DNA from: Roseobacter sp. MH60115
GTDB taxonomy: Bacteria; Pseudomonadota; Alphaproteobacteria; Rhodobacterales; Rhodobacteraceae
Assembly (NCBI RefSeq): GCF_015644665.1
Contig: NZ_JADOBQ010000002.1
Coordinates: forward strand, 310,001 to 374,000
Length of the DNA stretch: 64,000 bases
Reading direction: 5' to 3'
The translations under genes were made by a program, and so were the position numbers. The notes under the pieces are model-generated. The model saw only the letters and a program-made list of their open reading frames with translations. It was not told where the DNA came from and did not search any database. Numbering within the stretch: position 1 is the first letter of the stretch; every line of letters starts with the position of its first letter. Positions 1 through 64,000 of the stretch are shown here, piece by piece.

Positions 1-543
1 CAGGGGTACGGGCTTGTCGAGACCGAAGGGTTTGTGCCGCAATTGCAGAGCTGGCTGGAGGCAGAAGGTACTGATGTACAGCTGATCAATGCAGGTGTGT
101 CCGGCGACACAACTGCCGGGGGGCTGAGCCGGGCCGCCTGGACGCTTACCCCGGAGGTGGATGCGATGATCGTCGCATTGGGCGGCAACGATCTTTTGCG
201 GGGGATTGATCCCGACGTCAGCCGTGCCAATCTTGAGGGTATTCTTCAGGCCGCCGCCGCCGCGGAGGTCGAGGTGTTGCTGGTCGGCATGCAGGCGCCC
301 GGCAACTACGGTCCGGCGTACAAGCAGGCTTTTGACGCGATGTATCCTGAGTTGTCCGAGACGTACGGCACGCTCTTTGCCCCCAGCTTTTTTGAGGGGC
401 TGCGCATCGAGGAGGGCGATCCGGCGTCGGTCCGTGCCTTCATGCAGCCCGATGGCATTCATCCCAATGCCGACGGCGTGGTCCAGATCGTGGAGGCGCT
501 CGGGCCCTATGCATTGGATTTGATCGCCCGCGTGGAGAAGTGA
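1..543 (+). CDS. Arylesterase / lysophospholipase, SGNH (TesA-like), 5' truncated
   Basis: The reading frame is open from the first base of the window, so the start and the catalytic GDSL block lie outside; 180 codons are visible. SGNH-hydrolase blocks are present: GVSGDTTAGG around visible residue 32 (block II Gly), GGND around 61-64 (block III Asn) and DGIHP around 151-155, holding the Asp-x-x-His of the triad. The family cleaves esters or thioesters and is usually periplasmic. In many alphaproteobacteria this gene is divergent from an ABC transporter of the YbbA type, which cannot be checked here. The stop is followed two bases later by the next start, so the two genes are probably co-transcribed. 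The family call is firm; substrate is unknown. Confidence 0.88.
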   Translation, partial: QGYGLVETEGFVPQLQSWLEAEGTDVQLINAGVSGDTTAGGLSRAAWTLTPEVDAMIVALGGNDLLRGIDPDVSRANLEGILQAAAAAEVEVLLVGMQAPGNYGPAYKQAFDAMYPELSETYGTLFAPSFFEGLRIEEGDPASVRAFMQPDGIHPNADGVVQIVEALGPYALDLIARVEK

Positions 544-544
544 C

Positions 545-1162
545 ATGCCGGGACGGTTTTTTCTGACCTCGCCCATGACGGACCTTGCCGCTGCCCTGAA
601 GCAGGATGCGGCACAGGTTGCGGATGAGCCTGCGCGCCGGAATATCGCCCCCGGGCAGGAGATCGTTGTGCTGACCGATGCCGGGCTGTCGCGGATGCGG
701 TGGGGCATCATTCCCATCGGGCGGGTCAATGCGCGGGGCCGCCCGGTGATGGAAACCATCGTGAACGCGCGCAGCGAGACGGTCTTTGATAAATCCGCTT
801 TCACCGGGACCGGGCGGGCTGTTGTGCCCCTGAACGGCTGGTACGAATGGACGGGAGAGAAGCGGCGCAAGACACCGTGGCGGATCACGCCACGTTCCGG
901 AGGGTTTCTGTATTTCGCCGCAATCACGGATCGGTGGCAGGGGCCCGGCGGCATAGAGGTGGATCAGGTTGCGACGCTCACCTGTGCGCCCTCTGCCGAC
1001 GTGATCGACGTGCACCACCGGATGGGTGTGATCCTTGATCCTGAAGACATCGATCTGTGGCTTGGCGGCCCGCAAGAGCAGGTCGCACCATTGCTGCGCC
1101 CCTGGCCCGACGGACGATTACAGGTCGAGAAGGCAGAAGACGTAAATTGGGACGCCCCCTGA
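545..1162 (+). CDS. SOS response-associated peptidase (SRAP) family protein with Pro at position 2
   Basis: A 205-residue SRAP (YedK/HMCES) domain protein. The family shields abasic sites in single-stranded DNA by a thiazolidine link through Cys2, which becomes the N terminus after Met removal. Here the start reads MPGRFF instead of the usual MCGRF, so the cross-linking cysteine is Pro. The other active-site blocks are kept: NARSET with Asn74, GWYEW with Glu101, and the VHHRM block with His157. No in-frame alternative start giving an N-terminal Cys is visible. It follows the esterase gene with a one-base gap. Either this is a non-cross-linking paralogue with another activity or a DNA-binding remnant. 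Family assignment is strong, biochemical role is open. Confidence 0.85.
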   Translation: MPGRFFLTSPMTDLAAALKQDAAQVADEPARRNIAPGQEIVVLTDAGLSRMRWGIIPIGRVNARGRPVMETIVNARSETVFDKSAFTGTGRAVVPLNGWYEWTGEKRRKTPWRITPRSGGFLYFAAITDRWQGPGGIEVDQVATLTCAPSADVIDVHHRMGVILDPEDIDLWLGGPQEQVAPLLRPWPDGRLQVEKAEDVNWDAP

Positions 1163-1170
1163 GAATACAA

Positions 1171-1194
1171 AAACGGGCACCGCGGCGCCCGTTT
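1171..1194. terminator. Bidirectional intrinsic terminator
   Basis: An 8-bp stem (AAACGGGC / GCCCGTTT) with an 8-nt loop lies between the convergent SRAP and cold-shock genes. The A and T ends of the arms allow it to act in both directions. Confidence 0.6.
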
Positions 1195-1217
1195 GCAAAT
1201 CGTGTAAATGCCTGAAA

Positions 1218-1424
1218 TCAGGCCAGTGCGAGGTTGCCCGCGCTTTCGCGGCCGTCACGGCCCGCTTCCACGTCGAAGGTAACTTTCTGGTTGTCTGCCA
1301 GACCTGTGAGGCCTGCGCGTTCAACAGCAGAAATATGCACAAAGATGTCTTTGCCGCCGCCATCGGGGGCGATAAAGCCGTAGCCTTTTGTGGTGTTAAA
1401 CCATTTCACGGTGCCAGTGGCCAT
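1218..1424 (-). CDS. Cold-shock domain protein (copy 1)
   Basis: A 68-residue single cold-shock domain protein. Both RNA-binding motifs are visible: KGYGFI (RNP1, residues about 13-18) and DIFVHIS (RNP2, about 27-33). Such proteins bind single-stranded RNA or DNA and melt mRNA structure. It differs from the second copy at 13215-13421 at only six residues, and the two genes are in the same orientation about 12 kb apart, flanking the pyrimidine block. It is convergent with the SRAP gene and shares the terminator at 1171-1194. It could be a cold-, growth-phase- or stress-induced paralogue; sequence alone does not tell which. Confidence 0.95.
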   Translation of the reverse strand: MATGTVKWFNTTKGYGFIAPDGGGKDIFVHISAVERAGLTGLADNQKVTFDVEAGRDGRESAGNLALA

Positions 1425-1677
1425 TCCCCGTGTCTCCTGTCTTGTGCTGCCCGCGGAATGCGGCAGCTTGGCTCGGTCGAAAGCAGATCGAATGACTGGC
1501 CGGAAGGAGCAGTGGTCGATAGTTTGTCGCGTCGCGATTTTGATATTGGGGGTGGTCAGCGCAAAAGCAAGTTAAATTCCGATGACAGCGCTTACGTGCG
1601 GGAGGTCGGCGAATTCCCGCCAGCCGTGTATTGCGTAATTTTTCAGCAGCGTTGTGGCTGATTGCAGAGAAACAAAT
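1425..1677. other. Intergenic region between divergent csp and preT
   Basis: No convincing gene is seen. The segment must hold the promoter and 5' leader of the cold-shock gene on the minus strand and the promoter of preT on the plus strand. The right end becomes AT-rich just before the operator candidate at 1678-1693. Confidence 0.6.
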
Positions 1678-1693
1678 TTTACCAGTTGATAAA
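1678..1693. promoter_or_regulatory. Candidate RutR operator upstream of preT
   Basis: TTTACCAGTTGATAAA is an imperfect palindrome (arms TTTACCA and TGATAAA, 2-bp centre). It resembles the E. coli RutR consensus TTGACCAnnTGGTCAA and, with one arm mismatch, the palindrome at 5737-5752 beside rutR. It sits 55 bp before the preT start, where a repressor would block transcription. Confidence 0.55.
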
Positions 1694-1748
1694 AAAATGA
1701 TTCCGTGACAGCTTTTTTGAATTGAACAAGCCAGAATGGGGAAAATCC

Positions 1749-3080
1749 ATGTCCAGCGACGCATTCACACCAGGTATCCTACCGGCTCGTCTGGAGGCCG
1801 AGGCTTATGTGGATCACTTTTCGGATTTACACCCACGGCTGGATGCGCATGAGGCGCTGGTGGCGGCGGATCGCTGCTATTTTTGTCATGACGCGCCCTG
1901 TATCACCGCCTGTCCGACCGACATCGATATTCCGCTGTTCATCCGGCAAATCGCGACGGGCACGCCGGATGCCGCTGCGAAAACCATCCTGAGCCAGAAC
2001 ATCATGGGCGGTATGTGTGCCCGTGTCTGTCCGACGGAACAGCTATGTGAAGAGGCCTGTGTCCGCGAATTGGCGGAGGGGAAGCCGGTCCTGATCGGGC
2101 AGCTTCAGCGCTATGCGACGGACCACTTGCAGGAACAGGGCATCCATCCTTTCTCCCGAGCTGCGGCGACCGGTAAAACGGTTGCCGTGGTGGGGGCGGG
2201 GCCTGCGGGGCTCAGCTGCGCGCACCGTTTGGCGATGCTGGGCCATGACGTCGTGGTCTATGACGCCCGGCCCAAGGCAGGCGGGCTCAACGAATACGGG
2301 ATTGCGACCTATAAAACGGTCGAGGGCTTTGCACAGGCCGAGGTGGATTGGCTGTTGCAGATCGGCGGGATCCGCATCGAATTCGGCAAGGCATTGGGCC
2401 GCGAAGAGACGCTCGAGAGCTTGCGCGCGGGGCATGACGCCGTCTTTCTCGGCATGGGTCTGGGCGGCGTGAATGCGTTGGAGGCCGAGGGGTCGGACAA
2501 GGAAGGCGTGCTGGACGCGGTGGATTTCATCGCCAACCTGCGGCAGGCTGATGATCTGGCACAGGTGCCTGTGGGCCGCGATGTGGTGGTGATCGGCGGG
2601 GGCATGACGGCCATTGATGCCGCCGTTCACGCCAAGCTGCTGGGTGCGCTGAATGTGACGCTGGTATATCGCCGGGGCCGTGATCGGATGAATGCGAGCG
2701 TCTTTGAGCAGGATCTGGCCACAAGCAAAGGCGTCCGGATTGTGACACATGCGGTGCCGCGCGCGGCTATTGGCAACGGCGCGGTGCGCGAGATTGAATT
2801 CGACTATGTCGATGAGGCGATGGCGCCGACCGGTCAGACCTTGAGGCTGGCGGCGGATCAGGTGTTCCGCGCAATCGGTCAGTCGCTGGTGGGAGAGGGC
2901 TTGCCAGCATTGGAAGGCCGCAAGATCAAGGTTGATGACGCGGGCCGGACATCGTTGCAAGGTGTCTGGGCCGGTGGTGACTGCGCCGCAGGGGGTGACG
3001 ATCTCACGGTAACGGCCGTGGCCGAAGGGCGCGATGCGGCAATGGATATTCACGAGGCACTGACAGGGGCCGCGGCGTAA
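1749..3080 (+). CDS. preT: NAD-dependent dihydropyrimidine dehydrogenase, PreT subunit
   Basis: This is the electron-input subunit of bacterial dihydropyrimidine dehydrogenase, which reduces uracil and thymine to dihydro forms with NADH, the first reductive catabolic step. The 443-residue protein has the GltD-like layout: an N-terminal Fe-S domain with Cys43/46/51/55 and Cys90/94/100/104, an FAD fold with GAGPAG at 149-154, a second dinucleotide motif VIGGGMTAID near 280, and a C-terminal GGDCA FAD block. I chose ATG at 1749 because a GGGG-type ribosome site precedes it; a TTG 27 bases upstream would add nine non-conserved residues. preA follows after 24 bases, surely one operon. A RutR-like site lies upstream. 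Confidence 0.92.
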   Translation: MSSDAFTPGILPARLEAEAYVDHFSDLHPRLDAHEALVAADRCYFCHDAPCITACPTDIDIPLFIRQIATGTPDAAAKTILSQNIMGGMCARVCPTEQLCEEACVRELAEGKPVLIGQLQRYATDHLQEQGIHPFSRAAATGKTVAVVGAGPAGLSCAHRLAMLGHDVVVYDARPKAGGLNEYGIATYKTVEGFAQAEVDWLLQIGGIRIEFGKALGREETLESLRAGHDAVFLGMGLGGVNALEAEGSDKEGVLDAVDFIANLRQADDLAQVPVGRDVVVIGGGMTAIDAAVHAKLLGALNVTLVYRRGRDRMNASVFEQDLATSKGVRIVTHAVPRAAIGNGAVREIEFDYVDEAMAPTGQTLRLAADQVFRAIGQSLVGEGLPALEGRKIKVDDAGRTSLQGVWAGGDCAAGGDDLTVTAVAEGRDAAMDIHEALTGAAA

Positions 3081-3104
3081 CGCCCGCCCGACGGAGGAAC
3101 CGAT

Positions 3105-4406
3105 ATGGCTGATTTGACAAGTGACTTCGTGGGCATCAAGAGCCCGAACCCGTTCTGGCTGGCCTCTGCGCCGCCGACAGACAAGGAATACAACGTCCGC
3201 CGCGCCTTTGAGGCGGGCTGGGGCGGTGTGGTCTGGAAAACACTGGGCCTTGATCCGCATGTGGTGAATGTGAACGGGCCCCGCTATGGCGCGATCTACG
3301 GCGCCGACCGGCGGCTGTTGGGATTGAACAACATCGAGTTGATCACAGATCGACCGCTGCAGACCAACCTTGACGAGATCAAGGTTGTGAAGCGCGACTA
3401 TCCGGATCGGGCGATGATCGTCTCGCTCATGGTGCCCTGTGAGGAAGAGCCGTGGAAGTTCATTTTGCCCCTGGTCGAGGACACCGGCGCAGATGGGGTG
3501 GAGCTGAACTTCGGCTGTCCGCATGGGATGTCAGAACGGGGCATGGGCTCCGCCGTGGGGCAGGTGCCTGAGTACATCGAAATGGTGACGCGCTGGGTGA
3601 AGGCCAACACGCGTATGCCGGTGATCGTAAAGCTGACGCCGAATATCACCGATATCCGCAAGCCCGCCGAGGCGGCCATGAAAGGCGGGGCGGATGCGGT
3701 CTCGCTGATCAATACGATCAACTCGATCACCTCCGTGGATTTGGATCTCTTTGCGCCGGAGCCGACGATCGACGGTAAGGGGGCCCATGGCGGCTATTGC
3801 GGGCCAGCGGTCAAGCCGATTGCATTGAATATGGTGGCAGAGATCGCGCGGGACCCGAGCCTGGGGCAGATCCCGATTTCCGGGATCGGCGGCATCACAA
3901 CCTGGCGTGATGCGGCGGAATTCATGGCGTTGGGAGCGGGCAACGTTCAGGTCTGCACGGCAGCGATGACCTATGGGTTCAAGATCGTGCAGGAGATGAT
4001 CAGCGGTCTGTCGGATTACATGGACAGCAAGGGGCTGACCTCGGTGGACCAGATTGTCGGTCGCGCGGTGCGGAATGTGACCGACTGGCAGCATTTGAAC
4101 CTGAACTACGTGGCCAAGGCGAAGATCGATCAGGATCTGTGTATCTCTTGCGGGCGCTGCTTTGCCGCCTGCGAAGACACCTCACATCAGGCGATTGCCA
4201 TGTCGGAGGACCGCACATTTACTGTGATCGACGAGGAATGCGTGGCCTGCAATCTCTGCGTCAACGTATGCCCGGTCGAGGATTGCATCACGATGGAGGC
4301 GATGGCACCGGGCCTTGTCGATCCGCGCACAGGCAAGGTGGTGGAGCCGGACTATGCCAACTGGACAACCCATCCGAACAATCCGGCGGCCAAGGCCGCC
4401 GAGTAG
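3105..4406 (+). CDS. preA: NAD-dependent dihydropyrimidine dehydrogenase, PreA subunit
   Basis: The catalytic subunit partnering PreT: an FMN TIM barrel of the dihydroorotate dehydrogenase type (residues about 1-320) followed by a ferredoxin domain with two 4Fe-4S motifs (CISCGRC and CVACNLCVNVC). The active-site loop NFGCPHGMSERGMG carries the expected catalytic Cys138. Length, 433 residues, is normal for bacterial PreA. An AGGA ribosome site stands before the ATG. The gene ends three bases before a convergent hypothetical gene. Together with the hydrolase and dihydropyrimidinase genes downstream it gives the full three-step path from uracil to beta-alanine. Confidence 0.94.
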   Translation: MADLTSDFVGIKSPNPFWLASAPPTDKEYNVRRAFEAGWGGVVWKTLGLDPHVVNVNGPRYGAIYGADRRLLGLNNIELITDRPLQTNLDEIKVVKRDYPDRAMIVSLMVPCEEEPWKFILPLVEDTGADGVELNFGCPHGMSERGMGSAVGQVPEYIEMVTRWVKANTRMPVIVKLTPNITDIRKPAEAAMKGGADAVSLINTINSITSVDLDLFAPEPTIDGKGAHGGYCGPAVKPIALNMVAEIARDPSLGQIPISGIGGITTWRDAAEFMALGAGNVQVCTAAMTYGFKIVQEMISGLSDYMDSKGLTSVDQIVGRAVRNVTDWQHLNLNYVAKAKIDQDLCISCGRCFAACEDTSHQAIAMSEDRTFTVIDEECVACNLCVNVCPVEDCITMEAMAPGLVDPRTGKVVEPDYANWTTHPNNPAAKAAE

Positions 4407-4409
4407 ACC

Positions 4410-4883
4410 CTAATTGTCACCGCGATCCAGGATCGGGGCGGTTGGCAGCGGGTTGGGCAATTCGTACTCCGGTTCAGCGGCTTCGGCCGCCGCGCGCGCG
4501 GCAGCAGCTGCTTTCTCTGCAGTACGCTCGGCGTCGCGGGCCTCCTGAAGGGCCTTGGATTCGGCGCGCAACTTCGCTTGCTGCACAAGGAACTCATTTT
4601 CGGCCGGTTTGTCCGCTTGCGCATCGATCACGGATTTCGGCGTTGCCTCAACCGGCAGCATTGCCACCTGTCCCCGTTTCAGCAAACTGGCGAGGTGAGC
4701 GCCGCCTGTTCCGGTCCCATTCCCGGCCCCCTGTCCGGAATGATCTGATGCCATGTTGGCGCCGTTGCCGGATGCGGATTTCGCGGGCGGCTGGCCCGCC
4801 TGAACGCCTGCAACCTGTGCGTCATTTTGTGCAGGGGCCACCGGCTGTGGCGCATATGGGGCATTAAAGGATATCGCACTCAT
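4410..4883 (-). CDS. Hypothetical Ala-rich protein with coiled-coil segment
   Basis: A 157-residue protein I do not recognise. It starts with a low-complexity Gln/Pro/Gly/Asn region (residues 1-70), followed by a charged Ala/Glu/Arg helix likely to be a coiled coil (about 100-140, AEKAAAAARAAAEAAE) and a short Pro-rich tail. No signal peptide or membrane segment is seen. ATG at 4883 was chosen because GGAG stands six bases ahead; an upstream TTG overlaps that site. It is convergent with preA with only three bases between stops. Its composition is like the flagellar or rod-export type small proteins of the group, but no function can be assigned. Confidence 0.7.
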   Translation of the reverse strand: MSAISFNAPYAPQPVAPAQNDAQVAGVQAGQPPAKSASGNGANMASDHSGQGAGNGTGTGGAHLASLLKRGQVAMLPVEATPKSVIDAQADKPAENEFLVQQAKLRAESKALQEARDAERTAEKAAAAARAAAEAAEPEYELPNPLPTAPILDRGDN

Positions 4884-4999
4884 ACTTCGCTCCAATCTTG
4901 TTCACAGTCTGAAGCCGCCACCCACAAACCATTAAAACAATATGAACACTAATCGGGTATTAATGAGCAGGGAAATTTTGCAGAACGGTTATCAAAGCC

Positions 5000-5617
5000 T
5001 TAAGGGCTCAGGAGCTTGGTAAACATCGTCGCGAGGTACTTGGCGGCCCCGCCGTGGCACTCGGGATCATCGCGGAGCAGCACCTGCACCTGTGCATCGA
5101 AATCGGCATAATGCTGGGTGGTGGCCCAGATCGAAAAGATCAGATGCCGCGGGTCGACGGTCGCCAGGGCGCCTTTGTCCATCCAAGCCCCTATCACCGC
5201 GCATTTTTCATCAAAGAGCGGTTGCAGATCGGCGACCAGATGCGGCGCCATGCGCGGTGCGCCTTGCAGGATCTCACCGGCAAACAGGCGACTTTCGCGG
5301 GGCAGATCCCGCGCCATGTCGAGCTTGCGCTGCACGTAGCCTAGGATCTCCTGCAGGGGGTCGCCGTCCGGGTCAAGTGTTACCAGAGGGTCCAGCCAGG
5401 TCTCCATGAGCTGGTTGAGGAGCGTAACGTGGATCTCTTCCTTGCCATCGAAATAGTAAAGAATATTCGGCTTGCTGAGCCCTGCGGCCACGGCAATCTG
5501 ATCAAGGGTCGCCCCGCGGTAGCCGTGTTTGGAAAAAACATCGAGGGCGGCATCGAGAATGAGCCTGCGGTTGCGTTGCTGAATGCGGCTGGGCTTTTTA
5601 TCGGCGCCGTCAGGCAC
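5000..5617 (-). CDS. rutR: RutR, TetR-family pyrimidine-responsive regulator
   Basis: A 205-residue TetR-family protein with the helix-turn-helix at about residues 36-58 (ATLDQIAVAAGLSKPNILYYF) and a RutR-type ligand domain (ESRLFAGEILQGAP and a C-terminal HLIFSIWATTQHYADF segment). RutR represses pyrimidine catabolism genes until uracil or thymine binds. The gene is divergent from the Zn-dependent amidohydrolase gene, and a palindrome of RutR type lies between them at 5737-5752. A related near-palindrome precedes preT. It most likely controls both wings of the cluster and possibly itself. Start ATG at 5617 preceded by GGGAG. Confidence 0.88.
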   Translation of the reverse strand: MPDGADKKPSRIQQRNRRLILDAALDVFSKHGYRGATLDQIAVAAGLSKPNILYYFDGKEEIHVTLLNQLMETWLDPLVTLDPDGDPLQEILGYVQRKLDMARDLPRESRLFAGEILQGAPRMAPHLVADLQPLFDEKCAVIGAWMDKGALATVDPRHLIFSIWATTQHYADFDAQVQVLLRDDPECHGGAAKYLATMFTKLLSP

Positions 5618-5736
5618 GGGCGTCTCCCTCCAATGGGCTGCTGCAAAATCGGGCAGTGTAAAAGATGTTCACAGGCTCACATGAGAAAGGCGTGAAAGGA
5701 AGTCTTGACTTGACCCACCCTAATCGCAATCGTGTC

Positions 5737-5752
5737 TTTACCAAATGGTAAA
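5737..5752. promoter_or_regulatory. Candidate RutR operator
   Basis: TTTACCAAATGGTAAA has perfect 7-bp arms around a 2-bp centre, the geometry of the RutR site TTGACCAnnTGGTCAA. It lies in the rutR/amidohydrolase divergent gap, 47 bp before the amidohydrolase start. Half-sites TTGACC (5710-5715) and TGGTCAA (5763-5769) flank it. Confidence 0.65.
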
Positions 5753-5798
5753 AATTGCCCTTGGTCAAAAATGAGCACCGCCAGGAAGGACCCCAGCC

Positions 5799-7049
5799 AT
5801 GCCCGCGCCCGGACAGAACCTGAAGATCAACCCGGATCGGCTCTGGGACAGCCTGATGGAGATGGCCAAGATCGGCCCCGGCGTGGCAGGCGGCAACAAT
5901 CGGCAGACGCTGACAGACGAAGATGGCGCGGGTCGCGCGCTGTTCCAAAGCTGGTGCGCGGCGGCGGGCTGCGAGATGGGGCTCGACCAGATGGGCAACA
6001 TGTTCGCGCGCCGCGAGGGCACGGACCCCGATGCCTTGCCGGTCTATGTGGGCAGCCACCTCGACACACAGCCCACGGGCGGCAAATACGACGGGGTGCT
6101 GGGTGTGCTTGGCGGCCTTGAGATCATCCGCACGCTGAATGATCTGAATGTGAAAACCAAACATCCGATTGTGGTCACGAATTTCACCAATGAAGAAGGC
6201 ACGCGCTATGCGCCTGCGATGCTGTCGTCGGGTGTGTTTGCAGGCATCCACACACAGGATTGGGCGTATGCGCGGGTGGATGCCGAGGGCAAGACATTCG
6301 GTGATGAGTTGAAACGGATCGGTTGGCGTGGCGATGAAGAAGTCGGCGCCCGCAAGATGCACGCGTTTTTCGAATTACATATCGAACAGGGGCCCATTCT
6401 TGAGGCCGAAGAGAAAGACATCGGCGTCGTCACCCACGGGCAGGGGCTGTCGTGGACGGAAGTGACGATCACCGGCAAGGACAGTCACACCGGCTCGACC
6501 CCCATGCCGATGCGCAAGAATGCCGGCCTCGGCATGGCGCGGGTGCTGGAGAAGGTCGACGAGATTGCCTGGAGCCACAAACCCCATGCGGTGGGCGCTG
6601 CAGGGCATATCGATGTCTATCCCAACTCACGCAACGTGATCCCGGGCAAGGTGGTTTTCACGGTTGATTTTCGGTCGCCCGATCTGAGCGTGATCGAGGA
6701 TATGGAGGCAAGGTTGCGCGTCGAGGGTCAGAAGATCGCCGACGAGATGGGGCTGGAGATTGCCTTTGAGAAGGTGGGCGGGTTTGACCCGGTGGCCTTT
6801 GACGAGGGCTGTGTGACGGCTGTAAGATCTGCCGCTGAGCGGTTGGGGTATTCCCACATGAACCTGATTTCCGGCGCGGGACACGACGCCTGCTGGATCA
6901 ACCGGGTGGCACCGACGGCCATGGTGATGTGCCCCTGCGTGGACGGGTTGAGCCACAATGAGGCGGAAGAGATCTCCAAGGACTGGGCCATGGCCGGAAC
7001 CGACGTTCTGTTGCATGCCGTGGTGGAAACTGCGGAGATCGTTGGGTGA
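5799..7049 (+). CDS. Zn-dependent amidohydrolase, beta-ureidopropionase / N-carbamoyl amino acid hydrolase family (PydC role)
   Basis: A 416-residue M20-type hydantoinase/carbamoylase family enzyme. Metal ligands are visible: His88 in GSHLDTQPTGGKYDG with Asp98, Glu132-Glu133 in NEEGTRY, His194 in ELHIEQGP, and the late GAGHDA histidine. Family members hydrolyse N-carbamoyl-beta-alanine or N-carbamoyl amino acids; linkage to preTA and the dihydropyrimidinase gene points to the last step, N-carbamoyl-beta-alanine to beta-alanine, CO2 and ammonia. The stop overlaps the next start by four bases. The gene has a RutR-like site 47 bp upstream. Allantoate amidohydrolase is an alternative member of the same family, but no purine genes are nearby. 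Confidence 0.87.
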   Translation: MPAPGQNLKINPDRLWDSLMEMAKIGPGVAGGNNRQTLTDEDGAGRALFQSWCAAAGCEMGLDQMGNMFARREGTDPDALPVYVGSHLDTQPTGGKYDGVLGVLGGLEIIRTLNDLNVKTKHPIVVTNFTNEEGTRYAPAMLSSGVFAGIHTQDWAYARVDAEGKTFGDELKRIGWRGDEEVGARKMHAFFELHIEQGPILEAEEKDIGVVTHGQGLSWTEVTITGKDSHTGSTPMPMRKNAGLGMARVLEKVDEIAWSHKPHAVGAAGHIDVYPNSRNVIPGKVVFTVDFRSPDLSVIEDMEARLRVEGQKIADEMGLEIAFEKVGGFDPVAFDEGCVTAVRSAAERLGYSHMNLISGAGHDACWINRVAPTAMVMCPCVDGLSHNEAEEISKDWAMAGTDVLLHAVVETAEIVG

Positions 7050-7369
7050 TTTCGCCCGATCTGACAATAGCAGAGCGGGTTTCGGCGCTGGTGGATGCAG
7101 AGATCGATAACGCTTTGGCAGGCGCCGGTGTCATATTGCAAAGGACGGCGGAGGCGATGCGCGGAGCTTTGTGCGCGCCGCGCAAGGTGAGGGTGAATTT
7201 CTCTGGCGGACTGACCCAGGAGTGTTGGAGCGTGACGCGGGGCGACGGGGACTACCGGGTGATGTATATGCCGGTCGCGGGATATTTCTCGCTTTGTGTG
7301 GAGAGTGATTTCGGGCCACTGGACATCGGCGTGCACGGGTCCGCGTTGGGGTGTTTCGGGTCGGTTTGA
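7046..7369 (+). CDS. Hypothetical protein coupled to the pyrimidine genes
   Basis: A 107-residue soluble protein starting with GTG that overlaps the preceding stop by four bases, so translation is probably coupled to the amidohydrolase. I recognise no domain. The middle holds a Cys/Trp stretch (TQECWSVTRGDGDYRVMYMP) and the C-terminus is Gly-rich and hydrophobic (GVHGSALGCFGSV). No signal peptide or membrane helix is obvious. Position inside the catabolic operon between the third-step and second-step enzymes suggests an accessory role, for example chaperoning or regulation, but this is only context. A repeat-like segment follows its stop. Confidence 0.7.
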   Translation: MISPDLTIAERVSALVDAEIDNALAGAGVILQRTAEAMRGALCAPRKVRVNFSGGLTQECWSVTRGDGDYRVMYMPVAGYFSLCVESDFGPLDIGVHGSALGCFGSV

Positions 7370-7422
7370 AAAGGGCGTTGCCCTCGGCCTTTGGCCTCAC
7401 CCGTGATATTTAAGGCCAGAAG
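7370..7422 (+). repeat. Short intergenic hairpin element
   Basis: Two small hairpins, AGGGC-GTT-GCCCT (7372-7384) and GGCC-TTT-GGCC (7386-7396), are followed by GATATTTAAGGCCAGAAGAA. From memory, similar tails follow many genes in Rhodobacteraceae genomes; this is the only copy I see here, so the repeat status is an inference. Confidence 0.35.
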
Positions 7423-7452
7423 AAACGTGGCCAGTGAGATGGGAGAGATGAC

Positions 7453-8913
7453 ATGAGCAAGGTGATCAAAGGCGGCATGGTCTGCACAGCGGACCGGACG
7501 TGGAAAGCGGATGTGCTGATCGAGGGCGAAACGATCAGCCAGATCGGCGAAGACCTGAAAGGCGATGAGTACATCGATGCAGAAGGAGCCTATGTGATCC
7601 CCGGCGGGATCGACCCGCATACGCATCTCGAAATGCCGTTCATGGGAACAACTGCGGCAGAAACCTTCGAATCCGGCACCTGGGCCGCAGCGGCTGGCGG
7701 GACAACGATGGTGGTGGATTTCTGCCTGCCCGGCGAGGACGGCTCGATCAAGAACGCGATCAACGAGTGGCACCGAAAATCCGCGCCGCAGATCTGTTCA
7801 GATGTGGGTTACCACATGGCGATCACGGGATGGGACGAGAGTGTCTTTAACGAGATGAAGGACGCCGTCGAGATGGGGGTGAATTCCTTCAAGCACTTCA
7901 TGGCCTACAAAGGCGCGCTGATGATCGAGGATGACGAGATGTTTGCCTCCTTCAAACGCTGTGCTGAACTGGGCGCGCTGCCGATGGTACATGCGGAGAA
8001 CGGCGATCTGGTGGCCGAGATGCAGCAGAAATACTTCGATCAGGGAATTACCGGGCCCGAAGGACATGCCTATTCGCGTCCGCCCGAGTTTGAAGGCGAG
8101 GCCGCCAATCGGGCGATCACAATCGCCGATGCCGCTGGCGTGCCGCTCTACATCGTGCATGTGTCCTGTGAGCAGGCGCATGAGGCGATCCGGCGTGCGC
8201 GACAAAAGGGCATGCGCGTTTACGGCGAGCCGCTGATCCAGTTCCTGACGCTGGATGAAAGCGTCTACTTCGATACGGATTGGGACTATGCGGCGCGGCG
8301 GGTGATGTCCCCGCCGTTCCGGTCGAAAGACCACCAGGACAGTCTGTGGGCTGGCTTGCAGGCCGGGTCCTTACAGGTCGTGGCAACGGATCATGCTGCC
8401 TTCAACACGGAACAGAAACGCGCGGGCCGCAATGATTTCCGGATCATCCCCAATGGGTCGAACGGGCTGGAGGAACGTCTGGCCGTGCTCTGGACCGAAG
8501 GGGTGGAAACCGGGCGGTTGACACCAAATGAATTTGTGGCCTGCACCTCGTCGAACGTGGCCAAGATCCTGAACATCTACCCACGCAAAGGCGCGATTGT
8601 CGAAGGGGCGGATGCGGATATCGTTGTCTGGGATCCGAAGATCACCAAGACAATTTCGCCCAGCAATCATCACTCGGTGCTCGATTACAACGTCTTCGAA
8701 GGGTTCGAGGTCAAGGCGCAGAGCCGATACACGCTGAACCGGGGCGAGGTCATCTGGGCCTGGGGTCAGAACTCGCAGCCGAACCCCGGTCGCGGACGGT
8801 TCATCCCGCGTCCCGCATTCTCCTCTGCCTCCGAGGCACTGAGCAAGTGGAAAGCCCTGACCGCCCCCAAGATGATCAAACGCGATCCAATGAACATTCC
8901 GGCGGGGATCTAG
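7453..8913 (+). CDS. hydA: Dihydropyrimidinase (D-hydantoinase family)
   Basis: A 486-residue amidohydrolase-superfamily enzyme that opens dihydrouracil or dihydrothymine to the N-carbamoyl beta-amino acid, step two of the reductive path. The binuclear metal site is visible: GGIDPHTHLEMP with His56 and His58, the carbamylated lysine in FMAYK (Lys153 by family alignment), His180 in MVHAENGD, a histidine in IVHVSCEQA near 236, and ATDHAAF. Length is standard. A GGGAGAG ribosome site precedes the ATG. It sits between the coupled hypothetical gene and the ABC transporter ATPase, with only six bases to the latter, so transporter and enzyme are co-expressed. Confidence 0.94.
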   Translation: MSKVIKGGMVCTADRTWKADVLIEGETISQIGEDLKGDEYIDAEGAYVIPGGIDPHTHLEMPFMGTTAAETFESGTWAAAAGGTTMVVDFCLPGEDGSIKNAINEWHRKSAPQICSDVGYHMAITGWDESVFNEMKDAVEMGVNSFKHFMAYKGALMIEDDEMFASFKRCAELGALPMVHAENGDLVAEMQQKYFDQGITGPEGHAYSRPPEFEGEAANRAITIADAAGVPLYIVHVSCEQAHEAIRRARQKGMRVYGEPLIQFLTLDESVYFDTDWDYAARRVMSPPFRSKDHQDSLWAGLQAGSLQVVATDHAAFNTEQKRAGRNDFRIIPNGSNGLEERLAVLWTEGVETGRLTPNEFVACTSSNVAKILNIYPRKGAIVEGADADIVVWDPKITKTISPSNHHSVLDYNVFEGFEVKAQSRYTLNRGEVIWAWGQNSQPNPGRGRFIPRPAFSSASEALSKWKALTAPKMIKRDPMNIPAGI

Positions 8914-8919
8914 AGGTTT

Positions 8920-9735
8920 ATGCAAGAGGCTGCGGTGCAAATGCCCGATACGGTGCCCGGGCAAAGCGTGATTTCCGCGCACCACCTGGATCTGACGTTT
9001 CAGACGAATGATGGTCCGGTGCATGCACTGAAGGACGTGTCGCTTGATATCGCGAAGGGGGAGTTTGTCAGCTTCATCGGACCGTCGGGCTGCGGTAAGA
9101 CGACCTTCCTGCGCTGCATGGCCGATCTGGAGCATCCCACAGGCGGGGAGATCACCGTCAATGGCGTGAGCCCGGAAGAGGCGCGCAGGTCCCGCGCCTA
9201 CGGCTATGTTTTTCAAGCCGCTGGTCTCTATCCATGGCGGACCATTGGCGGCAACGTGCGCCTACCACTTGAGATTATGGGCTATTCGAAAGCGGAACAG
9301 GCGGAGCGTGTGGCGCGGGTGTTGGAGTTGGTGGAACTGGCCGGGTTCGAGAATAAATTCCCCTGGCAACTCTCCGGCGGTATGCAGCAACGCGCATCCA
9401 TCGCCCGCGCTTTGGCATTTGACGCCGACATTCTGCTGATGGATGAGCCCTTTGGGGCGCTGGACGAAATTGTCCGTGATCATCTGAATGAACAGCTGCT
9501 GAAGCTTTGGGCGCGGACGCAGAAAACAATTGCCTTCGTTACCCATTCCATCCCCGAGGCCGTTTACCTCAGTACAAAGATTGTGGTGATGTCACCCCGG
9601 CCCGGACGCATTACGGATGTTATAGACAGCCCGTTGCCGCCAGATCGGCCTCTGGACATCCGTGACACGCCAGCGTTTCTGGAAGTGGCACATAGGGTAC
9701 GTGAAGGTTTGCGCGCGGGTCACGGCGATGAGTGA
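8920..9735 (+). CDS. ABC transporter ATP-binding protein, NitT/TauT type
   Basis: A 271-residue ATPase with Walker A GPSGCGKTT (54-62), signature LSGGMQQR (151-158) and Walker B ILLMDEP (171-177), followed by the H-loop VTHS. It resembles the ATPases that serve substrate-binding proteins of the NMT1/THI5 and nitrate/taurine types. AGAGG precedes the ATG closely. Together with two permease genes and a binding-protein gene downstream it forms one importer; the linkage to pyrimidine catabolism suggests uptake of uracil, thymine or a related pyrimidine. A 237-nt gap with unusual structure separates it from the first permease. Confidence 0.92.
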   Translation: MQEAAVQMPDTVPGQSVISAHHLDLTFQTNDGPVHALKDVSLDIAKGEFVSFIGPSGCGKTTFLRCMADLEHPTGGEITVNGVSPEEARRSRAYGYVFQAAGLYPWRTIGGNVRLPLEIMGYSKAEQAERVARVLELVELAGFENKFPWQLSGGMQQRASIARALAFDADILLMDEPFGALDEIVRDHLNEQLLKLWARTQKTIAFVTHSIPEAVYLSTKIVVMSPRPGRITDVIDSPLPPDRPLDIRDTPAFLEVAHRVREGLRAGHGDE

Positions 9736-9749
9736 TATGTCGAAAACGG

Positions 9750-9783
9750 CCCGGGCGCGCAACAATTGTATCGCCCGCCCGGG
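9750..9783 (+). other. GC-rich hairpin after the ABC ATPase gene
   Basis: Arms CCCGGGCG (9750-9757) and CGCCCGGG (9776-9783) pair perfectly around an 18-nt loop. No T-tract follows, so it is not a classical terminator; it may stabilise the upstream mRNA end or pause polymerase before the structured leader at 9882-9960. Confidence 0.5.
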
Positions 9784-9881
9784 TCCGATCCGCTGTTTGT
9801 GTAGGGAGGCGGGCTCCCTTTTCATCGTTCACGGTCATCGGCATGCCTGCCTGTACCGTGTGGAGATCAAATCAGTTATCT

Positions 9882-9960
9882 CTTTCATTGTTCTTAAAAT
9901 ATGCAAAAAATTTTTCCAGTCTGCCAAAGTTGAATATGCATATTTACAGAACAATGAAGG
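9882..9960 (+). promoter_or_regulatory. Long AT-rich hairpin leader of the transporter permease gene
   Basis: Bases 9882-9904 pair with 9938-9960 to give 22 base pairs (one G-U) with single-base bulges at 9896 and 9947 and a 33-nt loop. The 3' arm ends in GAAGG, which is part of the ribosome site GAAGGGAAG of the permease starting at 9973, so folding would mask translation initiation. The centre also holds the DNA palindrome AATATGCATATT (9933-9944). The segment is much richer in A and T than its neighbours. It may be a cis-regulatory RNA, a DNA operator, or an inserted inverted-repeat element. Confidence 0.5.
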
Positions 9961-9972
9961 GAAGATTCTGCC

Positions 9973-10836
9973 ATGAGCCGAAACACCCTGCCTGTTCTGA
10001 CGGTGGTTCTGGCAATTTTCCTGCTTTGGTACATAGCGGCAATCTTCCTGAATGCTGCGTGGGCGCACGACAAGGCGACCCGCAGCGGCGAGGTGCTGAC
10101 CACGCAGACGTTGGTTGCCGATACATGGTCACAGGAGAAACCGAAGCTACCGGCACCGCATCAGGTGGGAGCAGAAATTTGGAAGACCACTGTTGAAAAG
10201 AAAATTACCTCCAAAAGATCGCTGATTTATCATTCCTGGGTGACGTTGAGCGCGACATTGATTGGATTTGCGCTGGGGACGGGGCTCGGCATCGCCCTTG
10301 CCGTTGGGATTGTCTATAATCGCACCATGGATATGTCTGTGATGCCTTGGGTCATTGCCAGTCAGACCATCCCGATTCTGGCGATCGCTCCGATGATCAT
10401 CGTCGTGTTGAACGCAGTGGGGATATCGGGGCTGCTGCCCAAAGCGATGATATCGATGTACCTGTCCTTTTTCCCGGTCGTGGTGGGGATGGTCAAAGGT
10501 CTGCGCAGTCCGGATGCGATGCAGTTGGATCAGATGCGCACGTGGAATGCGAGCGCAACCCAGACGTTCTGGCGGCTGCGCTTGCCGTGTTCGATGCCGT
10601 TTCTTTTCACTTCCCTGAAAATTGCCATGGCGGCATCACTGGTCGGTGCCATTGTCGGCGAATTGCCGACCGGTGCGGTTGCCGGTCTCGGTGCACGTTT
10701 GTTGGCGGGCAGTTACTACGGGCAGACAATTCAGATCTGGTCGGCGCTCATCATGGCGGCAGCCTTGGCAGCGGCGCTGGTGGCACTGATTGGCTTCGTT
10801 CAGCGCATGACCCTGAAACGGATGGGCATGGCATGA
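9973..10836 (+). CDS. ABC transporter permease (first)
   Basis: A 287-residue inner-membrane permease of the BPD_transp_1 (SsuC/TauC) type. An N-terminal signal-anchor helix (about 7-27) is followed by a periplasmic or cytoplasmic stretch to about residue 80, then five or six helices. The coupling loop with the EAA-like motif is near residues 190-215 (NASATQTFWRLRLPCSMPFLF). The ribosome site GAAGGGAAG lies inside the 3' arm of the upstream hairpin. The stop overlaps the start of the second permease. It should pair with that subunit, the ATPase at 8920 and the binding protein at 11695 as one importer. Confidence 0.9.
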   Translation: MSRNTLPVLTVVLAIFLLWYIAAIFLNAAWAHDKATRSGEVLTTQTLVADTWSQEKPKLPAPHQVGAEIWKTTVEKKITSKRSLIYHSWVTLSATLIGFALGTGLGIALAVGIVYNRTMDMSVMPWVIASQTIPILAIAPMIIVVLNAVGISGLLPKAMISMYLSFFPVVVGMVKGLRSPDAMQLDQMRTWNASATQTFWRLRLPCSMPFLFTSLKIAMAASLVGAIVGELPTGAVAGLGARLLAGSYYGQTIQIWSALIMAAALAAALVALIGFVQRMTLKRMGMA

Positions 10837-11675
10837 TGTGGCTGGTGTTCGCCTTTGGCGCCTGGGCCCTGGGGTGGTGGGTAAATGCACGCCTGGCAGC
10901 TTTGCCGCGCACGCGGGTCACCGGCCTCGTCGTCCCGTTGATCTTCGGCCTTACGTTGATCGCCATTTGGGAAGGGGTTGTGCGCGGGTTCGATATAAGC
11001 GCTGTTTTACTGCCCGCTCCTTCCATGATTGCAGCGCGCTTTGCCGCGTCGACTGCGATCCTCTGGGAGGATTTCGTTCAAACCGTCATCAAGGGCGCGC
11101 TGACCGGCTATGTTTCGGGCTGTGGGGCGGCCTTTCTGGTCGCCATCCTTGTGGACAGGTTCGATTTCCTGCGCCGGGGGCTTCTGCCGGTGGGCAACTT
11201 CGTTGCTGCCCTGCCGGTCATCGGTATGGCGCCCATTCTGGTCATGTGGTTCGGCTTTGACTGGCAGTCCAAGGCTGCCGTGGTTGTGGTAATGGTGTTC
11301 TTCCCCATGCTCGTGAACACGGTACAGGGATTGGCCGACAGCTCCGCGATGCAGCGCGATCTGATGCGCACCTATGCCGCGGGCTATTGGACCACCTTGC
11401 TGAAGCTTCGATTGCCCGCCGCGATGCCCTTCATCTTCAATGGGTTGAAGATTGCCAGTACACTGGCGCTTATCGGGGCCATTGTTGCCGAATTTTTTGG
11501 CTCCCCCATACGTGGAATGGGGTTTCGGATTTCCACATCGGTGGGACAGCTTGCGCTTGATCTGGTCTGGGCGGAGATTGTTGTCGCAGCGCTAGTGGGA
11601 TCGGCGTTCTACGGGATCGTTGCGCTGATCGAACGGATGGTGACCTTCTGGCATCCGTCCCAAAGACACTTATAA
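10833..11675 (+). CDS. ABC transporter permease (second)
   Basis: A 280-residue permease of the same BPD_transp_1 type, starting at ATGATG overlapping the first permease stop by four bases; the open frame extends far upstream but only because it runs antiphase through the first gene. Helices begin at once (MMWLVFAFGAWALGWW), and the EAA-like loop appears around residue 185 (TYAAGYWTTLLKLRLPAAMPFIF). Two non-identical permeases in one NitT/TauT-type system match the layout of the hydroxymethylpyrimidine (ThiXY-like) and related transporters. A GGAG site and a 19-base gap lead to the binding-protein gene. Confidence 0.9.
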   Translation: MMWLVFAFGAWALGWWVNARLAALPRTRVTGLVVPLIFGLTLIAIWEGVVRGFDISAVLLPAPSMIAARFAASTAILWEDFVQTVIKGALTGYVSGCGAAFLVAILVDRFDFLRRGLLPVGNFVAALPVIGMAPILVMWFGFDWQSKAAVVVVMVFFPMLVNTVQGLADSSAMQRDLMRTYAAGYWTTLLKLRLPAAMPFIFNGLKIASTLALIGAIVAEFFGSPIRGMGFRISTSVGQLALDLVWAEIVVAALVGSAFYGIVALIERMVTFWHPSQRHL

Positions 11676-11694
11676 AAGACCAAACAAGGAGAGT

Positions 11695-12687
11695 ATGATG
11701 AAAACGATATCGACACTTGCAGCGGGGGCTGCACTTGGGGTGTGGGGGATGGCCGCACAGGCGGCCGATGACGTGACACTACAGTTGAAGTGGGTCACGC
11801 AGGCGCAATTTGCAGGCTATTACGTCGCGCTCGACAAGGGCTTTTACGAAGAGGAAGACCTGGACGTCACGATCAAACCGGGCGGGCCGGATATTGCGCC
11901 GACCCAGGTGCTGGCAGGCGGCGGCGCTGATGTGACCGTGGAGTGGATGCCCGCAGCACTGGCCGCACGTGAAAAGGGTCTTGGCATGGTCAATATCGCG
12001 CAGCCCTTCAAATCGTCGGGCATGATGCTGACCTGCCGCAAGGATGCCGGTGTTGCGAGTACGGATGACTTTGCCGGTAAAACGCTGGGGGTCTGGTTCT
12101 TTGGCAATGAATTCCCTTTCCTCAGCTGGATGAGCAAGCTTGATATCCCGACCGACGGATCCGACAACGGCGTGACAGTTCTCAAGCAGGGCTTCAACGT
12201 CGATCCGCTCCTGCAAGGGCAGGCCGCCTGCGTATCCACAATGACGTATAACGAGTATTGGCAGGTCATAGATGCGGGGTTGACCCCTGAGGATCTGACT
12301 GTCTTCAAATACGAAGAGCAGGGTGTCGCGACTCTCGAAGACGGGCTCTATGCGTTGGAAGAAAACCTTGCTGACCCGGCGTTTCAGGACAAGATGGTGC
12401 GGTTTGTGCGTGCGTCGATGAAGGGCTGGAAATATGCCGAGGAAAATCCCGACGAGGCGGCTGAAATCGTGCTCGACAACGATGCCAGCGGTGCGCAGAC
12501 GGAAGAGCATCAGAAACGCATGATGGGTGAGATTGCCAAACTGACGGCGGGCAGCAATGGCGCGCTTGATCCGGCGGACTACGAACGTACCGTGGCTTCC
12601 CTGCTGTCGGGCGGCTCGGATCCGGTCATCACCAAAGCGCCCGAGGGCGCCTGGACGCATATGATCACCGACAAGGCGCTCAACTAA
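11695..12687 (+). CDS. ABC transporter substrate-binding protein, NMT1/THI5-like
   Basis: A 330-residue periplasmic protein with a Sec signal peptide (cleavage expected after AAQA-A, about residue 23). The mature start VTLQLKWVTQAQFAGYYVALDKGFY is the hallmark of NMT1/THI5-like proteins, which bind pyrimidine moieties in thiamine-precursor uptake as well as other small ligands. The gene ends the pyrimidine operon and is followed by a strong terminator at 12712. Genome context favours uracil, thymine or a pyrimidine precursor as ligand; thiamine-pyrimidine uptake is the main alternative, but no thi gene and no recognisable TPP riboswitch is seen upstream. Confidence 0.88.
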   Translation: MMKTISTLAAGAALGVWGMAAQAADDVTLQLKWVTQAQFAGYYVALDKGFYEEEDLDVTIKPGGPDIAPTQVLAGGGADVTVEWMPAALAAREKGLGMVNIAQPFKSSGMMLTCRKDAGVASTDDFAGKTLGVWFFGNEFPFLSWMSKLDIPTDGSDNGVTVLKQGFNVDPLLQGQAACVSTMTYNEYWQVIDAGLTPEDLTVFKYEEQGVATLEDGLYALEENLADPAFQDKMVRFVRASMKGWKYAEENPDEAAEIVLDNDASGAQTEEHQKRMMGEIAKLTAGSNGALDPADYERTVASLLSGGSDPVITKAPEGAWTHMITDKALN

Positions 12688-12711
12688 GCGGTTTTGTGCA
12701 AGTTACGTGGG

Positions 12712-12737
12712 AAGGCCGGCGTTTTGCCGGCCTTTTT
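12712..12737 (+). terminator. Intrinsic terminator of the pyrimidine transport operon
   Basis: Perfect 9-bp stem AAGGCCGGC / GCCGGCCTT with a GTTTT loop, followed by a T run, 24 bases after the binding-protein stop. Confidence 0.85.
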
Positions 12738-12807
12738 GCGTTCCCGGTACTGGACTTTGCGACCCGGAACGCCATTTCACGTTCTAAGCCAAGGGAGTAG
12801 CCGGATC

Positions 12808-13071
12808 GTGAGTAATATGGAAAGTCTCGAAGGTCAGTTGACGGAAAAAGAGCGCCAGGCGCGTGTACATGCGAAGGCATTGGCGTCCATCAAATCCGCA
12901 GAAGTCAAACGGGAAGCGAGCGGCTACGCGGTTATGGCGAGCGCTCTCAGCTATGGAGAGGGGGCAATGGGCGACGGGGTCTTCGGCAAGATCAGCCATG
13001 CTGCAAAGCTTTTCTGTATCCTCTTCGCAATGCTGGTGCCCAGCCTGCTGATCTGGAGCCTCTTGCTCTGA
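12808..13071 (+). CDS. Small hypothetical protein with C-terminal membrane helix
   Basis: An 87-residue protein read from GTG at 12808, chosen because AGGGAG stands ten bases ahead (12792-12797) and the upstream open frame crosses the terminator at 12712. The first half is charged and helical (ESLEGQLTEKERQARVHAKA); the last 25 residues form one hydrophobic helix (LFCILFAMLVPSLLIWSLLL), suggesting a tail-anchored inner-membrane protein. I recognise no family. It stands alone between the pyrimidine operon and a convergent cold-shock gene. An ATG nine bases downstream is an alternative start. Confidence 0.6.
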   Translation: MSNMESLEGQLTEKERQARVHAKALASIKSAEVKREASGYAVMASALSYGEGAMGDGVFGKISHAAKLFCILFAMLVPSLLIWSLLL

Positions 13072-13166
13072 GCATTCCACTCCAGGCGGGGCCGGAAGGC
13101 GACAATATGAAGCGCATTCCTTTCGAGAATGGTTTCAAAGTAGAATTCAAACGTTGATCAACAAAA

Positions 13167-13193
13167 AAAACCGGCCTGATCCAGGCCGGTTTT
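13167..13193 (-). terminator. Intrinsic terminator of cold-shock copy 2
   Basis: A 12-bp stem (AAAACCGGCCTG / CAGGCCGGTTTT, loop ATC) followed on the minus strand by a run of Ts, 22 bases after the cold-shock stop. It can also serve the plus-strand gene ending at 13071. Confidence 0.85.
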
Positions 13194-13214
13194 CCGTCGT
13201 GTTTTACAGCTGGA

Positions 13215-13421
13215 TTATGCCAGCGCGATGTTTGTCGCGCTTTCGCGGCCGTCACGGCCTGCTTCGATGTCGAAAGTCACTTTCTGGTTGTCCGCCAGAC
13301 CTGTGAGGCCTGCGCGCTCAACAGCAGAGATGTGTACGAACACGTCCTTGCTGCCGCCGTCAGGTGCGATGAAGCCGAAGCCTTTTGTGGTGTTGAACCA
13401 TTTCACGGTGCCTGTGGCCAT
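13215..13421 (-). CDS. Cold-shock domain protein (copy 2)
   Basis: A 68-residue cold-shock domain protein with RNP1 KGFGFI and RNP2 DVFVHIS. Start ATG at 13421 has GGAG about nine bases ahead; an open frame continuing upstream is not needed. It differs from copy 1 (1218-1424) by six conservative residues, and long exact nucleotide stretches are shared. Both genes face the same way and bracket the pyrimidine cluster. It has its own strong terminator. Function: RNA chaperone, probably with different induction from copy 1. Confidence 0.95.
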
Positions 13422-13644
13422 ATCCGTGGTCTCCTTTAAAAGTGCCATCCGCGTGTGTGCGATGGCCTGGCGAGGTCGGTCTGGATCGAAGACTGACCGC
13501 CCGATTAAGAGACAGCAGGTCGAAAAAGAATAACGTTTGCGATGCGGCATATGACAGATGGGGAACAAACTGGCAAGAGAAACCGGATGTGAAGGGGCTG
13601 GGTCGGCCTATGTTTGTCGGAATATTTCCTTACCGTGTAATGCG

Positions 13645-13899
13645 CTAGCCGCGCTGCTTCGAAAGCGGGCTTCCGGCGGGCATCCGTGAAGAGTAAGGCA
13701 ACAGCGCCGGCCGCTGTGGGGGCGATTTCGTCATGGCTTGCCGGGTCATGCCCGCGATGATCAGGGTCGCCGTCAGGCCAAGACCGACAAGAACATAGAG
13801 CCCCAGCGCGGTCAGGAAGCTCACCTCGAAAAACACCAAAGCGAGCAAAAAGGTGAAAAAGCCGCACAGTCCTCCAACCAAGGTAGAAATGATCGCCAT
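13645..13899 (-). CDS. Small membrane protein, hypothetical
   Basis: An 84-residue protein with two predicted membrane helices (residues about 3-24 and 28-48), joined by a very short turn, and a polar, Pro/Ser-rich cytoplasmic tail (MTKSPPQRPALLPYSSRMP). An AGGAGGA ribosome site (minus strand, bases about 13907-13913) precedes ATG at 13899, which supports real translation. No known family is recognised. It is a single-gene unit between the cold-shock promoter and an intergenic stretch. Confidence 0.65.
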   Translation of the reverse strand: MAIISTLVGGLCGFFTFLLALVFFEVSFLTALGLYVLVGLGLTATLIIAGMTRQAMTKSPPQRPALLPYSSRMPAGSPLSKQRG

Positions 13900-14162
13900 T
13901 TCTTAATCCTCCTTAGTACTTGTACCAAGCGGGAGGTTGATCAAACGTTAATATGGGGGCGAAAATGCGCTGGAGCTGGGCAACTTCTTTAATCTAAAGC
14001 GCGACAATGTCAGGATTTGTCCCGATGGCCGGTAGATATCCAGAGGCCGATCCACGCAACCTGTTGTGGCTGGATGGGCAGCAGCTGCTAAATACTGTCC
14101 CACTTTTGGTGCATCTCAACGTCAGCTTCGACCGAAAGGCAGGCAATTAACTAAAATCTTAA
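13900..14162. other. Intergenic stretch, no gene recognised
   Basis: This part must hold the promoter of the small membrane protein gene on the minus strand. I see no conserved RNA, coding frame with a good ribosome site, or repeat. A hairpin at its right edge (14163-14179) is listed separately. Confidence 0.5.
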
Positions 14163-14179
14163 AGAGTTTCGAAAACTCT
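14163..14179 (-). terminator. Possible terminator of the histidine phosphatase gene
   Basis: Arms AGAGTTT / AAACTCT pair around CGA, 36 bases past the phosphatase stop on the minus strand. T-rich bases (TTTAAGATTTT) follow, but the stem is short and AT-rich. Confidence 0.4.
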
Positions 14180-14214
14180 GCCGCACCGCCAGCACATCCG
14201 CGCTCGTACCTGAG

Positions 14215-14706
14215 TTAGAGGCCCACAGTCAACCGCGTCACCTGCCGTCTGCCCATGCTTTGCAGGGTAATGACCCCTATCTCACCATATGCTTGCGGCG
14301 CCTCGCCCGTACCCCCGAGCTCCGCCCATATCGTACGCAGATTGCCCTTGTTGCCGATCCAGATCACGGTGCCCTCCGGGTGGGCGCGCGTCATTGTGGC
14401 ACCGGCGCGTTCCTTCGGGATGATCGTCACGGGCAGATCCAGCGCCTTTGACAGAGGCTCGGCGGTTTGCAGATTGCGGGAGATGTCGGGGCTGTAAATC
14501 GCGTCCAGTTCATAGTCCGCCAAGGCTTGGGGCAAGAGCGCAGCGCGCGCCAACCCCTGCGTGTTGAGGATTTCGCCTGTCCTGTCCGCATGACGCACCA
14601 GAATAACGGTAGTGCGGGCCGAATAGGGCACGGATTGCGGCGTGCAGGCCGCAAGAAGGGTGCACATGGTCAGGCCGGTGAGGAAAGCGCGACGTATCAT
14701 GGCCAT
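14215..14706 (-). CDS. Histidine phosphatase family lipoprotein
   Basis: A 163-residue protein with a lipoprotein signal (MAMIRRAFLTGLTMCTLLAAC, lipobox LLAAC, lipidated Cys about 21), so it is probably anchored in the outer or inner membrane. The phosphohistidine motif is VRHADR (in place of the classical RHGE), which is characteristic of SixA/YfbT-like small histidine phosphatases, and ISRNLQTAEPL carries the second arginine. The start was set at 14706 to give a compact signal peptide; ATGs 18-24 bases upstream are possible. No convincing ribosome site is visible. It is divergent from a small transcript unit. Confidence 0.72.
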   Translation of the reverse strand: MAMIRRAFLTGLTMCTLLAACTPQSVPYSARTTVILVRHADRTGEILNTQGLARAALLPQALADYELDAIYSPDISRNLQTAEPLSKALDLPVTIIPKERAGATMTRAHPEGTVIWIGNKGNLRTIWAELGGTGEAPQAYGEIGVITLQSMGRRQVTRLTVGL

Positions 14707-14804
14707 AGTCTTGCCGCCGGGCATCCGCATTTCAACTGCTTTGATTGGTCCGACCGACACCGACCGCAGAAAAAGTTAAGAAAGTTCCGAAAAATCGCAT
14801 CAAG

Positions 14805-14820
14805 TGTGAACCGGATCACA
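14805..14820. promoter_or_regulatory. CRP/FNR-type palindrome
   Basis: TGTGAACCGGATCACA matches the CRP-family pattern TGTGA-N6-TCACA exactly in both arms. A second half-site TGTGAGCCGG begins at 14853. It lies 77 bp before the small unit at 14897 and 99 bp before the divergent phosphatase gene. Confidence 0.4.
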
Positions 14821-14896
14821 TACCTGAGGTGGAAAATACCGCTAGATAGAGATGTGAGCCGGGGTGATTTACCTCCTCGGAAGTGGAGTAACGATT

Positions 14897-15064
14897 GTGA
14901 CCAGAGTACCTGATTTAAATGACGACCCCCGGGGCATTTCCCCGGATTTCACCCCGGTTCCGCGCACCTCTTCCTGGCGTGCAACGGGGCGCAGCCCAGT
15001 CAACCGTCGTCCCGGTCCGAAATGCCCCTCTACCTGGCGTTTCACCGACTGGGCTGCTCTCTGA
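14897..15064 (+). CDS. Small Pro/Arg-rich ORF (55 aa), unknown
   Basis: GTG at 14897 is preceded by GGAG (14885-14888) with eight bases spacing, and the frame runs 55 codons to TGA. The product is basic and rich in Pro, Arg, Ser and Trp, with two related pieces (SSWRATGRSP and STWRFTDWAA). No domain is recognised. The same DNA folds into several hairpins and ends in a strong terminator, so it may be a structured non-coding transcript rather than, or as well as, a protein. Ranked as a plausible but unproven gene. Confidence 0.45.
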   Translation: MTRVPDLNDDPRGISPDFTPVPRTSSWRATGRSPVNRRPGPKCPSTWRFTDWAAL

Positions 15065-15139
15065 CTAAAGGAACGCAGTTTCTCCCCCTGCGTTTCCTTC
15101 TTCCCTGACGGGTCGGTGTTTCACCGGCCCGTTTTTTTT
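14929..15139 (+). ncRNA. Candidate structured transcript
   Basis: Four hairpins follow one another on the plus strand: CCGGGG/CCCCGG (14929-14945), a perfect 11-bp pair GCAGCCCAGTC/GACTGGGCTGC (14991-15001 with 15047-15057), an 11-bp stem with one bulge (AAGGAACGCAG/CTGCGTTTCCTT, about 15067-15100), and a terminator stem at 15108-15132 with eight Ts. No known RNA family was recognised by eye. The alternative is the 55-codon ORF that overlaps it. Confidence 0.35.
15108..15139 (+). terminator. Strong intrinsic terminator
   Basis: An 11-bp stem (ACGGGTCGGTG / CACCGGCCCGT, one wobble) with a TTT loop is followed by a run of eight Ts. It ends the small unit at 14897. Confidence 0.85.
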
Positions 15140-15221
15140 CCTCCTTTGATCAAGCCGTCTGGCAAATGCCGTGTCGAGGTGCCAGAAACGGCGCCAGAGC
15201 AGGCAGGGGCAGGGTGTGCGT

Positions 15222-15698
15222 ATGACCGATAGTATTGTGATGAACGGCGTGGTGATGGGCGTCGTCGCCACGGTGGCCATGGATGTCTGGGCGCAGCTCT
15301 TGCGGGCGCTCGCCGGGGTGCCCGCGCCGAATTGGGCGATGGTCGGGCGCTGGGTGGCACATATGCCGCGCGGTCAGCTCGTGCATGACGACATCGGCGC
15401 GGCGGCCCCTGTGCCGGGCGAGCTGGCGATAGGCTGGCTGTTTCACTACGCAGTGGGCATCGTCTATGGTGTGGCGCTGGCAGTGATCATGGGACCTGCA
15501 TGGCTGGCGACCCCGACGTTTATCCCGGCCTGGATTTTCGCGGTGTTGACCGTGGGGTTCGGCTGGTTCGTGCTGCATCCCGGTATGGGGCTGGGCTGGG
15601 CCGCCTCGAAAACACCCAACCCGTGGCGGGCACGGGGGCTGGGCCTGGCCGCGCATACGGTCTTTGGGGTGGGCCTGTGGCTGGGTGCATTGCTCTGA
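15222..15698 (+). CDS. DUF2938 family membrane protein
   Basis: A 158-residue inner-membrane protein with about four hydrophobic segments. The conserved DUF2938 pattern is clear: a helix starting VVMGVVATVAMDVWAQLL, then PNWAMVGRWVAHMPRG, a GWLFHYAVGIVYG segment, and the Gly-rich FVLHPGMGLGWAASKTP loop. Function of the family is not established. ATG at 15222 was chosen because it starts at the conserved hydrophobic N-terminus; a GTG 51 bases upstream would add a basic stretch. It is convergent with cutA, with two small hairpins between. Confidence 0.8.
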   Translation: MTDSIVMNGVVMGVVATVAMDVWAQLLRALAGVPAPNWAMVGRWVAHMPRGQLVHDDIGAAAPVPGELAIGWLFHYAVGIVYGVALAVIMGPAWLATPTFIPAWIFAVLTVGFGWFVLHPGMGLGWAASKTPNPWRARGLGLAAHTVFGVGLWLGALL

Positions 15699-15705
15699 TC
15701 CAGTG

Positions 15706-15755
15706 CCCGGCGCAGCCGGGTGCATTGGCGGGCAGTGCATTGCATAGCAATGTGC
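15706..15755. terminator. Paired hairpins between convergent genes
   Basis: CCCGGC-GCA-GCCGGG (15706-15720) and CATTGC-ATA-GCAATG (15738-15752) lie between DUF2938 and cutA stops. No long T-tract, so termination strength is uncertain. Confidence 0.4.
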
Positions 15756-15771
15756 GAGGGGCGCTTTCGTC

Positions 15772-16101
15772 TTACCCCTCGCGCGTGACGCTGTAGACCC
15801 AGTCGATATAGTCCTGGTTCGCGCCGTCGATGTTGAGGCGAATGATCGGCGGGACGTCATAGGGATGCAGGGCGCGGATGGCGTCTTCGGCCTGTTGGGC
15901 GAGTGCTGCCCGGGTTTTCAGCAGCAGCGGGTGTTCTTCTTCGTGCTCGAGTGTGCCCTGCCAGCGATAGCTGCTCTGGATCGCGGGGTAGCGGTTGGCG
16001 CAGGCGACGAAGCGCTGCGCGATCAGGGCCGCGCTGATGGTGTCGGCGGATTCAACCGTAGGGCAGTTGACCCAGATATCGATGATCGGCAGGCTGGTCA
16101 T
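15772..16101 (-). CDS. cutA: Divalent-cation tolerance protein CutA
   Basis: A 109-residue CutA1 family protein. The conserved features are visible: VNCPTVESADTISAALIAQRFVACANRYP at residues about 11-40, the YRWQGTLEHEEEHPLLLKT block, and the C-terminal HPYDVPPIIRLNIDGANQDYIDWV. Members form very stable trimers resembling PII proteins; the link to copper tolerance in E. coli is old and the true function is debated. It is divergent from a periplasmic protein gene 35 bases away. Confidence 0.92.
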   Translation of the reverse strand: MTSLPIIDIWVNCPTVESADTISAALIAQRFVACANRYPAIQSSYRWQGTLEHEEEHPLLLKTRAALAQQAEDAIRALHPYDVPPIIRLNIDGANQDYIDWVYSVTREG

Positions 16102-16136
16102 ATTGAATGATTAAAGCATTGAAAGGGAGTCATTTC

Positions 16137-16484
16137 ATGAAAAATCGCGTTATGGCGACGGTTGTGTCGTCTGTGTGTGCCGCAGTTTGTGCCACGGCGC
16201 TGGCCGCGGATCCGATCACCGATGCCATTTCCGGCAAGACGGTGAAGGACCCGCAGGGCAGCACGATCAAGTTCGCCAAGAACGGGCGGCTGACCGGGAA
16301 GGTGGGGCCAAAACAGAACGTGGCACTTGAGGGCGCCTGGACGATCCGCGATGGAAAGTTCTGCCGGACGCTGCAGAAGCCCGAGCGTATTGCCGGGACG
16401 GCCTGTCAGGAGATCACGGTGCATGGCGACGGGACGGTGACGATTGTCGGCACGAACGGGCCGGTGGTCTGGACGATCCAGTAG
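16137..16484 (+). CDS. Periplasmic hypothetical protein
   Basis: A 115-residue protein with a Sec signal peptide (MKNRVMATVVSSVCAAVCATALA, cleavage near residue 23). The mature part is a small beta-rich domain with two cysteines (KFCRTL and GTACQE) that could form a disulfide. The layout, a template-like GRLTGKVG strand, GAWTIRDGKFCR, and a C-terminal VTIVGTNGPVVWTI strand, is shared with small exported Rhodobacterales proteins of unknown function (DUF995-like). ATG at 16137 has GGGAG eight bases ahead. No operon partner is seen. Confidence 0.7.
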   Translation: MKNRVMATVVSSVCAAVCATALAADPITDAISGKTVKDPQGSTIKFAKNGRLTGKVGPKQNVALEGAWTIRDGKFCRTLQKPERIAGTACQEITVHGDGTVTIVGTNGPVVWTIQ

Positions 16485-16540
16485 GGTGATCAAGGCTTAA
16501 GGGCAGTTGAGCTAGTCACCGCGGAAACGTCCCGCTTTTT

Positions 16541-16661
16541 CGCCGCCCCCGACCGCCCCCCTGGGCGGGGGCGACTGCGTCTCCCCCGAGACTGTTGCCT
16601 TCTGCGGCCTCAAACTGTCCACTGGACAGTTTGCAAGACGGCCTCCGACCCGCGGTCGGGG
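16541..16661. repeat. Palindrome cluster at the edge of a low-GC gene
   Basis: Three inverted repeats lie together: CGCCCCC/GGGGGCG (16544-16573), a 23-bp odd palindrome with 11-bp arms CAAACTGTCCA/TGGACAGTTTG (16611-16633), and CCGAC/GTCGG (16645-16659). They sit between the periplasmic protein gene and the 3' end of the HEPN-like gene. The GC-rich spacer contrasts with the AT-richer gene. It looks like a REP-type or insertion-scar element. Confidence 0.5.
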
Positions 16662-16672
16662 GGCTGGTACGG

Positions 16673-17653
16673 CTAAGGAATTGGAGAAACCTTCATCGCA
16701 GAGACGATATCTCCTGCTGGATAGGCATCTTGCTGATCGTGCGAAGCAGATATCCACCGTTCAAATTCCGATACCATCACACTTTTCATGGCTGAATCCG
16801 ATACGGTTGTCAGCCTCAACACCCAAAGTGCAGATACACAATCTCTTTGGGCAATCTCTCGATTGCCCTCATGCGCTACCTGCCCACGCAAATGATGAAG
16901 CCGTCGTATCTCGTCGTTGATCAGTTCTGATTGCAAAGCTTCTAGGGCAAATGCCTTTCTATCCCTACCTGATCCAGTCTCAATTTCAATTGCAATCCAA
17001 AGGAATAGAAATCGCTCCCAGATGAGTTCAGATGAAACTGCGCGAGAGAAAAGTGCTTGACTGTCACGTTTCAATAGAGGCTTCAGCGCACTAAACCGGT
17101 TTACAACAAATCGCTCAAGACTGGATTCATCTTCACCCTTCCCTGTTAGTTGCGCCCAGAGCCGCCCCTCGGTTGGAACCAGAAAATCACCGCTGGTATA
17201 GTCGACCACACCAGAAAACCCTTCTGACACGGCAGCTCCCAGGCCAAAAACCAGCCGAAGCTGCCCCACAATCTCCTCAATGGTTTGTGGGGCAAGTTGA
17301 ATTGCGCATTCTTTGCAATCAGTGGCCAACCGAATAAAGATTTGTCTACCACAGAAAAGGTTCATCCCTCGACCAAGCTGAAAATGCCAGCTATTGCGAA
17401 AAAATGGCGCCAGCTGATAGCGTAGGGCATAATGCGTGCCGTATTCCGATATAGAGAAGTCCAAAGCAAACTTGCAATCAAGGCCGAAGTCCAACTTTGC
17501 ATTGTCAAATCTATCCATTGAAAGGTTGGTCGACCAAGCTGAGACATATGCGAACTTTTGGGGGTAGTGGCCAGACTCATCTATAGCTAAGTAAGTTAGC
17601 GGAAGCTCCTCTCCTGTTTTTGAGGCCAATAGCTTTTCGATTGAGTATTCCAC
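16673..17653 (-). CDS. HEPN-like domain protein, low GC, unknown
   Basis: A 326-residue protein I cannot place in a named family. The C-terminal third is all-helical and has the look of an Apea-like HEPN domain: IWERFLFLWIAIEIE (about 211-225) and then RGQVAHEG, an R-x4-H motif at Arg256 and His261, the signature of HEPN ribonucleases. The N-terminal part is mixed alpha/beta with a possible YLAIDESGHY loop. GTG at 17653 is used, with GGGGA eight bases ahead. Codon and base use differ from neighbours (lower GC), which points to horizontal transfer. It follows ettA on the same strand by about 98 bases. Confidence 0.6.
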   Translation of the reverse strand: MEYSIEKLLASKTGEELPLTYLAIDESGHYPQKFAYVSAWSTNLSMDRFDNAKLDFGLDCKFALDFSISEYGTHYALRYQLAPFFRNSWHFQLGRGMNLFCGRQIFIRLATDCKECAIQLAPQTIEEIVGQLRLVFGLGAAVSEGFSGVVDYTSGDFLVPTEGRLWAQLTGKGEDESSLERFVVNRFSALKPLLKRDSQALFSRAVSSELIWERFLFLWIAIEIETGSGRDRKAFALEALQSELINDEIRRLHHLRGQVAHEGNREIAQRDCVSALWVLRLTTVSDSAMKSVMVSEFERWISASHDQQDAYPAGDIVSAMKVSPIP

Positions 17654-17751
17654 CAGTTAGTCCCCGTTCAAAGAGATTGCATAACTTTCTAGATCAGGCA
17701 GAAGGTACGCATTGAGAGGTCTGCAAAACACTGATGAACGGGCCTTAAGAC

Positions 17752-19407
17752 TCAACGAACAAACTTCTTATGTTTTAGCCGCTTCGGCTCAAGCGCATCT
17801 GCTCCGAGTCGCCGCTTCTTATCCTCTTCATAGTCCTCGAAGTTGCCTTCGAACCATTCCACATGGGCTTCACCTTCGAAAGCTAAAATATGCGTGCAGA
17901 TGCGGTCGAGGAAGAAGCGGTCGTGGCTGATGACCACGGCGCAGCCGGCGAAGTCGACGAGGGCGTCTTCGAGCGCGCGTAGGGTTTCGACGTCGAGGTC
18001 ATTGGTGGGTTCGTCGAGGAGCAGCACGTTGCCGCCCGACTTCAGCAGGCGCGCCATGTGGACGCGGTTGCGTTCGCCGCCTGAGAGCAGGCCCACTTTC
18101 TTCTGCTGGTCGCCACCCTTGAAGTTGAAAGATGAACAATAGGCACGGGAGTTGACCTCCGCGTCACCGAGCTGGATGAGTTCAGCCCCGCCTGTGATGG
18201 CTTCCCAGACATTGTGATCGGCGTTCAGGTCGTCGCGGCTCTGATCCACGTAGCTGAGATCGACCGTGTCGCCGTATTCGATGGTGCCCGCGTCCGGCTC
18301 CAGCTGGCCGGTGAGCATTTTGAAGAGCGTCGATTTACCCGCACCGTTGGGGCCGATTACGCCGACGATGCCGCCGGGGGGCAGGGAGAAGTCGAGGCCT
18401 TCGACCAGTTGCTTGTCGCCCATGTGTTTGGCCAGCCCGGTGACCTCGATGACCTTAGAGCCCAGACGCGGGCCATTGGGGATGACGATCTGGGCGCGGG
18501 AGAGTTTTTCGCGCTCGGAGGTTTCGGCCATCTCGTTGTAGGCGTTGATCCGGGCCTTGGATTTGGCCTGGCGGGCCTTGGCGCCCTGCCGCATCCAGTC
18601 CAGCTCGCGTTCGAGGGTCTTTTGGCGGGATTTGTCCTCGCGGGCTTCCTGGGCGAGGCGCTTGGCCTTTTGTTCCAGCCAGGCGGAGTAGTTGCCCTCG
18701 TAAGGAATGCCACGGCCGCGGTCGAGCTCGAGGATCCAGCCGGTGATGTCATCGAGGAAATAGCGGTCGTGGGTGACGATCAGGATGGTACCCTTGTAGT
18801 CGATCAGGTGCTGTTGCAGCCAGGCGATGGTCTCGGCGTCGAGGTGGTTGGTCGGTTCGTCAAGCAGCAGCATGTCGGGCGCTTCCAAGAGCAGCTTGCA
18901 GAGCGCCACGCGACGCGCCTCACCGCCGGAGAGGTTGGCGATATTGGCATCGTCGGGCGGGCAGCGCAGGGCCTCCATGGAGACGTCGATCTGGCTGTCC
19001 AGATCCCAGAGGTTTTCCGCGTCGATCTTGTCCTGCAACTGCGCCATCTCGTCGGCAGTCTCGTCCGAGTAGTTCATCGCCAACTCGTTGTAGCGGTCGA
19101 GGATCGCCTTCTTGTCCGCCACGGCGAGCATGACGTTTTCGCGCACGGTGAGGCTCTCGTCGAGCTTGGGTTCCTGCGGTAGGTAGCCGACGGTGGCACC
19201 TTCGGCATGCCAGGCCTCGCCCTGAAAGTCGGTGTCGAGGCCCGCCATGATCTTCATCAGCGTGGATTTACCCGCACCGTTTACGCCCACAACGCCGATC
19301 TTCACGCCCGGCAGGAAGTTCAGGTGGATGTTCTCAAAGCACTTCTTGCCGCCGGGGTAGGTCTTGGAAACGCCGGACATATGATAGACGTATTGATAGG
19401 CGGCCAT
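17752..19407 (-). CDS. ettA: Energy-dependent translational throttle protein EttA (ABC-F)
   Basis: A 551-residue ABC-F protein with two ATPase modules: Walker A GVNGAGKST and GPNGAGKST, signatures LSGGEARR and LSGGERNR, Walker B MLLLDEPTNHLD and VLLLDEPTNDLD. The linker and short arm are of EttA type (EREKLSRAQIVIPNGPRLG). EttA binds the ribosomal E site and gates the first elongation step according to ATP/ADP. ATG at 19407 begins the conserved MAAYQYVYHMSG and has GGAG eight bases upstream; an open frame upstream is not needed. Length is normal. Confidence 0.96.
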   Translation of the reverse strand: MAAYQYVYHMSGVSKTYPGGKKCFENIHLNFLPGVKIGVVGVNGAGKSTLMKIMAGLDTDFQGEAWHAEGATVGYLPQEPKLDESLTVRENVMLAVADKKAILDRYNELAMNYSDETADEMAQLQDKIDAENLWDLDSQIDVSMEALRCPPDDANIANLSGGEARRVALCKLLLEAPDMLLLDEPTNHLDAETIAWLQQHLIDYKGTILIVTHDRYFLDDITGWILELDRGRGIPYEGNYSAWLEQKAKRLAQEAREDKSRQKTLERELDWMRQGAKARQAKSKARINAYNEMAETSEREKLSRAQIVIPNGPRLGSKVIEVTGLAKHMGDKQLVEGLDFSLPPGGIVGVIGPNGAGKSTLFKMLTGQLEPDAGTIEYGDTVDLSYVDQSRDDLNADHNVWEAITGGAELIQLGDAEVNSRAYCSSFNFKGGDQQKKVGLLSGGERNRVHMARLLKSGGNVLLLDEPTNDLDVETLRALEDALVDFAGCAVVISHDRFFLDRICTHILAFEGEAHVEWFEGNFEDYEEDKKRRLGADALEPKRLKHKKFVR

Positions 19408-19774
19408 GAGGATGCTCCTGTGCGCTGTGATCTTTTTTCCCCTGATACCGGCGCGTGCCGAGGGGAGCAATCCGTGATCCACATGGGTGAGGCGGCTCAT
19501 GGGGTCGTGCACGGCGCCATCCTGCCCGGGGAGTCCCTCTTTTCGGCTGAAATGGTTTCATAGACGAACCGCGCTGAAAATGATCCTGATGTCTTATGTC
19601 CGGAACGGGGCGCACCTGGCTGACGGCACTGTCGACGATGGTCTGCAAGCGCACTTTGCCCGCGCTGGTATGGCTATTGGCACCACCCGGTTCGATCCGT
19701 GCGGAGGGATGATCCACCAACTCCCGTTGTTCCTTGCAGGGCTATCGCAAATACGTGCCTTGCCGCATAGGCCA
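19408..19774. other. Intergenic stretch between ettA and the sensor-linked binding protein
   Basis: It carries the ettA ribosome site and presumably its promoter. Open frames here lack ribosome sites and recognisable products. No convincing terminator for the binding-protein gene is visible. Confidence 0.5.
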
Positions 19775-20797
19775 TCAATCCTGCTCGATAGAGCTTGCCC
19801 AGCTTCGCAAAAAAGTATCCCGCCGCAACCGGTCGAGAAAGACCAGAAGCCCCGGCCCAAGGCGGATTGGACGAATGATACCTTCATCTTCGGCGTCATT
19901 TCCGACTACCGGCGGCAGCCCGGTTTCAGCCGCCAGATCGGGACGGCTGCGCATTCCAGCCAGAAAATCGATCAGTAGTCCCGCCGCCTGCGGGGACTGT
20001 GCGGTTTGCGGGATCAGCGCCGTCCGCAGCATGACCGACACGAAGTCATCCATTTCCACCACCACAATGCCGGGTGTGTCCGCCAGCCGTGCCCGCGCAT
20101 AAGAGCCCAGAACATTGTAAGCCAGCGCCAGATCGCCACGAGCCACCGCATCAATCATCGCCCCCGAGCAGCAATAAAGGCGCGTGTTCAGCCGTCCCAT
20201 GACTTCGGTAAGGCGCCAGAAGCTTTCGGTGTTGCGCGAATCCTGCGTGGCAAAGAGGTAGCCCAGCCCTGAGATGCGCACGTCATAGGTGCCGATGCGC
20301 GTGTCGAAAACCTCGGGGTGATCGCGCAGCAGGGTGATCAGGCCCTCGCGGTTCTTCGGGATATCGAGCGTCTCAAAGGCGGCGGCGTTCAGCACAAGCA
20401 CCGCGGGTTCTTGGGTGAAGGCAAACACCTGGTCCCGCCACTTTGCCCAGGGCGGCAGCGCGCCTGTTGCATCGGAGGTGTATTGCCGTGCCAGCCCGTC
20501 ATTTGCCAGTTTGGTCTGCAGATCCATGGCGGAGGAAATGGCCAGATCGTATTGCGCACCCTCATCATAGAGGGCTTTCATCACCTGCGTGGAACTTGCC
20601 ACATCATAGGTGATGGAGATCGGATAGATCGACTGGAATGCTTCGATGATCGGCTCGAAGACATCCGCATCTGCCGTTGAGAGGATGCGCAAGGCGGCCG
20701 TGCCGGGCGCGGGATAGCTGCGGCTTTCCTCGATCTCGAAGGCGTGGCCCAACGCCGCCCAGACACTCAGGAGCAGGGCAAGACAAGGGAGACGCAT
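19775..20797 (-). CDS. Periplasmic substrate-binding protein linked to a two-component system
   Basis: A 340-residue exported protein (signal peptide MRLPCLALLLSVWAALGHA) of the extracellular solute-binding type 1/6 fold, similar to iron(III)- or phosphonate-class binding proteins (ILSTADADVFEPIIEAFQS at the mature start, then SSTQVMKALYDEGAQYDLAISSAMDLQ). There is no permease or ATPase beside it. It overlaps the histidine-kinase stop by 31 bases, so the two are co-expressed. The likely role is to present a ligand to the sensor kinase, giving a three-component sensing unit, rather than transport. Confidence 0.82.
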   Translation of the reverse strand: MRLPCLALLLSVWAALGHAFEIEESRSYPAPGTAALRILSTADADVFEPIIEAFQSIYPISITYDVASSTQVMKALYDEGAQYDLAISSAMDLQTKLANDGLARQYTSDATGALPPWAKWRDQVFAFTQEPAVLVLNAAAFETLDIPKNREGLITLLRDHPEVFDTRIGTYDVRISGLGYLFATQDSRNTESFWRLTEVMGRLNTRLYCCSGAMIDAVARGDLALAYNVLGSYARARLADTPGIVVVEMDDFVSVMLRTALIPQTAQSPQAAGLLIDFLAGMRSRPDLAAETGLPPVVGNDAEDEGIIRPIRLGPGLLVFLDRLRRDTFLRSWASSIEQD

Positions 20798-22149
20798 GCG
20801 CCACTTCCTTCCGGATTGGGACCGATTTCCAAAGTGCCGCCATGAGCTTCGGCCACGTCGCGCACGATGGTCAGGCCAAGGCCGGAGCCCACCACGTCCT
20901 CAACATTGGAGCCGCGTGAAAACCGTTCCGGCATGTGCGCGATATCCTCGGGCATGAACCCGCGTCCCTGATCGCAGACCACGAGCCGACAGGAGGGCCC
21001 GGATAACAGCCGCACGGTGATCTCCGTGTCAGCCGGTGAATATTTGATCGCATTGTCGAGGATGTTGCGCACAGCGTTTTGCAGCAGGATCGCATCGCCC
21101 TGCACCCGCATCGGGGCCTGCGGCAGATCAAGCACGATGGCAATATCCTTCAGATCCGCCGTGGGCGACAGCCGGTCCACTGCGTCGCGCAGCAGGTCTG
21201 CAGGATCGATCTCTTCGGTTTCCAGTTGGTCCGAGCGCAGCGTGACCATCGCATGATCCAGAAGCTGCCCGGCGGAGCGGGAGCTTTCATCCACTGCGCG
21301 GATCATCTGGCGCAGGGCGGCGCGGTTTTCCGGTTTTTCCATCTGCAGATGCACCATCTCCGCCTGCGTCCGCACGGTGGCGAGCGGCGTGCGGACCCGG
21401 TGCGCGGCCTCGACGATCAGGTCCTCGGAGCGGGTCAGCGCCGCGCGCAGCCGCGCGATGAAGCCGTTGAGGCCACCCACCAGCGGGGTCAATTCGCTTG
21501 GGGTCTCGGCAGTCACGGGCCGCAGGTCACGCGGACCGCGGCGCCGTACGGCCTCGGCGAGGCGACTGAGCGGTGAGAGCGCGTTTTGCGCGGCAAGGGC
21601 GCTGAGTGCTGTGGCCGCGAGAAAGAACACGACCCCGATGGCCGTGGCGGTTGTGGTAATGCGCGACGAGATCGCAGCAAGGCCCAGCCGGGTCTGTGCC
21701 ACGACCACCTCGACCCGGTGGATGCGGTCCGCGACGTTCAGCGCGCGGCGCACCACCACGGCCCGCACCGTGTCCCCGCGATAAAGATAGGTCCCAAAAC
21801 GGGGATCGCGCCCCGCGCCGCGCGCCGCAGGGACGGGCAGATCGTCGTATCCCGTGAGCGTCTGCCCATCGAGGATGACGTGGTAAAACACCCGGTCTTC
21901 GCTGACCGTGCCCAGCATCGATAGCGCGGAATAGGGGATTTCCACCCGCACGATGCCCGCATCCGTGTAGACCGCATCGGCGATGGATGTTGCGGAGGCG
22001 GCGAGGATATTGTCCTGGGTGGCCTCTGTCGCACGATCGGCCACCACCTGCAACGCAAAGAAAAAGACCACCGACAGAAGTGCCGCAACCAGTGCCAGTT
22101 GCACCACCAGCCGACGCCGGATGGAAACCTGGGCGACGGCAGTGCTCAT
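20767..22149 (-). CDS. tctE: Sensor histidine kinase, TctE-like
   Basis: A 460-residue inner-membrane kinase. One helix near residues 12-35 and another near 165-190 border a periplasmic sensor domain; HAMP-like linker, then the H box AAHRVRTPLATVRTQAE (phospho-His about 253), N box NAVRNILDNAIKYSP, and G boxes DQGRGF and GSGLGLTIVRD. The H-R-V-R-T-P form is usual for TctE-like kinases. It overlaps the response-regulator stop by four bases. Close to tctCBA, it most likely induces that transporter when its carboxylate ligand is present. Confidence 0.88.
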   Translation of the reverse strand: MSTAVAQVSIRRRLVVQLALVAALLSVVFFFALQVVADRATEATQDNILAASATSIADAVYTDAGIVRVEIPYSALSMLGTVSEDRVFYHVILDGQTLTGYDDLPVPAARGAGRDPRFGTYLYRGDTVRAVVVRRALNVADRIHRVEVVVAQTRLGLAAISSRITTTATAIGVVFFLAATALSALAAQNALSPLSRLAEAVRRRGPRDLRPVTAETPSELTPLVGGLNGFIARLRAALTRSEDLIVEAAHRVRTPLATVRTQAEMVHLQMEKPENRAALRQMIRAVDESSRSAGQLLDHAMVTLRSDQLETEEIDPADLLRDAVDRLSPTADLKDIAIVLDLPQAPMRVQGDAILLQNAVRNILDNAIKYSPADTEITVRLLSGPSCRLVVCDQGRGFMPEDIAHMPERFSRGSNVEDVVGSGLGLTIVRDVAEAHGGTLEIGPNPEGSGACVSLVLPCS

Positions 22150-22814
22150 TCGCGGCGCACCATGCGGTAGCCCAGCCCCCGCACCGTCTCGATGGTCGCG
22201 TCCGATACCGCCAGCTTGCGGCGCAGGCGGCCGACATAGACCTCAATGGCGTTTTCCGACACGTCATCGGCGAAAGAAAACAGTCGGTCCATCAGGTGGG
22301 ACTTGGAAAAAATCTGACCGGGGGCCGCAAAGAACACTTCCAACAGCCGCATCTCGCGGTTGCGCAGCTGTTCGGAGCGTTCCCCCGTCGTAATCGTGCC
22401 CGCATTCGAATCGAATATGAGCCCCGCGAATTCCTTTTTATTGTCTGCGGCGCCGCCGAGGCGCCGCATGACGGCGCGTGCGCGGGCCTCCAGCTCGGCG
22501 AAATCAAAGGGTTTGGTGATGTAGTCATCGGCCCCAAGATCAAGAAGACCAACCCGATCCGAGACCTCCGAGCGCGCCGTCAGAACAATGACAGGCGTTG
22601 GATTATCCTGTGCGCGGTGGCGGCGCAGGAACTCGCGCCCGTCGCCATCCGGCAGCATAATATCCAGCAAAATCATATCGTAAGCGACTGTGCGGGTGGC
22701 CAGCTCCGCATCCGAGAGGTCGCCTGCGTGATCCACCACATGGCCGTCCACGGCAAAGCGCCCGGTCAGCGCGCGGGCCAGATCGGCATTGTCTTCGACC
22801 AGTAAAAATCTCAT
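22146..22814 (-). CDS. tctD: Response regulator, OmpR family, TctD-like
   Basis: A 222-residue OmpR/PhoB-type regulator: receiver domain 1-115 with DNAD acidic pocket residues, phospho-acceptor Asp in ILLDIMLPDGDG (about 51) and Lys in ITKPFDFAELEAR, then a winged helix-turn-helix DNA-binding domain 125-222 with ENAIEVYVGRLRRKL. It is the first gene of the regulator operon and divergent from tctC. A direct repeat of the OmpR type lies between the two starts at 22838-22857. Confidence 0.93.
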   Translation of the reverse strand: MRFLLVEDNADLARALTGRFAVDGHVVDHAGDLSDAELATRTVAYDMILLDIMLPDGDGREFLRRHRAQDNPTPVIVLTARSEVSDRVGLLDLGADDYITKPFDFAELEARARAVMRRLGGAADNKKEFAGLIFDSNAGTITTGERSEQLRNREMRLLEVFFAAPGQIFSKSHLMDRLFSFADDVSENAIEVYVGRLRRKLAVSDATIETVRGLGYRMVRRE

Positions 22815-22837
22815 CTCGAGGGTGCGTTCTTCCTGCG

Positions 22838-22857
22838 TGACAGGTTGGTGTCAGGTT
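22838..22857. promoter_or_regulatory. Candidate TctD-binding direct repeat
   Basis: TGACAGGTT and TGTCAGGTT are spaced by an 11-bp period, one helical turn, in the gap between tctD and tctC. OmpR-family regulators usually bind such tandem repeats. Confidence 0.5.
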
Positions 22858-22918
22858 CCTAAAGTCATCTGACCACATGAAACGGGTGGAGACCCGTCAA
22901 GTCAAATGGGAGGAACCA

Positions 22919-23887
22919 ATGACACAACGCTTTTTCAAGGCGCTCATGACGAGTGCCGTCTTGTCCGTGGGGCTGGCCGGTGGCGCCTATGCCGCAGAAT
23001 GCATCGCGCCTGCGAACCCCGGCGGCGGCTGGGATTTCACCTGCCGCCAGATCGGCAAGATCATGTATGACATTGGTGCGGTGGAAAAACCCGTGCAGGT
23101 CACCAACATGCCCGGTGCAGGTGGCGGTCTCGCCTACAACCATGTGGTCTCCGAGCGTGCGGATGACTCTGATGTGATCATCGCGGCCTCTTCGGCCACC
23201 ACCACCCGGCTGGCGCAGAACGCCTATGCGGGCATGACGGCGGATCAGGTCCGCTTTGTCGGTGCCATTGGCGCGGACCCGGGGGTAATCGTCGTGGCAG
23301 CGGACAGTGACTACCAGTCGCTTGGCGATCTGGTTGAGGCGATCAAGGCCGATCCCGGCTCTGTTGCCTTTGCCGGGGGCTCTGCTGTGGGCGGGTTCGA
23401 CCACCTCAAGCCGTTGATGATCCTGAAGGAAGCGGGCTTCACCGACATCACAAAGGTCAAATACATCGGCGTTGACGGCGGCGCGGATGCCATCACCCAG
23501 ACCGTTGGCGGCTTTACCCAAGCCATGACCGGTGACATGTCCGAGGTTGTCTCCTTCCTCGCAAATGGCGACATCCGCGTGATCGCGGTGCTCACCGAAG
23601 AGCGCGTGCCAGGCTTTGACGACATCCCCACCGCCAAGGAACAGGGCTATGACGTCGTCGCGGTGAACTGGCGCGGTCTTTACGTGCCCAAGGACATCTC
23701 GGACGCCAAGTTCGACGAATGGGCGGGCAAGCTGCAGCAGGTCGCGGACAGCGACGCCTGGGCGCAGGCCATGGTCGACAACGGGCTGGCCCCCTTCACC
23801 AAGGTGGGTGGCGACTTCCAGGCCTATGTTGATGGTCTCGTGGCCGAGATCAACGCCATGTCCAAGGAACTGGGGGTTCTTCAGTAA
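22919..23887 (+). CDS. tctC: Tripartite tricarboxylate transporter substrate-binding protein
   Basis: A 322-residue TctC/BugT-type periplasmic protein. Signal peptide MTQRFFKALMTSAVLSVGLAGGAYA, then CIAPANPGGGWDFTCRQIG, the TTT hallmark GGGWD loop that binds a carboxylate, and VTNMPGAGGGLAYNHV. ATG at 22919 is preceded by GGGAGGA; an upstream start would spoil the signal peptide. The stop overlaps tctB by one base. Citrate or another di- or tricarboxylate is expected; the exact ligand cannot be read from sequence. Confidence 0.93.
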   Translation: MTQRFFKALMTSAVLSVGLAGGAYAAECIAPANPGGGWDFTCRQIGKIMYDIGAVEKPVQVTNMPGAGGGLAYNHVVSERADDSDVIIAASSATTTRLAQNAYAGMTADQVRFVGAIGADPGVIVVAADSDYQSLGDLVEAIKADPGSVAFAGGSAVGGFDHLKPLMILKEAGFTDITKVKYIGVDGGADAITQTVGGFTQAMTGDMSEVVSFLANGDIRVIAVLTEERVPGFDDIPTAKEQGYDVVAVNWRGLYVPKDISDAKFDEWAGKLQQVADSDAWAQAMVDNGLAPFTKVGGDFQAYVDGLVAEINAMSKELGVLQ

Positions 23888-24378
23888 TGGCCTCGGACCG
23901 GATCTTCGGTCTGGTCTGTCTGATCACGGCGGTCGCGTATATCGCGGCCGCCTTGCAGATCCAGACGAACCTTTTCTCGGGTGAAGTTCTGCCCAAGCTC
24001 TTTCCGCTGTTGATCGGCGGGGTGGCGGCGCTCTGTTCACTCACCATCATGTTCAAACCCGACCCGGACCCGGATTGGCCGGTCGGTCGCACCTGGCTGG
24101 CGATGGGTGTGGCGGTGCTGGTGCTCTGCATCTATGCCGTGATGATCACACCACTGGGCTTCATCCTGCCCACCGCGATTGCCGCAGGCATCCTGAGCTA
24201 TCAGATTTCACCGAACGTGAAGCCGGCGATTGCAGCCGGTGTCGGACTGTCGCTGGGGCTGTTCGTTCTGTTCAAATTTGCGCTCGGGCTCGGCAATATC
24301 GTGGCCTACAAGGTGCCCACGGCGGCCAAGCTCTGGGACGCGCTCGCCATTCTCATTCCATTCGTCGGAGGGCATTGA
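23887..24378 (+). CDS. tctB: Tripartite tricarboxylate transporter small membrane subunit
   Basis: A 163-residue membrane protein with four predicted helices, typical of TctB. Starts at ATG overlapping the TAA of tctC (TAATG). Helices near 5-22, 35-55, 70-92 and 100-135. It has no motif beyond hydrophobicity and position, but the place between tctC and tctA is diagnostic. Confidence 0.88.
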   Translation: MASDRIFGLVCLITAVAYIAAALQIQTNLFSGEVLPKLFPLLIGGVAALCSLTIMFKPDPDPDWPVGRTWLAMGVAVLVLCIYAVMITPLGFILPTAIAAGILSYQISPNVKPAIAAGVGLSLGLFVLFKFALGLGNIVAYKVPTAAKLWDALAILIPFVGGH

Positions 24379-24379
24379 G

Positions 24380-25885
24380 GTGGATATCCTTGCCAATCTC
24401 GCGCTCGGATTTTCCGTCGCACTTTCGCCCTTCACGCTGTTTCTGGCGGTCTGCGGCTGTTTTCTGGGCACGATCATCGGGGCGTTGCCGGGTCTGGGCC
24501 CGTCGAACGGTGTGGCGATCCTGATCCCCATCACCTTTACCCTCGGGCTGGACGCGACCTCCGCGCTGGTGCTGATGACCTCGGTTTATTACGGCGCGAT
24601 GTATGGCGGGCGGATTTCCTCAATCCTGTTGAACATTCCGGGCGATGAGCCAGCGCTGATGACGACGCTTGATGGCTATCCGATGGCCAAGCAGGGCCGT
24701 GCGGGCGATGCGCTGGTGCTGTCGGGCGTGGCGTCCTTCGTGGGTGCGCTGCTGGCCACCATCGGGTTGATGTTCCTCGCCCCGTCGCTGGCGCGGGTGG
24801 CATTCTTCTTTGGTCCGGCGGAGTATTTCGCGCTCTATCTCTTGGCCTTCTGCACGCTGGGCGGCATGGCCTCGAACAACCAGGCCAAGGCGGCGCTGGC
24901 GGCCTGTATGGGCCTCGGGATTGCCATGATCGGCGTGGATTCCTCCTCCGGTTTGCCGCGTTTGACAGGAGGCAACCTGCACCTCTTCGACGGGATCGAC
25001 TTCCTTGTCGCCATCGTGGGTCTCTTCGCCATTGCCGAAGTTTTCTTTTTCATTGAAAGCCACGGCAAAGGCTCCTCCATCGGCGTGAAGCTCGACAAGG
25101 TGCGCATTCCCTGGAAGGACATCATGTCCACCAAATGGACGATGCTGCGGGCGTCGTTCGTGGGGTTCATCGCGGGCATCCTGCCGGGGGCAGGCGCCTC
25201 GCTGGGGTCTTTTCTGGCCTATATGTCTGAGAAATCCATCGCCGGTGAGAAGGGTGGCTTTGGCACAGGTGTGGCCAAGGGTGTGGCGGCCCCTGAGGCG
25301 GGCAATAACTCCGCGGCGGGTGGCGCGCTGGTGCCCATGCTGACGTTGGGTGTGCCCGGGTCTGGGACCACGGCGGTGCTGCTGGCGCTGCTGATGACGC
25401 TGAACATCACGCCGGGGCCCACGCTCTTTACCGAGCGGGCAGATGTGGTTTGGGGCCTGATTGCCTCGCTGCTAATCGCCAATGTGGTGCTGCTCCTGAT
25501 GAACGTGCCCATGGTGAAGATCTTCGTGAAGATCCTGTCTGTGCCCGCCTGGGTGCTGCTGCCGGGGGTCACGATGATCTCCTTCGTGGGTATCTACTCA
25601 CTCTCCGGCAGCTATTTCGATCTGCTGTTGATGGTGGGCTTCGGCGTGCTGGGCTACATCCTGCGTAAACTCGACGTGCCCACGGTGCCAGTGATCCTCG
25701 GTATCCTGCTGGGCGGGAACATGGAGGATGCGTTGCGCCGGGCCATGACCCTTTCGGACGGTGATCCCACCTACCTGTTCTCCAGCCCCATCGCCATTGG
25801 CCTTTGGATTGCAGCAATTGCCGGTTTTGTCGCACCGATGTTCCTGCGCGGGATCCTGAAGAAACCGCAAGCAGTGACCGACTGA
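24380..25885 (+). CDS. tctA: Tripartite tricarboxylate transporter large membrane subunit
   Basis: A 501-residue polytopic protein with about 11-12 helices and the TctA signatures GALPGLGPSNGVAILIP (about 33-49) and the mirrored GILPGAGASLGSFLAY, plus PEAGNNSAAGGALVPMLTLGVPGSGTTA. GTG at 24380 follows the tctB stop by one base and is placed after GGAGGGC; longer upstream open frames run through tctB in another phase. With TctB and TctC it forms a sodium- or proton-coupled importer. Confidence 0.95.
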   Translation: MDILANLALGFSVALSPFTLFLAVCGCFLGTIIGALPGLGPSNGVAILIPITFTLGLDATSALVLMTSVYYGAMYGGRISSILLNIPGDEPALMTTLDGYPMAKQGRAGDALVLSGVASFVGALLATIGLMFLAPSLARVAFFFGPAEYFALYLLAFCTLGGMASNNQAKAALAACMGLGIAMIGVDSSSGLPRLTGGNLHLFDGIDFLVAIVGLFAIAEVFFFIESHGKGSSIGVKLDKVRIPWKDIMSTKWTMLRASFVGFIAGILPGAGASLGSFLAYMSEKSIAGEKGGFGTGVAKGVAAPEAGNNSAAGGALVPMLTLGVPGSGTTAVLLALLMTLNITPGPTLFTERADVVWGLIASLLIANVVLLLMNVPMVKIFVKILSVPAWVLLPGVTMISFVGIYSLSGSYFDLLLMVGFGVLGYILRKLDVPTVPVILGILLGGNMEDALRRAMTLSDGDPTYLFSSPIAIGLWIAAIAGFVAPMFLRGILKKPQAVTD

Positions 25886-25886
25886 T

Positions 25887-25976
25887 GGACGGCTGTGCCG
25901 TCCAGCCCGGCAAAGCCGGGCTCAGCCGGTGCGCAAGCGGGGGCGGGAATATGCCCGCCCCCGCTTGCGCACCGGT
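25887..25976 (+). repeat. Three tandem hairpins of growing size
   Basis: GGACGGC-TGT-GCCGTCC (25887-25903), AGCCCGGC-AAA-GCCGGGCT (25904-25922) and a 22-bp perfect inverted repeat (25926-25947 with 25954-25975, loop AATATG) follow the tctA stop directly. No T-tract follows. The segment ends 31 bases before the AtuA-like start. It may be a REP-type block or an RNA stability or termination element. Confidence 0.6.
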
Positions 25977-26006
25977 TCCCCGCACCCCTCAGAAGGAAGC
26001 GCGACA

Positions 26007-27362
26007 ATGACCAGAGTTCTGATCCCTTCCGGCGCATTGGGTCTGAACTATGACCCGGACGCTCTGGCACGGGGGATTGCGGCCAAGCCGGATATCATCG
26101 CCATCGATGGCGGTTCAACGGACAGCGGGCCGTCCTACCTGGGACGCGGGGTGTCGAAATACGCGCGGAGTTCGACCAAACGGGAGTGGGGTGGTCTCAT
26201 GGAAGCCCGCGCCGCAGCGAATGTCCCATTGGTTATCGGAACCGCCGGAACCTGTGGGGCGGACGCAACGGTGGATTGGATGCTCGACATCACCCGCGAG
26301 ATTGCCGCTGAACAGGGCAGACCGCTGAAGGTTGCCGTGCTCCGTTCCTCGCAAGACCCTACCCATATCGCGGAGGCCTTCGAGGCAGGCGAGATCACGC
26401 CCCTCTCCGCAGCACCGGACATCACCTCCGAGACCATTCGCTCCTGTTCCAACATCGTTGCCCTTGCAGGCGCCGAGCAGATTGCTGCAGCCCTCAAGAC
26501 AGGTGCTGACATCATCATCGCCGGGCGCACCACAGATACCGCGATCATCGCAGCCTTGCCACTAATGCAGGGGGGGCACGCAGGCGGTGCCTGGCACGGG
26601 GCGAAGATCGGTGAATGCGGCGCGCTGTGCGCAACCAACCCGCAGTCCGGCGTGATCATGATCGACTTCGACGCCACGGGCTTCACCGTCACACCGCTGG
26701 CAGACGGAGCCCATGCCAGCCCTCATACCGTCTCGGCGCATATGCTCTATGAAAACTCCGATCCGTTCATTCTCTATGAACCCGGTGGTCATCTCGACGT
26801 CACCCGCGCCAGCTACACCGCGCTGGACGAAACTTCCGTGCGCGTGGAAGGCTCCGAATGGGTGCCGTCAGACCGCTACACCGTCAAACTCGAAGGGGCT
26901 CGGCCTGCAGGTGCGCGCACGGTCGTCATGGCGCTCCTGCGCGATCCGCGCTACGTGGCCAATGCCGCCGACTGGGCGCAGGACATCGTCACGAAGTGCC
27001 GCGCCAAGGTGCTTGACCGCATGGACATCGCTGCGGACGCGTTCACACTGGAACTCCGCCTTATCGGGCAATCCGCAAGCTTCGGCGCGTTGGAAACGCG
27101 GGCCAGCGATCCGGTGGAGATCGGCGTGATCGGCATCATCACCGCACCAAGCGAAGATCAGGCTGCAGAGATCGGCAAGTTGCTGAACCCCTACCTGCTG
27201 CATCACCCGCTGACGCAGGAAGAGGAGCAGCCGACATTCGCCTTTCTCTTCTCCCCGCCCGAGATGCACCAGGGTACCGTCTATGAATTCGCGCTCAACC
27301 ATGTGCTGCATCTCGCCGATCCCATGGATGCATTCAAGCTGGAGGTTTTGACCGTTGGCTGA
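26007..27362 (+). CDS. AtuA-like protein (DUF1446 / acyclic terpene utilisation family)
   Basis: A 451-residue protein of the AtuA family, whose founding member belongs to citronellol and leucine catabolism in Pseudomonas. Recognisable are the N-terminal MTRVLIPSGALGLNYDPDALARGI, the GTAGTCGADATVDWM loop, IIAGRTTDTAIIAALPLM, and the GECGALCATNP motif. Biochemical activity is poorly defined. ATG at 26007 has AAGGAAG upstream. The last eight bases overlap the DUF4387 gene. Joint occurrence of AtuA-like and DUF4387 genes with a TTT importer suggests catabolism of a carboxylated compound taken up by TctCBA. Confidence 0.86.
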   Translation: MTRVLIPSGALGLNYDPDALARGIAAKPDIIAIDGGSTDSGPSYLGRGVSKYARSSTKREWGGLMEARAAANVPLVIGTAGTCGADATVDWMLDITREIAAEQGRPLKVAVLRSSQDPTHIAEAFEAGEITPLSAAPDITSETIRSCSNIVALAGAEQIAAALKTGADIIIAGRTTDTAIIAALPLMQGGHAGGAWHGAKIGECGALCATNPQSGVIMIDFDATGFTVTPLADGAHASPHTVSAHMLYENSDPFILYEPGGHLDVTRASYTALDETSVRVEGSEWVPSDRYTVKLEGARPAGARTVVMALLRDPRYVANAADWAQDIVTKCRAKVLDRMDIAADAFTLELRLIGQSASFGALETRASDPVEIGVIGIITAPSEDQAAEIGKLLNPYLLHHPLTQEEEQPTFAFLFSPPEMHQGTVYEFALNHVLHLADPMDAFKLEVLTVG

Positions 27363-27654
27363 ACTCAGAACCCTCGTGACCAAGGTGCGCAGCAAGAACG
27401 CAGGCCCCTTCTGGTTGACCATCGATATCTTCTGCGGTGACGCACAGGCCTATGCCCGTGTCGTGCGCGACCTCAAGACCGAGCAGATCGCCGGTGCCCT
27501 GCACGCCGACAGCCAGACCCTCAAGCGCTTCGACATGCCGGATCTCAACGTGGTTAAGTTCTCCTTGCCACGCCCCACGGTGCAGGGGTCTATCGGGGAC
27601 CGGGACATGCACGGTGCTTCCTGGGCCGCTCTTGTGGGTGAGCTTGATATCTAA
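27355..27654 (+). CDS. DUF4387 family protein
   Basis: A 99-residue small protein of the DUF4387 family, found directly after AtuA-like genes. A TTG start at 27355 is used because GGAGG precedes it and the frame overlaps the AtuA-like stop by eight bases, implying coupled translation. Signature stretches: FWLTIDIFCGDAQAYARV and a C-terminal MHGASWAALVGELDI. No catalytic residues can be named. It may be a small subunit of the AtuA-like enzyme. Confidence 0.85.
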   Translation: MAELRTLVTKVRSKNAGPFWLTIDIFCGDAQAYARVVRDLKTEQIAGALHADSQTLKRFDMPDLNVVKFSLPRPTVQGSIGDRDMHGASWAALVGELDI

Positions 27655-27811
27655 GCATTTTCTACCGATGCGGGCGCCGATTTGATGACAGTCTGTTCCC
27701 GATTGAACGACAAACGGCCCAGTGATCTCCGCAGTTTCGAGCGGATGTTGCCATATTCCGACCGTATTGCGTTTGTACTTTCTGACCCAAAGCGCAACAC
27801 GCGAGGCAGAA

Positions 27812-28762
27812 ATGTACCTTTCCATTGTCGTTCCCTGCATGAACGAACAGGACGTCATTCCGACGTTGGTTGACCGTCTGGCCGTTGCCATCGAACCCTG
27901 GAAACAGGATGCGGAAATCGTACTGGTTGATGACGGATCGAGCGACGGGACCTGGGAAGCCATTCAGGACGCCTGCCTGCATTGTCCGAACCTGGTCGGC
28001 GTCAGATTGTCCGCCAACCGTGGTCATCAGGTTGCGCTCACCGCCGGGCTGGAGGCCGCCAAGGGTGACCGCATCATGATGCTGGACGCCGATCTGCAGG
28101 ACCCGCCGGAACTCCTCTCTGACATGATGCGGATGATGGACAATGGCTATGACGTGGTCTACGGGCGCCGGATCGAGCGGCAGGGGGAGACGCTCTTCAA
28201 GCGCGCAACGGCCTATGGTTTCTACCGGTTCCTGAACATGATGTCGGATGTCCCGATCCCGCGGGACACCGGCGACTTCCGTCTGGTGAATCGCAAAACG
28301 CTCGACGCGGTGCTCGCCATGCCGGAACGGTCGCGGTTCATCCGGGGCATGTTCGCCTGGGCCGGGTTCAGACAAATCGGGATCGAATATAGGCGCGCGC
28401 CCCGCACCATGGGAGAAACAAAGTACCCGCTGCGGGCGATGCTGCGCTTTGCGATCGACGCAATGACCTCCTTTTCGACCAAGCCACTAAAGCTGGCGAC
28501 GCGGCTCTCCTTTGCGAGCCTTGGCGTCAGCGCACTGATGGCCGTCTATGTCGCCTATTCGCTGATCATCTATCAAACCGCGCCCGGCTGGGCATCGGTG
28601 GTGCTGGCGGTCAGCTTCTTCTCCGGCGTGCAACTGCTGACCTTGGGCATCCTTGGCGAATACATTGGTCGCCTCTATGTGGAGGCCAAGAACCGGCCTC
28701 TCTATTTCGTCAGTGAAGAGCTGCGGGAAGCCACCCCCGTCAGCATGCGGAAGTCGGCCTGA
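27812..28762 (+). CDS. Family 2 glycosyltransferase, GtrB/ArnC-like
   Basis: A 316-residue bactoprenol-phosphate glycosyltransferase. GT2 fold: VVPCMNEQD at the start, DDGSSDG metal/nucleotide loop (about 44-50), DADLQDPPE (DxD-like), and two C-terminal helices (about 230-255 and 270-290) that anchor it in the membrane. It should transfer a sugar from a nucleotide sugar to undecaprenyl phosphate on the cytoplasmic side. ATG at 27812 begins the fold and has GAGG upstream. The stop overlaps the GtrA-like start by four bases (ATGA). Confidence 0.92.
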   Translation: MYLSIVVPCMNEQDVIPTLVDRLAVAIEPWKQDAEIVLVDDGSSDGTWEAIQDACLHCPNLVGVRLSANRGHQVALTAGLEAAKGDRIMMLDADLQDPPELLSDMMRMMDNGYDVVYGRRIERQGETLFKRATAYGFYRFLNMMSDVPIPRDTGDFRLVNRKTLDAVLAMPERSRFIRGMFAWAGFRQIGIEYRRAPRTMGETKYPLRAMLRFAIDAMTSFSTKPLKLATRLSFASLGVSALMAVYVAYSLIIYQTAPGWASVVLAVSFFSGVQLLTLGILGEYIGRLYVEAKNRPLYFVSEELREATPVSMRKSA

Positions 28763-29151
28763 TGCATGTCGTTCGTTTCGCCCTGATCGGCGGGCTTGTC
28801 GCCCTGACCTATTTCCTCTTGTACCTGGCGTTTTTGCAACTGGGCATAACGCGCGGCGTCGCAAATGGTCTGGCGTTCCTGCTGGCCATTTGCCTGCAAT
28901 ATGTCGGACAGGCCGGGTTCACGTTCGGCAGACGGTTGGATGACCCGCAGCAGGTCCTGCGCTTTGTGGTGATGATCGGCACGGGCCTTGTCGTCTCCGG
29001 CCTGATCACAGGCGTCATTTTCCCGGCCTTCGGGATCGCCGACTGGATTGCCGCCGCAACTGTCACCGTGGTGCTGCCAGTCCAGAACTATGTTTTCATG
29101 ACCGTCTGGGTCTTTGCCAGAGAACAGTGCACCGAAAGGAACCTGTCATGA
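28762..29151 (+). CDS. GtrA-like flippase
   Basis: A 129-residue membrane protein with four predicted helices and the GtrA pattern FALIGGLVALTYFLLYLAFL then GLAFLLAICLQYVGQAGFTF. GtrA family proteins are thought to flip lipid-linked sugar across the inner membrane. It overlaps the glycosyltransferase gene upstream and the methyltransferase downstream by four bases each, so the three are one translational unit. Confidence 0.9.
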   Translation: MHVVRFALIGGLVALTYFLLYLAFLQLGITRGVANGLAFLLAICLQYVGQAGFTFGRRLDDPQQVLRFVVMIGTGLVVSGLITGVIFPAFGIADWIAAATVTVVLPVQNYVFMTVWVFAREQCTERNLS

Positions 29152-29921
29152 CCCATGTCTATAGCGACACGTTTTTCGACTACATCGATCAAAGTGCCCG
29201 TGCCTCCGCGCAGAGTTTCACGCAATTGCTGTACCCTCTGTTGCGCCCTGAGAGCGTGATCGATCTGGGCTGTGGTCGCGGTGTCTGGCTCAACGAATGG
29301 CAACGCGCGGGTGCCCGGGACGTGTTGGGCGCCGATGGTGACTACGTCGATCCAGATACCCTCGACATTCCCAGGGAGGCCTTTCTGCCTGCCAACCTGA
29401 CGGCACCCTTGGACATCGACCGTCGCTTCGAGCTGGCGCAGAGCCTGGAAGTGGGGGAACACCTGCCTGCCGCTGCGGCGGAGACACTGGTGAGCAGCCT
29501 GACCGCTGCCTCCGACCGCGTTCTGTTTTCTGCCGCCGTTGTCGGGCAGGGCGGCGAATTCCACATCAATGAACAGCCCCTTTCCTACTGGCAGACGCTT
29601 TTCGCCGCCCGCGGTTACCGTGCCTTTGACTGTGTGCGGCCCCATCTTCGCGACAACCGCCGCGTGGCGCCCTGGTATCGCTACAACACCATCCTCTACG
29701 TGAATGAGGCCGGACGCGCGGGGTTGCCTGACGACATCCTGCGCCATGAGGTCCCATTGGAACACGCCGTTCAGAACGGCGGCGACATGATGTGGCGCCT
29801 GCGCTGTTCGGTGGTGTCGCGCCTTCCGCGCGCGACGGTCACTCAGATCGCAAAAGTGCGGGCCGCCGTCCTGGCCGCCCGCGCCCGGCTCACCAGCCGG
29901 TCCGACCGCGCATCCGCCTGA
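29148..29921 (+). CDS. Class I SAM-dependent methyltransferase
   Basis: A 257-residue methyltransferase with motif I VIDLGCGRGVWL (about 44-55) and a Rossmann-type LAQSLEVGEHLP post-II block. ATG at 29148 overlaps the previous stop. The C-terminal extension is basic and helical. Its position between GtrA-like and polytopic genes suggests methylation of the sugar or of the target polysaccharide made by the cluster. A nucleic-acid target is less likely. Confidence 0.85.
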   Translation: MTHVYSDTFFDYIDQSARASAQSFTQLLYPLLRPESVIDLGCGRGVWLNEWQRAGARDVLGADGDYVDPDTLDIPREAFLPANLTAPLDIDRRFELAQSLEVGEHLPAAAAETLVSSLTAASDRVLFSAAVVGQGGEFHINEQPLSYWQTLFAARGYRAFDCVRPHLRDNRRVAPWYRYNTILYVNEAGRAGLPDDILRHEVPLEHAVQNGGDMMWRLRCSVVSRLPRATVTQIAKVRAAVLAARARLTSRSDRASA

Positions 29922-29933
29922 CGGAGACGGGGG

Positions 29934-31364
29934 GTGACAGAGATGATACACGACCACGCGCCCGAGCGGTCCAGACTTGCGCCCGTGCTCTGGGTGTCTC
30001 TGGCGTTCATCTTTCTGGTATCGCTGCCGAACCTCATCGATCCGATGATCCGGCACGATGATTTCCCGGCGCTGCTGGGATACGGTGATCTCTTCTGGAA
30101 CAAGACCCTGCATGAGGGCCGGTGGATCAATTACATCTGGCACCTGCGCGAGATCATCACGCCCTCCTGGCTGAATTTCGCGGTCTATCAGATTTGCTGG
30201 GCCATCTTTGGCGCCTGCGTCGCGGTTGCCGCGTCACCGTCGGACAGGCTGAGGGTCTGTACCGCCCTGCTTGCAACGATGATCCTGATCGCACCGCCAG
30301 CCACGATCATTTCGGGCTGGTTCAACACGCTGCAACTGGGACTGGCGATTGTCGCACTCTACGCCGTCATTGTCTGCCGGTGCTCGGAGCGGACCTCGCG
30401 GCTTTTGCTGCCTGTCTTCACGGTGCCCGCGCTGATGGCCTACACGACATACCCGCTGCTGCTGCTGGCGCTCTGTCTGGTGCGGACCCGCGAACGGTCT
30501 ATACGCGATCTCTTTGGATTGATGGTCCTCTTCTCGCTCAGCTTTGTGGGCGCGATGCTGATCACCTACGCGCTGAACTGGTATGTGCATGGCGTCTTTG
30601 GCATCCCCCTGGCGGAGTGGCGCGCAGCGACGCCCGCCCAGACCCTGGCAGACCTTTGGGCCAACGCACCCTGGGTGAAGGACACATTCTTCATCTTCGT
30701 CAGCATCTCCAGTTTCAACTCTGACGGGGTTTTCTTTGCCCATGCAACCTGCCTGGCGCTGGCGACCCTGGTCATAGTCTGCAGGGCACCGCTGGAAGCG
30801 CTCTACCTCTACGCCGGCCTGTTGACCGGTGTGGCTCTTGTTGCGTTGCAGGCCCTCAAGTTCGGTATCGTTGTCCCGGCGCGCGCGCTTCTGTTTTTCT
30901 GGGTGTTCTATTCGGTGATTTTGGTCCGAGGCGTCCAGCTTCTCAACATACGCGCGAGCCTCGCAGGCCGCGTCGGGCTTGGCGCCGTCATCGTTCTGGT
31001 GATCAACTACGCGATGCAGACGCATAAAAGCTACAAGGCGTTTCACGACTGGCAAATCCAGACACAGGATGTCGCCGAGCGCTTGGCGCGCTATCCGGAA
31101 CCGGTTTATGTCGTCGGTCAAACCAAGAACAGCCAGGCCGGGCGCGATGCGGGCATTCAATCCTCACATGGCTTCTACTTTAGGATCAGGCAGCTGATCG
31201 GCTATGAACTTGTGATATGCGAGATCGAAGAGATGGACTGTTCAGACATCGACCTGGAGGCGATTGAGACCGATGCAGTGGATGACTGGCACATCACAAG
31301 CCTTGGCGGCCGAACCGTCCTGCTTGTGCCCGAAGTGCGCGCGTCGGAAGACTATGGCCCCTAG
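29934..31364 (+). CDS. Polytopic membrane protein, GtrC-like (putative glucosyltransferase)
   Basis: A 476-residue protein with about eleven predicted membrane helices and a hydrophilic periplasmic C-terminal tail. It resembles the variable third components of O-antigen Gtr systems (glucosyltransferase-domain proteins) that take sugar from the lipid carrier to its acceptor. The MIRHDDFPALLG and HEGRWINYIWH stretches after the first helix have acidic/basic residues of the sort used in GT-C enzymes. GTG at 29934 and ATG at 29943 are both possible. Role is inferred from cluster position. Confidence 0.75.
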   Translation: MTEMIHDHAPERSRLAPVLWVSLAFIFLVSLPNLIDPMIRHDDFPALLGYGDLFWNKTLHEGRWINYIWHLREIITPSWLNFAVYQICWAIFGACVAVAASPSDRLRVCTALLATMILIAPPATIISGWFNTLQLGLAIVALYAVIVCRCSERTSRLLLPVFTVPALMAYTTYPLLLLALCLVRTRERSIRDLFGLMVLFSLSFVGAMLITYALNWYVHGVFGIPLAEWRAATPAQTLADLWANAPWVKDTFFIFVSISSFNSDGVFFAHATCLALATLVIVCRAPLEALYLYAGLLTGVALVALQALKFGIVVPARALLFFWVFYSVILVRGVQLLNIRASLAGRVGLGAVIVLVINYAMQTHKSYKAFHDWQIQTQDVAERLARYPEPVYVVGQTKNSQAGRDAGIQSSHGFYFRIRQLIGYELVICEIEEMDCSDIDLEAIETDAVDDWHITSLGGRTVLLVPEVRASEDYGP

Positions 31365-31511
31365 GCACTGATACATCAAACTCTTGGGCTGCGCTGCAAA
31401 GTGAGGCTGGGGTTTCCCTGACATCTGTGGAACTATTCGCGGCAATTGCCGTTAATCAGAGAAGGCGCACATCGCCTGCTGCTGGTCCTGTGCCAAATGA
31501 GTGTCCGTTGA

Positions 31512-32480
31512 ATGCAAACTATAGCTACTCTTCTATTCTGGATCCTTGCGTTGGCAGTGGTCTTTACAACACTCGCTCCCCTGACAAATGGCGCACAATG
31601 GTGGGTGCGGGGCTGGGACTTTCCGCGTCTGCATATTGCCTGTGTTGCAGTTATCGCCGCGATCCTTGGCTTCATGCTGATCAACACATGGACACAGATC
31701 GTCGCTGTGCTCATGATCTGTTGTGCGCTCTATCAGGCGGTGCGCATTTTTCCCTACAGCCCAATGGCCAAGACGGAGCTTGCCCTGACGCCCGACGCGC
31801 CAGCGGAGGAGCGGGTTTCACTGCTCTCCATCAACGTGCTGATGGAAAACACGGAGCATGAAAAGCTCCGCCAGCTGATCGACCGGGAAGACCCGGATGT
31901 GCTGTTCCTGATGGAGACGGACGCGGTGTGGGCCAGTGCGCTGGAGGAACAACTGGCCCGCTATGAGACGGTGGTTCTGCATCCGCTGGTGAATCACTAC
32001 GGTATAATCTTTGCCACCCGGCTGCCTGCAAGGCAGGCGGAGACAGTCTTTCTGAGCGATGATGAAACCCCCACGGTTCTGGCTGAACTTGAGGGGCCAA
32101 GTGGCGCATTCTTCTTTGTCGGGTTGCATCCCCGGCCCCCGGTGCCCGGCAACGATACTGAGGCACGCGATGCCCAGATCAAGCGCGCGGCTCTCCTTGC
32201 GGATCGGACCTATCTGCCGGTGGTGGCCATGGGGGATTTCAACGATGTGGCCTGGTCCTGGACGGCGGAAAGGTTCAAGGAATACGGTGGCTTCCGCGAT
32301 CCGCGGGTTGGACGCGGGATGCTTCCCAGCTTTGACGCGAACTCGTGGCTGATGCGGTTTCCCATCGATCAGCTTTATCTGACGGAGGGGCTGGATCTGG
32401 TTTCCTTCGACCGGCTGGAGCACATCGGATCAGATCATTTTCCGATGAAGGCGGTCATCGCCGTCAGCCCCGGAGAGTAG
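31512..32480 (+). CDS. Membrane-anchored endonuclease/exonuclease/phosphatase domain protein
   Basis: A 322-residue protein with three N-terminal helices (about 3-20, 36-58, 60-75) and a periplasmic EEP domain. EEP residues are visible: SINVLMEN (Asn), LFLMETD (Glu), GLHPRPP, and MGDFNDVAWSW (DFN metal/catalytic), ending with SDHFP. Members hydrolyse phosphodiesters or sugar/lipid phosphates. It follows the Gtr-like cluster in the same direction after 147 bases and may share its surface role. The ribosome site before ATG 31512 is weak. Confidence 0.82.
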   Translation: MQTIATLLFWILALAVVFTTLAPLTNGAQWWVRGWDFPRLHIACVAVIAAILGFMLINTWTQIVAVLMICCALYQAVRIFPYSPMAKTELALTPDAPAEERVSLLSINVLMENTEHEKLRQLIDREDPDVLFLMETDAVWASALEEQLARYETVVLHPLVNHYGIIFATRLPARQAETVFLSDDETPTVLAELEGPSGAFFFVGLHPRPPVPGNDTEARDAQIKRAALLADRTYLPVVAMGDFNDVAWSWTAERFKEYGGFRDPRVGRGMLPSFDANSWLMRFPIDQLYLTEGLDLVSFDRLEHIGSDHFPMKAVIAVSPGE

Positions 32481-32679
32481 CCTGATCTGTCTCAGCGGAC
32501 AGGCGAAACAGTCAAAAGCAGCGGCGCAGTGAACCTACCTGCCTAGCCGTTCGGCATTGGTACCAGCGACCAATCCAGAACTGTTGCAACACGCACCCCC
32601 CCTGTATCAGGTTGCCATTTGCAAACGAACCCAACTAGACCTGCCGGGGAGGCGAACCGATAGATAGAAAGACGGCGGC

Positions 32680-33561
32680 GTGGATTTATTTCTGAAAGTC
32701 ATCGAAATCACGGCGCCGGTATTTCTCCTCGCGGCCATCGGCTTTGTCTGGGTCAAGCTCGGCTTCGAGTACCGCGTGCAATTCGTGACGCGGCTGTCGA
32801 TGACACTGGCCGTGCCTGCGCTCATCTTCGTGGCGCTCATGGAGACTGAAATTCCGGCCGACGCGCTGTCCCGCATCAGCCTTGCCGCGATTGCGGGCTA
32901 CCTGACGGCCACCGTTGCCGCCTGGATTATTGTTCGGCTGGCCAAGCTGGAGATGCGCACCTATCTGGCGCCCATCGTGATGGGCAACACCGGCAATATC
33001 GGCCTGCCTCTGGCCTTCTTTGCCTATGGAGACGAGGGGCTGGGGTATGCGGTCGTCGTCTTTGCGGTCTCCGCGATCTACGCTTTTACCTTCGGGGTTT
33101 GGCTTGTCTCGAAATCAAGCTCACCCGTCGCGATGTTCAAGGAACCCATGGTCGCGGCGACGCTTTTGGGTGCTGTGTTCCTCTGGCAGGGCTGGCAGAC
33201 GCCGGTTTTCGTGACCAACACGATCTCGCTGGTGGGCCAGATGGCGATCCCGCTGATGCTTATCACGCTGGGGGTGGCCGTTGCCCGTCTGACGCCGAAC
33301 AACCTCGGGCGGTCGTTCCTGATTGCTCTGACAAAAACGAGCCTCTGTGTCGCGATCGCCTGGGCCATCGGATCCTGGTTTGAGCTGCCCCACGTCGCTT
33401 TTGGCATCCTCGTCCTGCAACTCGCCGCCCCGGCTGCCGTGACCAGCTATCTGATTGCCGAAAAATATGGTGCCGACGCGCAAGCGGTCGCTGGTCTGGT
33501 TGTCGTGTCGACACTGCTGTCGATCCTCACGCTGCCCTTGTTGCTGAGCATCGTGCTCTGA
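32680..33561 (+). CDS. AEC family transporter (auxin efflux carrier-like)
   Basis: A 293-residue, ten-helix inner-membrane carrier of the AEC family (malonate/malate and efflux carriers in bacteria). Markers: the helix ITAPVFLLAAIGFVWVKLG, the broken-helix MGNTGNIGLPLAFF crossover motif and the mirrored LQLAAPAAVTSYLIAEKYGADA. GTG at 32680 starts the first helix. Substrate unknown. It is monocistronic and convergent with the TRIC-type gene through a terminator at 33564. Confidence 0.9.
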   Translation: MDLFLKVIEITAPVFLLAAIGFVWVKLGFEYRVQFVTRLSMTLAVPALIFVALMETEIPADALSRISLAAIAGYLTATVAAWIIVRLAKLEMRTYLAPIVMGNTGNIGLPLAFFAYGDEGLGYAVVVFAVSAIYAFTFGVWLVSKSSSPVAMFKEPMVAATLLGAVFLWQGWQTPVFVTNTISLVGQMAIPLMLITLGVAVARLTPNNLGRSFLIALTKTSLCVAIAWAIGSWFELPHVAFGILVLQLAAPAAVTSYLIAEKYGADAQAVAGLVVVSTLLSILTLPLLLSIVL

Positions 33562-33563
33562 GT

Positions 33564-33614
33564 GGATCAAAAGGGAGGCTGGGCTGATCGCGCGGCCTCT
33601 TGCTGTTTTGATCC
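33564..33614. terminator. Bidirectional terminator-like inverted repeat
   Basis: Outer arms GGATCAAAA/TTTTGATCC (9 bp) enclose inner GAGGC/GCCTC, between the convergent AEC and TRIC-type genes. Confidence 0.55.
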
Positions 33615-33698
33615 TGCATGCAAAGACGTGAGGAGACCGCCGCTTGGACAGGTTCCGATTTGGCAGTGAGAACCGCTGAGCTCTTTCCGGGGCCCCGT

Positions 33699-34322
33699 TC
33701 AGCTGCGCGGCGGGCGGCTTTTGTACACGGGCAGGCGCCAACCGAACGCGAGGGACCCCGCCCGCAAGGCCCAGGTTATCGCGGCGCAGAGCATCAAGGG
33801 CACCAATGCGTCCGGGAAGTAGGGCCGGGCAAAAGCGGCCACGGTGGCACCGGCAAAGGCTGCGGTCACATAAAGCTCACCCTGTTTCAGCACCAGCGGC
33901 ACGTCGTCGAGCACCACATCCCGCAAGAGCCCGCCCATGCAGCCCGTGATCGTACCCATCAGCACGACCACCAGAAGCGGCTGCCCCAGCGCCAGTGCCA
34001 CCCCCGTGCCCGCAGGCACCGCGACGGCCAAGGCAAAACTGTCGAGCCAGATCAGCGTTTTCAGACGGCTTTCAAAGAGATGTGCTGTCAGAAAGACCAG
34101 CAGGGCCGCCGCGCAGGCTACACCAATGTAGGTGGGTTGGGCGATCCAGAAGATCGGGTTGCGGTCCAGCAGCACGTCGCGCACCGTACCGCCGCCCACC
34201 GCCGTGAGGCAGGCGACAAAGGCAAAGCCCACGATGTCGAGTTGCTGGCGCGAGGCCACCAGCGCGCCGGTGAGCGCAAAGATGAAGACGGAAGCGTAGT
34301 CCAGAAAGCTGATCAGGGTCAT
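33699..34322 (-). CDS. TRIC-type cation channel (UPF0126)
   Basis: A 207-residue seven-helix membrane protein with two repeats of the Gly-rich signature: [20 protein letters not shown] and [20 protein letters not shown]. Prokaryotic TRIC family members form trimeric potassium-permeable channels. The start overlaps the RNase HI stop by four bases (ATGA). The first gene of this operon is probably the methyltransferase or DUF3429 further right. Confidence 0.92.
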
Positions 34323-34774
34323 TTGGGTTTGAAGGGGGCCATGCCCGCCCGTGCCAATTCATCCGCCCGTTCATTCTCTGGGTGGCCCGCATGCCCCTTC
34401 ACCCACTCCCACGTCACGTCGTGGCGGGCATTCGCCGCGTCCAGCCGTTGCCAGAGCTCGGCATTGGCCACGGGCTTTTTGGCGGCATTCTTCCAGCCAT
34501 TCTTTTTCCAGCCGTAGATCCAGCCGGTGATCCCGTTTTTGACGTAATTGCTGTCGGTCACGATGGTGATCTTGCTGCGCCGCGACAGGCTCTCCAGCGC
34601 GTTGATCGCGGCCAAGAGTTCCATGCGGTTGTTCGTGGTATCCGGCTCGCCCCCCTTCAACTCACGTTCCTTTACGACGGTATCGCCGTCCATCGCGCGC
34701 AGCAGCGCGCCCCAGCCGCCGGGACCCGGATTGCCGGAACAGGCACCGTCGGTATATGCAAATAGCTCAGCCAT
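34319..34774 (-). CDS. rnhA: Ribonuclease HI
   Basis: A 151-residue RNase HI that removes RNA from RNA:DNA hybrids. All catalytic residues are visible: Asp8 in [16 protein letters not shown], Glu46 in NNRMELLAA, Asp68 in VTDSNY and Asp in ENERADELA with preceding His in KGHAGHP. ATG at 34774 starts the first strand; a longer upstream frame is not needed. It overlaps the methyltransferase stop by eight bases and the TRIC-type start by four. Confidence 0.96.
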
Positions 34775-35360
34775 GAGCGGCGAGGCATATCCAGTCTGCC
34801 GGAACCCCGTCAAGGCCCTTCTCTCGACCTGTGGTGCGTTCCGTGACAGTCAGCCCTGCGTCTTCCAGAAGCCCGCTCAGCTCCGTATCGGTGTAGTAGG
34901 TGTAAAGCCGTCCGATGGGATCACGTTTGGATCCCGTCCCGGTTTTCATGCCGATGTGAAACCGCCCGCCGGGTTTGAGCGCCTGTGCCAGGGCGGCCAG
35001 GTGGCGGGGCATGGCCTCGCGTGGCGCGTGCAGCAGGCAGAAATTGGCCCAGATGCCATCGTAGAGGTCGGTCCCCGCGATGTCATCGAAACTGGCGATC
35101 TGCGCCTTGACGCCCGCATGAGCCGCCGCCAGATCAACCATTTCCGGCACCGGGTCGAGCGCCGTCACCCGCAACCCTGCATCTGCCATCCTGGCCGCGG
35201 CATGGCCCGGCCCGCAGCCCAGATCGAGCGCATGGCCGCCCACAGGCAGGGCCGCGATGAATGCCATCAGGTGAGCATTCTGCTTGCTGTCGCCGGTAAA
35301 ACGCTTGGCATAGTCCTGCGCCCGATCCGCATAGACTTTCAGGGTCTCATCATCGCTCAC
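34767..35360 (-). CDS. Class I SAM-dependent methyltransferase
   Basis: A 197-residue methyltransferase with motif [20 protein letters not shown] (about 43-61), acidic post-[10 protein letters not shown], and [24 protein letters not shown]. Start GTG at 35360 gives [21 protein letters not shown], the usual opening of this family, and has GGAG eight bases ahead. Substrate unknown; UbiE/COQ5-like small-molecule methylation is possible. It is embedded in a chain of overlapping genes. Confidence 0.85.
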
Positions 35361-35809
35361 AGGAATACTCCAACGCTCAGGCACAGCACGACGATGGCGG
35401 TCAGAAGGAGGCGCAGCGACATCCACCAGCGCGGTGCCAGCCCCCATTGCCAGAAGGCGAAATCTAGCATCAGCAAGCCCAGAAACCCGAAGATGAGATT
35501 CAACCCGGCCGTGGTCGGCCCGCCGCCGGTCATGAAAAAGGCCCAGAGGGCGGGAATGACGGATAGTGCGTAGCCGGTAGCGGCCCGCCCACCCGTCGTT
35601 TTGGTGGCGAAGCCCCAAAGCACGCCGGACATGAAGCTAAGGATCACCGAGCCGTAGAAAAGCTGAATGTAAGGACCGATGAACCGCGGGCCCAAGGCGT
35701 CAGCGCCCCAGCTTGCCAAGGCGCCATTCAGCATCGTGACCGCGCCCCAGACAAAAGGGATAAGCCCGGCGAGGCCGAGGATCAGGGGAGCGGTGGGGAT
35801 ACGGGCCAT
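35357..35809 (-). CDS. DUF3429 family membrane protein
   Basis: A 150-residue inner-membrane protein with five hydrophobic segments, conserved in the DUF3429 family (LILGLAGLIPFVWG at the start, then YGSVILSFMSGVLWGFAT). Function is unknown. ATG at 35809 begins the conserved part. Its stop overlaps the start of the next methyltransferase by four bases, so they are translated together. The ribosome site is weak. Confidence 0.85.
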   Translation of the reverse strand: MARIPTAPLILGLAGLIPFVWGAVTMLNGALASWGADALGPRFIGPYIQLFYGSVILSFMSGVLWGFATKTTGGRAATGYALSVIPALWAFFMTGGGPTTAGLNLIFGFLGLLMLDFAFWQWGLAPRWWMSLRLLLTAIVVLCLSVGVFL

Positions 35810-35840
35810 AGGCTGCTTTGTGACATGTGAACCAGCGAGG

Positions 35841-36497
35841 TCAAGACTCTGGGTGTGCCGCGTCAAAGCCCGCATCAGTTTGGTGCATACTGGAGCGGGT
35901 TGCCCACTTGCACCACCAGTTCGACAGGGCAGGGCGTCGGGTCAGCGCCGCTCGACCCTCTGACGCTGCGGCAAAGGCTGCGATCATCGGAGCCAGATGG
36001 CAATCGGCAAGTGTCGGGGTGTCCCCGGTCAGCACGTAGCCTTCGACGGCAACGGTCTCCAGCGCCTCGAGCACGCCCTCAGCCGCCGCAAGACCCGCTG
36101 CGAATTCGGTTTTGTCGGTCTCAAGCCCATCTGCGGGCCGGAAGACGCCTTGGCTGAACACCTGTCGGACCAGCGGCCAGTAGCCATAGGCATCGACGAT
36201 GGAGATGACCTGCGCCATCCGCGCCACGGCGCGCGGGGCGTCGGGGGTCAGCGACGGTGTCGGAAAAGCCGCGTCAAGATAACGCGCGATCGCGACTGTT
36301 TCGTAGATCTTAATGCCATCATGCTCCAGCAGGGGGACACGGGTAAAAGGATGTGGCGTGCGATGCTCGGCCTTGGCGTCCGGATCAAAAGGGTCGACCT
36401 CGCGGTAGTCATAGCTCAGCCCTTTTTCGGCCAGCACCAGCCGGGCTACGCGGGTATAGACAGAGGGTCTGTGGCCATAAAGCGTGAGGTCACTCAC
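35841..36497 (-). CDS. Glutathione S-transferase family protein
   Basis: A 218-residue GST: thioredoxin-like N-domain with LTLYGHRPSVYTRVARLVLAEKG and the cis-Pro loop FTRVPLLEHDG with ETVAIARYLD (glutathione gamma-Glu site), then the helical C-domain with LTGDTPTLADCHLAPMI. GTG at 36497 is used. Substrate is unknown. It overlaps the LysE-type gene by four bases, placing it in the ispH-lysE-gst run. Confidence 0.93.
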   Translation of the reverse strand: MSDLTLYGHRPSVYTRVARLVLAEKGLSYDYREVDPFDPDAKAEHRTPHPFTRVPLLEHDGIKIYETVAIARYLDAAFPTPSLTPDAPRAVARMAQVISIVDAYGYWPLVRQVFSQGVFRPADGLETDKTEFAAGLAAAEGVLEALETVAVEGYVLTGDTPTLADCHLAPMIAAFAAASEGRAALTRRPALSNWWCKWATRSSMHQTDAGFDAAHPES

Positions 36498-37108
36498 GCC
36501 CGTTCCAGCGCGAGGCGGCCTGCAAGGGCGGCAAAGATCGCGGCAAACGAGCGGTTGAGCCAGCGCATCACTGCCTCAGAGCCCAGCAGCCATGCGCGCG
36601 CCTGCGCGGCAAAGAGCCCGTAAAGCAGGAAGACCGCAAAGGTCAGCGCCATGAAAATTCCGCCCAGCACGGTCATCTCCAGCGTGGCAGTCGTTGGATT
36701 GCCTGACAGGAAAGGTGGCAGCAACGCGAGGAAGAAGATCGACAGTTTGGGATTCAGGATGTTGATCAATGCGCCCCGCCGGGCGATGCGCCAGCCGTTC
36801 TCCACCTTGCGGTCCGCCGAGATCGCCAGCGCGCCGCCCGAGCGCAGCGATTGCCAGGCGAGATAGAGAAGATAGGCAACGCCTGCGAATTTCACGATTG
36901 TGAACAAGACGGCGGAGGTGTGCAGCACTGCTGCGAGCCCCAACGTGGCGGCAGCCAGATGCGGCACGATTCCAAAGGTACAGCCTACCGCCGCCCAAAA
37001 CGCGGCCATACGCCCCTGACCGAGCCCGAGGGCGAGTGTGTAGATCACCCCGGTGCCAGGGGCCAATACGACCACAATGGCCGTGAGAAGGAACTGAACG
37101 GAAATCAT
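36494..37108 (-). CDS. LysE family amino-acid exporter
   Basis: A 204-residue six-helix translocator. LysE/RhtB signature: [20 protein letters not shown] (PGP-like) and [22 protein letters not shown]. Family members export amino acids or homoserine lactones. It is sandwiched between ispH and the GST gene with four-base overlaps on both sides, an arrangement that implies co-expression without obvious functional link. Confidence 0.92.
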
Positions 37109-38055
37109 GCGGGCACCCTCAGGACACGTGGCACCTTGAATTCGACGTTTTCGACGGCGGTTTCCACAACCTCCCGCGTCACGTCATAGTGCTCGGAAAA
37201 CGCATCCATCACCTCGTTGATCAGCACTTCGGGTGCCGAGGCGCCAGCCGTGATGCCGATGCTGCGGATGCCTTCGAGTGCGCGCCAGTCGATATCCGTC
37301 GCGCGCTGCACCAGCTGTGCGTATTGGCAGCCTGCGCGCGCGCCGACTTCAACCAGCCGCTTGGAGTTCGAGGAATTTGGCGCGCCCACCACCAGCATCG
37401 CGTCGCATTTTGGGGCCATGGCCTTGACGGCTTCCTGCCGGTTGGTGGTGGCGTAGCAGATGTCTTCCTTGTGCGGGCCGACAATGGCGGGGAACCGGGC
37501 CTGAAGGGCAGCCACGACCTCTGCCGTGTCATCCACGCTCAATGTGGTCTGAGTGACATAGGCCAGCCGTTCGGGGTCGCGCACGTCGACGGTGGCCACA
37601 TCGTCGGGGGTCTCCACCAGCAGCACCTCGCCCTCGGGCAGTTGCCCCATGGTGCCCACGGTCTCGGGATGGCCCGCGTGGCCGATCATGATCATCTGCA
37701 GGCCGTTGTCTGAATGCCGCTGTGCTTCGATGTGCACCTTGCTGACCAGCGGGCAGGTGGCGTCCACATATATCATCTCGCGCGCGGCGGCGGCGGCGGG
37801 CACCGCCTTGGGCACGCCGTGGGCGGAGAAGATCACGGGCCGGTCATCGGGGCATTCTTCGAGTTCCTCGACGAACACCGCGCCCTTGTCGCGCAACCCA
37901 TCGACGACGAATTTGTTGTGCACGATTTCGTGGCGCACGTAGACCGGCGCGCCCCATTTCTCCAAGGCCATCTCGACAATCTTGATGGCGCGATCAACAC
38001 CTGCGCAAAAGCCGCGCGGCGCGGCCAGGTAAAGGGTCAAAGGGGGCTTGCTCAT
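37105..38055 (-). CDS. ispH: 4-hydroxy-3-methylbut-2-enyl diphosphate reductase
   Basis: A 316-residue IspH/LytB, the last enzyme of the MEP isoprenoid path. The three cluster cysteines are visible: [12 protein letters not shown] (Cys17), [12 protein letters not shown] (about 101) and [11 protein letters not shown] (about 198), plus the catalytic His/Glu blocks RHEIVHN and [12 protein letters not shown] at 38055 gives [10 protein letters not shown]; the upstream ATG is less likely. First gene of the overlapping ispH-lysE-GST run. Confidence 0.97.
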
Positions 38056-38157
38056 AGATGCGCTCCGGTCACCGCACAAAAATGCGTCTCATGTCACTGC
38101 ACCAGAGGTAAGGCTTTGACCCGGCAGCGTCCAGAGCGACCTGCTACCCGGAAAAGA

Positions 38158-38712
38158 TCAGCCGTTGGCGGCATCCGGCATTTCGCGCGGTGGTCGACCG
38201 ATCACATCCTTCAACTCATCCAGTTCGATGAAGTTATCCGCCTGACGGCGCAGATCATCCGAAATCATCGGCGGCTGGCTGCGGATGGTCGATACTACCG
38301 ATACGCGAACCCCGGAGCGTTGCAGGCTTTCGACCAGCGGTCGAAAATCACCGTCCCCGGAAAAAAGAACGATGTGATCAACCCGCGGCGCCAGTTCCAT
38401 GGCATCCACCGCGAGCTCGATATCCATGTTTCCCTTGACCTTACGGCGGCCCATGCTGTCGGTGTATTCCTTCGCGGGTTTTGTCACCATGGTAAACCCG
38501 TTGTAGTTCAACCAATCAACCAGAGGGCGAATGGGCGAATACTCGTCATTCTCAAGAAGGGCCGTGTAATAGAACGCACGCAGCAACTTGCCCCGACGCA
38601 TGAATTCCTGACGCAGCAGCTTGTAGTCGATATCAAAGCCCAGTGACTTCGCGGCGGCGTAGAGATTCGAGCCGTCGATGAACAGCGCAAGCCGTTCGTC
38701 CTTGTAAAACAT
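38158..38712 (-). CDS. NYN domain (LabA/DUF88-like) protein
   Basis: A 184-residue PIN-like NYN-domain protein, the fold of Mg-dependent RNases. Acidic residues are conserved: FIDGSNLY (Asp12), GNMDIELAVDAM and FSGDGDFRPLVE. LabA-like family members may act on RNA or tRNA. ATG at 38712 is preceded by GGAAGGA. It is divergent from folK, 97 bases apart. Confidence 0.92.
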   Translation of the reverse strand: MFYKDERLALFIDGSNLYAAAKSLGFDIDYKLLRQEFMRRGKLLRAFYYTALLENDEYSPIRPLVDWLNYNGFTMVTKPAKEYTDSMGRRKVKGNMDIELAVDAMELAPRVDHIVLFSGDGDFRPLVESLQRSGVRVSVVSTIRSQPPMISDDLRRQADNFIELDELKDVIGRPPREMPDAANG

Positions 38713-38809
38713 TTTTGGTCCTTCCGATGGGGCCGGCCGCTGGTGCTCACGAAACAATATGATTAATTATTTAGCGAACCGATCAGTTCAAAAATAAGGT
38801 TTTTTTATC

Positions 38810-39418
38810 TTGCCGCAAGAGACACTCTCGCCAAAATCCGGCGAAAAACTGCCACAAAACCGAACAATCGTGCTGGTTGCCCTTGGGTCAAACCGCCCAT
38901 CGGAGGGCAGAACCCCCGCAGAGGTTGTCGAAAAGGGGATTGCTGCACTCTCAAAATGCTTCGAAGTGATTCGCGCCCGGAGCCCGCTTTATCAGACGCC
39001 AGCCTTCCCACCGGGCAGCGGGGCTGACTATATCAACGCCGCTGTTTGCATCGAAACCGATCGTTCCCCGCAAGAGGTGATCAAACTGCTTCACGATATC
39101 GAGGCCCAGATGGGACGGACCCGAAAGAAGCGGTGGGGGGATCGGACGCTTGATCTCGACCTGATCGGTGTCGGCGATATTGTGCTGCCGGATGCCGAAA
39201 CACACGCGGTTTGGCGCGCATTGCCGCTCAGCGAGCAGATGACCCGCCAGCCCGATCTGCTGATTCTGCCTCATCCTCGGGTGCAGGAGCGTGCCTTTGT
39301 GCTGGTGCCCCTGGCCGATGTTGCGCCGGATTGGGAGCATCCGGCACTTGGGCTGAGCGTGACCGATATGCTGGCAGCCTTGCCGGAGGCATTGAAACAG
39401 GAGGTCGTCGCGCTCTGA
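38810..39418 (+). CDS. folK: 2-amino-4-hydroxy-6-hydroxymethyldihydropteridine diphosphokinase
   Basis: A 202-residue HPPK of folate synthesis. Pattern: [11 protein letters not shown] at the start, [25 protein letters not shown], and the catalytic [20 protein letters not shown] loop with the DxD. A 19-residue N-terminal extension before IVLVALGSN is present when TTG at 38810 is used; AAGG stands ten bases before it. No other good start precedes the domain. Its rpoZ neighbour is typical. Confidence 0.93.
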
Positions 39419-39448
39419 CAGGCAGGGCCGAAGAGCTGCAATAGGCGC

Positions 39449-39477
39449 TTGTAAATCCGCTGAAAGGGGCCTAAATA
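39449..39477 (+). promoter_or_regulatory. Predicted sigma-70 promoter of rpoZ
   Basis: TTGTAA and TAAATA are spaced 17 bp, 39 bases before the rpoZ start. Prediction from consensus only. Confidence 0.45.
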
Positions 39478-39515
39478 CTGCACTTCTGACAAATCCCCGA
39501 TTTATGGAGTGTTCC

Positions 39516-39869
39516 ATGGCCCGCGTCACCGTTGAAGATTGCGTCGATAAAGTTCCCAACCGGTTCGAACTGGTGATGCTTGCCGCACATCGCGCGCGTG
39601 AGATCTCCTCCGGTGCTGCAATCACTGTGAACCGCGACAATGACAAGAACCCGGTCGTGTCGCTGCGTGAGATCGCCGATGAAACGCAAAGCGCCGACGA
39701 GCTGCGCGAGCGCCTGATCGAGAGCAACCAGAACCAGATCGAGGTGGATGAGCCCGAAGAGGACGCCATGGCGCTTCTCATGGGGGCCGAGCAGGACAAG
39801 CCCGAGGAAGACAGCATGTCCGAAGAGATGCTGTTGCGGCAGTTGATGGCAGCGCAGGGCCAGAGCTGA
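39516..39869 (+). CDS. rpoZ: RNA polymerase omega subunit
   Basis: A 117-residue omega subunit: [29 protein letters not shown], the canonical opening, and [11 protein letters not shown]. The C-terminal acidic extension is usual in alphaproteobacteria. Omega assists folding of beta' and helps form a ppGpp site, which fits the neighbouring rsh gene. ATG at 39516 has GGAG six bases ahead. Confidence 0.98.
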
Positions 39870-39901
39870 CACCAGCCAGGCCCCGGCCCAGAGGCTGACG
39901 G

Positions 39902-42061
39902 ATGATCACGACGACCGACCAGATGGACATCACAGCCGACGATCTGGTCAGCCTTGTCAGCAAATACAATCCAAAGACCAACGAAGCACTGATCCGCGCG
40001 GCCTATGATTATGGCCGCGAGATGCATGAAGGCCAGACCCGTTATTCCGGCGAGCCCTACTTCACGCATCCGGTGGCCGTGGCCGCGATTCTCACCGAAC
40101 AGCAGCTGGATGACGCGACGATCATTACCGCGCTGCTGCATGATACCATCGAAGACACCCAGGCCTCCTATCTGGAGGTCACCCGGCGGTTCGGCGCGGA
40201 AGTCGCCGGACTTGTGGACGGGGTGACCAAGCTGACCAACCTGCAGCTCAACTCGACGGAAACCAAGCAGGCGGAGAATTTCCGCAAGCTCTTCATGGCC
40301 ATGTCCAAGGACTTGCGGGTCATTTTGGTCAAACTGTCGGACCGGCTGCACAACATGCGCACGATCAAGGCGATGCGTCCCGAGAAACAGGCGCAAAAGG
40401 CGCGTGAGACGATGGATATCTTTGCGCCGCTTGCCGGGCGCATGGGGATGCAGTGGATGCGGGAGGAACTCGAAGACCTCGCGTTCCGTGTTCTGAATCC
40501 GGAAGGCCGCGCCAGCATCATCCGCCGTTTCATCAACCTGCAGCGCGAAACCGGCGATGTGATCCAGCGGATCACCGGCGACATGCGGTTGGAGCTGGAT
40601 AAGGCGGGCGTGGAGGCGGAGGTTTTTGGTCGCGCCAAGAAACCCTACTCCATCTGGCGCAAGATGCAGGAGAAGGAGCAGACGTTTTCCCGTCTCTCCG
40701 ACATCTACGGCTTCCGCATCATCACCGAGAGCGAAGAGGACTGTTACCGCGCCCTGGGGGCGATCCATCAGCGCTGGCGCGCCGTACCGGGCCGGTTCAA
40801 GGACTACATCAGCCAACCGAAATCGAATGGCTACCGCTCGATCCACACCACTGTGTCGGGGCGCGACGGCAAGCGGGTGGAAGTGCAGATCAGAACGGGC
40901 CAGATGCATGATGTCGCCGAAACCGGCGTGGCGGCGCATTGGTCCTACCGCGATGGGGTGCGGTCGAAAAACCCCTTTGCCGTGGACCCGGCGAAGTGGA
41001 TCACCACGCTGACCGAACAGTTCGACGCTGAGGAAGACCACGAGGACTTCCTCGAGGCGGTCAAGCTTGAGATGTATTCCGACCAGGTCTTCTGCTTCAC
41101 GCCAAAGGGCGAGGTGGTGAAACTGCCGCGTGGCGCCACGCCCATTGATTTCGCCTTTGCCATCCACACCCGGATCGGCACCGCCTGCGTGGGTGCCAAG
41201 GTCGACCACATGCGCGTGCCGCTCTGGACCCGGTTGAAGAATGGCCAAAGCGTGGAGGTGATCACCGCCGAAGGGCAAAGCCCGCAAGCCACCTGGCTCG
41301 ATATTGCCACAACCGGCAAGGCACGCTCTGCCATCCGCCGCGCGCTGCGCGACGAGGACCGCGCACGCTTTGTGAAGCTGGGCCGCGAACTGGCACGATC
41401 CGCCTTTGAACACGTTGGGCGCAAGGCCACGGACAAGGCCCTGTCGACGGCGGCGCGCCACATGCGTTTTGACGGGCGCGACGATTTGCTGGCCCGTCTC
41501 GGCAGCGCCGAGATCACCGGGCGTGAAGTGGTGCAGGCGGTTTACCCTGACCTGACGCCGAAAACCGGTGACAAGGTCGATGCGCGTCGGGCCGTTGTCG
41601 GGCTGGCGCGGGGCCAGTCATTTGAGCGCGCGTTTTGCTGCCAGCCCCTGCCGGGGGAGCGTATCGTCGGCATCACCTTCAAGGGGCGTGGCGTGGTTGT
41701 ACACGCGATCGATTGTGACCGTCTGAGCGCCTATGAAGAGCAGTTGGATCGCTGGATCGACCTGCGCTGGCACGAAGGTCCGCATTCTGCGATATATGGT
41801 GCAACGCTTGACGTAACGCTCAATAATGATGCAGGCACGCTTGGGCGCATCTGCACCTTGATCGGGGAGACCCGGGCGAATATTTCAGATTTGCAATTTA
41901 TCGATAGGAAACCTGACTTTTACCGTCTTCTGATTTATGTGGAACTCAGAGACGTGGCGCATTTGCACTCGTTGATGCTGACACTGGAAGCCGAAGGCGA
42001 CGTGGCAGAGATTTCGCGTCTGCGTAATGTGGCACAAGGGACAGCAGAAACACCTGCCTGA
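39902..42061 (+). CDS. rsh: Bifunctional (p)ppGpp synthetase/hydrolase
   Basis: A 719-residue RelA/SpoT homologue. Order: HD hydrolase domain (HPVAVAAILTEQQLDD, LLHDTIEDT with the HD pair), synthetase domain with YGFRII and RAKKPYSIWRKMQEKEQTF, TGS (VVKLPRGATPIDFAFAIHT), and C-terminal ACT (TLDVTLNNDAGTLGRICTLIGETRANI). Both catalytic halves are intact, as expected for the single alphaproteobacterial Rsh. 32 bases after rpoZ. Central in the stringent response. Confidence 0.97.
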   Translation: MITTTDQMDITADDLVSLVSKYNPKTNEALIRAAYDYGREMHEGQTRYSGEPYFTHPVAVAAILTEQQLDDATIITALLHDTIEDTQASYLEVTRRFGAEVAGLVDGVTKLTNLQLNSTETKQAENFRKLFMAMSKDLRVILVKLSDRLHNMRTIKAMRPEKQAQKARETMDIFAPLAGRMGMQWMREELEDLAFRVLNPEGRASIIRRFINLQRETGDVIQRITGDMRLELDKAGVEAEVFGRAKKPYSIWRKMQEKEQTFSRLSDIYGFRIITESEEDCYRALGAIHQRWRAVPGRFKDYISQPKSNGYRSIHTTVSGRDGKRVEVQIRTGQMHDVAETGVAAHWSYRDGVRSKNPFAVDPAKWITTLTEQFDAEEDHEDFLEAVKLEMYSDQVFCFTPKGEVVKLPRGATPIDFAFAIHTRIGTACVGAKVDHMRVPLWTRLKNGQSVEVITAEGQSPQATWLDIATTGKARSAIRRALRDEDRARFVKLGRELARSAFEHVGRKATDKALSTAARHMRFDGRDDLLARLGSAEITGREVVQAVYPDLTPKTGDKVDARRAVVGLARGQSFERAFCCQPLPGERIVGITFKGRGVVVHAIDCDRLSAYEEQLDRWIDLRWHEGPHSAIYGATLDVTLNNDAGTLGRICTLIGETRANISDLQFIDRKPDFYRLLIYVELRDVAHLHSLMLTLEAEGDVAEISRLRNVAQGTAETPA

Positions 42062-42149
42062 TGTCGCGACCCGGCCACTTGTAGGTCACAATTTCGGGGT
42101 GTCATGCGCGGGCAGACGCCTTGGACAAACTGGAAAAGGACCCCATCCG

Positions 42150-42821
42150 TTGGTTTTCAAACGCCGCGACCCCAAAAGCTGGCCCCGAGCCCTGGTCGAG
42201 CTGCTTTGGCCGCGTGGCGGCTGGACGCGTGCGTTTCATTACGTCAAACACCGGATGCGGCGCCTGCCCGACAGTCCCGAGCGCATCGCCCGCGGTATCT
42301 GGGCCGGGGTCTTTGCCGCCTTCACGCCGTTTTATGGGTTTCACTTCTTCATCGCTGCGGGTCTGGCCACGATCATGCGTGGCAATGTGCTGGCCTCCTT
42401 GATGGGCACGTTCTTTGGCAACCCGCTGACCTATGTCCCCATCGGGGTGACGGCCCTCTCCACCGGCCACTGGCTGCTGGGCGATCACATCGATGAACGT
42501 ATTCACCGCTCTTTCGTGGGCAAGTTTGCAGATGCGGCGGCGGATCTCAAAGACAACTTCCTCGCCATCTTCACCGACGCCCGTGCCGATTGGACGCGGC
42601 TGTCAGTGTTTTATGATGAGATTTTCTTTCCCTACCTGGTCGGAGGAGTGCTGCCGGGCATCTTCTTTGCCTCCCTGTGCTACTACCTCTCCGTGCCGCT
42701 TATTCGGGTTTACCAAAAGCGTCGCAAAGGTATGATCAAAGCCAAGTTCGATGCCCTCAAGGCCAAAGCTGCTGCAAAAGCAGACGTCAAACGCAAAGCG
42801 GAACATCCAACCGGGGACTAA
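42150..42821 (+). CDS. DUF2062 family membrane protein
   Basis: A 223-residue protein of DUF2062 with two or three helices. Signature: GIWAGVFAAFTPFYGFHFFIAAGLATIMRGN and the FGNPLTYVPIGV loop. The start is unsure: TTG at 42150 follows AAGGA at nine bases; the open frame upstream overlaps rsh. The C-terminal tail is Lys/Ala-rich. Function unknown; linkage between rsh and pdxJ is conserved in the group. Fifteen bases separate it from pdxJ. Confidence 0.8.
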   Translation: MVFKRRDPKSWPRALVELLWPRGGWTRAFHYVKHRMRRLPDSPERIARGIWAGVFAAFTPFYGFHFFIAAGLATIMRGNVLASLMGTFFGNPLTYVPIGVTALSTGHWLLGDHIDERIHRSFVGKFADAAADLKDNFLAIFTDARADWTRLSVFYDEIFFPYLVGGVLPGIFFASLCYYLSVPLIRVYQKRRKGMIKAKFDALKAKAAAKADVKRKAEHPTGD

Positions 42822-42835
42822 ATGGGGGCTGTCTG

Positions 42836-43585
42836 ATGGCCAATACCGAAAAACTGCGCCTCGGCGTAAACATCGATCACGTGGCAACGGTGCGCAATGC
42901 GCGCGGCGGGGCTTACCCGGATCCGCTGCGAGCGGCGCGTATTGCTGAAAAAGCGGGCGCGGACGGGATCACCGCGCACCTGCGCGAAGACCGCCGCCAC
43001 ATCTCGGATGCGGATATCGAAGGGCTGATGGAGGTGCTGAATGTGCCTTTGAACTTCGAGATGGCCGCGACGGACGAAATGCAGAAGATCGCCCTGCGCC
43101 ACAAACCCCATGCGGTCTGCATCGTGCCGGAAAAGCGCGAGGAACGTACCACCGAAGGCGGGCTGGAAGTGGCACGGGAGGAGAACAAACTGGCGCATTT
43201 CATCGCGCCGCTCAGGGACGCGGGCTGCCGGGTGTCGATTTTCATCGCAGCGGACAAACGCCAGATCGACGCCGCACACCGCATCGGGGCGCAGGTGATC
43301 GAGCTGCACACCGGCGCCTACTGTGACGCTTATGCGGATGGTGAACTCGATACCCATCACGATGAACTCGACGCCCTGCGCGAGATGGCGACATATGCCC
43401 ATTCGCTGGGGCTCGAAGTGCACGCGGGACACGGCCTGACCTATGATACGGTGATGCCGGTTGCGGCCTTCCCCGAAGTGATGGAGCTCAACATCGGTCA
43501 CTTCCTGATCGGCGAGAGCATCTTTCTGGGCCTTGAACCTGCGATCAAGGAAATGCGCCGCCTAATGGATGAGGCGCGGGCATGA
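42836..43585 (+). CDS. pdxJ: Pyridoxine 5'-phosphate synthase
   Basis: A 249-residue PdxJ TIM barrel. It condenses 1-deoxy-xylulose 5-phosphate with aminoacetone phosphate to pyridoxine phosphate. Seen: LGVNIDHVATVRNARG with the active His, GITAHLREDRRHI, CIVPEKREERTTEGG, GIDTHHD-like HDELDAL, and LEVHAGHGLTYD with its His. ATG at 42836 has GGGG near; longer upstream frame runs through the DUF2062 gene. The stop overlaps the LysE-type gene by four bases. Confidence 0.97.
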   Translation: MANTEKLRLGVNIDHVATVRNARGGAYPDPLRAARIAEKAGADGITAHLREDRRHISDADIEGLMEVLNVPLNFEMAATDEMQKIALRHKPHAVCIVPEKREERTTEGGLEVAREENKLAHFIAPLRDAGCRVSIFIAADKRQIDAAHRIGAQVIELHTGAYCDAYADGELDTHHDELDALREMATYAHSLGLEVHAGHGLTYDTVMPVAAFPEVMELNIGHFLIGESIFLGLEPAIKEMRRLMDEARA

Positions 43586-44205
43586 TCACCGCACAGTTCG
43601 CCGCCATCTGGGTCGCTTGGCTGCTCGCGGGCGGCTCACCCGGTCCTGCAACCATGGGCATCGCGGGGACTGCCATGTCCGCCGGCCGTATGTCAGCGCT
43701 CGCCTTCGCGCTGGGTATCCTTGCGGGCTCCGCCAGCTGGGGCATAGCCGCCGCGCTTGGGCTCTCTGCGATCATGCTCGCCAATGCGTGGATTTTCGAG
43801 ATGATCCGATATGCGGGCGCGCTCTATCTGGGATGGTTGGCGTTCAAGGCGCTGCGCCGCGCAATGTCCCCCAAAGGGACTGCGATGGGCACCCCGTTTT
43901 CCGGCGGCGCGCGGGTTCTCTTCATGAAGGGGGCGGCCATCCACCTCACCAACCCCAAGGCGATCCTGAGCTGGGGCTCGATCTACGCAATTGTTGCACC
44001 CGTTGATGCCGCGCCTGCGATGCTCTTTGGGTACTTCGCTCTGCTCTACACCGGCTCCATCCTGATCTTCATAGGCTATGCTTTGCTGTTCTCCTCTTCC
44101 AAGGTCGTGCGCGCCTACGCCCGTGCGCAGCGCTGGTTCGACGTGGCCTTTGCCGGATTTTTTGGCTTTGCGAGCTTCAAGATCCTGACAGCGCGCTTGC
44201 AATGA
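43582..44205 (+). CDS. LysE family translocator (second copy)
   Basis: A 207-residue six-helix LysE/RhtB-type exporter: [24 protein letters not shown] opening motif and [22 protein letters not shown]. It is unrelated in sequence detail to the copy at 36494. Four-base overlaps on both sides place it inside the pdxJ-acpS operon. Confidence 0.92.
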
Positions 44206-44609
44206 TCCTTGGCATCGGCACGGATCTCGCGAACATCGAGCGGATTCAGGGCACGCTGGACCGCTTTGGCGACCGTTTCCGCAATCGTGTTTTCACCGAA
44301 GTGGAACAGCGCAAGGCAGAGCGGCGTAAGGATGTGGCAGGCACTTACGCCAAACGCTGGGCCGCCAAGGAGGCCTGCTCCAAGGCGCTGGGCACGGGGC
44401 TGCGGATGGGGATCGCCTGGAAAGACATGGCTGTCAGCAACCTGCGCACCGGCCAGCCGGTGATGCAGGTGACCGGCTGGGCGGCCGAACGTCTGGCCGA
44501 GATGACGCCGGATGGGCATGAGGCGGTGATCCACGTCACCCTGACCGATGACCACCCCTGGGCGCAGGCCTTTGTGGTCATCGAAGCCTTGCCGATCACC
44601 TCAAAGTAA
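44202..44609 (+). CDS. acpS: Holo-[acyl-carrier-protein] synthase
   Basis: A 135-residue AcpS that transfers the phosphopantetheine group from CoA to ACP. Typical: [14 protein letters not shown] (Asp8), [13 protein letters not shown] with Arg and Glu, [18 protein letters not shown] (KEA motif). Usual length. It overlaps the LysE-type stop by four bases. A promoter-like sequence for lepB lies after it. Confidence 0.97.
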
Positions 44610-44671
44610 CCTCCGGCACCCGTTTTCCGATAACTCCGGTCGGGGCTCACCGAACGTTGCGTGCGCTCGGG

Positions 44672-44700
44672 TTGACTTGCCCCCGTCGCACCCGCATTTA
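44672..44700 (+). promoter_or_regulatory. Predicted sigma-70 promoter of lepB-rnc-era
   Basis: TTGACT and CATTTA are separated by 17 bp, 29 bases before the lepB start. Consensus match only. Confidence 0.4.
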
Positions 44701-44728
44701 GGCGCAGATCAATGAGTGGGAGCGCCCG

Positions 44729-45568
44729 ATGGCCGCCAAAGAAGAAAAGAAGCAGAACGCCTTTGTCGAGACGATCAAGACGATTGTCTATGCGCTGCTG
44801 ATTGCCGGTGTCTTCCGCACCCTGTTTTTCCAACCGTTCTGGATTCCATCCGGCTCCATGAAAGAGACGTTGCTGGTTGGCGATTTCCTCTTTGTCAACA
44901 AGATGGCCTATGGTTATTCCTATGCGTCCTGCCCCAGCCTGATCATGCCGCGCTTTGGGGTGAACATCGATGCCAAGGATATCTGTGGCGTGTTTGACGG
45001 CGACAACACCCGGCTGTTTGGCGGTGAGCCTGATCGTGGTGACGTCGTGGTCTTTCGCCACCCTGTGTCCGGTCGCGACTATATCAAGCGCCTGATTGGC
45101 CTGCCCGGTGACAGCATCCAGATGCGGGATGGCGTCGTCTACATCAATGGAGAGGCGGCACCGCAGGAGCCTGCGGGCGTTTTCGAAGAAACCATGGAGC
45201 CGCAGGGACCGGAAGGCCGCCGTCCCAGATGTGCGAACGGCCCCGTGGGCGACGGCGGTGTGTGCCAGAAAGCCCGCGCGATCGAGACACTGCCGGGCGG
45301 CACGCAGCATATCGTTCTGGACATCGGGTTGCAAAGTTCTGATCGCACCGGCGTCTACCGGGTGCCCGAAGGGCATTACTTTTTCATGGGCGATAATCGC
45401 GACAACTCCGCCGACAGCCGTCTGGCGCAACAGGTGCAGGGCGTCGGTTTCGTACCCTTTGAGAACCTGATCGGACGGGCGGATCGGATCATGTTCTCTT
45501 CCGGCGGGCGGTCCATGCTGTTCTTCTGGACGTGGCGCGGTGATCGTTTCTTCAAGGCGGTCGAGTGA
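44729..45568 (+). CDS. lepB: Signal peptidase I
   Basis: A 279-residue type I signal peptidase. One N-terminal membrane helix (about 12-35), catalytic Ser in [10 protein letters not shown] (about 44) and Lys in [12 protein letters not shown] (about 117), and box [12 protein letters not shown]. It contains a 40-residue insert with [12 protein letters not shown], usual for alphaproteobacterial LepB. The stop overlaps the rnc start by four bases. It processes Sec signal peptides in the periplasm face. Confidence 0.97.
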
Positions 45569-46251
45569 AACTCTCGGCGGAACTGAGGTCTTTTCAGGAC
45601 CGTCTGGGCCACCAGTTTTCCCGGCCCGAATTGCTGGCGCAGGCGGTGACCCATGCCTCGATGTCTTCGGCCAACCGGGATGACAATCAGCGGCTTGAAT
45701 TCCTCGGCGACAGGGTGCTTGGGCTGGTGATGTCCGAGGCGCTTCTGGCACTGGATAAAGGTGCCACCGAAGGCCAGTTGGCGCCGCGCTTCAACGCCCT
45801 CGTTCGGAAAGAGACCTGCGCGGATGTGGCGCGCCAGATTGATCTTGGCGCCGTGCTGCGCCTTGGCCGGTCGGAAATGCTGTCCGGCGGGCGGCGCAAG
45901 CAGGCGCTTCTGGGCGATGGAATCGAAGCGGTGATTGCGGCGGTTTATCTGGACGCGGGCTTCGACGCGGCCAAAGCGTTGATTCTGACGCTTTGGGGGG
46001 ACCGGGTGCATGAGGTCGAGGATGATGCGCGCGATGCCAAGACCGCCCTCCAGGAATGGGCGCAGGCGCGCGGTTTGCCACCCCCGTCCTACTCTGAAGT
46101 GAACCGCTCCGGTCCTGATCATGCCCCCGTCTTCACCATTGCCGCCGCCCTGGAGACCGGCGAGAGTGAACAGGCGACGGCCGGATCGAAGCGGCAGGCG
46201 GAACAGGCAGCCGCTGGCAACTTGCTGGCAAAACTGGAGAAAACGCAATGA
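45565..46251 (+). CDS. rnc: Ribonuclease III
   Basis: A 228-residue RNase III. Signature [17 protein letters not shown] (about 39-55) with the catalytic Glu/Asp, [21 protein letters not shown] with the second acidic pair, and a C-terminal dsRNA-binding domain. GTG at 45565 overlaps lepB. It processes rRNA and structured RNAs. Confidence 0.97.
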
Positions 46252-47156
46252 GCACCCGCGCAGGATTTGTGGCGCTGATCGGCGAGCCTAACGCGGGCAA
46301 ATCCACCCTGCTCAACCGTATGGTCGGGGCCAAGGTGTCGATCGTGACGCACAAGGTCCAGACCACCCGCGCGCGCATTCGGGGCGTGGCGATGGAAGGC
46401 GATGCGCAGATTGTTTTTGTCGACACACCTGGGCTCTTTCAACCCCGTCGTCGGTTGGATCGGGCCATGGTGGCGGCAGCCTGGGGCGGTGCCGCGGATG
46501 CCGATGTCGTGGTGCTGCTGGTCGAGGCGCAGCGCGGCGTGACCGAGGGCGTAGAACGCATTCTAGAAGGCCTTGCCGATATCGGGCAGGGCCGCAAAGT
46601 CGCGCTGGCCATCAACAAGATTGATCGGGTGCAGGCCGAAGTGTTGCTCGGCCTCTCCAAGGATCTGAACGACCGCTACCTCTTTGTCGACACCTTCATG
46701 ATTTCTGCGGAACGGGGACATGGCGTGGATGCGCTGCGCCAGTGGCTGGCAACTGAGGTGCCGGAAGGTCCGTGGCTCTACCCCGAGGATCAGATCGCCG
46801 ACCTGCCGATGCGCATGATCGCCGCAGAGATGACACGCGAGAAACTGACCCTGCGCCTGCATCAGGAATTGCCCTATCAGCTCACGGTGGAGACCGAAAG
46901 CTGGGAAGAGCGCAAGGATGGGTCGGCTAAGATCGATCAGTTGATTTACGTTGTTCGAGACGGCCACAAGGGGATCGTCCTGGGCAACAAGGGCGAGACG
47001 ATCAAGGCGGTGTCAAAGGCCGCCCGGGAAGAGCTGGAAGAGTTTCTGGGCCGCAGGGTGCATCTCTTCTTGCAGGTCAAGGTGCGACCAAACTGGCTGG
47101 ACGAGGCGGAAAGATACTCCGAGATGGGGCTTGAGTTCAAAGATGGCAACAGCTGA
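46248..47156 (+). CDS. era: GTPase Era
   Basis: A 302-residue Era GTPase needed for 30S maturation. G1 [11 protein letters not shown]3 DTPG, G4 NKID and the C-terminal KH domain with [11 protein letters not shown] overlaps the rnc stop by four bases. Standard length and order (rnc-era). Confidence 0.97.
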
Positions 47157-47219
47157 GCCAGTTGTTCCGGCCCACTCTGGCAAACCGGTTTTGATCCGTC
47201 AGACAGGGGTGACAGCATC

Positions 47220-47549
47220 ATGGCCCGGCTGACCGCGCGCTTCTGGATCGACGCCTATCTGACCAGATTGCGCGGGCAGGACATCCCGGCCTTCATCGTA
47301 AGCCATGGCGATGATACGGCGGGCAGTATCCTCGTGAAACTGAACCGGCTCGACGGGCAGGCCACGGTCTATCAACGCAGCTACAACCTGATGGACGACA
47401 CGCGCACCTGGGCCATTCTGGAGCAGGGGGACGAGGCGGAGGTGGATGCCAGCATCACCCGGCAGCAAGGCTATGACCCGGACATCTGGGTGATCGAAGT
47501 GGAGGATCGGCAGGGGCGTCACCTGCTCGACCAGCCGGGGTTGGACTGA
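47220..47549 (+). CDS. DUF1491 family protein
   Basis: A 109-residue small protein of DUF1491, widespread in alphaproteobacteria between era and recO. Motifs: [16 protein letters not shown] at the start and a conserved [13 protein letters not shown] [14 protein letters not shown]. Function unknown. One-base overlap of TGATG with recO, 63 bases after era. Confidence 0.88.
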
Positions 47550-48274
47550 TGGAGTGGCGTGACGAAGGGATTTTGCTGAGCACCCGACGTCACGGCGAAA
47601 CCTCTGCGATCATCGAGGTTTTCACGCCCGAGCATGGGCGACACGCCGGTGTCGTGCGCGGCGGCACAAGCCGCAAGATCGCACCTGTCCTGCAACCCGG
47701 CGCGCAGCTTGACGTGACCTGGCGCGCGCGGCTTGAAGATCATATCGGCAGTTTCCAGGTCGAACCGGTGCGCAGCCGCGCTGCCGCCGCGCTGGGGGAT
47801 CGTCTGGCCTTGGCCGGGTTGAATGCCGTGACGGCCCTGCTGGCGTTTTGCCTGCCGGAGCGGGAGCCGCACAAACGGCTTTACCTGCAGTCCGAGCAGT
47901 TGCTGGACCTGCTGGACGCGACGGAGATCTGGCCGCTGGCCTATTTGCGATGGGAGGTCAGCCTGCTGGAGGAAATGGGCTACGCCCTGGAATTGGCCGC
48001 CTGCGCCGTTACCGGGCAGACCGACGATCTAGCGTATGTTTCGCCCAAGTCCGGGCGCGCGGTGTCCCGCGGCGCGGCAGGGGATTGGGTGGACAGGCTC
48101 CTGCCCCTGCCGGATGTGTTACGCGGCGCTGGTGCGGCGGGTGATGACGAGATCGCACAGGCGTTTGTCACCACCGGGCATTTTCTGAGCGCCCATCTGG
48201 CGCAAGACCTCGGGAACAAGCCTTTGCCGGAAGCACGCGCCCGGTTTGTTGACGCCTTCACCCGTCGGCTGTGA
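47549..48274 (+). CDS. recO: DNA repair protein RecO
   Basis: A 241-residue RecO that loads RecA with RecR and anneals ssDNA. It opens with [37 protein letters not shown], the usual OB-fold, and has a conserved Cys in LAACAVTGQ, but the paired zinc cysteines of E. coli are absent, which is normal in the group. It is convergent with and overlaps the META lipoprotein by 17 bases. Confidence 0.93.
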
Positions 48275-48665
48275 ACACCATCTTGCGCCCCTCGGCGGTG
48301 GACAGGATCAGCGTATCCCCCAGCACTTCGGAGAGTGTCATCTCGCTGAGCGCTGCCAGATAGGTTGTCTCGGCGTCGATGTCCGGGCAGGCAAGTTGCG
48401 TCGCCACGATCTCTTGCGCGTCGAACCAGGGGTAGGGCACCGTCATCGCACCCGAATAGCTGTTGCAGGGGGCATCACCGGCAATCTGGCCAGCTTCCGG
48501 AAAGCGCAGGTTTGCATCGTAGGGAACGGTCGCGCCGTCTATCTCGATCAGGCGCCAGGTTTTATCGGCGGCGCCATAGGCGGTGACGGTTTCATCGCGG
48601 CGGCAGGCGCTCAGCGCCAGCGCAAGCACGATGCAGGCCAGAACACCACGACAGGCTTGGGTCAT
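48258..48665 (-). CDS. META-domain lipoprotein
   Basis: A 135-residue protein with lipobox LALSAC (about residue 21) and a META/HslJ-like domain ([36 protein letters not shown]). The family is linked to heat, novobiocin resistance and cell-envelope stress. Cysteines in PCNSY and LACPD may pair. It overlaps the TetR gene start by four bases, so they form an operon controlled by that regulator. Confidence 0.85.
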
Positions 48666-49183
48666 TTCAGAGCAAGCACCAGATCGATCATCGTGTCATA
48701 CGCCTTGGCAGGTTTGGTTTTGCCCTGCAGTTGCGGCAATCCGATGAGTGCGGCCAGACAGCTTTGGGCAAACTCCGGGTTTCCGACGCCGAGGTGAGCC
48801 AGAAGGCTGGCCATATACGTCAGGCGCTCGGCGTCCACGTCCGACACGACGGCTGCGACCGACGGAGACGTCTGCGCCCATCCGCGAAATGCAGGATCCT
48901 GCCTGTCTCGCAACAACCGTTTGCCGAAGGTGCGCAATCGTTGCTCCGCGGCACCGTTCTCGGACAGCGCGGTTGCGATGTCGGACAGCGCGCGCGATTG
49001 CCAGTCCTTCAGAACCGCGTCATGCAGCGCGGGCACATCTTTGAAATGCCAGTAGAATGAACCTTTGGTCGACCCGAGCGTCCGGGCAAGAGGCTCCGCT
49101 GCGAGAGCTGCAGGGCCCGTCGCCACCAGAGCATCAAGCCCGGCGTCGATCCACGATTGGCGGGTGAGTCGCTTTGCTGCCAT
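48662..49183 (-). CDS. TetR family transcriptional regulator
   Basis: A 173-residue TetR/AcrR-type regulator. N-terminal helix-turn-helix: SWIDAGLDALVATGPAALAAEPLARTLGSTKGSFYWHFKD (residues about 10-50). The ligand domain has no recognisable family. It overlaps the META lipoprotein start by four bases. A 30-bp imperfect palindrome lies 50 bp before its start and is the natural operator. It could be self-regulating and govern the lipoprotein; mcd is upstream on the same strand. Confidence 0.88.
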   Translation of the reverse strand: MAAKRLTRQSWIDAGLDALVATGPAALAAEPLARTLGSTKGSFYWHFKDVPALHDAVLKDWQSRALSDIATALSENGAAEQRLRTFGKRLLRDRQDPAFRGWAQTSPSVAAVVSDVDAERLTYMASLLAHLGVGNPEFAQSCLAALIGLPQLQGKTKPAKAYDTMIDLVLALK

Positions 49184-49232
49184 GGCCTAGCCATACGCAG
49201 CGGCATGTCATGCTGCAAGTGCGAAGACGGTC

Positions 49233-49262
49233 GCACGCGGTAAACCGCAGTTAACCGCGTGC
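49233..49262. promoter_or_regulatory. Candidate TetR-type operator
   Basis: Arms of 13 bp (GCACGCGGTAAAC and GTTAACCGCGTGC) pair with one mismatch across a CGCA centre, 50 bp upstream of the TetR-family start. No T-tract follows, so it is not a terminator for mcd. Confidence 0.55.
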
Positions 49263-49320
49263 CAACAGTATTTCGTGCGCGCCAATATGCGCGTTTTTGT
49301 GTGGGGTGCCGCGTTTGCCG

Positions 49321-51009
49321 TCAGCCGAGCAGGCGCCGCGCGATCACCTGCGCCTGAATCTCTGCCGCCCCTTCGAAGATGTTCAGAATGCGGGCGTCGC
49401 AGAGCACGCGGCTGATCTTGTACTCCAGCGCAAAACCATTGCCGCCGTGGATTTGCAGGCCGTTGTCCGCCGCAGCCCAGGCAACACGGGCGCCCAGCAG
49501 CTTGGCCATCCCGGCTTCCACATCGCAGCGCCGCCCCTGGTCCTTTTCGAAGGCAGAGAAATAGGTCAGCTGCCGCGCGATCATGATTTCGACCGCCATC
49601 ATCGCCAGTTTGGATGAGACACGCGGGAAGTTGATCAGCGCCTTGCCGAACTGTCTACGATCGAGGCTGTATTGCATGGAGATGTCGAGCGCCGATTGCG
49701 CCACGCCGATCGCCCGAGCAGCGGTCTGGATGCGCGCGGATTCGAAGGTTTCCATGAGTTGCTTGAACCCCTTGCCTTCTTCACCACCCAGCAGGTTCTC
49801 GCCTTTGACGTGGAAGCCGTCAAACGCCAGCTCGTATTCCTTCATGCCGCGATAGCCCAGCACTTCGATCTCGCCGCCGGTCATCCCATCGGTCGGGAAG
49901 GGGTTCGCGTCATCACCGGGCGTCTTTTCGGCCAAAAACATCGACAGGCCTTTGTAATTGGTCGTGTCCGGATCGGTACGCGCCAGCAATGTCATCACAT
50001 GGGTACGCGACGCGTGGGTGATCCACGTCTTGTTGCCGGTGATCTTGTAGTCCTCGCCCTCCTTGACCGCACGGGTGCGCAGGCTGCCGAGGTCCGAGCC
50101 CGTGTTGGGCTCGGTAAAGACCGCCGTGGGCAGCGTTTCGGCCGAGGCAAGACGCGGCAGCCATTTCTCCTTTTGGGCGTCGGTGCCGCCTGCCATGATC
50201 AATTCAGCTGCAATCTCGGACCGGGTGCCGAGGCTTCCGACGCCGATGTAGCCGCGCGACAGCTCTTCGGAGACGACACACATGGCCGCCTTGGAAAGGC
50301 CAAACCCGCCGTATTCTTCAGGGATGGTCAGGCCAAAGACGCCCATTTCCGCCAGTTCTTCGATCACCTCCAGCGGTATTAATTCGTCCTTGAGGTGCCA
50401 GTCGTGGGCATAGGGTTCAACCTTTTCCACAGCGTAGCGCCGGAACTGTTCGCGGATCATCTCAAGCTCTTCTTCGAGACCCGAGGCGCCGGTCGTGATA
50501 TTTGCCGAATGCTCCTGCATCAATTCCACGAGCCGCGTCCGCGCGGCCTGCGTATTGCCGCCCTGCGTCAGTGTCATGATCGCGGGCTCCATCAGCGCCC
50601 GCATATCGGACTGGTCAAGGCCAAGGTCTTGCAGGCGCAGGATCTCACCCTGGTTCATCTGGATGCCGCCATAGATTTGCCAGAGGTATTCGCCAAAGGC
50701 GATTTGATGGATCAGCTGTTCGGTTTCCCCAAAGCTGCCCTCGGATTCCAGCTTCTTCGCCCAGTTTTGCATCTGGCGCAGCGCTTGCGCATATGTCGCG
50801 ATCCAGGCCAATCCGTGCGCTGCCGTTTGATGGGTCTCGATCAGCGCGCCCGACACCCGGTCGCCATCCGTGACCAGTGTTTTCACACGCGCAGTCGCCG
50901 TGACAAGCAAGCTGTCCACCGGGGGCAGGGCGGCGGCTGTCAGAGCAAGCAGGTCGTCGAGAATCACTTGGGTGTGCGTCGGTGCGGGTTGTCCATCATG
51001 GGGCATCAT
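49321..51009 (-). CDS. mcd: (2S)-methylsuccinyl-CoA dehydrogenase (ethylmalonyl-CoA pathway)
   Basis: A 562-residue acyl-CoA dehydrogenase with a helical N-terminal extension of about 170 residues, the feature that marks Mcd among such enzymes (usual length about 380). The ACAD part starts GASGLEEELEMIREQFRRYA and shows TEPNTGSDLGSLRTRAV, ITGNKTWITHA, ESARIQTAARAIGVAQSALD, and a C-terminal NIFEGAAEIQ with the catalytic Glu region. Mcd oxidises methylsuccinyl-CoA to mesaconyl-CoA. ATG at 51009 has AAGGA five bases ahead. ETF would take the electrons (etfAB at the window end). Confidence 0.9.
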   Translation of the reverse strand: MMPHDGQPAPTHTQVILDDLLALTAAALPPVDSLLVTATARVKTLVTDGDRVSGALIETHQTAAHGLAWIATYAQALRQMQNWAKKLESEGSFGETEQLIHQIAFGEYLWQIYGGIQMNQGEILRLQDLGLDQSDMRALMEPAIMTLTQGGNTQAARTRLVELMQEHSANITTGASGLEEELEMIREQFRRYAVEKVEPYAHDWHLKDELIPLEVIEELAEMGVFGLTIPEEYGGFGLSKAAMCVVSEELSRGYIGVGSLGTRSEIAAELIMAGGTDAQKEKWLPRLASAETLPTAVFTEPNTGSDLGSLRTRAVKEGEDYKITGNKTWITHASRTHVMTLLARTDPDTTNYKGLSMFLAEKTPGDDANPFPTDGMTGGEIEVLGYRGMKEYELAFDGFHVKGENLLGGEEGKGFKQLMETFESARIQTAARAIGVAQSALDISMQYSLDRRQFGKALINFPRVSSKLAMMAVEIMIARQLTYFSAFEKDQGRRCDVEAGMAKLLGARVAWAAADNGLQIHGGNGFALEYKISRVLCDARILNIFEGAAEIQAQVIARRLLG

Positions 51010-51177
51010 AACATCCTTCATCGGTTGTGTGTGATGTAGGTCTTTCGCACCTGCAGCGCAACAAAAATGCCGATTGGTGCGGCAATTTGGTCGAAAATTT
51101 CGTGACGTTTCTGACGGTATCTGCCTGTGCTCGGTACGTTGCTGGGCGCAACGGCCTATTGAGGGGTATGCAGATAT

Positions 51178-51200
51178 GAAAAACGCCGCTGGCGCGGCGC
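51178..51200 (-). terminator. Second terminator-like hairpin in the XRE-mcd gap
   Basis: On the minus strand CGCCGC-GCCA-GCGGCG is followed by five Ts. It lies between the XRE terminator at 51242 and the mcd start. Boundaries are accurate to about a base. Confidence 0.5.
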
Positions 51201-51241
51201 TGATCAGTCACAAACTCATTAACGATTCTTGGAGTACTAAA

Positions 51242-51281
51242 GGCGCATCGGAAGGCAGGTGAAACTGTCTACCGATGCGCC
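51242..51281 (-). terminator. Intrinsic terminator of the XRE regulator gene
   Basis: Perfect 10-bp arms GGCGCATCGG and CCGATGCGCC enclose a 20-nt loop, starting 14 bases after the XRE stop and followed on the minus strand by TTTAGT. Stem is solid, T-tract weak. Confidence 0.55.
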
Positions 51282-51294
51282 GGCCACCAGGGGC

Positions 51295-51654
51295 TCAGCC
51301 CTGACGCGCCACAGTCACACCGGAAACGTCCTCGATGAACGTCACGATGCGTGTCTTGATGGTATCGTCGCGGATGGCAGCCAGTGCCGTGACGATTTCG
51401 AGGCTCGGATCGCGACGCTCAGATTTTTCTGCCGACGTATCAAGGCCTTCGAAGAAGTAAGACGTGGGCACATCAAGGATGCGCGACAACTCGTAAAGTC
51501 TGCTGGCAGCAATCCGGTTCGATCCGATTTCGTATTTCTGGATCTGCTGGAAAGACAAATCCAACTCGCGGGCGACATCTGTCTGGGACAAACGGCGCAT
51601 CGTGCGGATCTGCTTCAACTTGCGACCAACGTGAACATCAACTGGATGGGACAT
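51295..51654 (-). CDS. XRE family transcriptional regulator
   Basis: A 119-residue protein with an N-terminal HTH of the XRE type: VGRKLKQIRTMRRLSQTDVARELDLSFQQIQKYEIGSNRIAASRLYELSRIL (residues about 8-60). The C-terminal half is helical with no known ligand domain. Many Roseobacter genomes carry one like it. The start faces AT-rich DNA shared with the LysR-like regulator in the opposite direction. Targets unknown. Confidence 0.9.
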   Translation of the reverse strand: MSHPVDVHVGRKLKQIRTMRRLSQTDVARELDLSFQQIQKYEIGSNRIAASRLYELSRILDVPTSYFFEGLDTSAEKSERRDPSLEIVTALAAIRDDTIKTRIVTFIEDVSGVTVARQG

Positions 51655-51808
51655 AACTATTTAACACCTCTGGTTGTGACTGTTCTCACTTTTCGCGGGA
51701 ATCAGCGAATCGTTCAACTGAGTACCTTTTTCTTTTTTTTGACTAAAAATGTTCAGGTGATGGGTGAAAAATGTTGCATTACTGGGTGATTTATTTACCA
51801 TTAGTATT

Positions 51809-52741
51809 ATGAATCGCGTCGTGGACCCGTCGGATACGTCTGAAGCGGTGAAGAAATCCGCTGATTCTCATGGATTGCTCCATGAGATGATTCGGTCGTT
51901 CACGACTCTCGCCAGAACGCTGAACCTCAGTCACGCGGTCAAGGAGTTGGGGAGCACCCGGCAAACCGTGCGCCGCCATATCGCGCAGCTCGAAGAGGCG
52001 AAGGGAGAGGCGCTGTTCACCGTCGAAGACCGGCAATACGGCTTGACCGAGGCCGGAGAACGCGCATTGCCGGAGGCGCTTGGCATTCTTGCCCGTGGAA
52101 ACGCCTGGCTGAACAGTAACGTCAGCCACGTGCACGGGCTGCAGCTTTTCAGCTCGGTTCTGCCGGACGGCTGGTGTTTCTGGCAGCAGCAGCATTCACT
52201 GGGGCGTGTGTGGGACTCGCCCTCCTGCCTGCAGCGCGAAACGCTGCGCAGTTGGGCCATGGCCGGGGGGGATATCGAATCGCCCTTCATGGAGCACGTG
52301 CGCCCGTATCTCATCGTCTACCGTCATACGATCGCAGGATGGATCTGCGTCGAATTTGGCGAAGAATCGTTTTTTGTTAAATGGTTTGGTTGGGCAAAAG
52401 CCCGCAGCAGCGTTGGCCGATCTCTCGGGCGCATGCCCGGGGGCGACGACTTTGCGCGCATGCTGGATGAGCCCTTCCACGAGGTCCAGTCGACACAAAG
52501 TTTGCGCTTGGACCATGTTTTTACTCTTGTCCCGTCCGAAGCGGATGGGGGCCTGAAACCCGTCAATTATCAACGTCTAATGTTAGGAGGGCGATTCCCT
52601 GACGGCAGCCTCGCACTTTATTCCCTTGTCGAGCCTTCGTCCGATATTGAGATATCTGGGCTCGATCATGGCAAGATTGTGCAACCTTCTGCCGATATTA
52701 TGGTAAATATGGACCCTGCGGACGCAAAGTTCGAGCGTTAA
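51809..52741 (+). CDS. LysR-like HTH protein with unusual C-terminal domain
   Basis: A 310-residue protein. Residues about 20-80 form a winged HTH of the LysR kind (FTTLARTLNLSHAVKELGSTRQTVRRHIAQLEEAKGEALF). The rest does not show the usual LysR substrate-binding fold; it is rich in Trp and aromatic residues (SWAMAGGDIESP, WFGWAKARSS). ATG at 51809 begins the N-terminus; a GTG at 51764 would add 15 residues, and neither start has a strong ribosome site. It is followed after 54 bases by the GNAT-like gene. Confidence 0.7.
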   Translation: MNRVVDPSDTSEAVKKSADSHGLLHEMIRSFTTLARTLNLSHAVKELGSTRQTVRRHIAQLEEAKGEALFTVEDRQYGLTEAGERALPEALGILARGNAWLNSNVSHVHGLQLFSSVLPDGWCFWQQQHSLGRVWDSPSCLQRETLRSWAMAGGDIESPFMEHVRPYLIVYRHTIAGWICVEFGEESFFVKWFGWAKARSSVGRSLGRMPGGDDFARMLDEPFHEVQSTQSLRLDHVFTLVPSEADGGLKPVNYQRLMLGGRFPDGSLALYSLVEPSSDIEISGLDHGKIVQPSADIMVNMDPADAKFER

Positions 52742-52795
52742 GCACTTATTTCGTCTAACCTTTGCATGGGGATGCTCGTGCAAAGGAGTTTTGGC

Positions 52796-53527
52796 ATGTC
52801 TTTTCAAAGTTTGAATGCGGGGACACAATTCGTGGCCACAAGCCGCGATATTCTGCATCAAAACCATATTACAGTCACGATTGGGTCAGATTTCCTTAAG
52901 TATCGCGCACTTCTCAAACGGGAACGACCACAGCAGGTGCTGGGGGCGCCGTTTGATCCCGATGTCCACGATCTCAATGAAAAAAACGCCTTCTGGTTGG
53001 TCGCGCGCGACGCGGACGGGATGATGATGCACACGCAGGCGTCCCGGCTGATCAACCTGGGCGAGCAGTCGCTGAGTGGCTACATGCTCAAACGGTTCCG
53101 GGATTTCCCGCCCGCCATCCCCGATCTCGATCTGAAGCGGTCACGCTACCGCGCCAGCCCCGGTGCAAACCGGATCAAGGGAAACGTGGTGTATCACGGC
53201 GAAGTCTGGATGGGGGACACGGGGCCGTATCGCGGCACGGGACTGTCCACGGTGCTTGCGCGTTACGGTATCCACGAAGCAATGTGCCGGTGGGACCCCG
53301 ACACCATTTTCGGCTTCATGGCGCGTACGGTGGCGTTCAAGGGGTTTGCCGAGCGTATGGGCTATATGCACAACGAGCCGGGCGCGCTGCGATGGTATCG
53401 CGAGGGGTCGGACCGGCCTCTTGAAGGTTTCCTCAGCTACCTGACCAATGAAGACACACGGTATTTGCTCGAGATGCCGATCGTCGACGTGGTGGACGTG
53501 CCTGAGCCGCAGAAAAAGGCCGCTTGA
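52796..53527 (+). CDS. Hypothetical protein with GNAT-like features
   Basis: A 243-residue soluble protein. The stretch GEVWMGDTGPYRGTGLSTVLARYGIHEA has the R-G-x-G-L/A pattern of an acetyl-CoA-binding GNAT loop, followed by DPDTIFGFMARTVAFKGFAERMGY (helix and strand order of the fold). I cannot name a family. ATG at 52796 has AAAGGAG eight bases ahead, a strong site. Always next to the LysR-like regulator here, it is probably its target or partner. It is convergent with pckA through a 26-bp palindrome. Confidence 0.65.
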   Translation: MSFQSLNAGTQFVATSRDILHQNHITVTIGSDFLKYRALLKRERPQQVLGAPFDPDVHDLNEKNAFWLVARDADGMMMHTQASRLINLGEQSLSGYMLKRFRDFPPAIPDLDLKRSRYRASPGANRIKGNVVYHGEVWMGDTGPYRGTGLSTVLARYGIHEAMCRWDPDTIFGFMARTVAFKGFAERMGYMHNEPGALRWYREGSDRPLEGFLSYLTNEDTRYLLEMPIVDVVDVPEPQKKAA

Positions 53528-53542
53528 AACCGCGCGGGCGGC

Positions 53543-53568
53543 CAGCGGCGATCAGCTGATCGCCGCTG
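53543..53568. terminator. 26-bp perfect palindrome between convergent genes
   Basis: Bases 53543-53568 form a perfect palindrome (centre AGCT, flanks CAGCGGCGATC and its complement). It spans the pckA stop and begins 16 bases past the GNAT-like gene. It could end transcription from both sides, though there is no T-tract. Confidence 0.4.
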
Positions 53569-55150
53569 CCTTCACGTCATCATCGATAAAGGGAAGGTAC
53601 TGTTCGAAGTTGTCCGAGAACATCTTGACCAGCTTTGCGGCCTGCCGGTCGTAGCTCTCCGCGTCATCCCAGGTGCGGCGTGGGTCGAGCAGGATGTTGG
53701 GCACCCCTTTCACATCCACCGGCACGTCGAACCCGAAATTCGGGTCCTTGCGGAAGGTCGCGTCTGCCAGTGATCCATCCAGCGCTGCCGTCAGCAGGCC
53801 GCGCGTTGCCTTGATCGGCATCCGGGACCCGGTGCCATAAGCGCCGCCGGTCCAGCCGGTGTTCACCAGCCAGCAAGTCGCACCATGGGTTGCGATCTTT
53901 TCGCGCAGCAGGTTGCCGTAGACTTCGGGCCGCCTGGGCATGAAGGGCGCGCCGAAGCAGGTGGAGAACGTGGGTTCGGGCTCCGTCACGCCCCGTTCCG
54001 TTCCCGCTACTTTGGAGGTAAAGCCCGAGAGGAAGTGATACATCGCCTGGGCTGGCGTCAGCCGAGAGATCGGCGGCAGCACGCCAAAGGCGTCACAGGT
54101 CAGCATGATGATGTTCTTGGGATGCCCGCCACGGGCCGAGGCCGACGCGTTGGAGATGTAGTGCAGCGGATAGGCGCAGCGCATGTTGGCGGTCAGGCTG
54201 TCGTCTTCGAAATCCAGCTCCTTGGTCTCGTCATCGTAGATCATGTTCTCGATCACGGTGCCGAATTTTTCAGTGGTCGCGTAGATCTCCGGTTCGGCAT
54301 CCGCGCTCAGGCTGATGGTCTTGGCATAGCAACCGCCTTCGAAGTTGAAGGTGCCGGTGTCGGACCAGCCATGTTCGTCATCGCCGATGAGTGTGCGGGC
54401 AGGGTCCGCTGAGAGTGTTGTCTTGCCAGTCCCCGACAGACCGAAGAATACGGCCGTATCCACCGGGTTTCCGTTGGCGTGGTTGGCCGAGCAATGCATC
54501 GGCATCACGCCTTTCTCCGGCAACAGGTAGTTCAGCAAGGTAAAGACGGATTTCTTGTTTTCTCCTGCATACTCCGTGCCACCGATCAGGATCAGTTTCT
54601 TGTCGAAATTCATCGCGATCACGGTTTCAGAGCGGCAGTTGTGCTTGGCCGGGTCTGCCTGGAAGCTGGGGCAGTTGATGACGGTGAAATCGGCGATGAA
54701 ATCATCCAGGTCTTCGCGGTCCGGACGGCGCAGCATGTGGCGGATGAAGAGGCCGTGCCAGGCCAGTTCCGTCACCATGCGCACATTGATTGCGTGTTTC
54801 GGATCGGAGCCGCCGGTCAGGTCCTGAACGAAATAGTCCTTGCCTTGCATATGCGCGAGCATATCGGCATGCAGCGCGTCGAAGCCTTCGGGCGACATGG
54901 CGGCGTTGTTTTCCCACCAGATGGTATCGGCAACGCTGTCCGTTTTCACGACATGTTTATCTTTGGGAGACCGTCCGGTGAACTTGCCGGTCGTTACCAG
55001 GAACGCGCCGCCCTTGCCCAGGTTGCCTTCGCCGCGTGCCAGGGCAAGCTGGATGAGATCGGGTTCGATGAGGTTGTAATAGACGGTGCCCGCCCCTTTG
55101 ATCCCTTGATCTTCGAGCGTGAAGTCCGGGTTTACCCGTCCATGTGTCAT
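53552..55150 (-). CDS. pckA: Phosphoenolpyruvate carboxykinase (ATP)
   Basis: A 532-residue ATP-type PEPCK that turns oxaloacetate into PEP for gluconeogenesis. Signature residues: [24 protein letters not shown], kinase-1a loop [30 protein letters not shown] and the metal/nucleotide ENMIYDDET. Normal length. Its divergent partner chvI is known to control pckA in several alphaproteobacteria, so regulation by ChvI is likely. Confidence 0.98.
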
Positions 55151-55421
55151 CCGTCGTCTCCTAATTACGTCGCCCGGAAGTGGCGCTAGTGCCTCTTAAC
55201 ATGACGTTTTTATCGTTGAACAGGCGGCTTGCGCGCAGTTAGCGCCACCATGGGCAACTTTGTTTCAAGGGGTGCACCCCGCGCTTGCTTTGGCACCAAG
55301 ACCTTGTCGAAAGCAAAGCAGGAATGTGCGGCAATTTAGCCATTAGTAATCAAGTTATGCCCAAAATGCGGCCAAGCACTGTGCTGATTCGCAGTTAAGG
55401 ATTGATTCGGAGGGGCAAAAA

Positions 55422-55481
55422 ATGGTCAATACCCCAAAAAATCTAATAAACGAGCAGGACAAGGAAACGGGTAATGTCTAA
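55422..55481 (+). CDS. Possible 19-codon leader peptide of chvI
   Basis: ATG at 55422 has GGAGG (55409-55413) eight bases ahead and the frame gives 19 codons ([19 protein letters not shown]), ending TAA at 55479-55481 inside the first codons of chvI (ATG 55474). The overlap would couple translation. chvI also has its own AAGGA at 55461-55465. No homology can be seen; short length makes chance possible. Confidence 0.4.
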
Positions 55482-56175
55482 GATTGCATTGGTGGACGAC
55501 GACAGGAATATCCTGACGTCGGTATCCATGACGCTTGAGGCTGAGGGTTTCGAGGTAGAAACATACAACGACGGGCAGGCGGCACTTGATGCCTTCAACA
55601 AGAAGCTGCCCGATATGGCCGTACTCGACATAAAGATGCCGCGCATGGACGGGATGGACCTGCTGCAGCGGTTGCGTCAGAAGACCGCCATGCCGGTGAT
55701 TTTCCTCACCTCCAAAGACGATGAGATCGACGAGGTGCTGGGCCTGCGCATGGGTGCTGACGACTATGTGAAAAAACCGTTTTCGCAGCGTCTTCTGGTG
55801 GAACGTATCCGCGCCTTGCTGCGTCGTCAGGATGCGGTTGCGGGTGACGTGGTCGCTGATAGCGAAGAAACAAAGGTGATGGAGCGGGGCGATCTGCGGA
55901 TGGATCCACTGCGTCACGCGGTGAGCTGGAAGGGCAAGGACGTCTCCCTGACCGTCACGGAATTCCTGTTGCTGCAGGCACTGGCACAGCGCCCCGGCTT
56001 TGTGAAGTCACGGGATCAGCTCATGGACGTCGCCTACGACGACCAAGTGTATGTCGATGACCGCACCATCGACAGCCACATCAAGCGCCTGCGCAAGAAA
56101 ATGCGGACCGCGGATGATGAGTTCTCCGCGATTGAGACCCTCTACGGTATCGGCTACAGATATAACGAAGAATAA
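55474..56175 (+). CDS. chvI: Response regulator ChvI
   Basis: A 233-residue OmpR-family regulator. Receiver: DDDRN pocket, Asp in [13 protein letters not shown] (about 52), Lys in YVKKPFSQR; then winged helix DNA-binding domain with [16 protein letters not shown]. ChvI governs envelope, acid and carbon responses and, in Rhizobiales, gluconeogenesis. It is followed after eight bases by its kinase gene chvG and then by hprK-rapZ-EIIA-HPr, a conserved order. Confidence 0.95.
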
Positions 56176-56183
56176 CCGGCGAG

Positions 56184-57905
56184 ATGGCCACGGCCGAGAG
56201 GAACTTTGTGCGCGACATGACCCCTCCTGCTTCTCGGGACGGCGATGTCGTTCTGGGCGAAGACTGGGTAACCCCTGAGAGCATCGACGAGAATGAGATA
56301 CGCGCGACCCGTGAGCGAAGAGGCTGGTTGTCGTTGCGGGGGTCCCCGCTCACGCGCAAGATTGTCACTTTCAATCTGATCGCAATCTGCGTCTTTGTCT
56401 CAGGTATTCTATATCTGAATTCGTCGCGCGACAGTCTGGCGAAACAACGCGCAGCGTCCCTCTATTCGGAAGCGGAATTGATCGCCAATACGCTTGAAGT
56501 GCAATTGCCCGTCGGTGCCCCGGTCAATCTTGCGACCGGCGATGGTGTGGACGTCATTGCAACACTGGACGAACTCGATCTGCGCAACGGCGTTGAGGTG
56601 TTCGTTTTCGACCGGTCCCAACTGTTGGTTGCGAATATCGAAGGACAGCTGGCGACGGATGAGGCCGCAGGTGGGTTCGCCGAAAAAACATACTTGATGG
56701 ATGGGTTGAGCTGGCTCTGGTCCACATTTTTCACGCCATTTGCAGATGCCAAGCCGACAGACAATATCGAGTTGAGCGACAAGATCAGGCCGATGATCGG
56801 CACAAGCCTGCAGGATGGGACCCAGATCCGCTATGAGCTGGACGATGAAGGAGCCACGTTCCTGACGGTCGTGACACCAATCTCGCAAAATGGCACGGCA
56901 ATCGGTGCGGTTGCCGTGGTCACTGCGGCGGGCGAGATCGACACTCTGGTGCGTGTGGAGCGTGAGCGGGTGTTGCAGATCTTCGTTATCGGGGCGTTGG
57001 TTTCGATTGGCCTCAGCCTCGTTCTTGCCTCGACAATTGCCAACCCTCTGGCTGATCTTTCTACCGCCGCTGAACTGGGACGCGACAAGAATGCGCGCAA
57101 GATGAACCCCGGTCGCATCCGCATCCCGGATCTTACCGCGCGCCCGGACGAGATCGGTCGGTTGAGCGGGGCCCTGCGCGGCATGATCTCGGCGCTCTAC
57201 AATCGTATCGACGGCAACGAACAGTTTGCAGCGGATGTCGCCCATGAAATCAAGAACCCGTTGGCGTCGCTCCGCTCTGCCGTTGGAACGCTGCGCATGG
57301 TCAAGCGCGACGATCAGCGCGAAAAGCTGCTGGACGTCATCGATCACGACGTGCGCCGGTTGGACCGTCTTGTCAGTGATATCTCGAATGCGTCCCGGCT
57401 GGACAGCGAACTGGTCAAGGAAGAGGAAGAGCCCTTTAACGTGCTCTCCACCCTGACCAATCTCGGTCAGTATCTGGGGGAAGATGCGCAATCCAAGGGG
57501 ATCGATTTTATCACCGATCTGCCGGAGAACCCCATCGTTGTGTATGGGCTGGAAGCACGTTTGGCGCAGGTATTCGTCAACCTGATCACCAATGCAATCT
57601 CCTTTTGCGAAGACGGCGACGCGATCCGTGTCTGGGCGCGAAAGAAGGAAAACCGGGTGCTGATCGTGGTGGAAGATACTGGCCCCGGCATCCCGGACCA
57701 GGCTCTTTCAAAAATCTTCAAGCGTTTCTACTCGCAGCGCCCGGACGAGCATTTCGGTAATAACTCGGGGCTTGGGCTGGCGATTTCAAAACAGATTGTG
57801 GAGGCCCATGGGGGCGTGATCTGGGCAGAGAACATCCGACCCACCGAAGCTGATATTACCTCCGATCCGCTTGGCGCGCGCTTCGTCGTGGGCCTGCCGA
57901 TCTGA
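56184..57905 (+). CDS. chvG: Sensor histidine kinase ChvG
   Basis: A 573-residue kinase with a long cytoplasmic N-terminus (about 45 residues), helices near 60-80 and 265-290, a periplasmic sensor between, HAMP, H box VAHEIKNPLASLRSAV, N box NLITNAISFC, and G boxes EDTGPGI and GLGLAISK. Normal for ChvG/ExoS. It senses acid or envelope signals in relatives; ExoR partner is not in the window. Confidence 0.94.
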   Translation: MATAERNFVRDMTPPASRDGDVVLGEDWVTPESIDENEIRATRERRGWLSLRGSPLTRKIVTFNLIAICVFVSGILYLNSSRDSLAKQRAASLYSEAELIANTLEVQLPVGAPVNLATGDGVDVIATLDELDLRNGVEVFVFDRSQLLVANIEGQLATDEAAGGFAEKTYLMDGLSWLWSTFFTPFADAKPTDNIELSDKIRPMIGTSLQDGTQIRYELDDEGATFLTVVTPISQNGTAIGAVAVVTAAGEIDTLVRVERERVLQIFVIGALVSIGLSLVLASTIANPLADLSTAAELGRDKNARKMNPGRIRIPDLTARPDEIGRLSGALRGMISALYNRIDGNEQFAADVAHEIKNPLASLRSAVGTLRMVKRDDQREKLLDVIDHDVRRLDRLVSDISNASRLDSELVKEEEEPFNVLSTLTNLGQYLGEDAQSKGIDFITDLPENPIVVYGLEARLAQVFVNLITNAISFCEDGDAIRVWARKKENRVLIVVEDTGPGIPDQALSKIFKRFYSQRPDEHFGNNSGLGLAISKQIVEAHGGVIWAENIRPTEADITSDPLGARFVVGLPI

Positions 57906-57908
57906 GCC

Positions 57909-58370
57909 GTGGAAAAGGGTGACGCCGAAACCTCAAACCGCCGCCCGGAAGTGACGACACTTCATGCCAGCTGTGTCGCTTACGAAGGGCGCGGGGTCCT
58001 GATCCTTGGTGCATCAGGTGCCGGCAAGTCTGCATTGGCGTTACAACTGATGGCCTACGGCGCCGTGCTGATCGCTGATGACCGTACGGAAGTAACCACG
58101 AGCGGGGGCATCATTCACGCCACATCACCACCCGCATTAGCCGGTTTGATCGAGGCCCGTGGCGTGGGGCTTTTGAACGCAAACCACGCTCACTCCACAA
58201 AGGTGGCTCTGGCCGTCGATCTGGACACGCCCGAAACAGCTCGTCTGCCAATAGTGCACGCGATGCAGGTGGCCCACGTTCTGATACCCTGCCTTCACAA
58301 AGTTGACAGTGGCTATTTTCCAGCCGCCATTTTGCAATATCTCAAGGCGGGCAGAAGAGATCCGGGATGA
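57909..58370 (+). CDS. hprK: HPr kinase/phosphorylase, short alphaproteobacterial form
   Basis: A 153-residue truncated HprK. P-loop GASGAGKSA (about 32-40), the HprK signature IEARGVGLL, and a short C-terminus; the N-terminal half found in Firmicutes is missing, which is normal here. It phosphorylates HPr on serine. GTG at 57909 follows the chvG stop by three bases. Overlaps rapZ by four bases. Confidence 0.92.
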
Positions 58371-59254
58371 CCGAAGCAGAACCGACAGCGCGCAGGATTG
58401 TATTTGTCACCGGTCCATCGGGGGCCGGGCGCTCCAGCGCGCTGAACGTGCTGGAAGACGCAGGCTTTGAGGCGGTCGACAACCTGCCCTTGCGTCTGCT
58501 CCCCGCCCTCCTGGAAGGTCCCGGCGCAGAGCGCCCGCTGGCTCTTGGGATCGATCCGCGCAACCGGGATTTTTCCACCAACACGATCATGGATCTTCTC
58601 GGGCGCCTGACCGGTGTGCCCGGACTGGCGCCGGAACTGCTATACTTGGATTGCACCACGGACGTGCTGCTGCGCCGGTTTTCCGAAACCCGGCGCCGTC
58701 ACCCCCTTGCGCCGGATGACCGCCCCTCGGACGGCATCATGCGCGAGCTGGACATGCTGGCGCCGTTGCGGTCCCGCGCGGATGTTCTGATCGACACCAC
58801 CGACCTCAATGTCCACCAATTGCGCGCCGAAGTGGAGCATTGGTTTGCGCCGGGCGGGCACAGGCGGCTGACCGTTTCCGTTCAATCTTTTTCCTACAAG
58901 CGGGGTCTGCCGCGCAGTGTCGATATGGTGTTCGATTGCCGGTTCCTGACAAATCCCTATTGGGTGGCAGAGCTGCGCGCCCTGGATGGCACGCAGGACG
59001 CCGTCGCGGCCCATGTGACCGCCGATCCGAGCTTTGCCGAGTTCGAGAACAAAGTGCTCGATCTCACACTTTTGTTGCTGCCCTCTTATCGCGAAGAGGG
59101 AAAGTCCCACCTATCAATCGCCTTTGGGTGTACCGGCGGCAAACATAGGTCTGTTGTGATGGCGGAAAGGCATGGTTTGCGCCTTGCGGAGGAAGGCTGG
59201 CAGGTGTCAATAAGACACCGCGAATTGGACCTGCGTAAGAAAGAAGAGGCTTGA
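58367..59254 (+). CDS. rapZ: RNase adapter RapZ
   Basis: A 295-residue RapZ. Walker [33 protein letters not shown], and the C-terminal [10 protein letters not shown] phosphate-binding loop. In E. coli it directs RNase E at GlmZ; in alphaproteobacteria targets are unknown. Overlap with hprK shows a common operon. Confidence 0.95.
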
Positions 59255-59258
59255 GCCC

Positions 59259-59672
59259 GTGATCGGTATCGTGATTGTTGCCCATGGCGGGTTGGCCAAG
59301 GAGTATCTCGCAGCCGTGGAACATGTTGTCGGCGTTCAGCCGGGTATCCGGGCGATCTCAATCGATGCGGTGCATGATCGTGCCGCCAAGGAGCGTGAAA
59401 TCTGCATAGCGGCGGATGAAGTGGACAGGGGCAGTGGCGTTGTCATTGTTACCGATCTTTATGGCGGATCGCCCTCCAACCTGAGCCTGATGGCGTGCCG
59501 GCCGGGCGACCGTCGCATCCTTTATGGCGCAAATCTGCCAATGTTGATAAAACTGGCAAAAAGTCGACAGAAGGCTGTGCCTGACGCTGTGCGTCTGGCA
59601 TTGGAAGCTGGAAAAAAGTACATCGACAGCCAAAACGTGAGTCCAGAGCAGGATACCCAATCAAGACAATGA
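59259..59672 (+). CDS. PTS EIIA component, mannose type
   Basis: A 137-residue EIIA-Man/PtsM-type protein with the phospho-histidine in IVIVAHGGLAKEY (His10). It has no EIIB or EIIC partners, so it belongs to a regulatory, non-transporting PTS chain with HPr. GTG at 59259 is used. Overlaps HPr by four bases. Confidence 0.93.
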   Translation: MIGIVIVAHGGLAKEYLAAVEHVVGVQPGIRAISIDAVHDRAAKEREICIAADEVDRGSGVVIVTDLYGGSPSNLSLMACRPGDRRILYGANLPMLIKLAKSRQKAVPDAVRLALEAGKKYIDSQNVSPEQDTQSRQ

Positions 59673-59938
59673 CCGAATGCACGCTTAAGATTGTCAACGA
59701 GAAGGGTTTGCACGCCCGCGCCTCGGCCAAGCTGGTTGAGGTTGTGGAGGGGTTCGACGCGAGCGCCGAGGTCTCCAAAGACGGTCTGTCCGCCTCCGGA
59801 GACAGTATTATGGGACTTTTGATGTTGGCAGCGTCCAAGGGAAGCTTTATTGACATAACGACCTCCGGACCGGATGCTGATGCATTGGCCGAGGCGCTGA
59901 CAACGCTTGTCTCTGACAAATTCGGCGAAGGTCAGTGA
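59669..59938 (+). CDS. ptsH: Phosphocarrier protein HPr
   Basis: An 89-residue HPr: active His in KGLHARASAKL (about 16) and the regulatory Ser in GDSIMGLLML (HprK target). No ptsP/EI gene lies in the window. It completes the HprK-EIIA-HPr set. Confidence 0.95.
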   Translation: MTECTLKIVNEKGLHARASAKLVEVVEGFDASAEVSKDGLSASGDSIMGLLMLAASKGSFIDITTSGPDADALAEALTTLVSDKFGEGQ

Positions 59939-59980
59939 AGAAACCGGCGCTGTGACAGGCGCCAGACAGGATAGCAGGTC

Positions 59981-60862
59981 TTGGTAGAAAGTTCACAAGA
60001 CATCAATGTGGCTGCCGGGAAGGCGGAACCGGTCAATTTCAGCAAATATGACCGCAGAAGTTTGTCCTACGCGTCAACCTTCGAAGATCCCTGGAAATCC
60101 ACGATTATTCGCATCATCGAGGCGCTGACCGGCAAGCTGACCATTCTGCGCCTCGTGCGCAAGTTCGAGCAGCGTGGCGCACCGCAAGGGCAGGCGTTCT
60201 GGCGTGCGGCACTGGATGTGATGGGCATCGATCTGCTGACCCCGCAAGAGCAGTTGGACCGTATCCCCAAAACTGGCCCTGTGATCGTTGTGTCCAATCA
60301 CCCTCACGGCATGGTCGACGGCATGATTTTTGCCGATCTCATTGGCCGGGTGCGGCCTGACTATCGCATCCTGACCCGCTCATTGTTGACCGTGATTGAT
60401 GAGGTTGCGGGGTCTTACATGATCCCCGTGCCCTTCCCGCACGATCCGGACGCACAACGCAAAGGCGTTGAGATGCGCGCAAAAGCGATGCAGCATCTGA
60501 AAGACGGCGGTGTCGTCGCGCTCTTCCCGTCGGGCGGGGTCGCCGCATCGGAGACCTATTTCGGGCCGGCAGTCGAGGGCGAGTGGAATGTCTTTACCGC
60601 CAAGCTCATTCGCCGTTCGGGGGCGACGGTTCTGCCGATCAAGTTTCCCGGACAGAATTCGCGCGCCTATCAGATCGCCAACAAGGTGTCGCCGATTTTG
60701 CGGCAGGGCCTTTTGCTGCACGAGATCGTGTATTCGCTCAATAAATCGCAGGCGCCGATTGTCGGGCACCCGCTGGATCAGGACGATCTGCGTAAATGGG
60801 ACGATGATCCACGCGGGTTCATGGCCTGGCTGCGCGACCATACACTGTCGCTGAAAGACTAG
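59981..60862 (+). CDS. Lysophospholipid acyltransferase family protein
   Basis: A 293-residue PlsC-like acyltransferase. Motif I NHPHGMVDGM (about 107-116), motif III FPSGGVAASET near 184. A TTG at 59981 gives the longest plausible N-terminus; the ribosome site is weak and the first 30 residues are not typical. It probably acylates a lysophospholipid or an ornithine-lipid precursor. It lies 42 bases after HPr in the same direction. Confidence 0.88.
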   Translation: MVESSQDINVAAGKAEPVNFSKYDRRSLSYASTFEDPWKSTIIRIIEALTGKLTILRLVRKFEQRGAPQGQAFWRAALDVMGIDLLTPQEQLDRIPKTGPVIVVSNHPHGMVDGMIFADLIGRVRPDYRILTRSLLTVIDEVAGSYMIPVPFPHDPDAQRKGVEMRAKAMQHLKDGGVVALFPSGGVAASETYFGPAVEGEWNVFTAKLIRRSGATVLPIKFPGQNSRAYQIANKVSPILRQGLLLHEIVYSLNKSQAPIVGHPLDQDDLRKWDDDPRGFMAWLRDHTLSLKD

Positions 60863-60866
60863 CTCT

Positions 60867-61742
60867 CTAGCGCGTCGGCACCGGCGTCTCGCCGCGATAA
60901 TCGTAGAAACCACGCTGTGTTTTGCGGCCCAGCCAACCGGCTTCGACATATTTGGTCAACAGCGGGCAGGGGCGGTATTTTGTATCTGCCAGCCCGTCGT
61001 GCAGCACGTTCATGATCGCCAGACAGGTGTCCAGCCCGATGAAATCAGCCAGTTCGAGCGGCCCCATCGGGTGGTTGGCCCCGAGCTTCATTGAGCTGTC
61101 GATGGATTGCACGCTGCCGACCCCCTCATAGAGCGTGTAGACCGCCTCGTTGATCATTGGCATCAGGATGCGGTTCACGATGAAGGCAGGGAAATCCTCA
61201 GCCGACGCCGCCGTTTTGCCCAGCCGGTCCACAACGGATTTGCAGGTCTTGAAGGTCTCCTCATCGGTTGCAATGCCGCGGATCAGTTCCACCAGCTGCA
61301 TCACAGGCACCGGGTTCATGAAGTGGAAACCCATGAATTTTTCAGGTCGGTCGGTCCGGCTCGCCAGCCGCGTGATGGAGATGGACGAGGTGTTTGACGT
61401 CAGGATCGTATGGGGTTGCAGATGCGGCAGCAGGTCTTCGAAGATTGCCTGCTTGACAGCTTCGCGTTCCGTTGCGGCTTCGATGATCAGGTCGGTCTGG
61501 CCCAGGTCGGTCAGCGTCTTTGTCGTCTTGATCCGGGCCAGTGCCGCGGCCTGGTCTTCGCCGGTAATCTTGCCGCGGCTGACCTGCCGATCCATATTTT
61601 TGGTCATCAGATCAAGTGCGGCACTCAATGCTTCTTCGCTGACGTCATTCAGCAGAACATCGTATCCGGCCAGCGACATCACATGCGCAATCCCATTGCC
61701 CATCTGACCCGCGCCCACAATCCCAATCGCCTTGATATCCAT
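60867..61742 (-). CDS. 3-hydroxybutyryl-CoA dehydrogenase family enzyme
   Basis: A 291-residue short 3-hydroxyacyl-CoA dehydrogenase. Rossmann motif GIVGAGQMGNGIAHVMS (about 7-23), SNTSSISITRLA, HFMNPVPVMQLVELIRG (catalytic His and Glu region), and GPLELADFIGLDTCLAIM. ATG at 61742 begins the fold. It oxidises 3-hydroxybutyryl- or related acyl-CoA with NAD(P), serving PHB, beta-oxidation or the ethylmalonyl-CoA path. Its stop is four bases past the convergent acyltransferase. Confidence 0.93.
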   Translation of the reverse strand: MDIKAIGIVGAGQMGNGIAHVMSLAGYDVLLNDVSEEALSAALDLMTKNMDRQVSRGKITGEDQAAALARIKTTKTLTDLGQTDLIIEAATEREAVKQAIFEDLLPHLQPHTILTSNTSSISITRLASRTDRPEKFMGFHFMNPVPVMQLVELIRGIATDEETFKTCKSVVDRLGKTAASAEDFPAFIVNRILMPMINEAVYTLYEGVGSVQSIDSSMKLGANHPMGPLELADFIGLDTCLAIMNVLHDGLADTKYRPCPLLTKYVEAGWLGRKTQRGFYDYRGETPVPTR

Positions 61743-61899
61743 CGCCGGCCCCTTTTCGATTTGACGCACCTTAGGGTGCCGGGCGCATGGGCTGCAAGGC
61801 CACCCGTCGTTTAAAATACAGCTCAAAATGACCGTTTAAGAAAATCTAAGGAAGCTGGGTGCAAGGTCGCCAACGGGTGAACGAAAAAAGGTGGGTTCT

Positions 61900-62736
61900 A
61901 TGACCTATGACGTACTGGGGGCGGGGGCTCTCGATTACATGCCGTGCAGATACGGCCATTCAAAATTGCTGTTTCGGGGGCCGGAGCGGCGGCTGGATGC
62001 GCCGTATGTTTCTTTCCTCGGGGGCAATGCAACCTATGGAAAATTCATAAAAGCGCCGTTTCCGGCACTGGTTGAAAGCGGTCTGGGCGTAAACTGTGTG
62101 AATTTCGGCGTCGCGAATGCCGGTGTCGACGTTTTGCTGAACGACAGTTTCCTGACGGGAGCCTGTGCGGGCGCGGCGGCAACCGTTGTCCAGATCGTTG
62201 GCGCGCAAAACCTGTCGAATCGCTTTTACACGGTACATCCGCGCCGGAACGATCGCTTTCTCACGGCGTCACCGTTGTTGACGGCAATCTATCCGGAAGT
62301 GGATTTTGCAGAGTTCCATTTCACGCGACATATGCTCAGTTCCCTCTACACCGTCTCGCGGGAACGGTTTGCCGCTGTGCGCAATGAAGTTCAGACCGCG
62401 TGGCTGGCGCGCATGAAGCTGCTTCTGAAAAACGCATCGAGTGAGACTGTCTTGGTCTGGTTTGCCGATCACGCGCCATTGCACCAGGAACCTGCCGGGC
62501 TTGATCCTGCAAAGGCACGCTCTCCCCTCTTCGTGACGCGCGAAATGCTGGAAGAACTGGGGCCTCACGCGTCCAGGTTTGTCGAGGTTGTTGCCACGCC
62601 GGAGGCGACGTCGGCGGGCACCGAAGGCATGGTGTTCAGCCAGATGGAAGCGATGGCGGCGGCAGAGATGCTCGGGCCCAAAGCGCATGGTGAGTTGGCG
62701 AAGGAACTGGGAGCCGTGCTGCAGGAGCTTGTCTGA
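61900..62736 (+). CDS. DUF6473-like protein
   Basis: A 278-residue protein recognised from memory as the DUF6473 family common in Roseobacters; confidence in the label is moderate. It opens with DVLGAGALDYMPCRYGHSKLLFRGPERRL, and the core has FLGGNATYGKFI and VQIVGAQNLSNRFY, hinting at an SGNH- or sulfotransferase-like alpha/beta fold. No signal peptide is seen. ATG at 61900 has AGGTGG before it. It is divergent from the dehydrogenase and convergent with etfA via a strong terminator. Confidence 0.72.
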   Translation: MTYDVLGAGALDYMPCRYGHSKLLFRGPERRLDAPYVSFLGGNATYGKFIKAPFPALVESGLGVNCVNFGVANAGVDVLLNDSFLTGACAGAAATVVQIVGAQNLSNRFYTVHPRRNDRFLTASPLLTAIYPEVDFAEFHFTRHMLSSLYTVSRERFAAVRNEVQTAWLARMKLLLKNASSETVLVWFADHAPLHQEPAGLDPAKARSPLFVTREMLEELGPHASRFVEVVATPEATSAGTEGMVFSQMEAMAAAEMLGPKAHGELAKELGAVLQELV

Positions 62737-62740
62737 TCAA

Positions 62741-62769
62741 AAAGCCGCGCTTGGAGTGAGCGCGGCTTT
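62741..62769. terminator. Bidirectional intrinsic terminator
   Basis: Perfect 11-bp stem AAAGCCGCGCT/AGCGCGGCTTT with a 7-nt loop lies between the DUF6473-like and etfA genes. T and A ends serve both strands. Confidence 0.85.
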
Positions 62770-62798
62770 CTTGTTTTGGCAATACTGCGGTGCGTCGA

Positions 62799-63725
62799 TT
62801 ACAGCTTTTCGATCAGCTCCGGCACGGCAGTGAAGAGATCTGCCACCAGCCCGTAGTCGGCAACCTGAAAAATCGGCGCTTCTTCGTCTTTGTTGATGGC
62901 AACGATGATCTTGCTGTCCTTCATGCCGGCGAGGTGCTGAATCGCACCGGAGATGCCCACGGCAACATAGAGATCGGGAGCCACAACCTTACCGGTTTGA
63001 CCAACCTGCCAGTCGTTCGGCGCATAGCCGGAATCGACCGCCGCGCGCGAGGCGCCAACAGCCGCGCCGAGTTTGTCAGCAAGCTTTTCGATCAGCGCAA
63101 AATCGTCTTCGGAGCCGACACCGCGGCCACCGGAGACGACCACACCGGCGGAGGTGAGTTCCGGACGGTCGCTTGCGGCCACCTTGTCCTCGACCCATTC
63201 GCTGAGGCCCGGATTGTCGGCAGCCGAGATGGTTTCGACCGATGCCGAGCCGCCGTCGCCCGCTGCATCGAATGTCGATGTCCGGAAGGTCACGACCTTC
63301 TTGGCATCAGCGGATTTGACGGTCTGAACCGCGTTGCCTGCATAAATCGGGCGTTCGAAAGTGTTGCCATCGACGACACCGGAGGCATCGGAAATCACCA
63401 TGACGTCAAGCAGGGCCGCAACGCGTGGCATCACGTTCTTGGCGTCGGTTGTCGCAGGCGCCACGATGTGTTCGTAGTCGCCGGACAGGGACACGATCAG
63501 CGCCGCTGTGGATTCCGCAAGGCGGTGGCCCAGCGTGGCATCTTCGGCGACCAGCACTTTGCTGACACCGTCGATTTTCGCTGCCGCTTCGCCCGCTGCG
63601 GCGGCAGATCCGCCTGCGGCCAGAACGGTCACATCGCCCAGCATCTTGGCAGCGGTCACCGCTTTGGACGTCGCGTCCATTGCCAGTTCGCCATCGGTTA
63701 CTTCCGCAAGGAGTAGAACAGCCAT
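62799..63725 (-). CDS. etfA: Electron transfer flavoprotein alpha subunit
   Basis: A 308-residue EtfA. The FAD site is visible near the C-terminus: [54 protein letters not shown] and [16 protein letters not shown]. It takes electrons from acyl-CoA dehydrogenases (Mcd among them) and passes them to ETF-quinone oxidoreductase. It overlaps etfB by one base, so one operon. Confidence 0.97.
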
Positions 63726-64000
63726 TACACAGCCCCCGCTTCTTTGAGTTTCGATACCAGCTCTTCGACCGACCCAACCTTGATCCCTGCCGCGCGGGCT
63801 TCGGGTTCAACGGTTTTCACGATTTCAAGGCGCGGGCTGACGTCAACGCCATAGTCAGCGGCTGTCTTTTCATCCAGCGGCTTCTTCTTGGCTTTCATGA
63901 TGTTGGGCAGCGAGGCATAGCGCGGCTCGTTCAGGCGCAGGTCCACGGTGATGACGGTTGGCATCGTCACCTTGATGGTCTGCATCCCGCCGTCCACTTC
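63725..64000 (-). CDS. etfB: Electron transfer flavoprotein beta subunit, 5' truncated
   Basis: The last 91 codons of EtfB are visible; the start is beyond the window. The AMP-binding and interface region [20 protein letters not shown] is recognisable, with [22 protein letters not shown]. The stop overlaps the etfA start by one base. Confidence 0.95.

Follow-up and report, generated by a model that had tools for sequence, protein, structure and literature searches.

A conserved small-protein gene with a structured, probably dual-function transcript and a CRP-type site in Roseobacter

The window analysed in the present study is a 64-kb stretch of DNA from Roseobacter sp. MH60115, and the locus of interest is a compact unit at 14805-15139. 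An earlier note had described here a TGTGA-N6-TCACA palindrome, a GTG start with GGAG, a 55-codon frame, an 11-bp stem, additional hairpins and a terminator with eight Ts. All of these main elements were found, and the 11-bp stem (GCAGCCCAGTC with GACTGGGCTGC) lies inside the frame. The unit is composed of the following features.

14805-14820, no strand assigned: CRP-type palindrome TGTGAACCGGATCACA, followed by TAC; a TGTGA-N6-TCACATAC site in 12/12 genus copies
14842-14847, plus strand: candidate -10 element CTAGAT, placed by its position relative to the inferred start, a weak match to the consensus
14854, plus strand: inferred transcription start GTGAGCCGGGG, 41.5 bp from the site centre in 12/12 copies, where conservation resumes
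14854-14961, plus strand: long-range helix of the closed state, leader 14854-14870 with ORF codons 14946-14961
14859-14880, plus strand: alternative hairpin predicted for the nascent leader, pairing CCGGGG 14859-14864 with CCUCCUCGG 14872-14880
14873-14888, plus strand: GGAA-loop hairpin covering the Shine-Dalgarno (SD) sequence GGAG 14885-14888, invariant in 12/12
14897-15064, plus strand: 55-codon ORF with a GTG (14897) or ATG start, protein ending RPGPKCPSTWRFTDWAAL before the stop
14987-15061, plus strand: helix 5 (14987-15001 with 15047-15061, including the 11-bp stem) and inner helices 6 and 7, within the ORF
15069-15097, plus strand: 3' UTR hairpin with a C-rich loop, invariant UCUCCCC at 15081-15087
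15107-15139, plus strand: intrinsic terminator (15107-15133; 12 pairs, 8 of them G-C) with a run of eight Ts ending at 15139, stem and T-run in 12/12

The unit is present once per genome in 12 of the 19 Roseobacter genomes and missing from the other seven; none of the 80 further genomes covered by the DNA search (99 in all) gave a match to it. In the alignment of the 12 copies, the DNA 5' of the palindrome is diverged, and the palindrome and the stretch from GTGA to the terminator are conserved. The flanking genes are mostly, not invariably, common to the copies within the genus. All 12 copies carry TGTGA-N6-TCACATAC, the TGTGA-N6-TCACA site of a class II CRP-type promoter, and the distance from the site centre to the conserved GTGA is exactly 41.5 bp in every copy, despite a variable spacer sequence. 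A site centred 41.5 bp before the start is the geometry of class II CRP/FNR promoters, and the transcription start is therefore provisionally placed at 14854. The earlier note had also reported a second half-site, and TGTGA is indeed found at 14853-14857, in full in nine copies (the first T is replaced by C in two and by G in one), with GTGA itself kept in all 12; since this GTGA coincides with the presumed 5' end of the transcript, it is not read as a second binding site. The candidate -10 element reads TTGAAT, TTGATT or TTAAGT in some relatives. The exact palindrome TGTGA-N6-TCACA occurs five times in the 4.76-Mb genome of the strain versus once for the reversed-pattern control, and 111 times versus eight when summed over the 19 genus genomes. 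The CRP/FNR-like control put forward in the earlier note is supported by the CRP-type site kept at fixed spacing in 12/12 copies, and control of the unit by a Crp-family protein is likely.

Three of the other four palindromes in the genome of the strain sit in a single locus, L082, one of them within a cytochrome c1 gene, identified by eye as petC; the other two lie in the interval from this gene to the distal end of a Crp-family gene with the Pfam domains cNMP_binding and HTH_Crp_2. Paired sites 323-395 bp apart were observed in 12 of the 13 genus genomes, among 19, for which sites were fully listed, G010 being the one without a pair. In all 12 Crp-like loci, which were picked for showing the site pair, the order after the Crp-like gene is a first site, a conserved small ORF (49-56 residues) and a second site. 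In L082, this small ORF (4529-4678, minus strand; also seen in L173-L183) is preceded by the Crp-like gene and a perfect palindrome, and its product contains SPVKAMITWLVEADREFRVAQSMV. A conserved RNA-like element was also observed on the minus strand at L082:4120-4404 (G000:C14), 3' of the second site, which has the form TGTGA-N6-TCACATAC; it ends with ACUCUCCCCAGGGUCUG and a terminator, is convergent with the petC-type gene, and has CUCUCCCC in 11/12 loci and UCCUCCCC in the G004 copy. A 116-base piece of this element was found in none of the 26 genomes of other genera searched. The element has no Rfam match at threshold, and seven sub-threshold matches at the Crp-like locus (best sodF_sRNA, 25.1 vs 46) were attributed to chance or to terminator look-alikes. 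The overlap in UCUCCCC between this second element and the loop of the unit is suggestive only. From the shared sites, we infer that the Crp-like regulator might act on the unit.

The 55-codon frame has neither indel nor internal stop in any of the 12 copies, starts with GTG in eight and ATG in four, and is the only one of the six frames open in every copy; both of the remaining forward frames carry stops in 12/12, and those on the reverse strand do so in 4, 9 and 12 of 12. The dN/dS of the ORF ranged from 0.32 to 1.28 in the printed pairs, namely those with G000 or G004 (1.28 for G000 vs G006), and amino-acid constraint judged from dN/dS alone is not impressive. The protein, P0001, ends WRFTDWAAL before the stop and falls within a proposed family of mostly 25-56 residues, rich in proline and ending [R/K]FTDWAx[L/I/F]. 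The pattern W[RK][FY]TDWAx[L/F]-stop was found in 20 stretches of 84,980 named species genomes, and 16 of these are such ORFs, seven being this unit in Roseobacter and nine lying elsewhere, in genomes with names such as Litoreibacter, Primorskyibacter, Sagittula, Tropicibacter and Shimia and in one labelled only 'Alphaproteobacteria bacterium'; the other four matches (L058, L062, L065 and L076) were set aside as chance. In a sample of 394 Rhodobacteraceae genomes, about one per genus, a profile matched 26 genomes at E <= 0.01, and 19 loci of these matches were inspected, of which three (L102, L105 and L107) proved not to encode tail proteins; a further two (L098 and L101) are doubtful and were not counted. 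A broader tail pattern occurred at 41 places in 37 of the 394 genomes, with one place for the reversed control. Thirty-two ORFs were inspected for this pattern, nine of the 41 places lying outside them, and 31 of the 32 begin with ATG after an SD-like stretch of 3-6 bases, starts having been chosen by the SD score of the script; the remaining one is cut by a contig end. These ORFs are of 25-56 residues (one of 71), mostly look Pro-rich, and end exactly [R/K/Q]FTDWAx[L/I/F], with an aromatic residue (W, Y or F) preceding the R/K in 17/32.

A search with the single protein gave 38 genomes; nine loci were examined with the W-requiring pattern, which found the tail in five, L029 and L032 were recognised as tail loci with Y, and the rest were unused. 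Two or three tail ORFs are carried by each of G183, G202 and G435; at L099, L106/L154 and L161, two different FTDWA-tail ORFs per genome were seen, in tandem (L099 and L106) or about 1.3 kb apart. P0001 and 24 further members had no match in Pfam, NCBIfam or PHROGs, so the tail family appears to be an undescribed one, new to these three collections. A class-wide search of 240 genomes gave, beside the genome of the strain itself, three weak matches (E 0.005-0.009), which were taken as chance because an in-frame stop interrupts two of them and the third falls inside a frame of 312 aa, and the family is regarded as confined to Rhodobacteraceae, or nearly so. No paper on the unit or the tail was found in the literature, of which the subscription part is mostly uncovered, so that this absence is weak evidence. 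A profile search of the PDB returned one match, at E 0.95, a chance hit, and the single-sequence structure model of P0001 (pLDDT 59) is featureless and uninformative. Because the motif stands at the C-terminus and the remainder is variable and Pro-rich, the tail may be a docking motif on a disordered Pro-rich body. The small-protein part of the earlier proposal is the best supported one, since short ORFs with the same C-terminal motif occur in other Rhodobacteraceae genera, and the unit is very probably a real small-protein gene.

Genes of the window locus recur beside distant family members. Among 38 distant loci, which include two places entered twice and mostly span 1.5 kb per side, 12 have a match to the His phosphatase, DUF2938, CutA, thiY or EttA (EttA at >=80% identity), and the count rises to 19 when CspA is included; His phosphatase, DUF2938 and CutA were named by Pfam, and CspA, EttA and thiY by eye. 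This recurrence supports common descent of the loci, and shared locus ancestry accounts for it, so a translation-related role, suggested by the ABC-F neighbours, was not adopted. The recurrent neighbours fall into two settings, one with a TfoX_C-like gene just 3' and the other with EttA, CspA, CutA or the phosphatase. In the regions of L057:5578 and L072:2955, among others, the tail ORF lies just 5' of the TfoX_C-like gene, and several loci of this group have a nucleoside diphosphate kinase and an ABC-F protein nearby (all by eye). At E 1e-5, plasmid and phage sequences gave no match to P0001, although a protein this short makes the test a weak one, and the tail pattern had none in viral contigs; together with the lack of a PHROGs match, a mobile origin is not supported. 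None of the 34 distant members with usable upstream DNA matches 9 of the 10 positions of the Crp site (L070, L068 and one of L161, with short upstream DNA, and L166, with none, were left out), and TCTCCCC was found within 200 nt downstream of none of 35. Since neither was found in the distant members, both the Crp site and the C-rich loop seem to have been added at the level of the genus to a protein of older origin.

The RNA is strongly structured. The 290-nt strand folds at -127.7 kcal/mol versus -95.1 +/- 4.7 kcal/mol in shuffles (z = -7.0), and 0/200 shuffles were as low in energy. RNAalifold gave 74 pairs for the 12 transcripts, with 97.2% of the cells paired and 10 pairs showing two-sided changes. 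Two-sided compensatory cells numbered 24 versus 9.6 +/- 2.6 in shuffles (0/500), and the slid-partner control gave 37-48% paired and at most seven two-sided cells, figures to be read with the structure derived from the same alignment and relatedness not fully removed by the controls. Long-range helix 1, which joins the leader with the ORF, has 15 pairs, 92.7% of cells paired and two pairs changed on both sides. Helix 5 with helices 6 and 7 has 100% of cells paired, with both sides changed at two helix-5 pairs, one of which belongs to the 11-bp stem, and at a single helix-6 pair; four further changed pairs lie in the stem of the 3' hairpin and one in the terminator. Helix 2 never varies and is without covariation support. 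Synonymous divergence from the window copy was 0.05-0.41 in the ORF (11 genomes), versus 0.55-0.73 in the phosphatase (7 genomes), 0.40-0.67 in DUF2938 (7), 0.24-0.59 in CutA (4) and 0.16-0.69 in thiY (4); only the highly conserved CspA (0.08-0.31, 5 genomes) falls in the range of the ORF. As synonymous change in the ORF is below that of most neighbours, its codons are probably held by something besides the protein. Stem and codon conservation in relatives had been set beforehand as the refutation test of the earlier proposal, and both proved to be conserved; a conserved ORF and conserved RNA structure beyond coding, two of the marks of a dual-function RNA beside action in trans, are found together. 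Over the whole 64-kb window, 0 Rfam families reached the gathering threshold, and eight sub-threshold matches in the region (best ylbH, minus strand, 26.2 vs 50 bits) were regarded as chance or terminator look-alikes.

Folding predictions along the growing transcript suggest two states of the leader. At 40-45 nt, CCGGGG is predicted to pair with CCUCCUCGG (mean probability 0.88-1.0) in 12/12, and the SD to be 0.87-1.0 free (0.87-0.97 at 45 nt), also in 12/12. From 50 to 100 nt, the predictions for the SD are mixed and vary with the genome (0.02-0.93 unpaired), several being closed already at 80 nt. From about 105-110 nt, once CACCCCGGUU (codons 18-21) exists, the leader would pair there, which would free the anti-SD to close the SD, with G004 as the exception. 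In the full transcript, the predicted unpaired probability of the SD is <=0.07 in 9/12 and 0.18, 0.25 and 0.43 in G007, G016 and G004. The G004 copy (L012) alone keeps the leader on the anti-SD in the full transcript, with a partly open ribosome site, and the folding of its 100-nt piece agrees. In four of the 12 genomes, shuffles of base composition that kept the SD hairpin were run, and both states (>=0.85 free at 45 nt, <=0.1 at 120 nt) appeared in 2, 2, 2 and 6 of 300. The strands of the nascent-leader and SD hairpins are invariant, and hence covariation cannot test either. On these folding models, we consider the existence of a translational switch in the leader an evenly balanced question.

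In the 3' hairpin, TCTCCCC is invariant in 12/12 copies, with an unpaired probability of 1.0 in each, and the stem that carries it covaries, so that an invariant C-rich loop sits on varying stems. By analogy, UCUCCCC might be a seed for the purine-rich ribosome sites of other mRNAs, and the chance that the RNA acts in trans appears to be about one half. The mmgR/suhB RNA has a C-rich motif before its 3' terminator, and the unit is like mmgR/suhB (RF00519) in this arrangement; membership in RF00519 was rejected (15077-15146 scores 21.4 bits vs a gathering score of 41). For the alpha-r14 family, PMC10746234 describes an invariant C-rich motif in unpaired hairpin regions on differing stems, as in the unit. 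The CIN1 transcript ccaF1-CcsR of Rhodobacter and rhizobia resembles the unit in that a small-protein gene and sRNAs share one intrinsically terminated transcript (PMC10253847 and PMC10746234); CIN1 has three or four C-rich hairpins and the unit one, and the promoter reported for ccaF1 is RpoHI/RpoHII-dependent, whereas the unit has a Crp-type site. Moreover, the CIN1 protein is a DUF1127 protein, whereas that of the unit has no Pfam match and is not assigned to DUF1127; the anti-SD loop motif of cuckoo RNA is CCUCCUCCC, whereas the loop of the unit is UUUCUCCCCC (UCUCCCC in all copies); and the RNA helices of the unit pass through the ORF, unlike those of CIN1. The comparison with CIN1/CcsR is therefore one of layout and likely mode of action, since CCUCCUCCC and DUF1127, defining features of that family, are absent from the unit.

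Other alphaproteobacterial RNAs share parts of this design. Pos19 of R. sphaeroides, of 219 nt, is reported to regulate its targets independently of sORF translation, and is like the unit a short transcript with its own promoter, an SD, a small ORF and a terminator; it differs in its RpoE promoter and in its occurrence in R. sphaeroides strains, not being found in other species, and structure through the ORF, present in the unit, is unmentioned in the passages on it (PMC5036791). The sRNA UdsC comes from the 3' UTR of RSP_7527, whose mRNA encodes a hypothetical protein; it resembles the unit by description, but is RpoHII-dependent (PMC9779115). In the uORF-dependent attenuation of a DUF1127 gene in Sinorhizobium meliloti, pairing of a ribosome site with a C-rich element sets a two-state outcome at a small gene, as proposed for the unit; that element is formed by the first codons of the upstream ORF and acts on termination, whereas the unit has its anti-SD before the start codon and no constant downstream gene (PMC12218461).

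Herein, we propose an explanation of the unit as a Crp-driven dual-function small-protein gene with a leader switch, which we hold to be fairly probable as a whole. The protein family, the codon conservation, the RNA structure and the spacing of the site are computed results. The unit would be a free-standing gene of about 286 nt. An activator of the Crp family would bind at -41.5 and start transcription at 14854; most likely this is the protein encoded next to the petABC-type cluster, which carries the same sites. The RNA would encode a 55-residue member of the new Rhodobacteraceae family, with a probably disordered Pro-rich body, the docking tail [R/K]FTDWAx[L/I/F] and a partner for that tail. 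The nascent leader would pair with the anti-SD and leave the ribosome site free; when codons 18-21 have been made, the leader would pair with them instead, and the released anti-SD would shut the ribosome site. The closed transcript, with its terminator and unpaired UCUCCCC, would then probably serve as an sRNA on purine-rich ribosome sites. In a bolder form, the transcript would be time-shared by its own folding, giving a burst of the FTDWA protein first, during transcription, and a UCUCCCC-seed sRNA afterwards, with the Crp regulator driving this RNA as well as the second small ORF and a second RNA with the same seed; we regard this form as rather unlikely.

The same data may be read with the unit as the mRNA of a small protein and nothing more, the structure acting in cis on translation or stability and the C-rich loop serving in processing or stability. 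Most of the structure is wrapped around the ribosome site and the ORF, and the family members of other genera have neither the Crp site nor UCUCCCC, so the protein is the shared part, which fits such an mRNA. However, the 3' hairpin is remote from the SD and not part of the ORF, its covarying stem holds an invariant, unpaired UCUCCCC as expected of an interaction loop, and the second RNA-like element beside the Crp-like gene carries CUCUCCCC in 11/12 loci; we consider this account distinctly less probable than not, though the most serious competitor. The opposite simplification, an sRNA that encodes no protein and whose open frame is accidental, would suit the strong structure and the synonymous constraint, the GTG start in 8/12 copies and the SD predicted closed in the full RNA in 9/12, but it is very improbable in view of a frame kept without indels in 12/12 and of C-terminal residues that recur in short ORFs of other genera, where ATG is preceded by an SD-like stretch. 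An attenuator was also considered, as a gene preceded by a small ORF, hairpins and a terminator has that look; here it would be a leader peptide and terminator for the downstream DUF2938 gene, whose match begins 158-188 nt past the ORF in 5/12 genomes. In three others, however, the match is 621-1147 nt away, in four there is none in the roughly 1.2 to 6.7 kb scanned downstream, and the unit is intact in all 12 though the downstream gene varies, which leaves attenuation hardly credible. The earlier suggestion of an sRNA, a small protein or a dual-function transcript under CRP/FNR-like control is supported. In all likelihood the unit is a genuine gene that belongs to a new family of small proteins and has an unusual, structured and probably dual-function transcript.

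The FTDWA tail provides a sequence signature for very small proteins unknown to Pfam, NCBIfam and PHROGs. The findings also point to a Crp-family regulator with recognisable sites at small RNAs and small ORFs, and if the time-sharing reading were true, small RNAs and tiny proteins would make up most of the regulon recognisable for this regulator. A single stretch of nucleotides in Roseobacter seems to be used for a protein and a translational switch, and perhaps for an sRNA as well, so that these roles can be separated by point mutations in a harmless marine bacterium.
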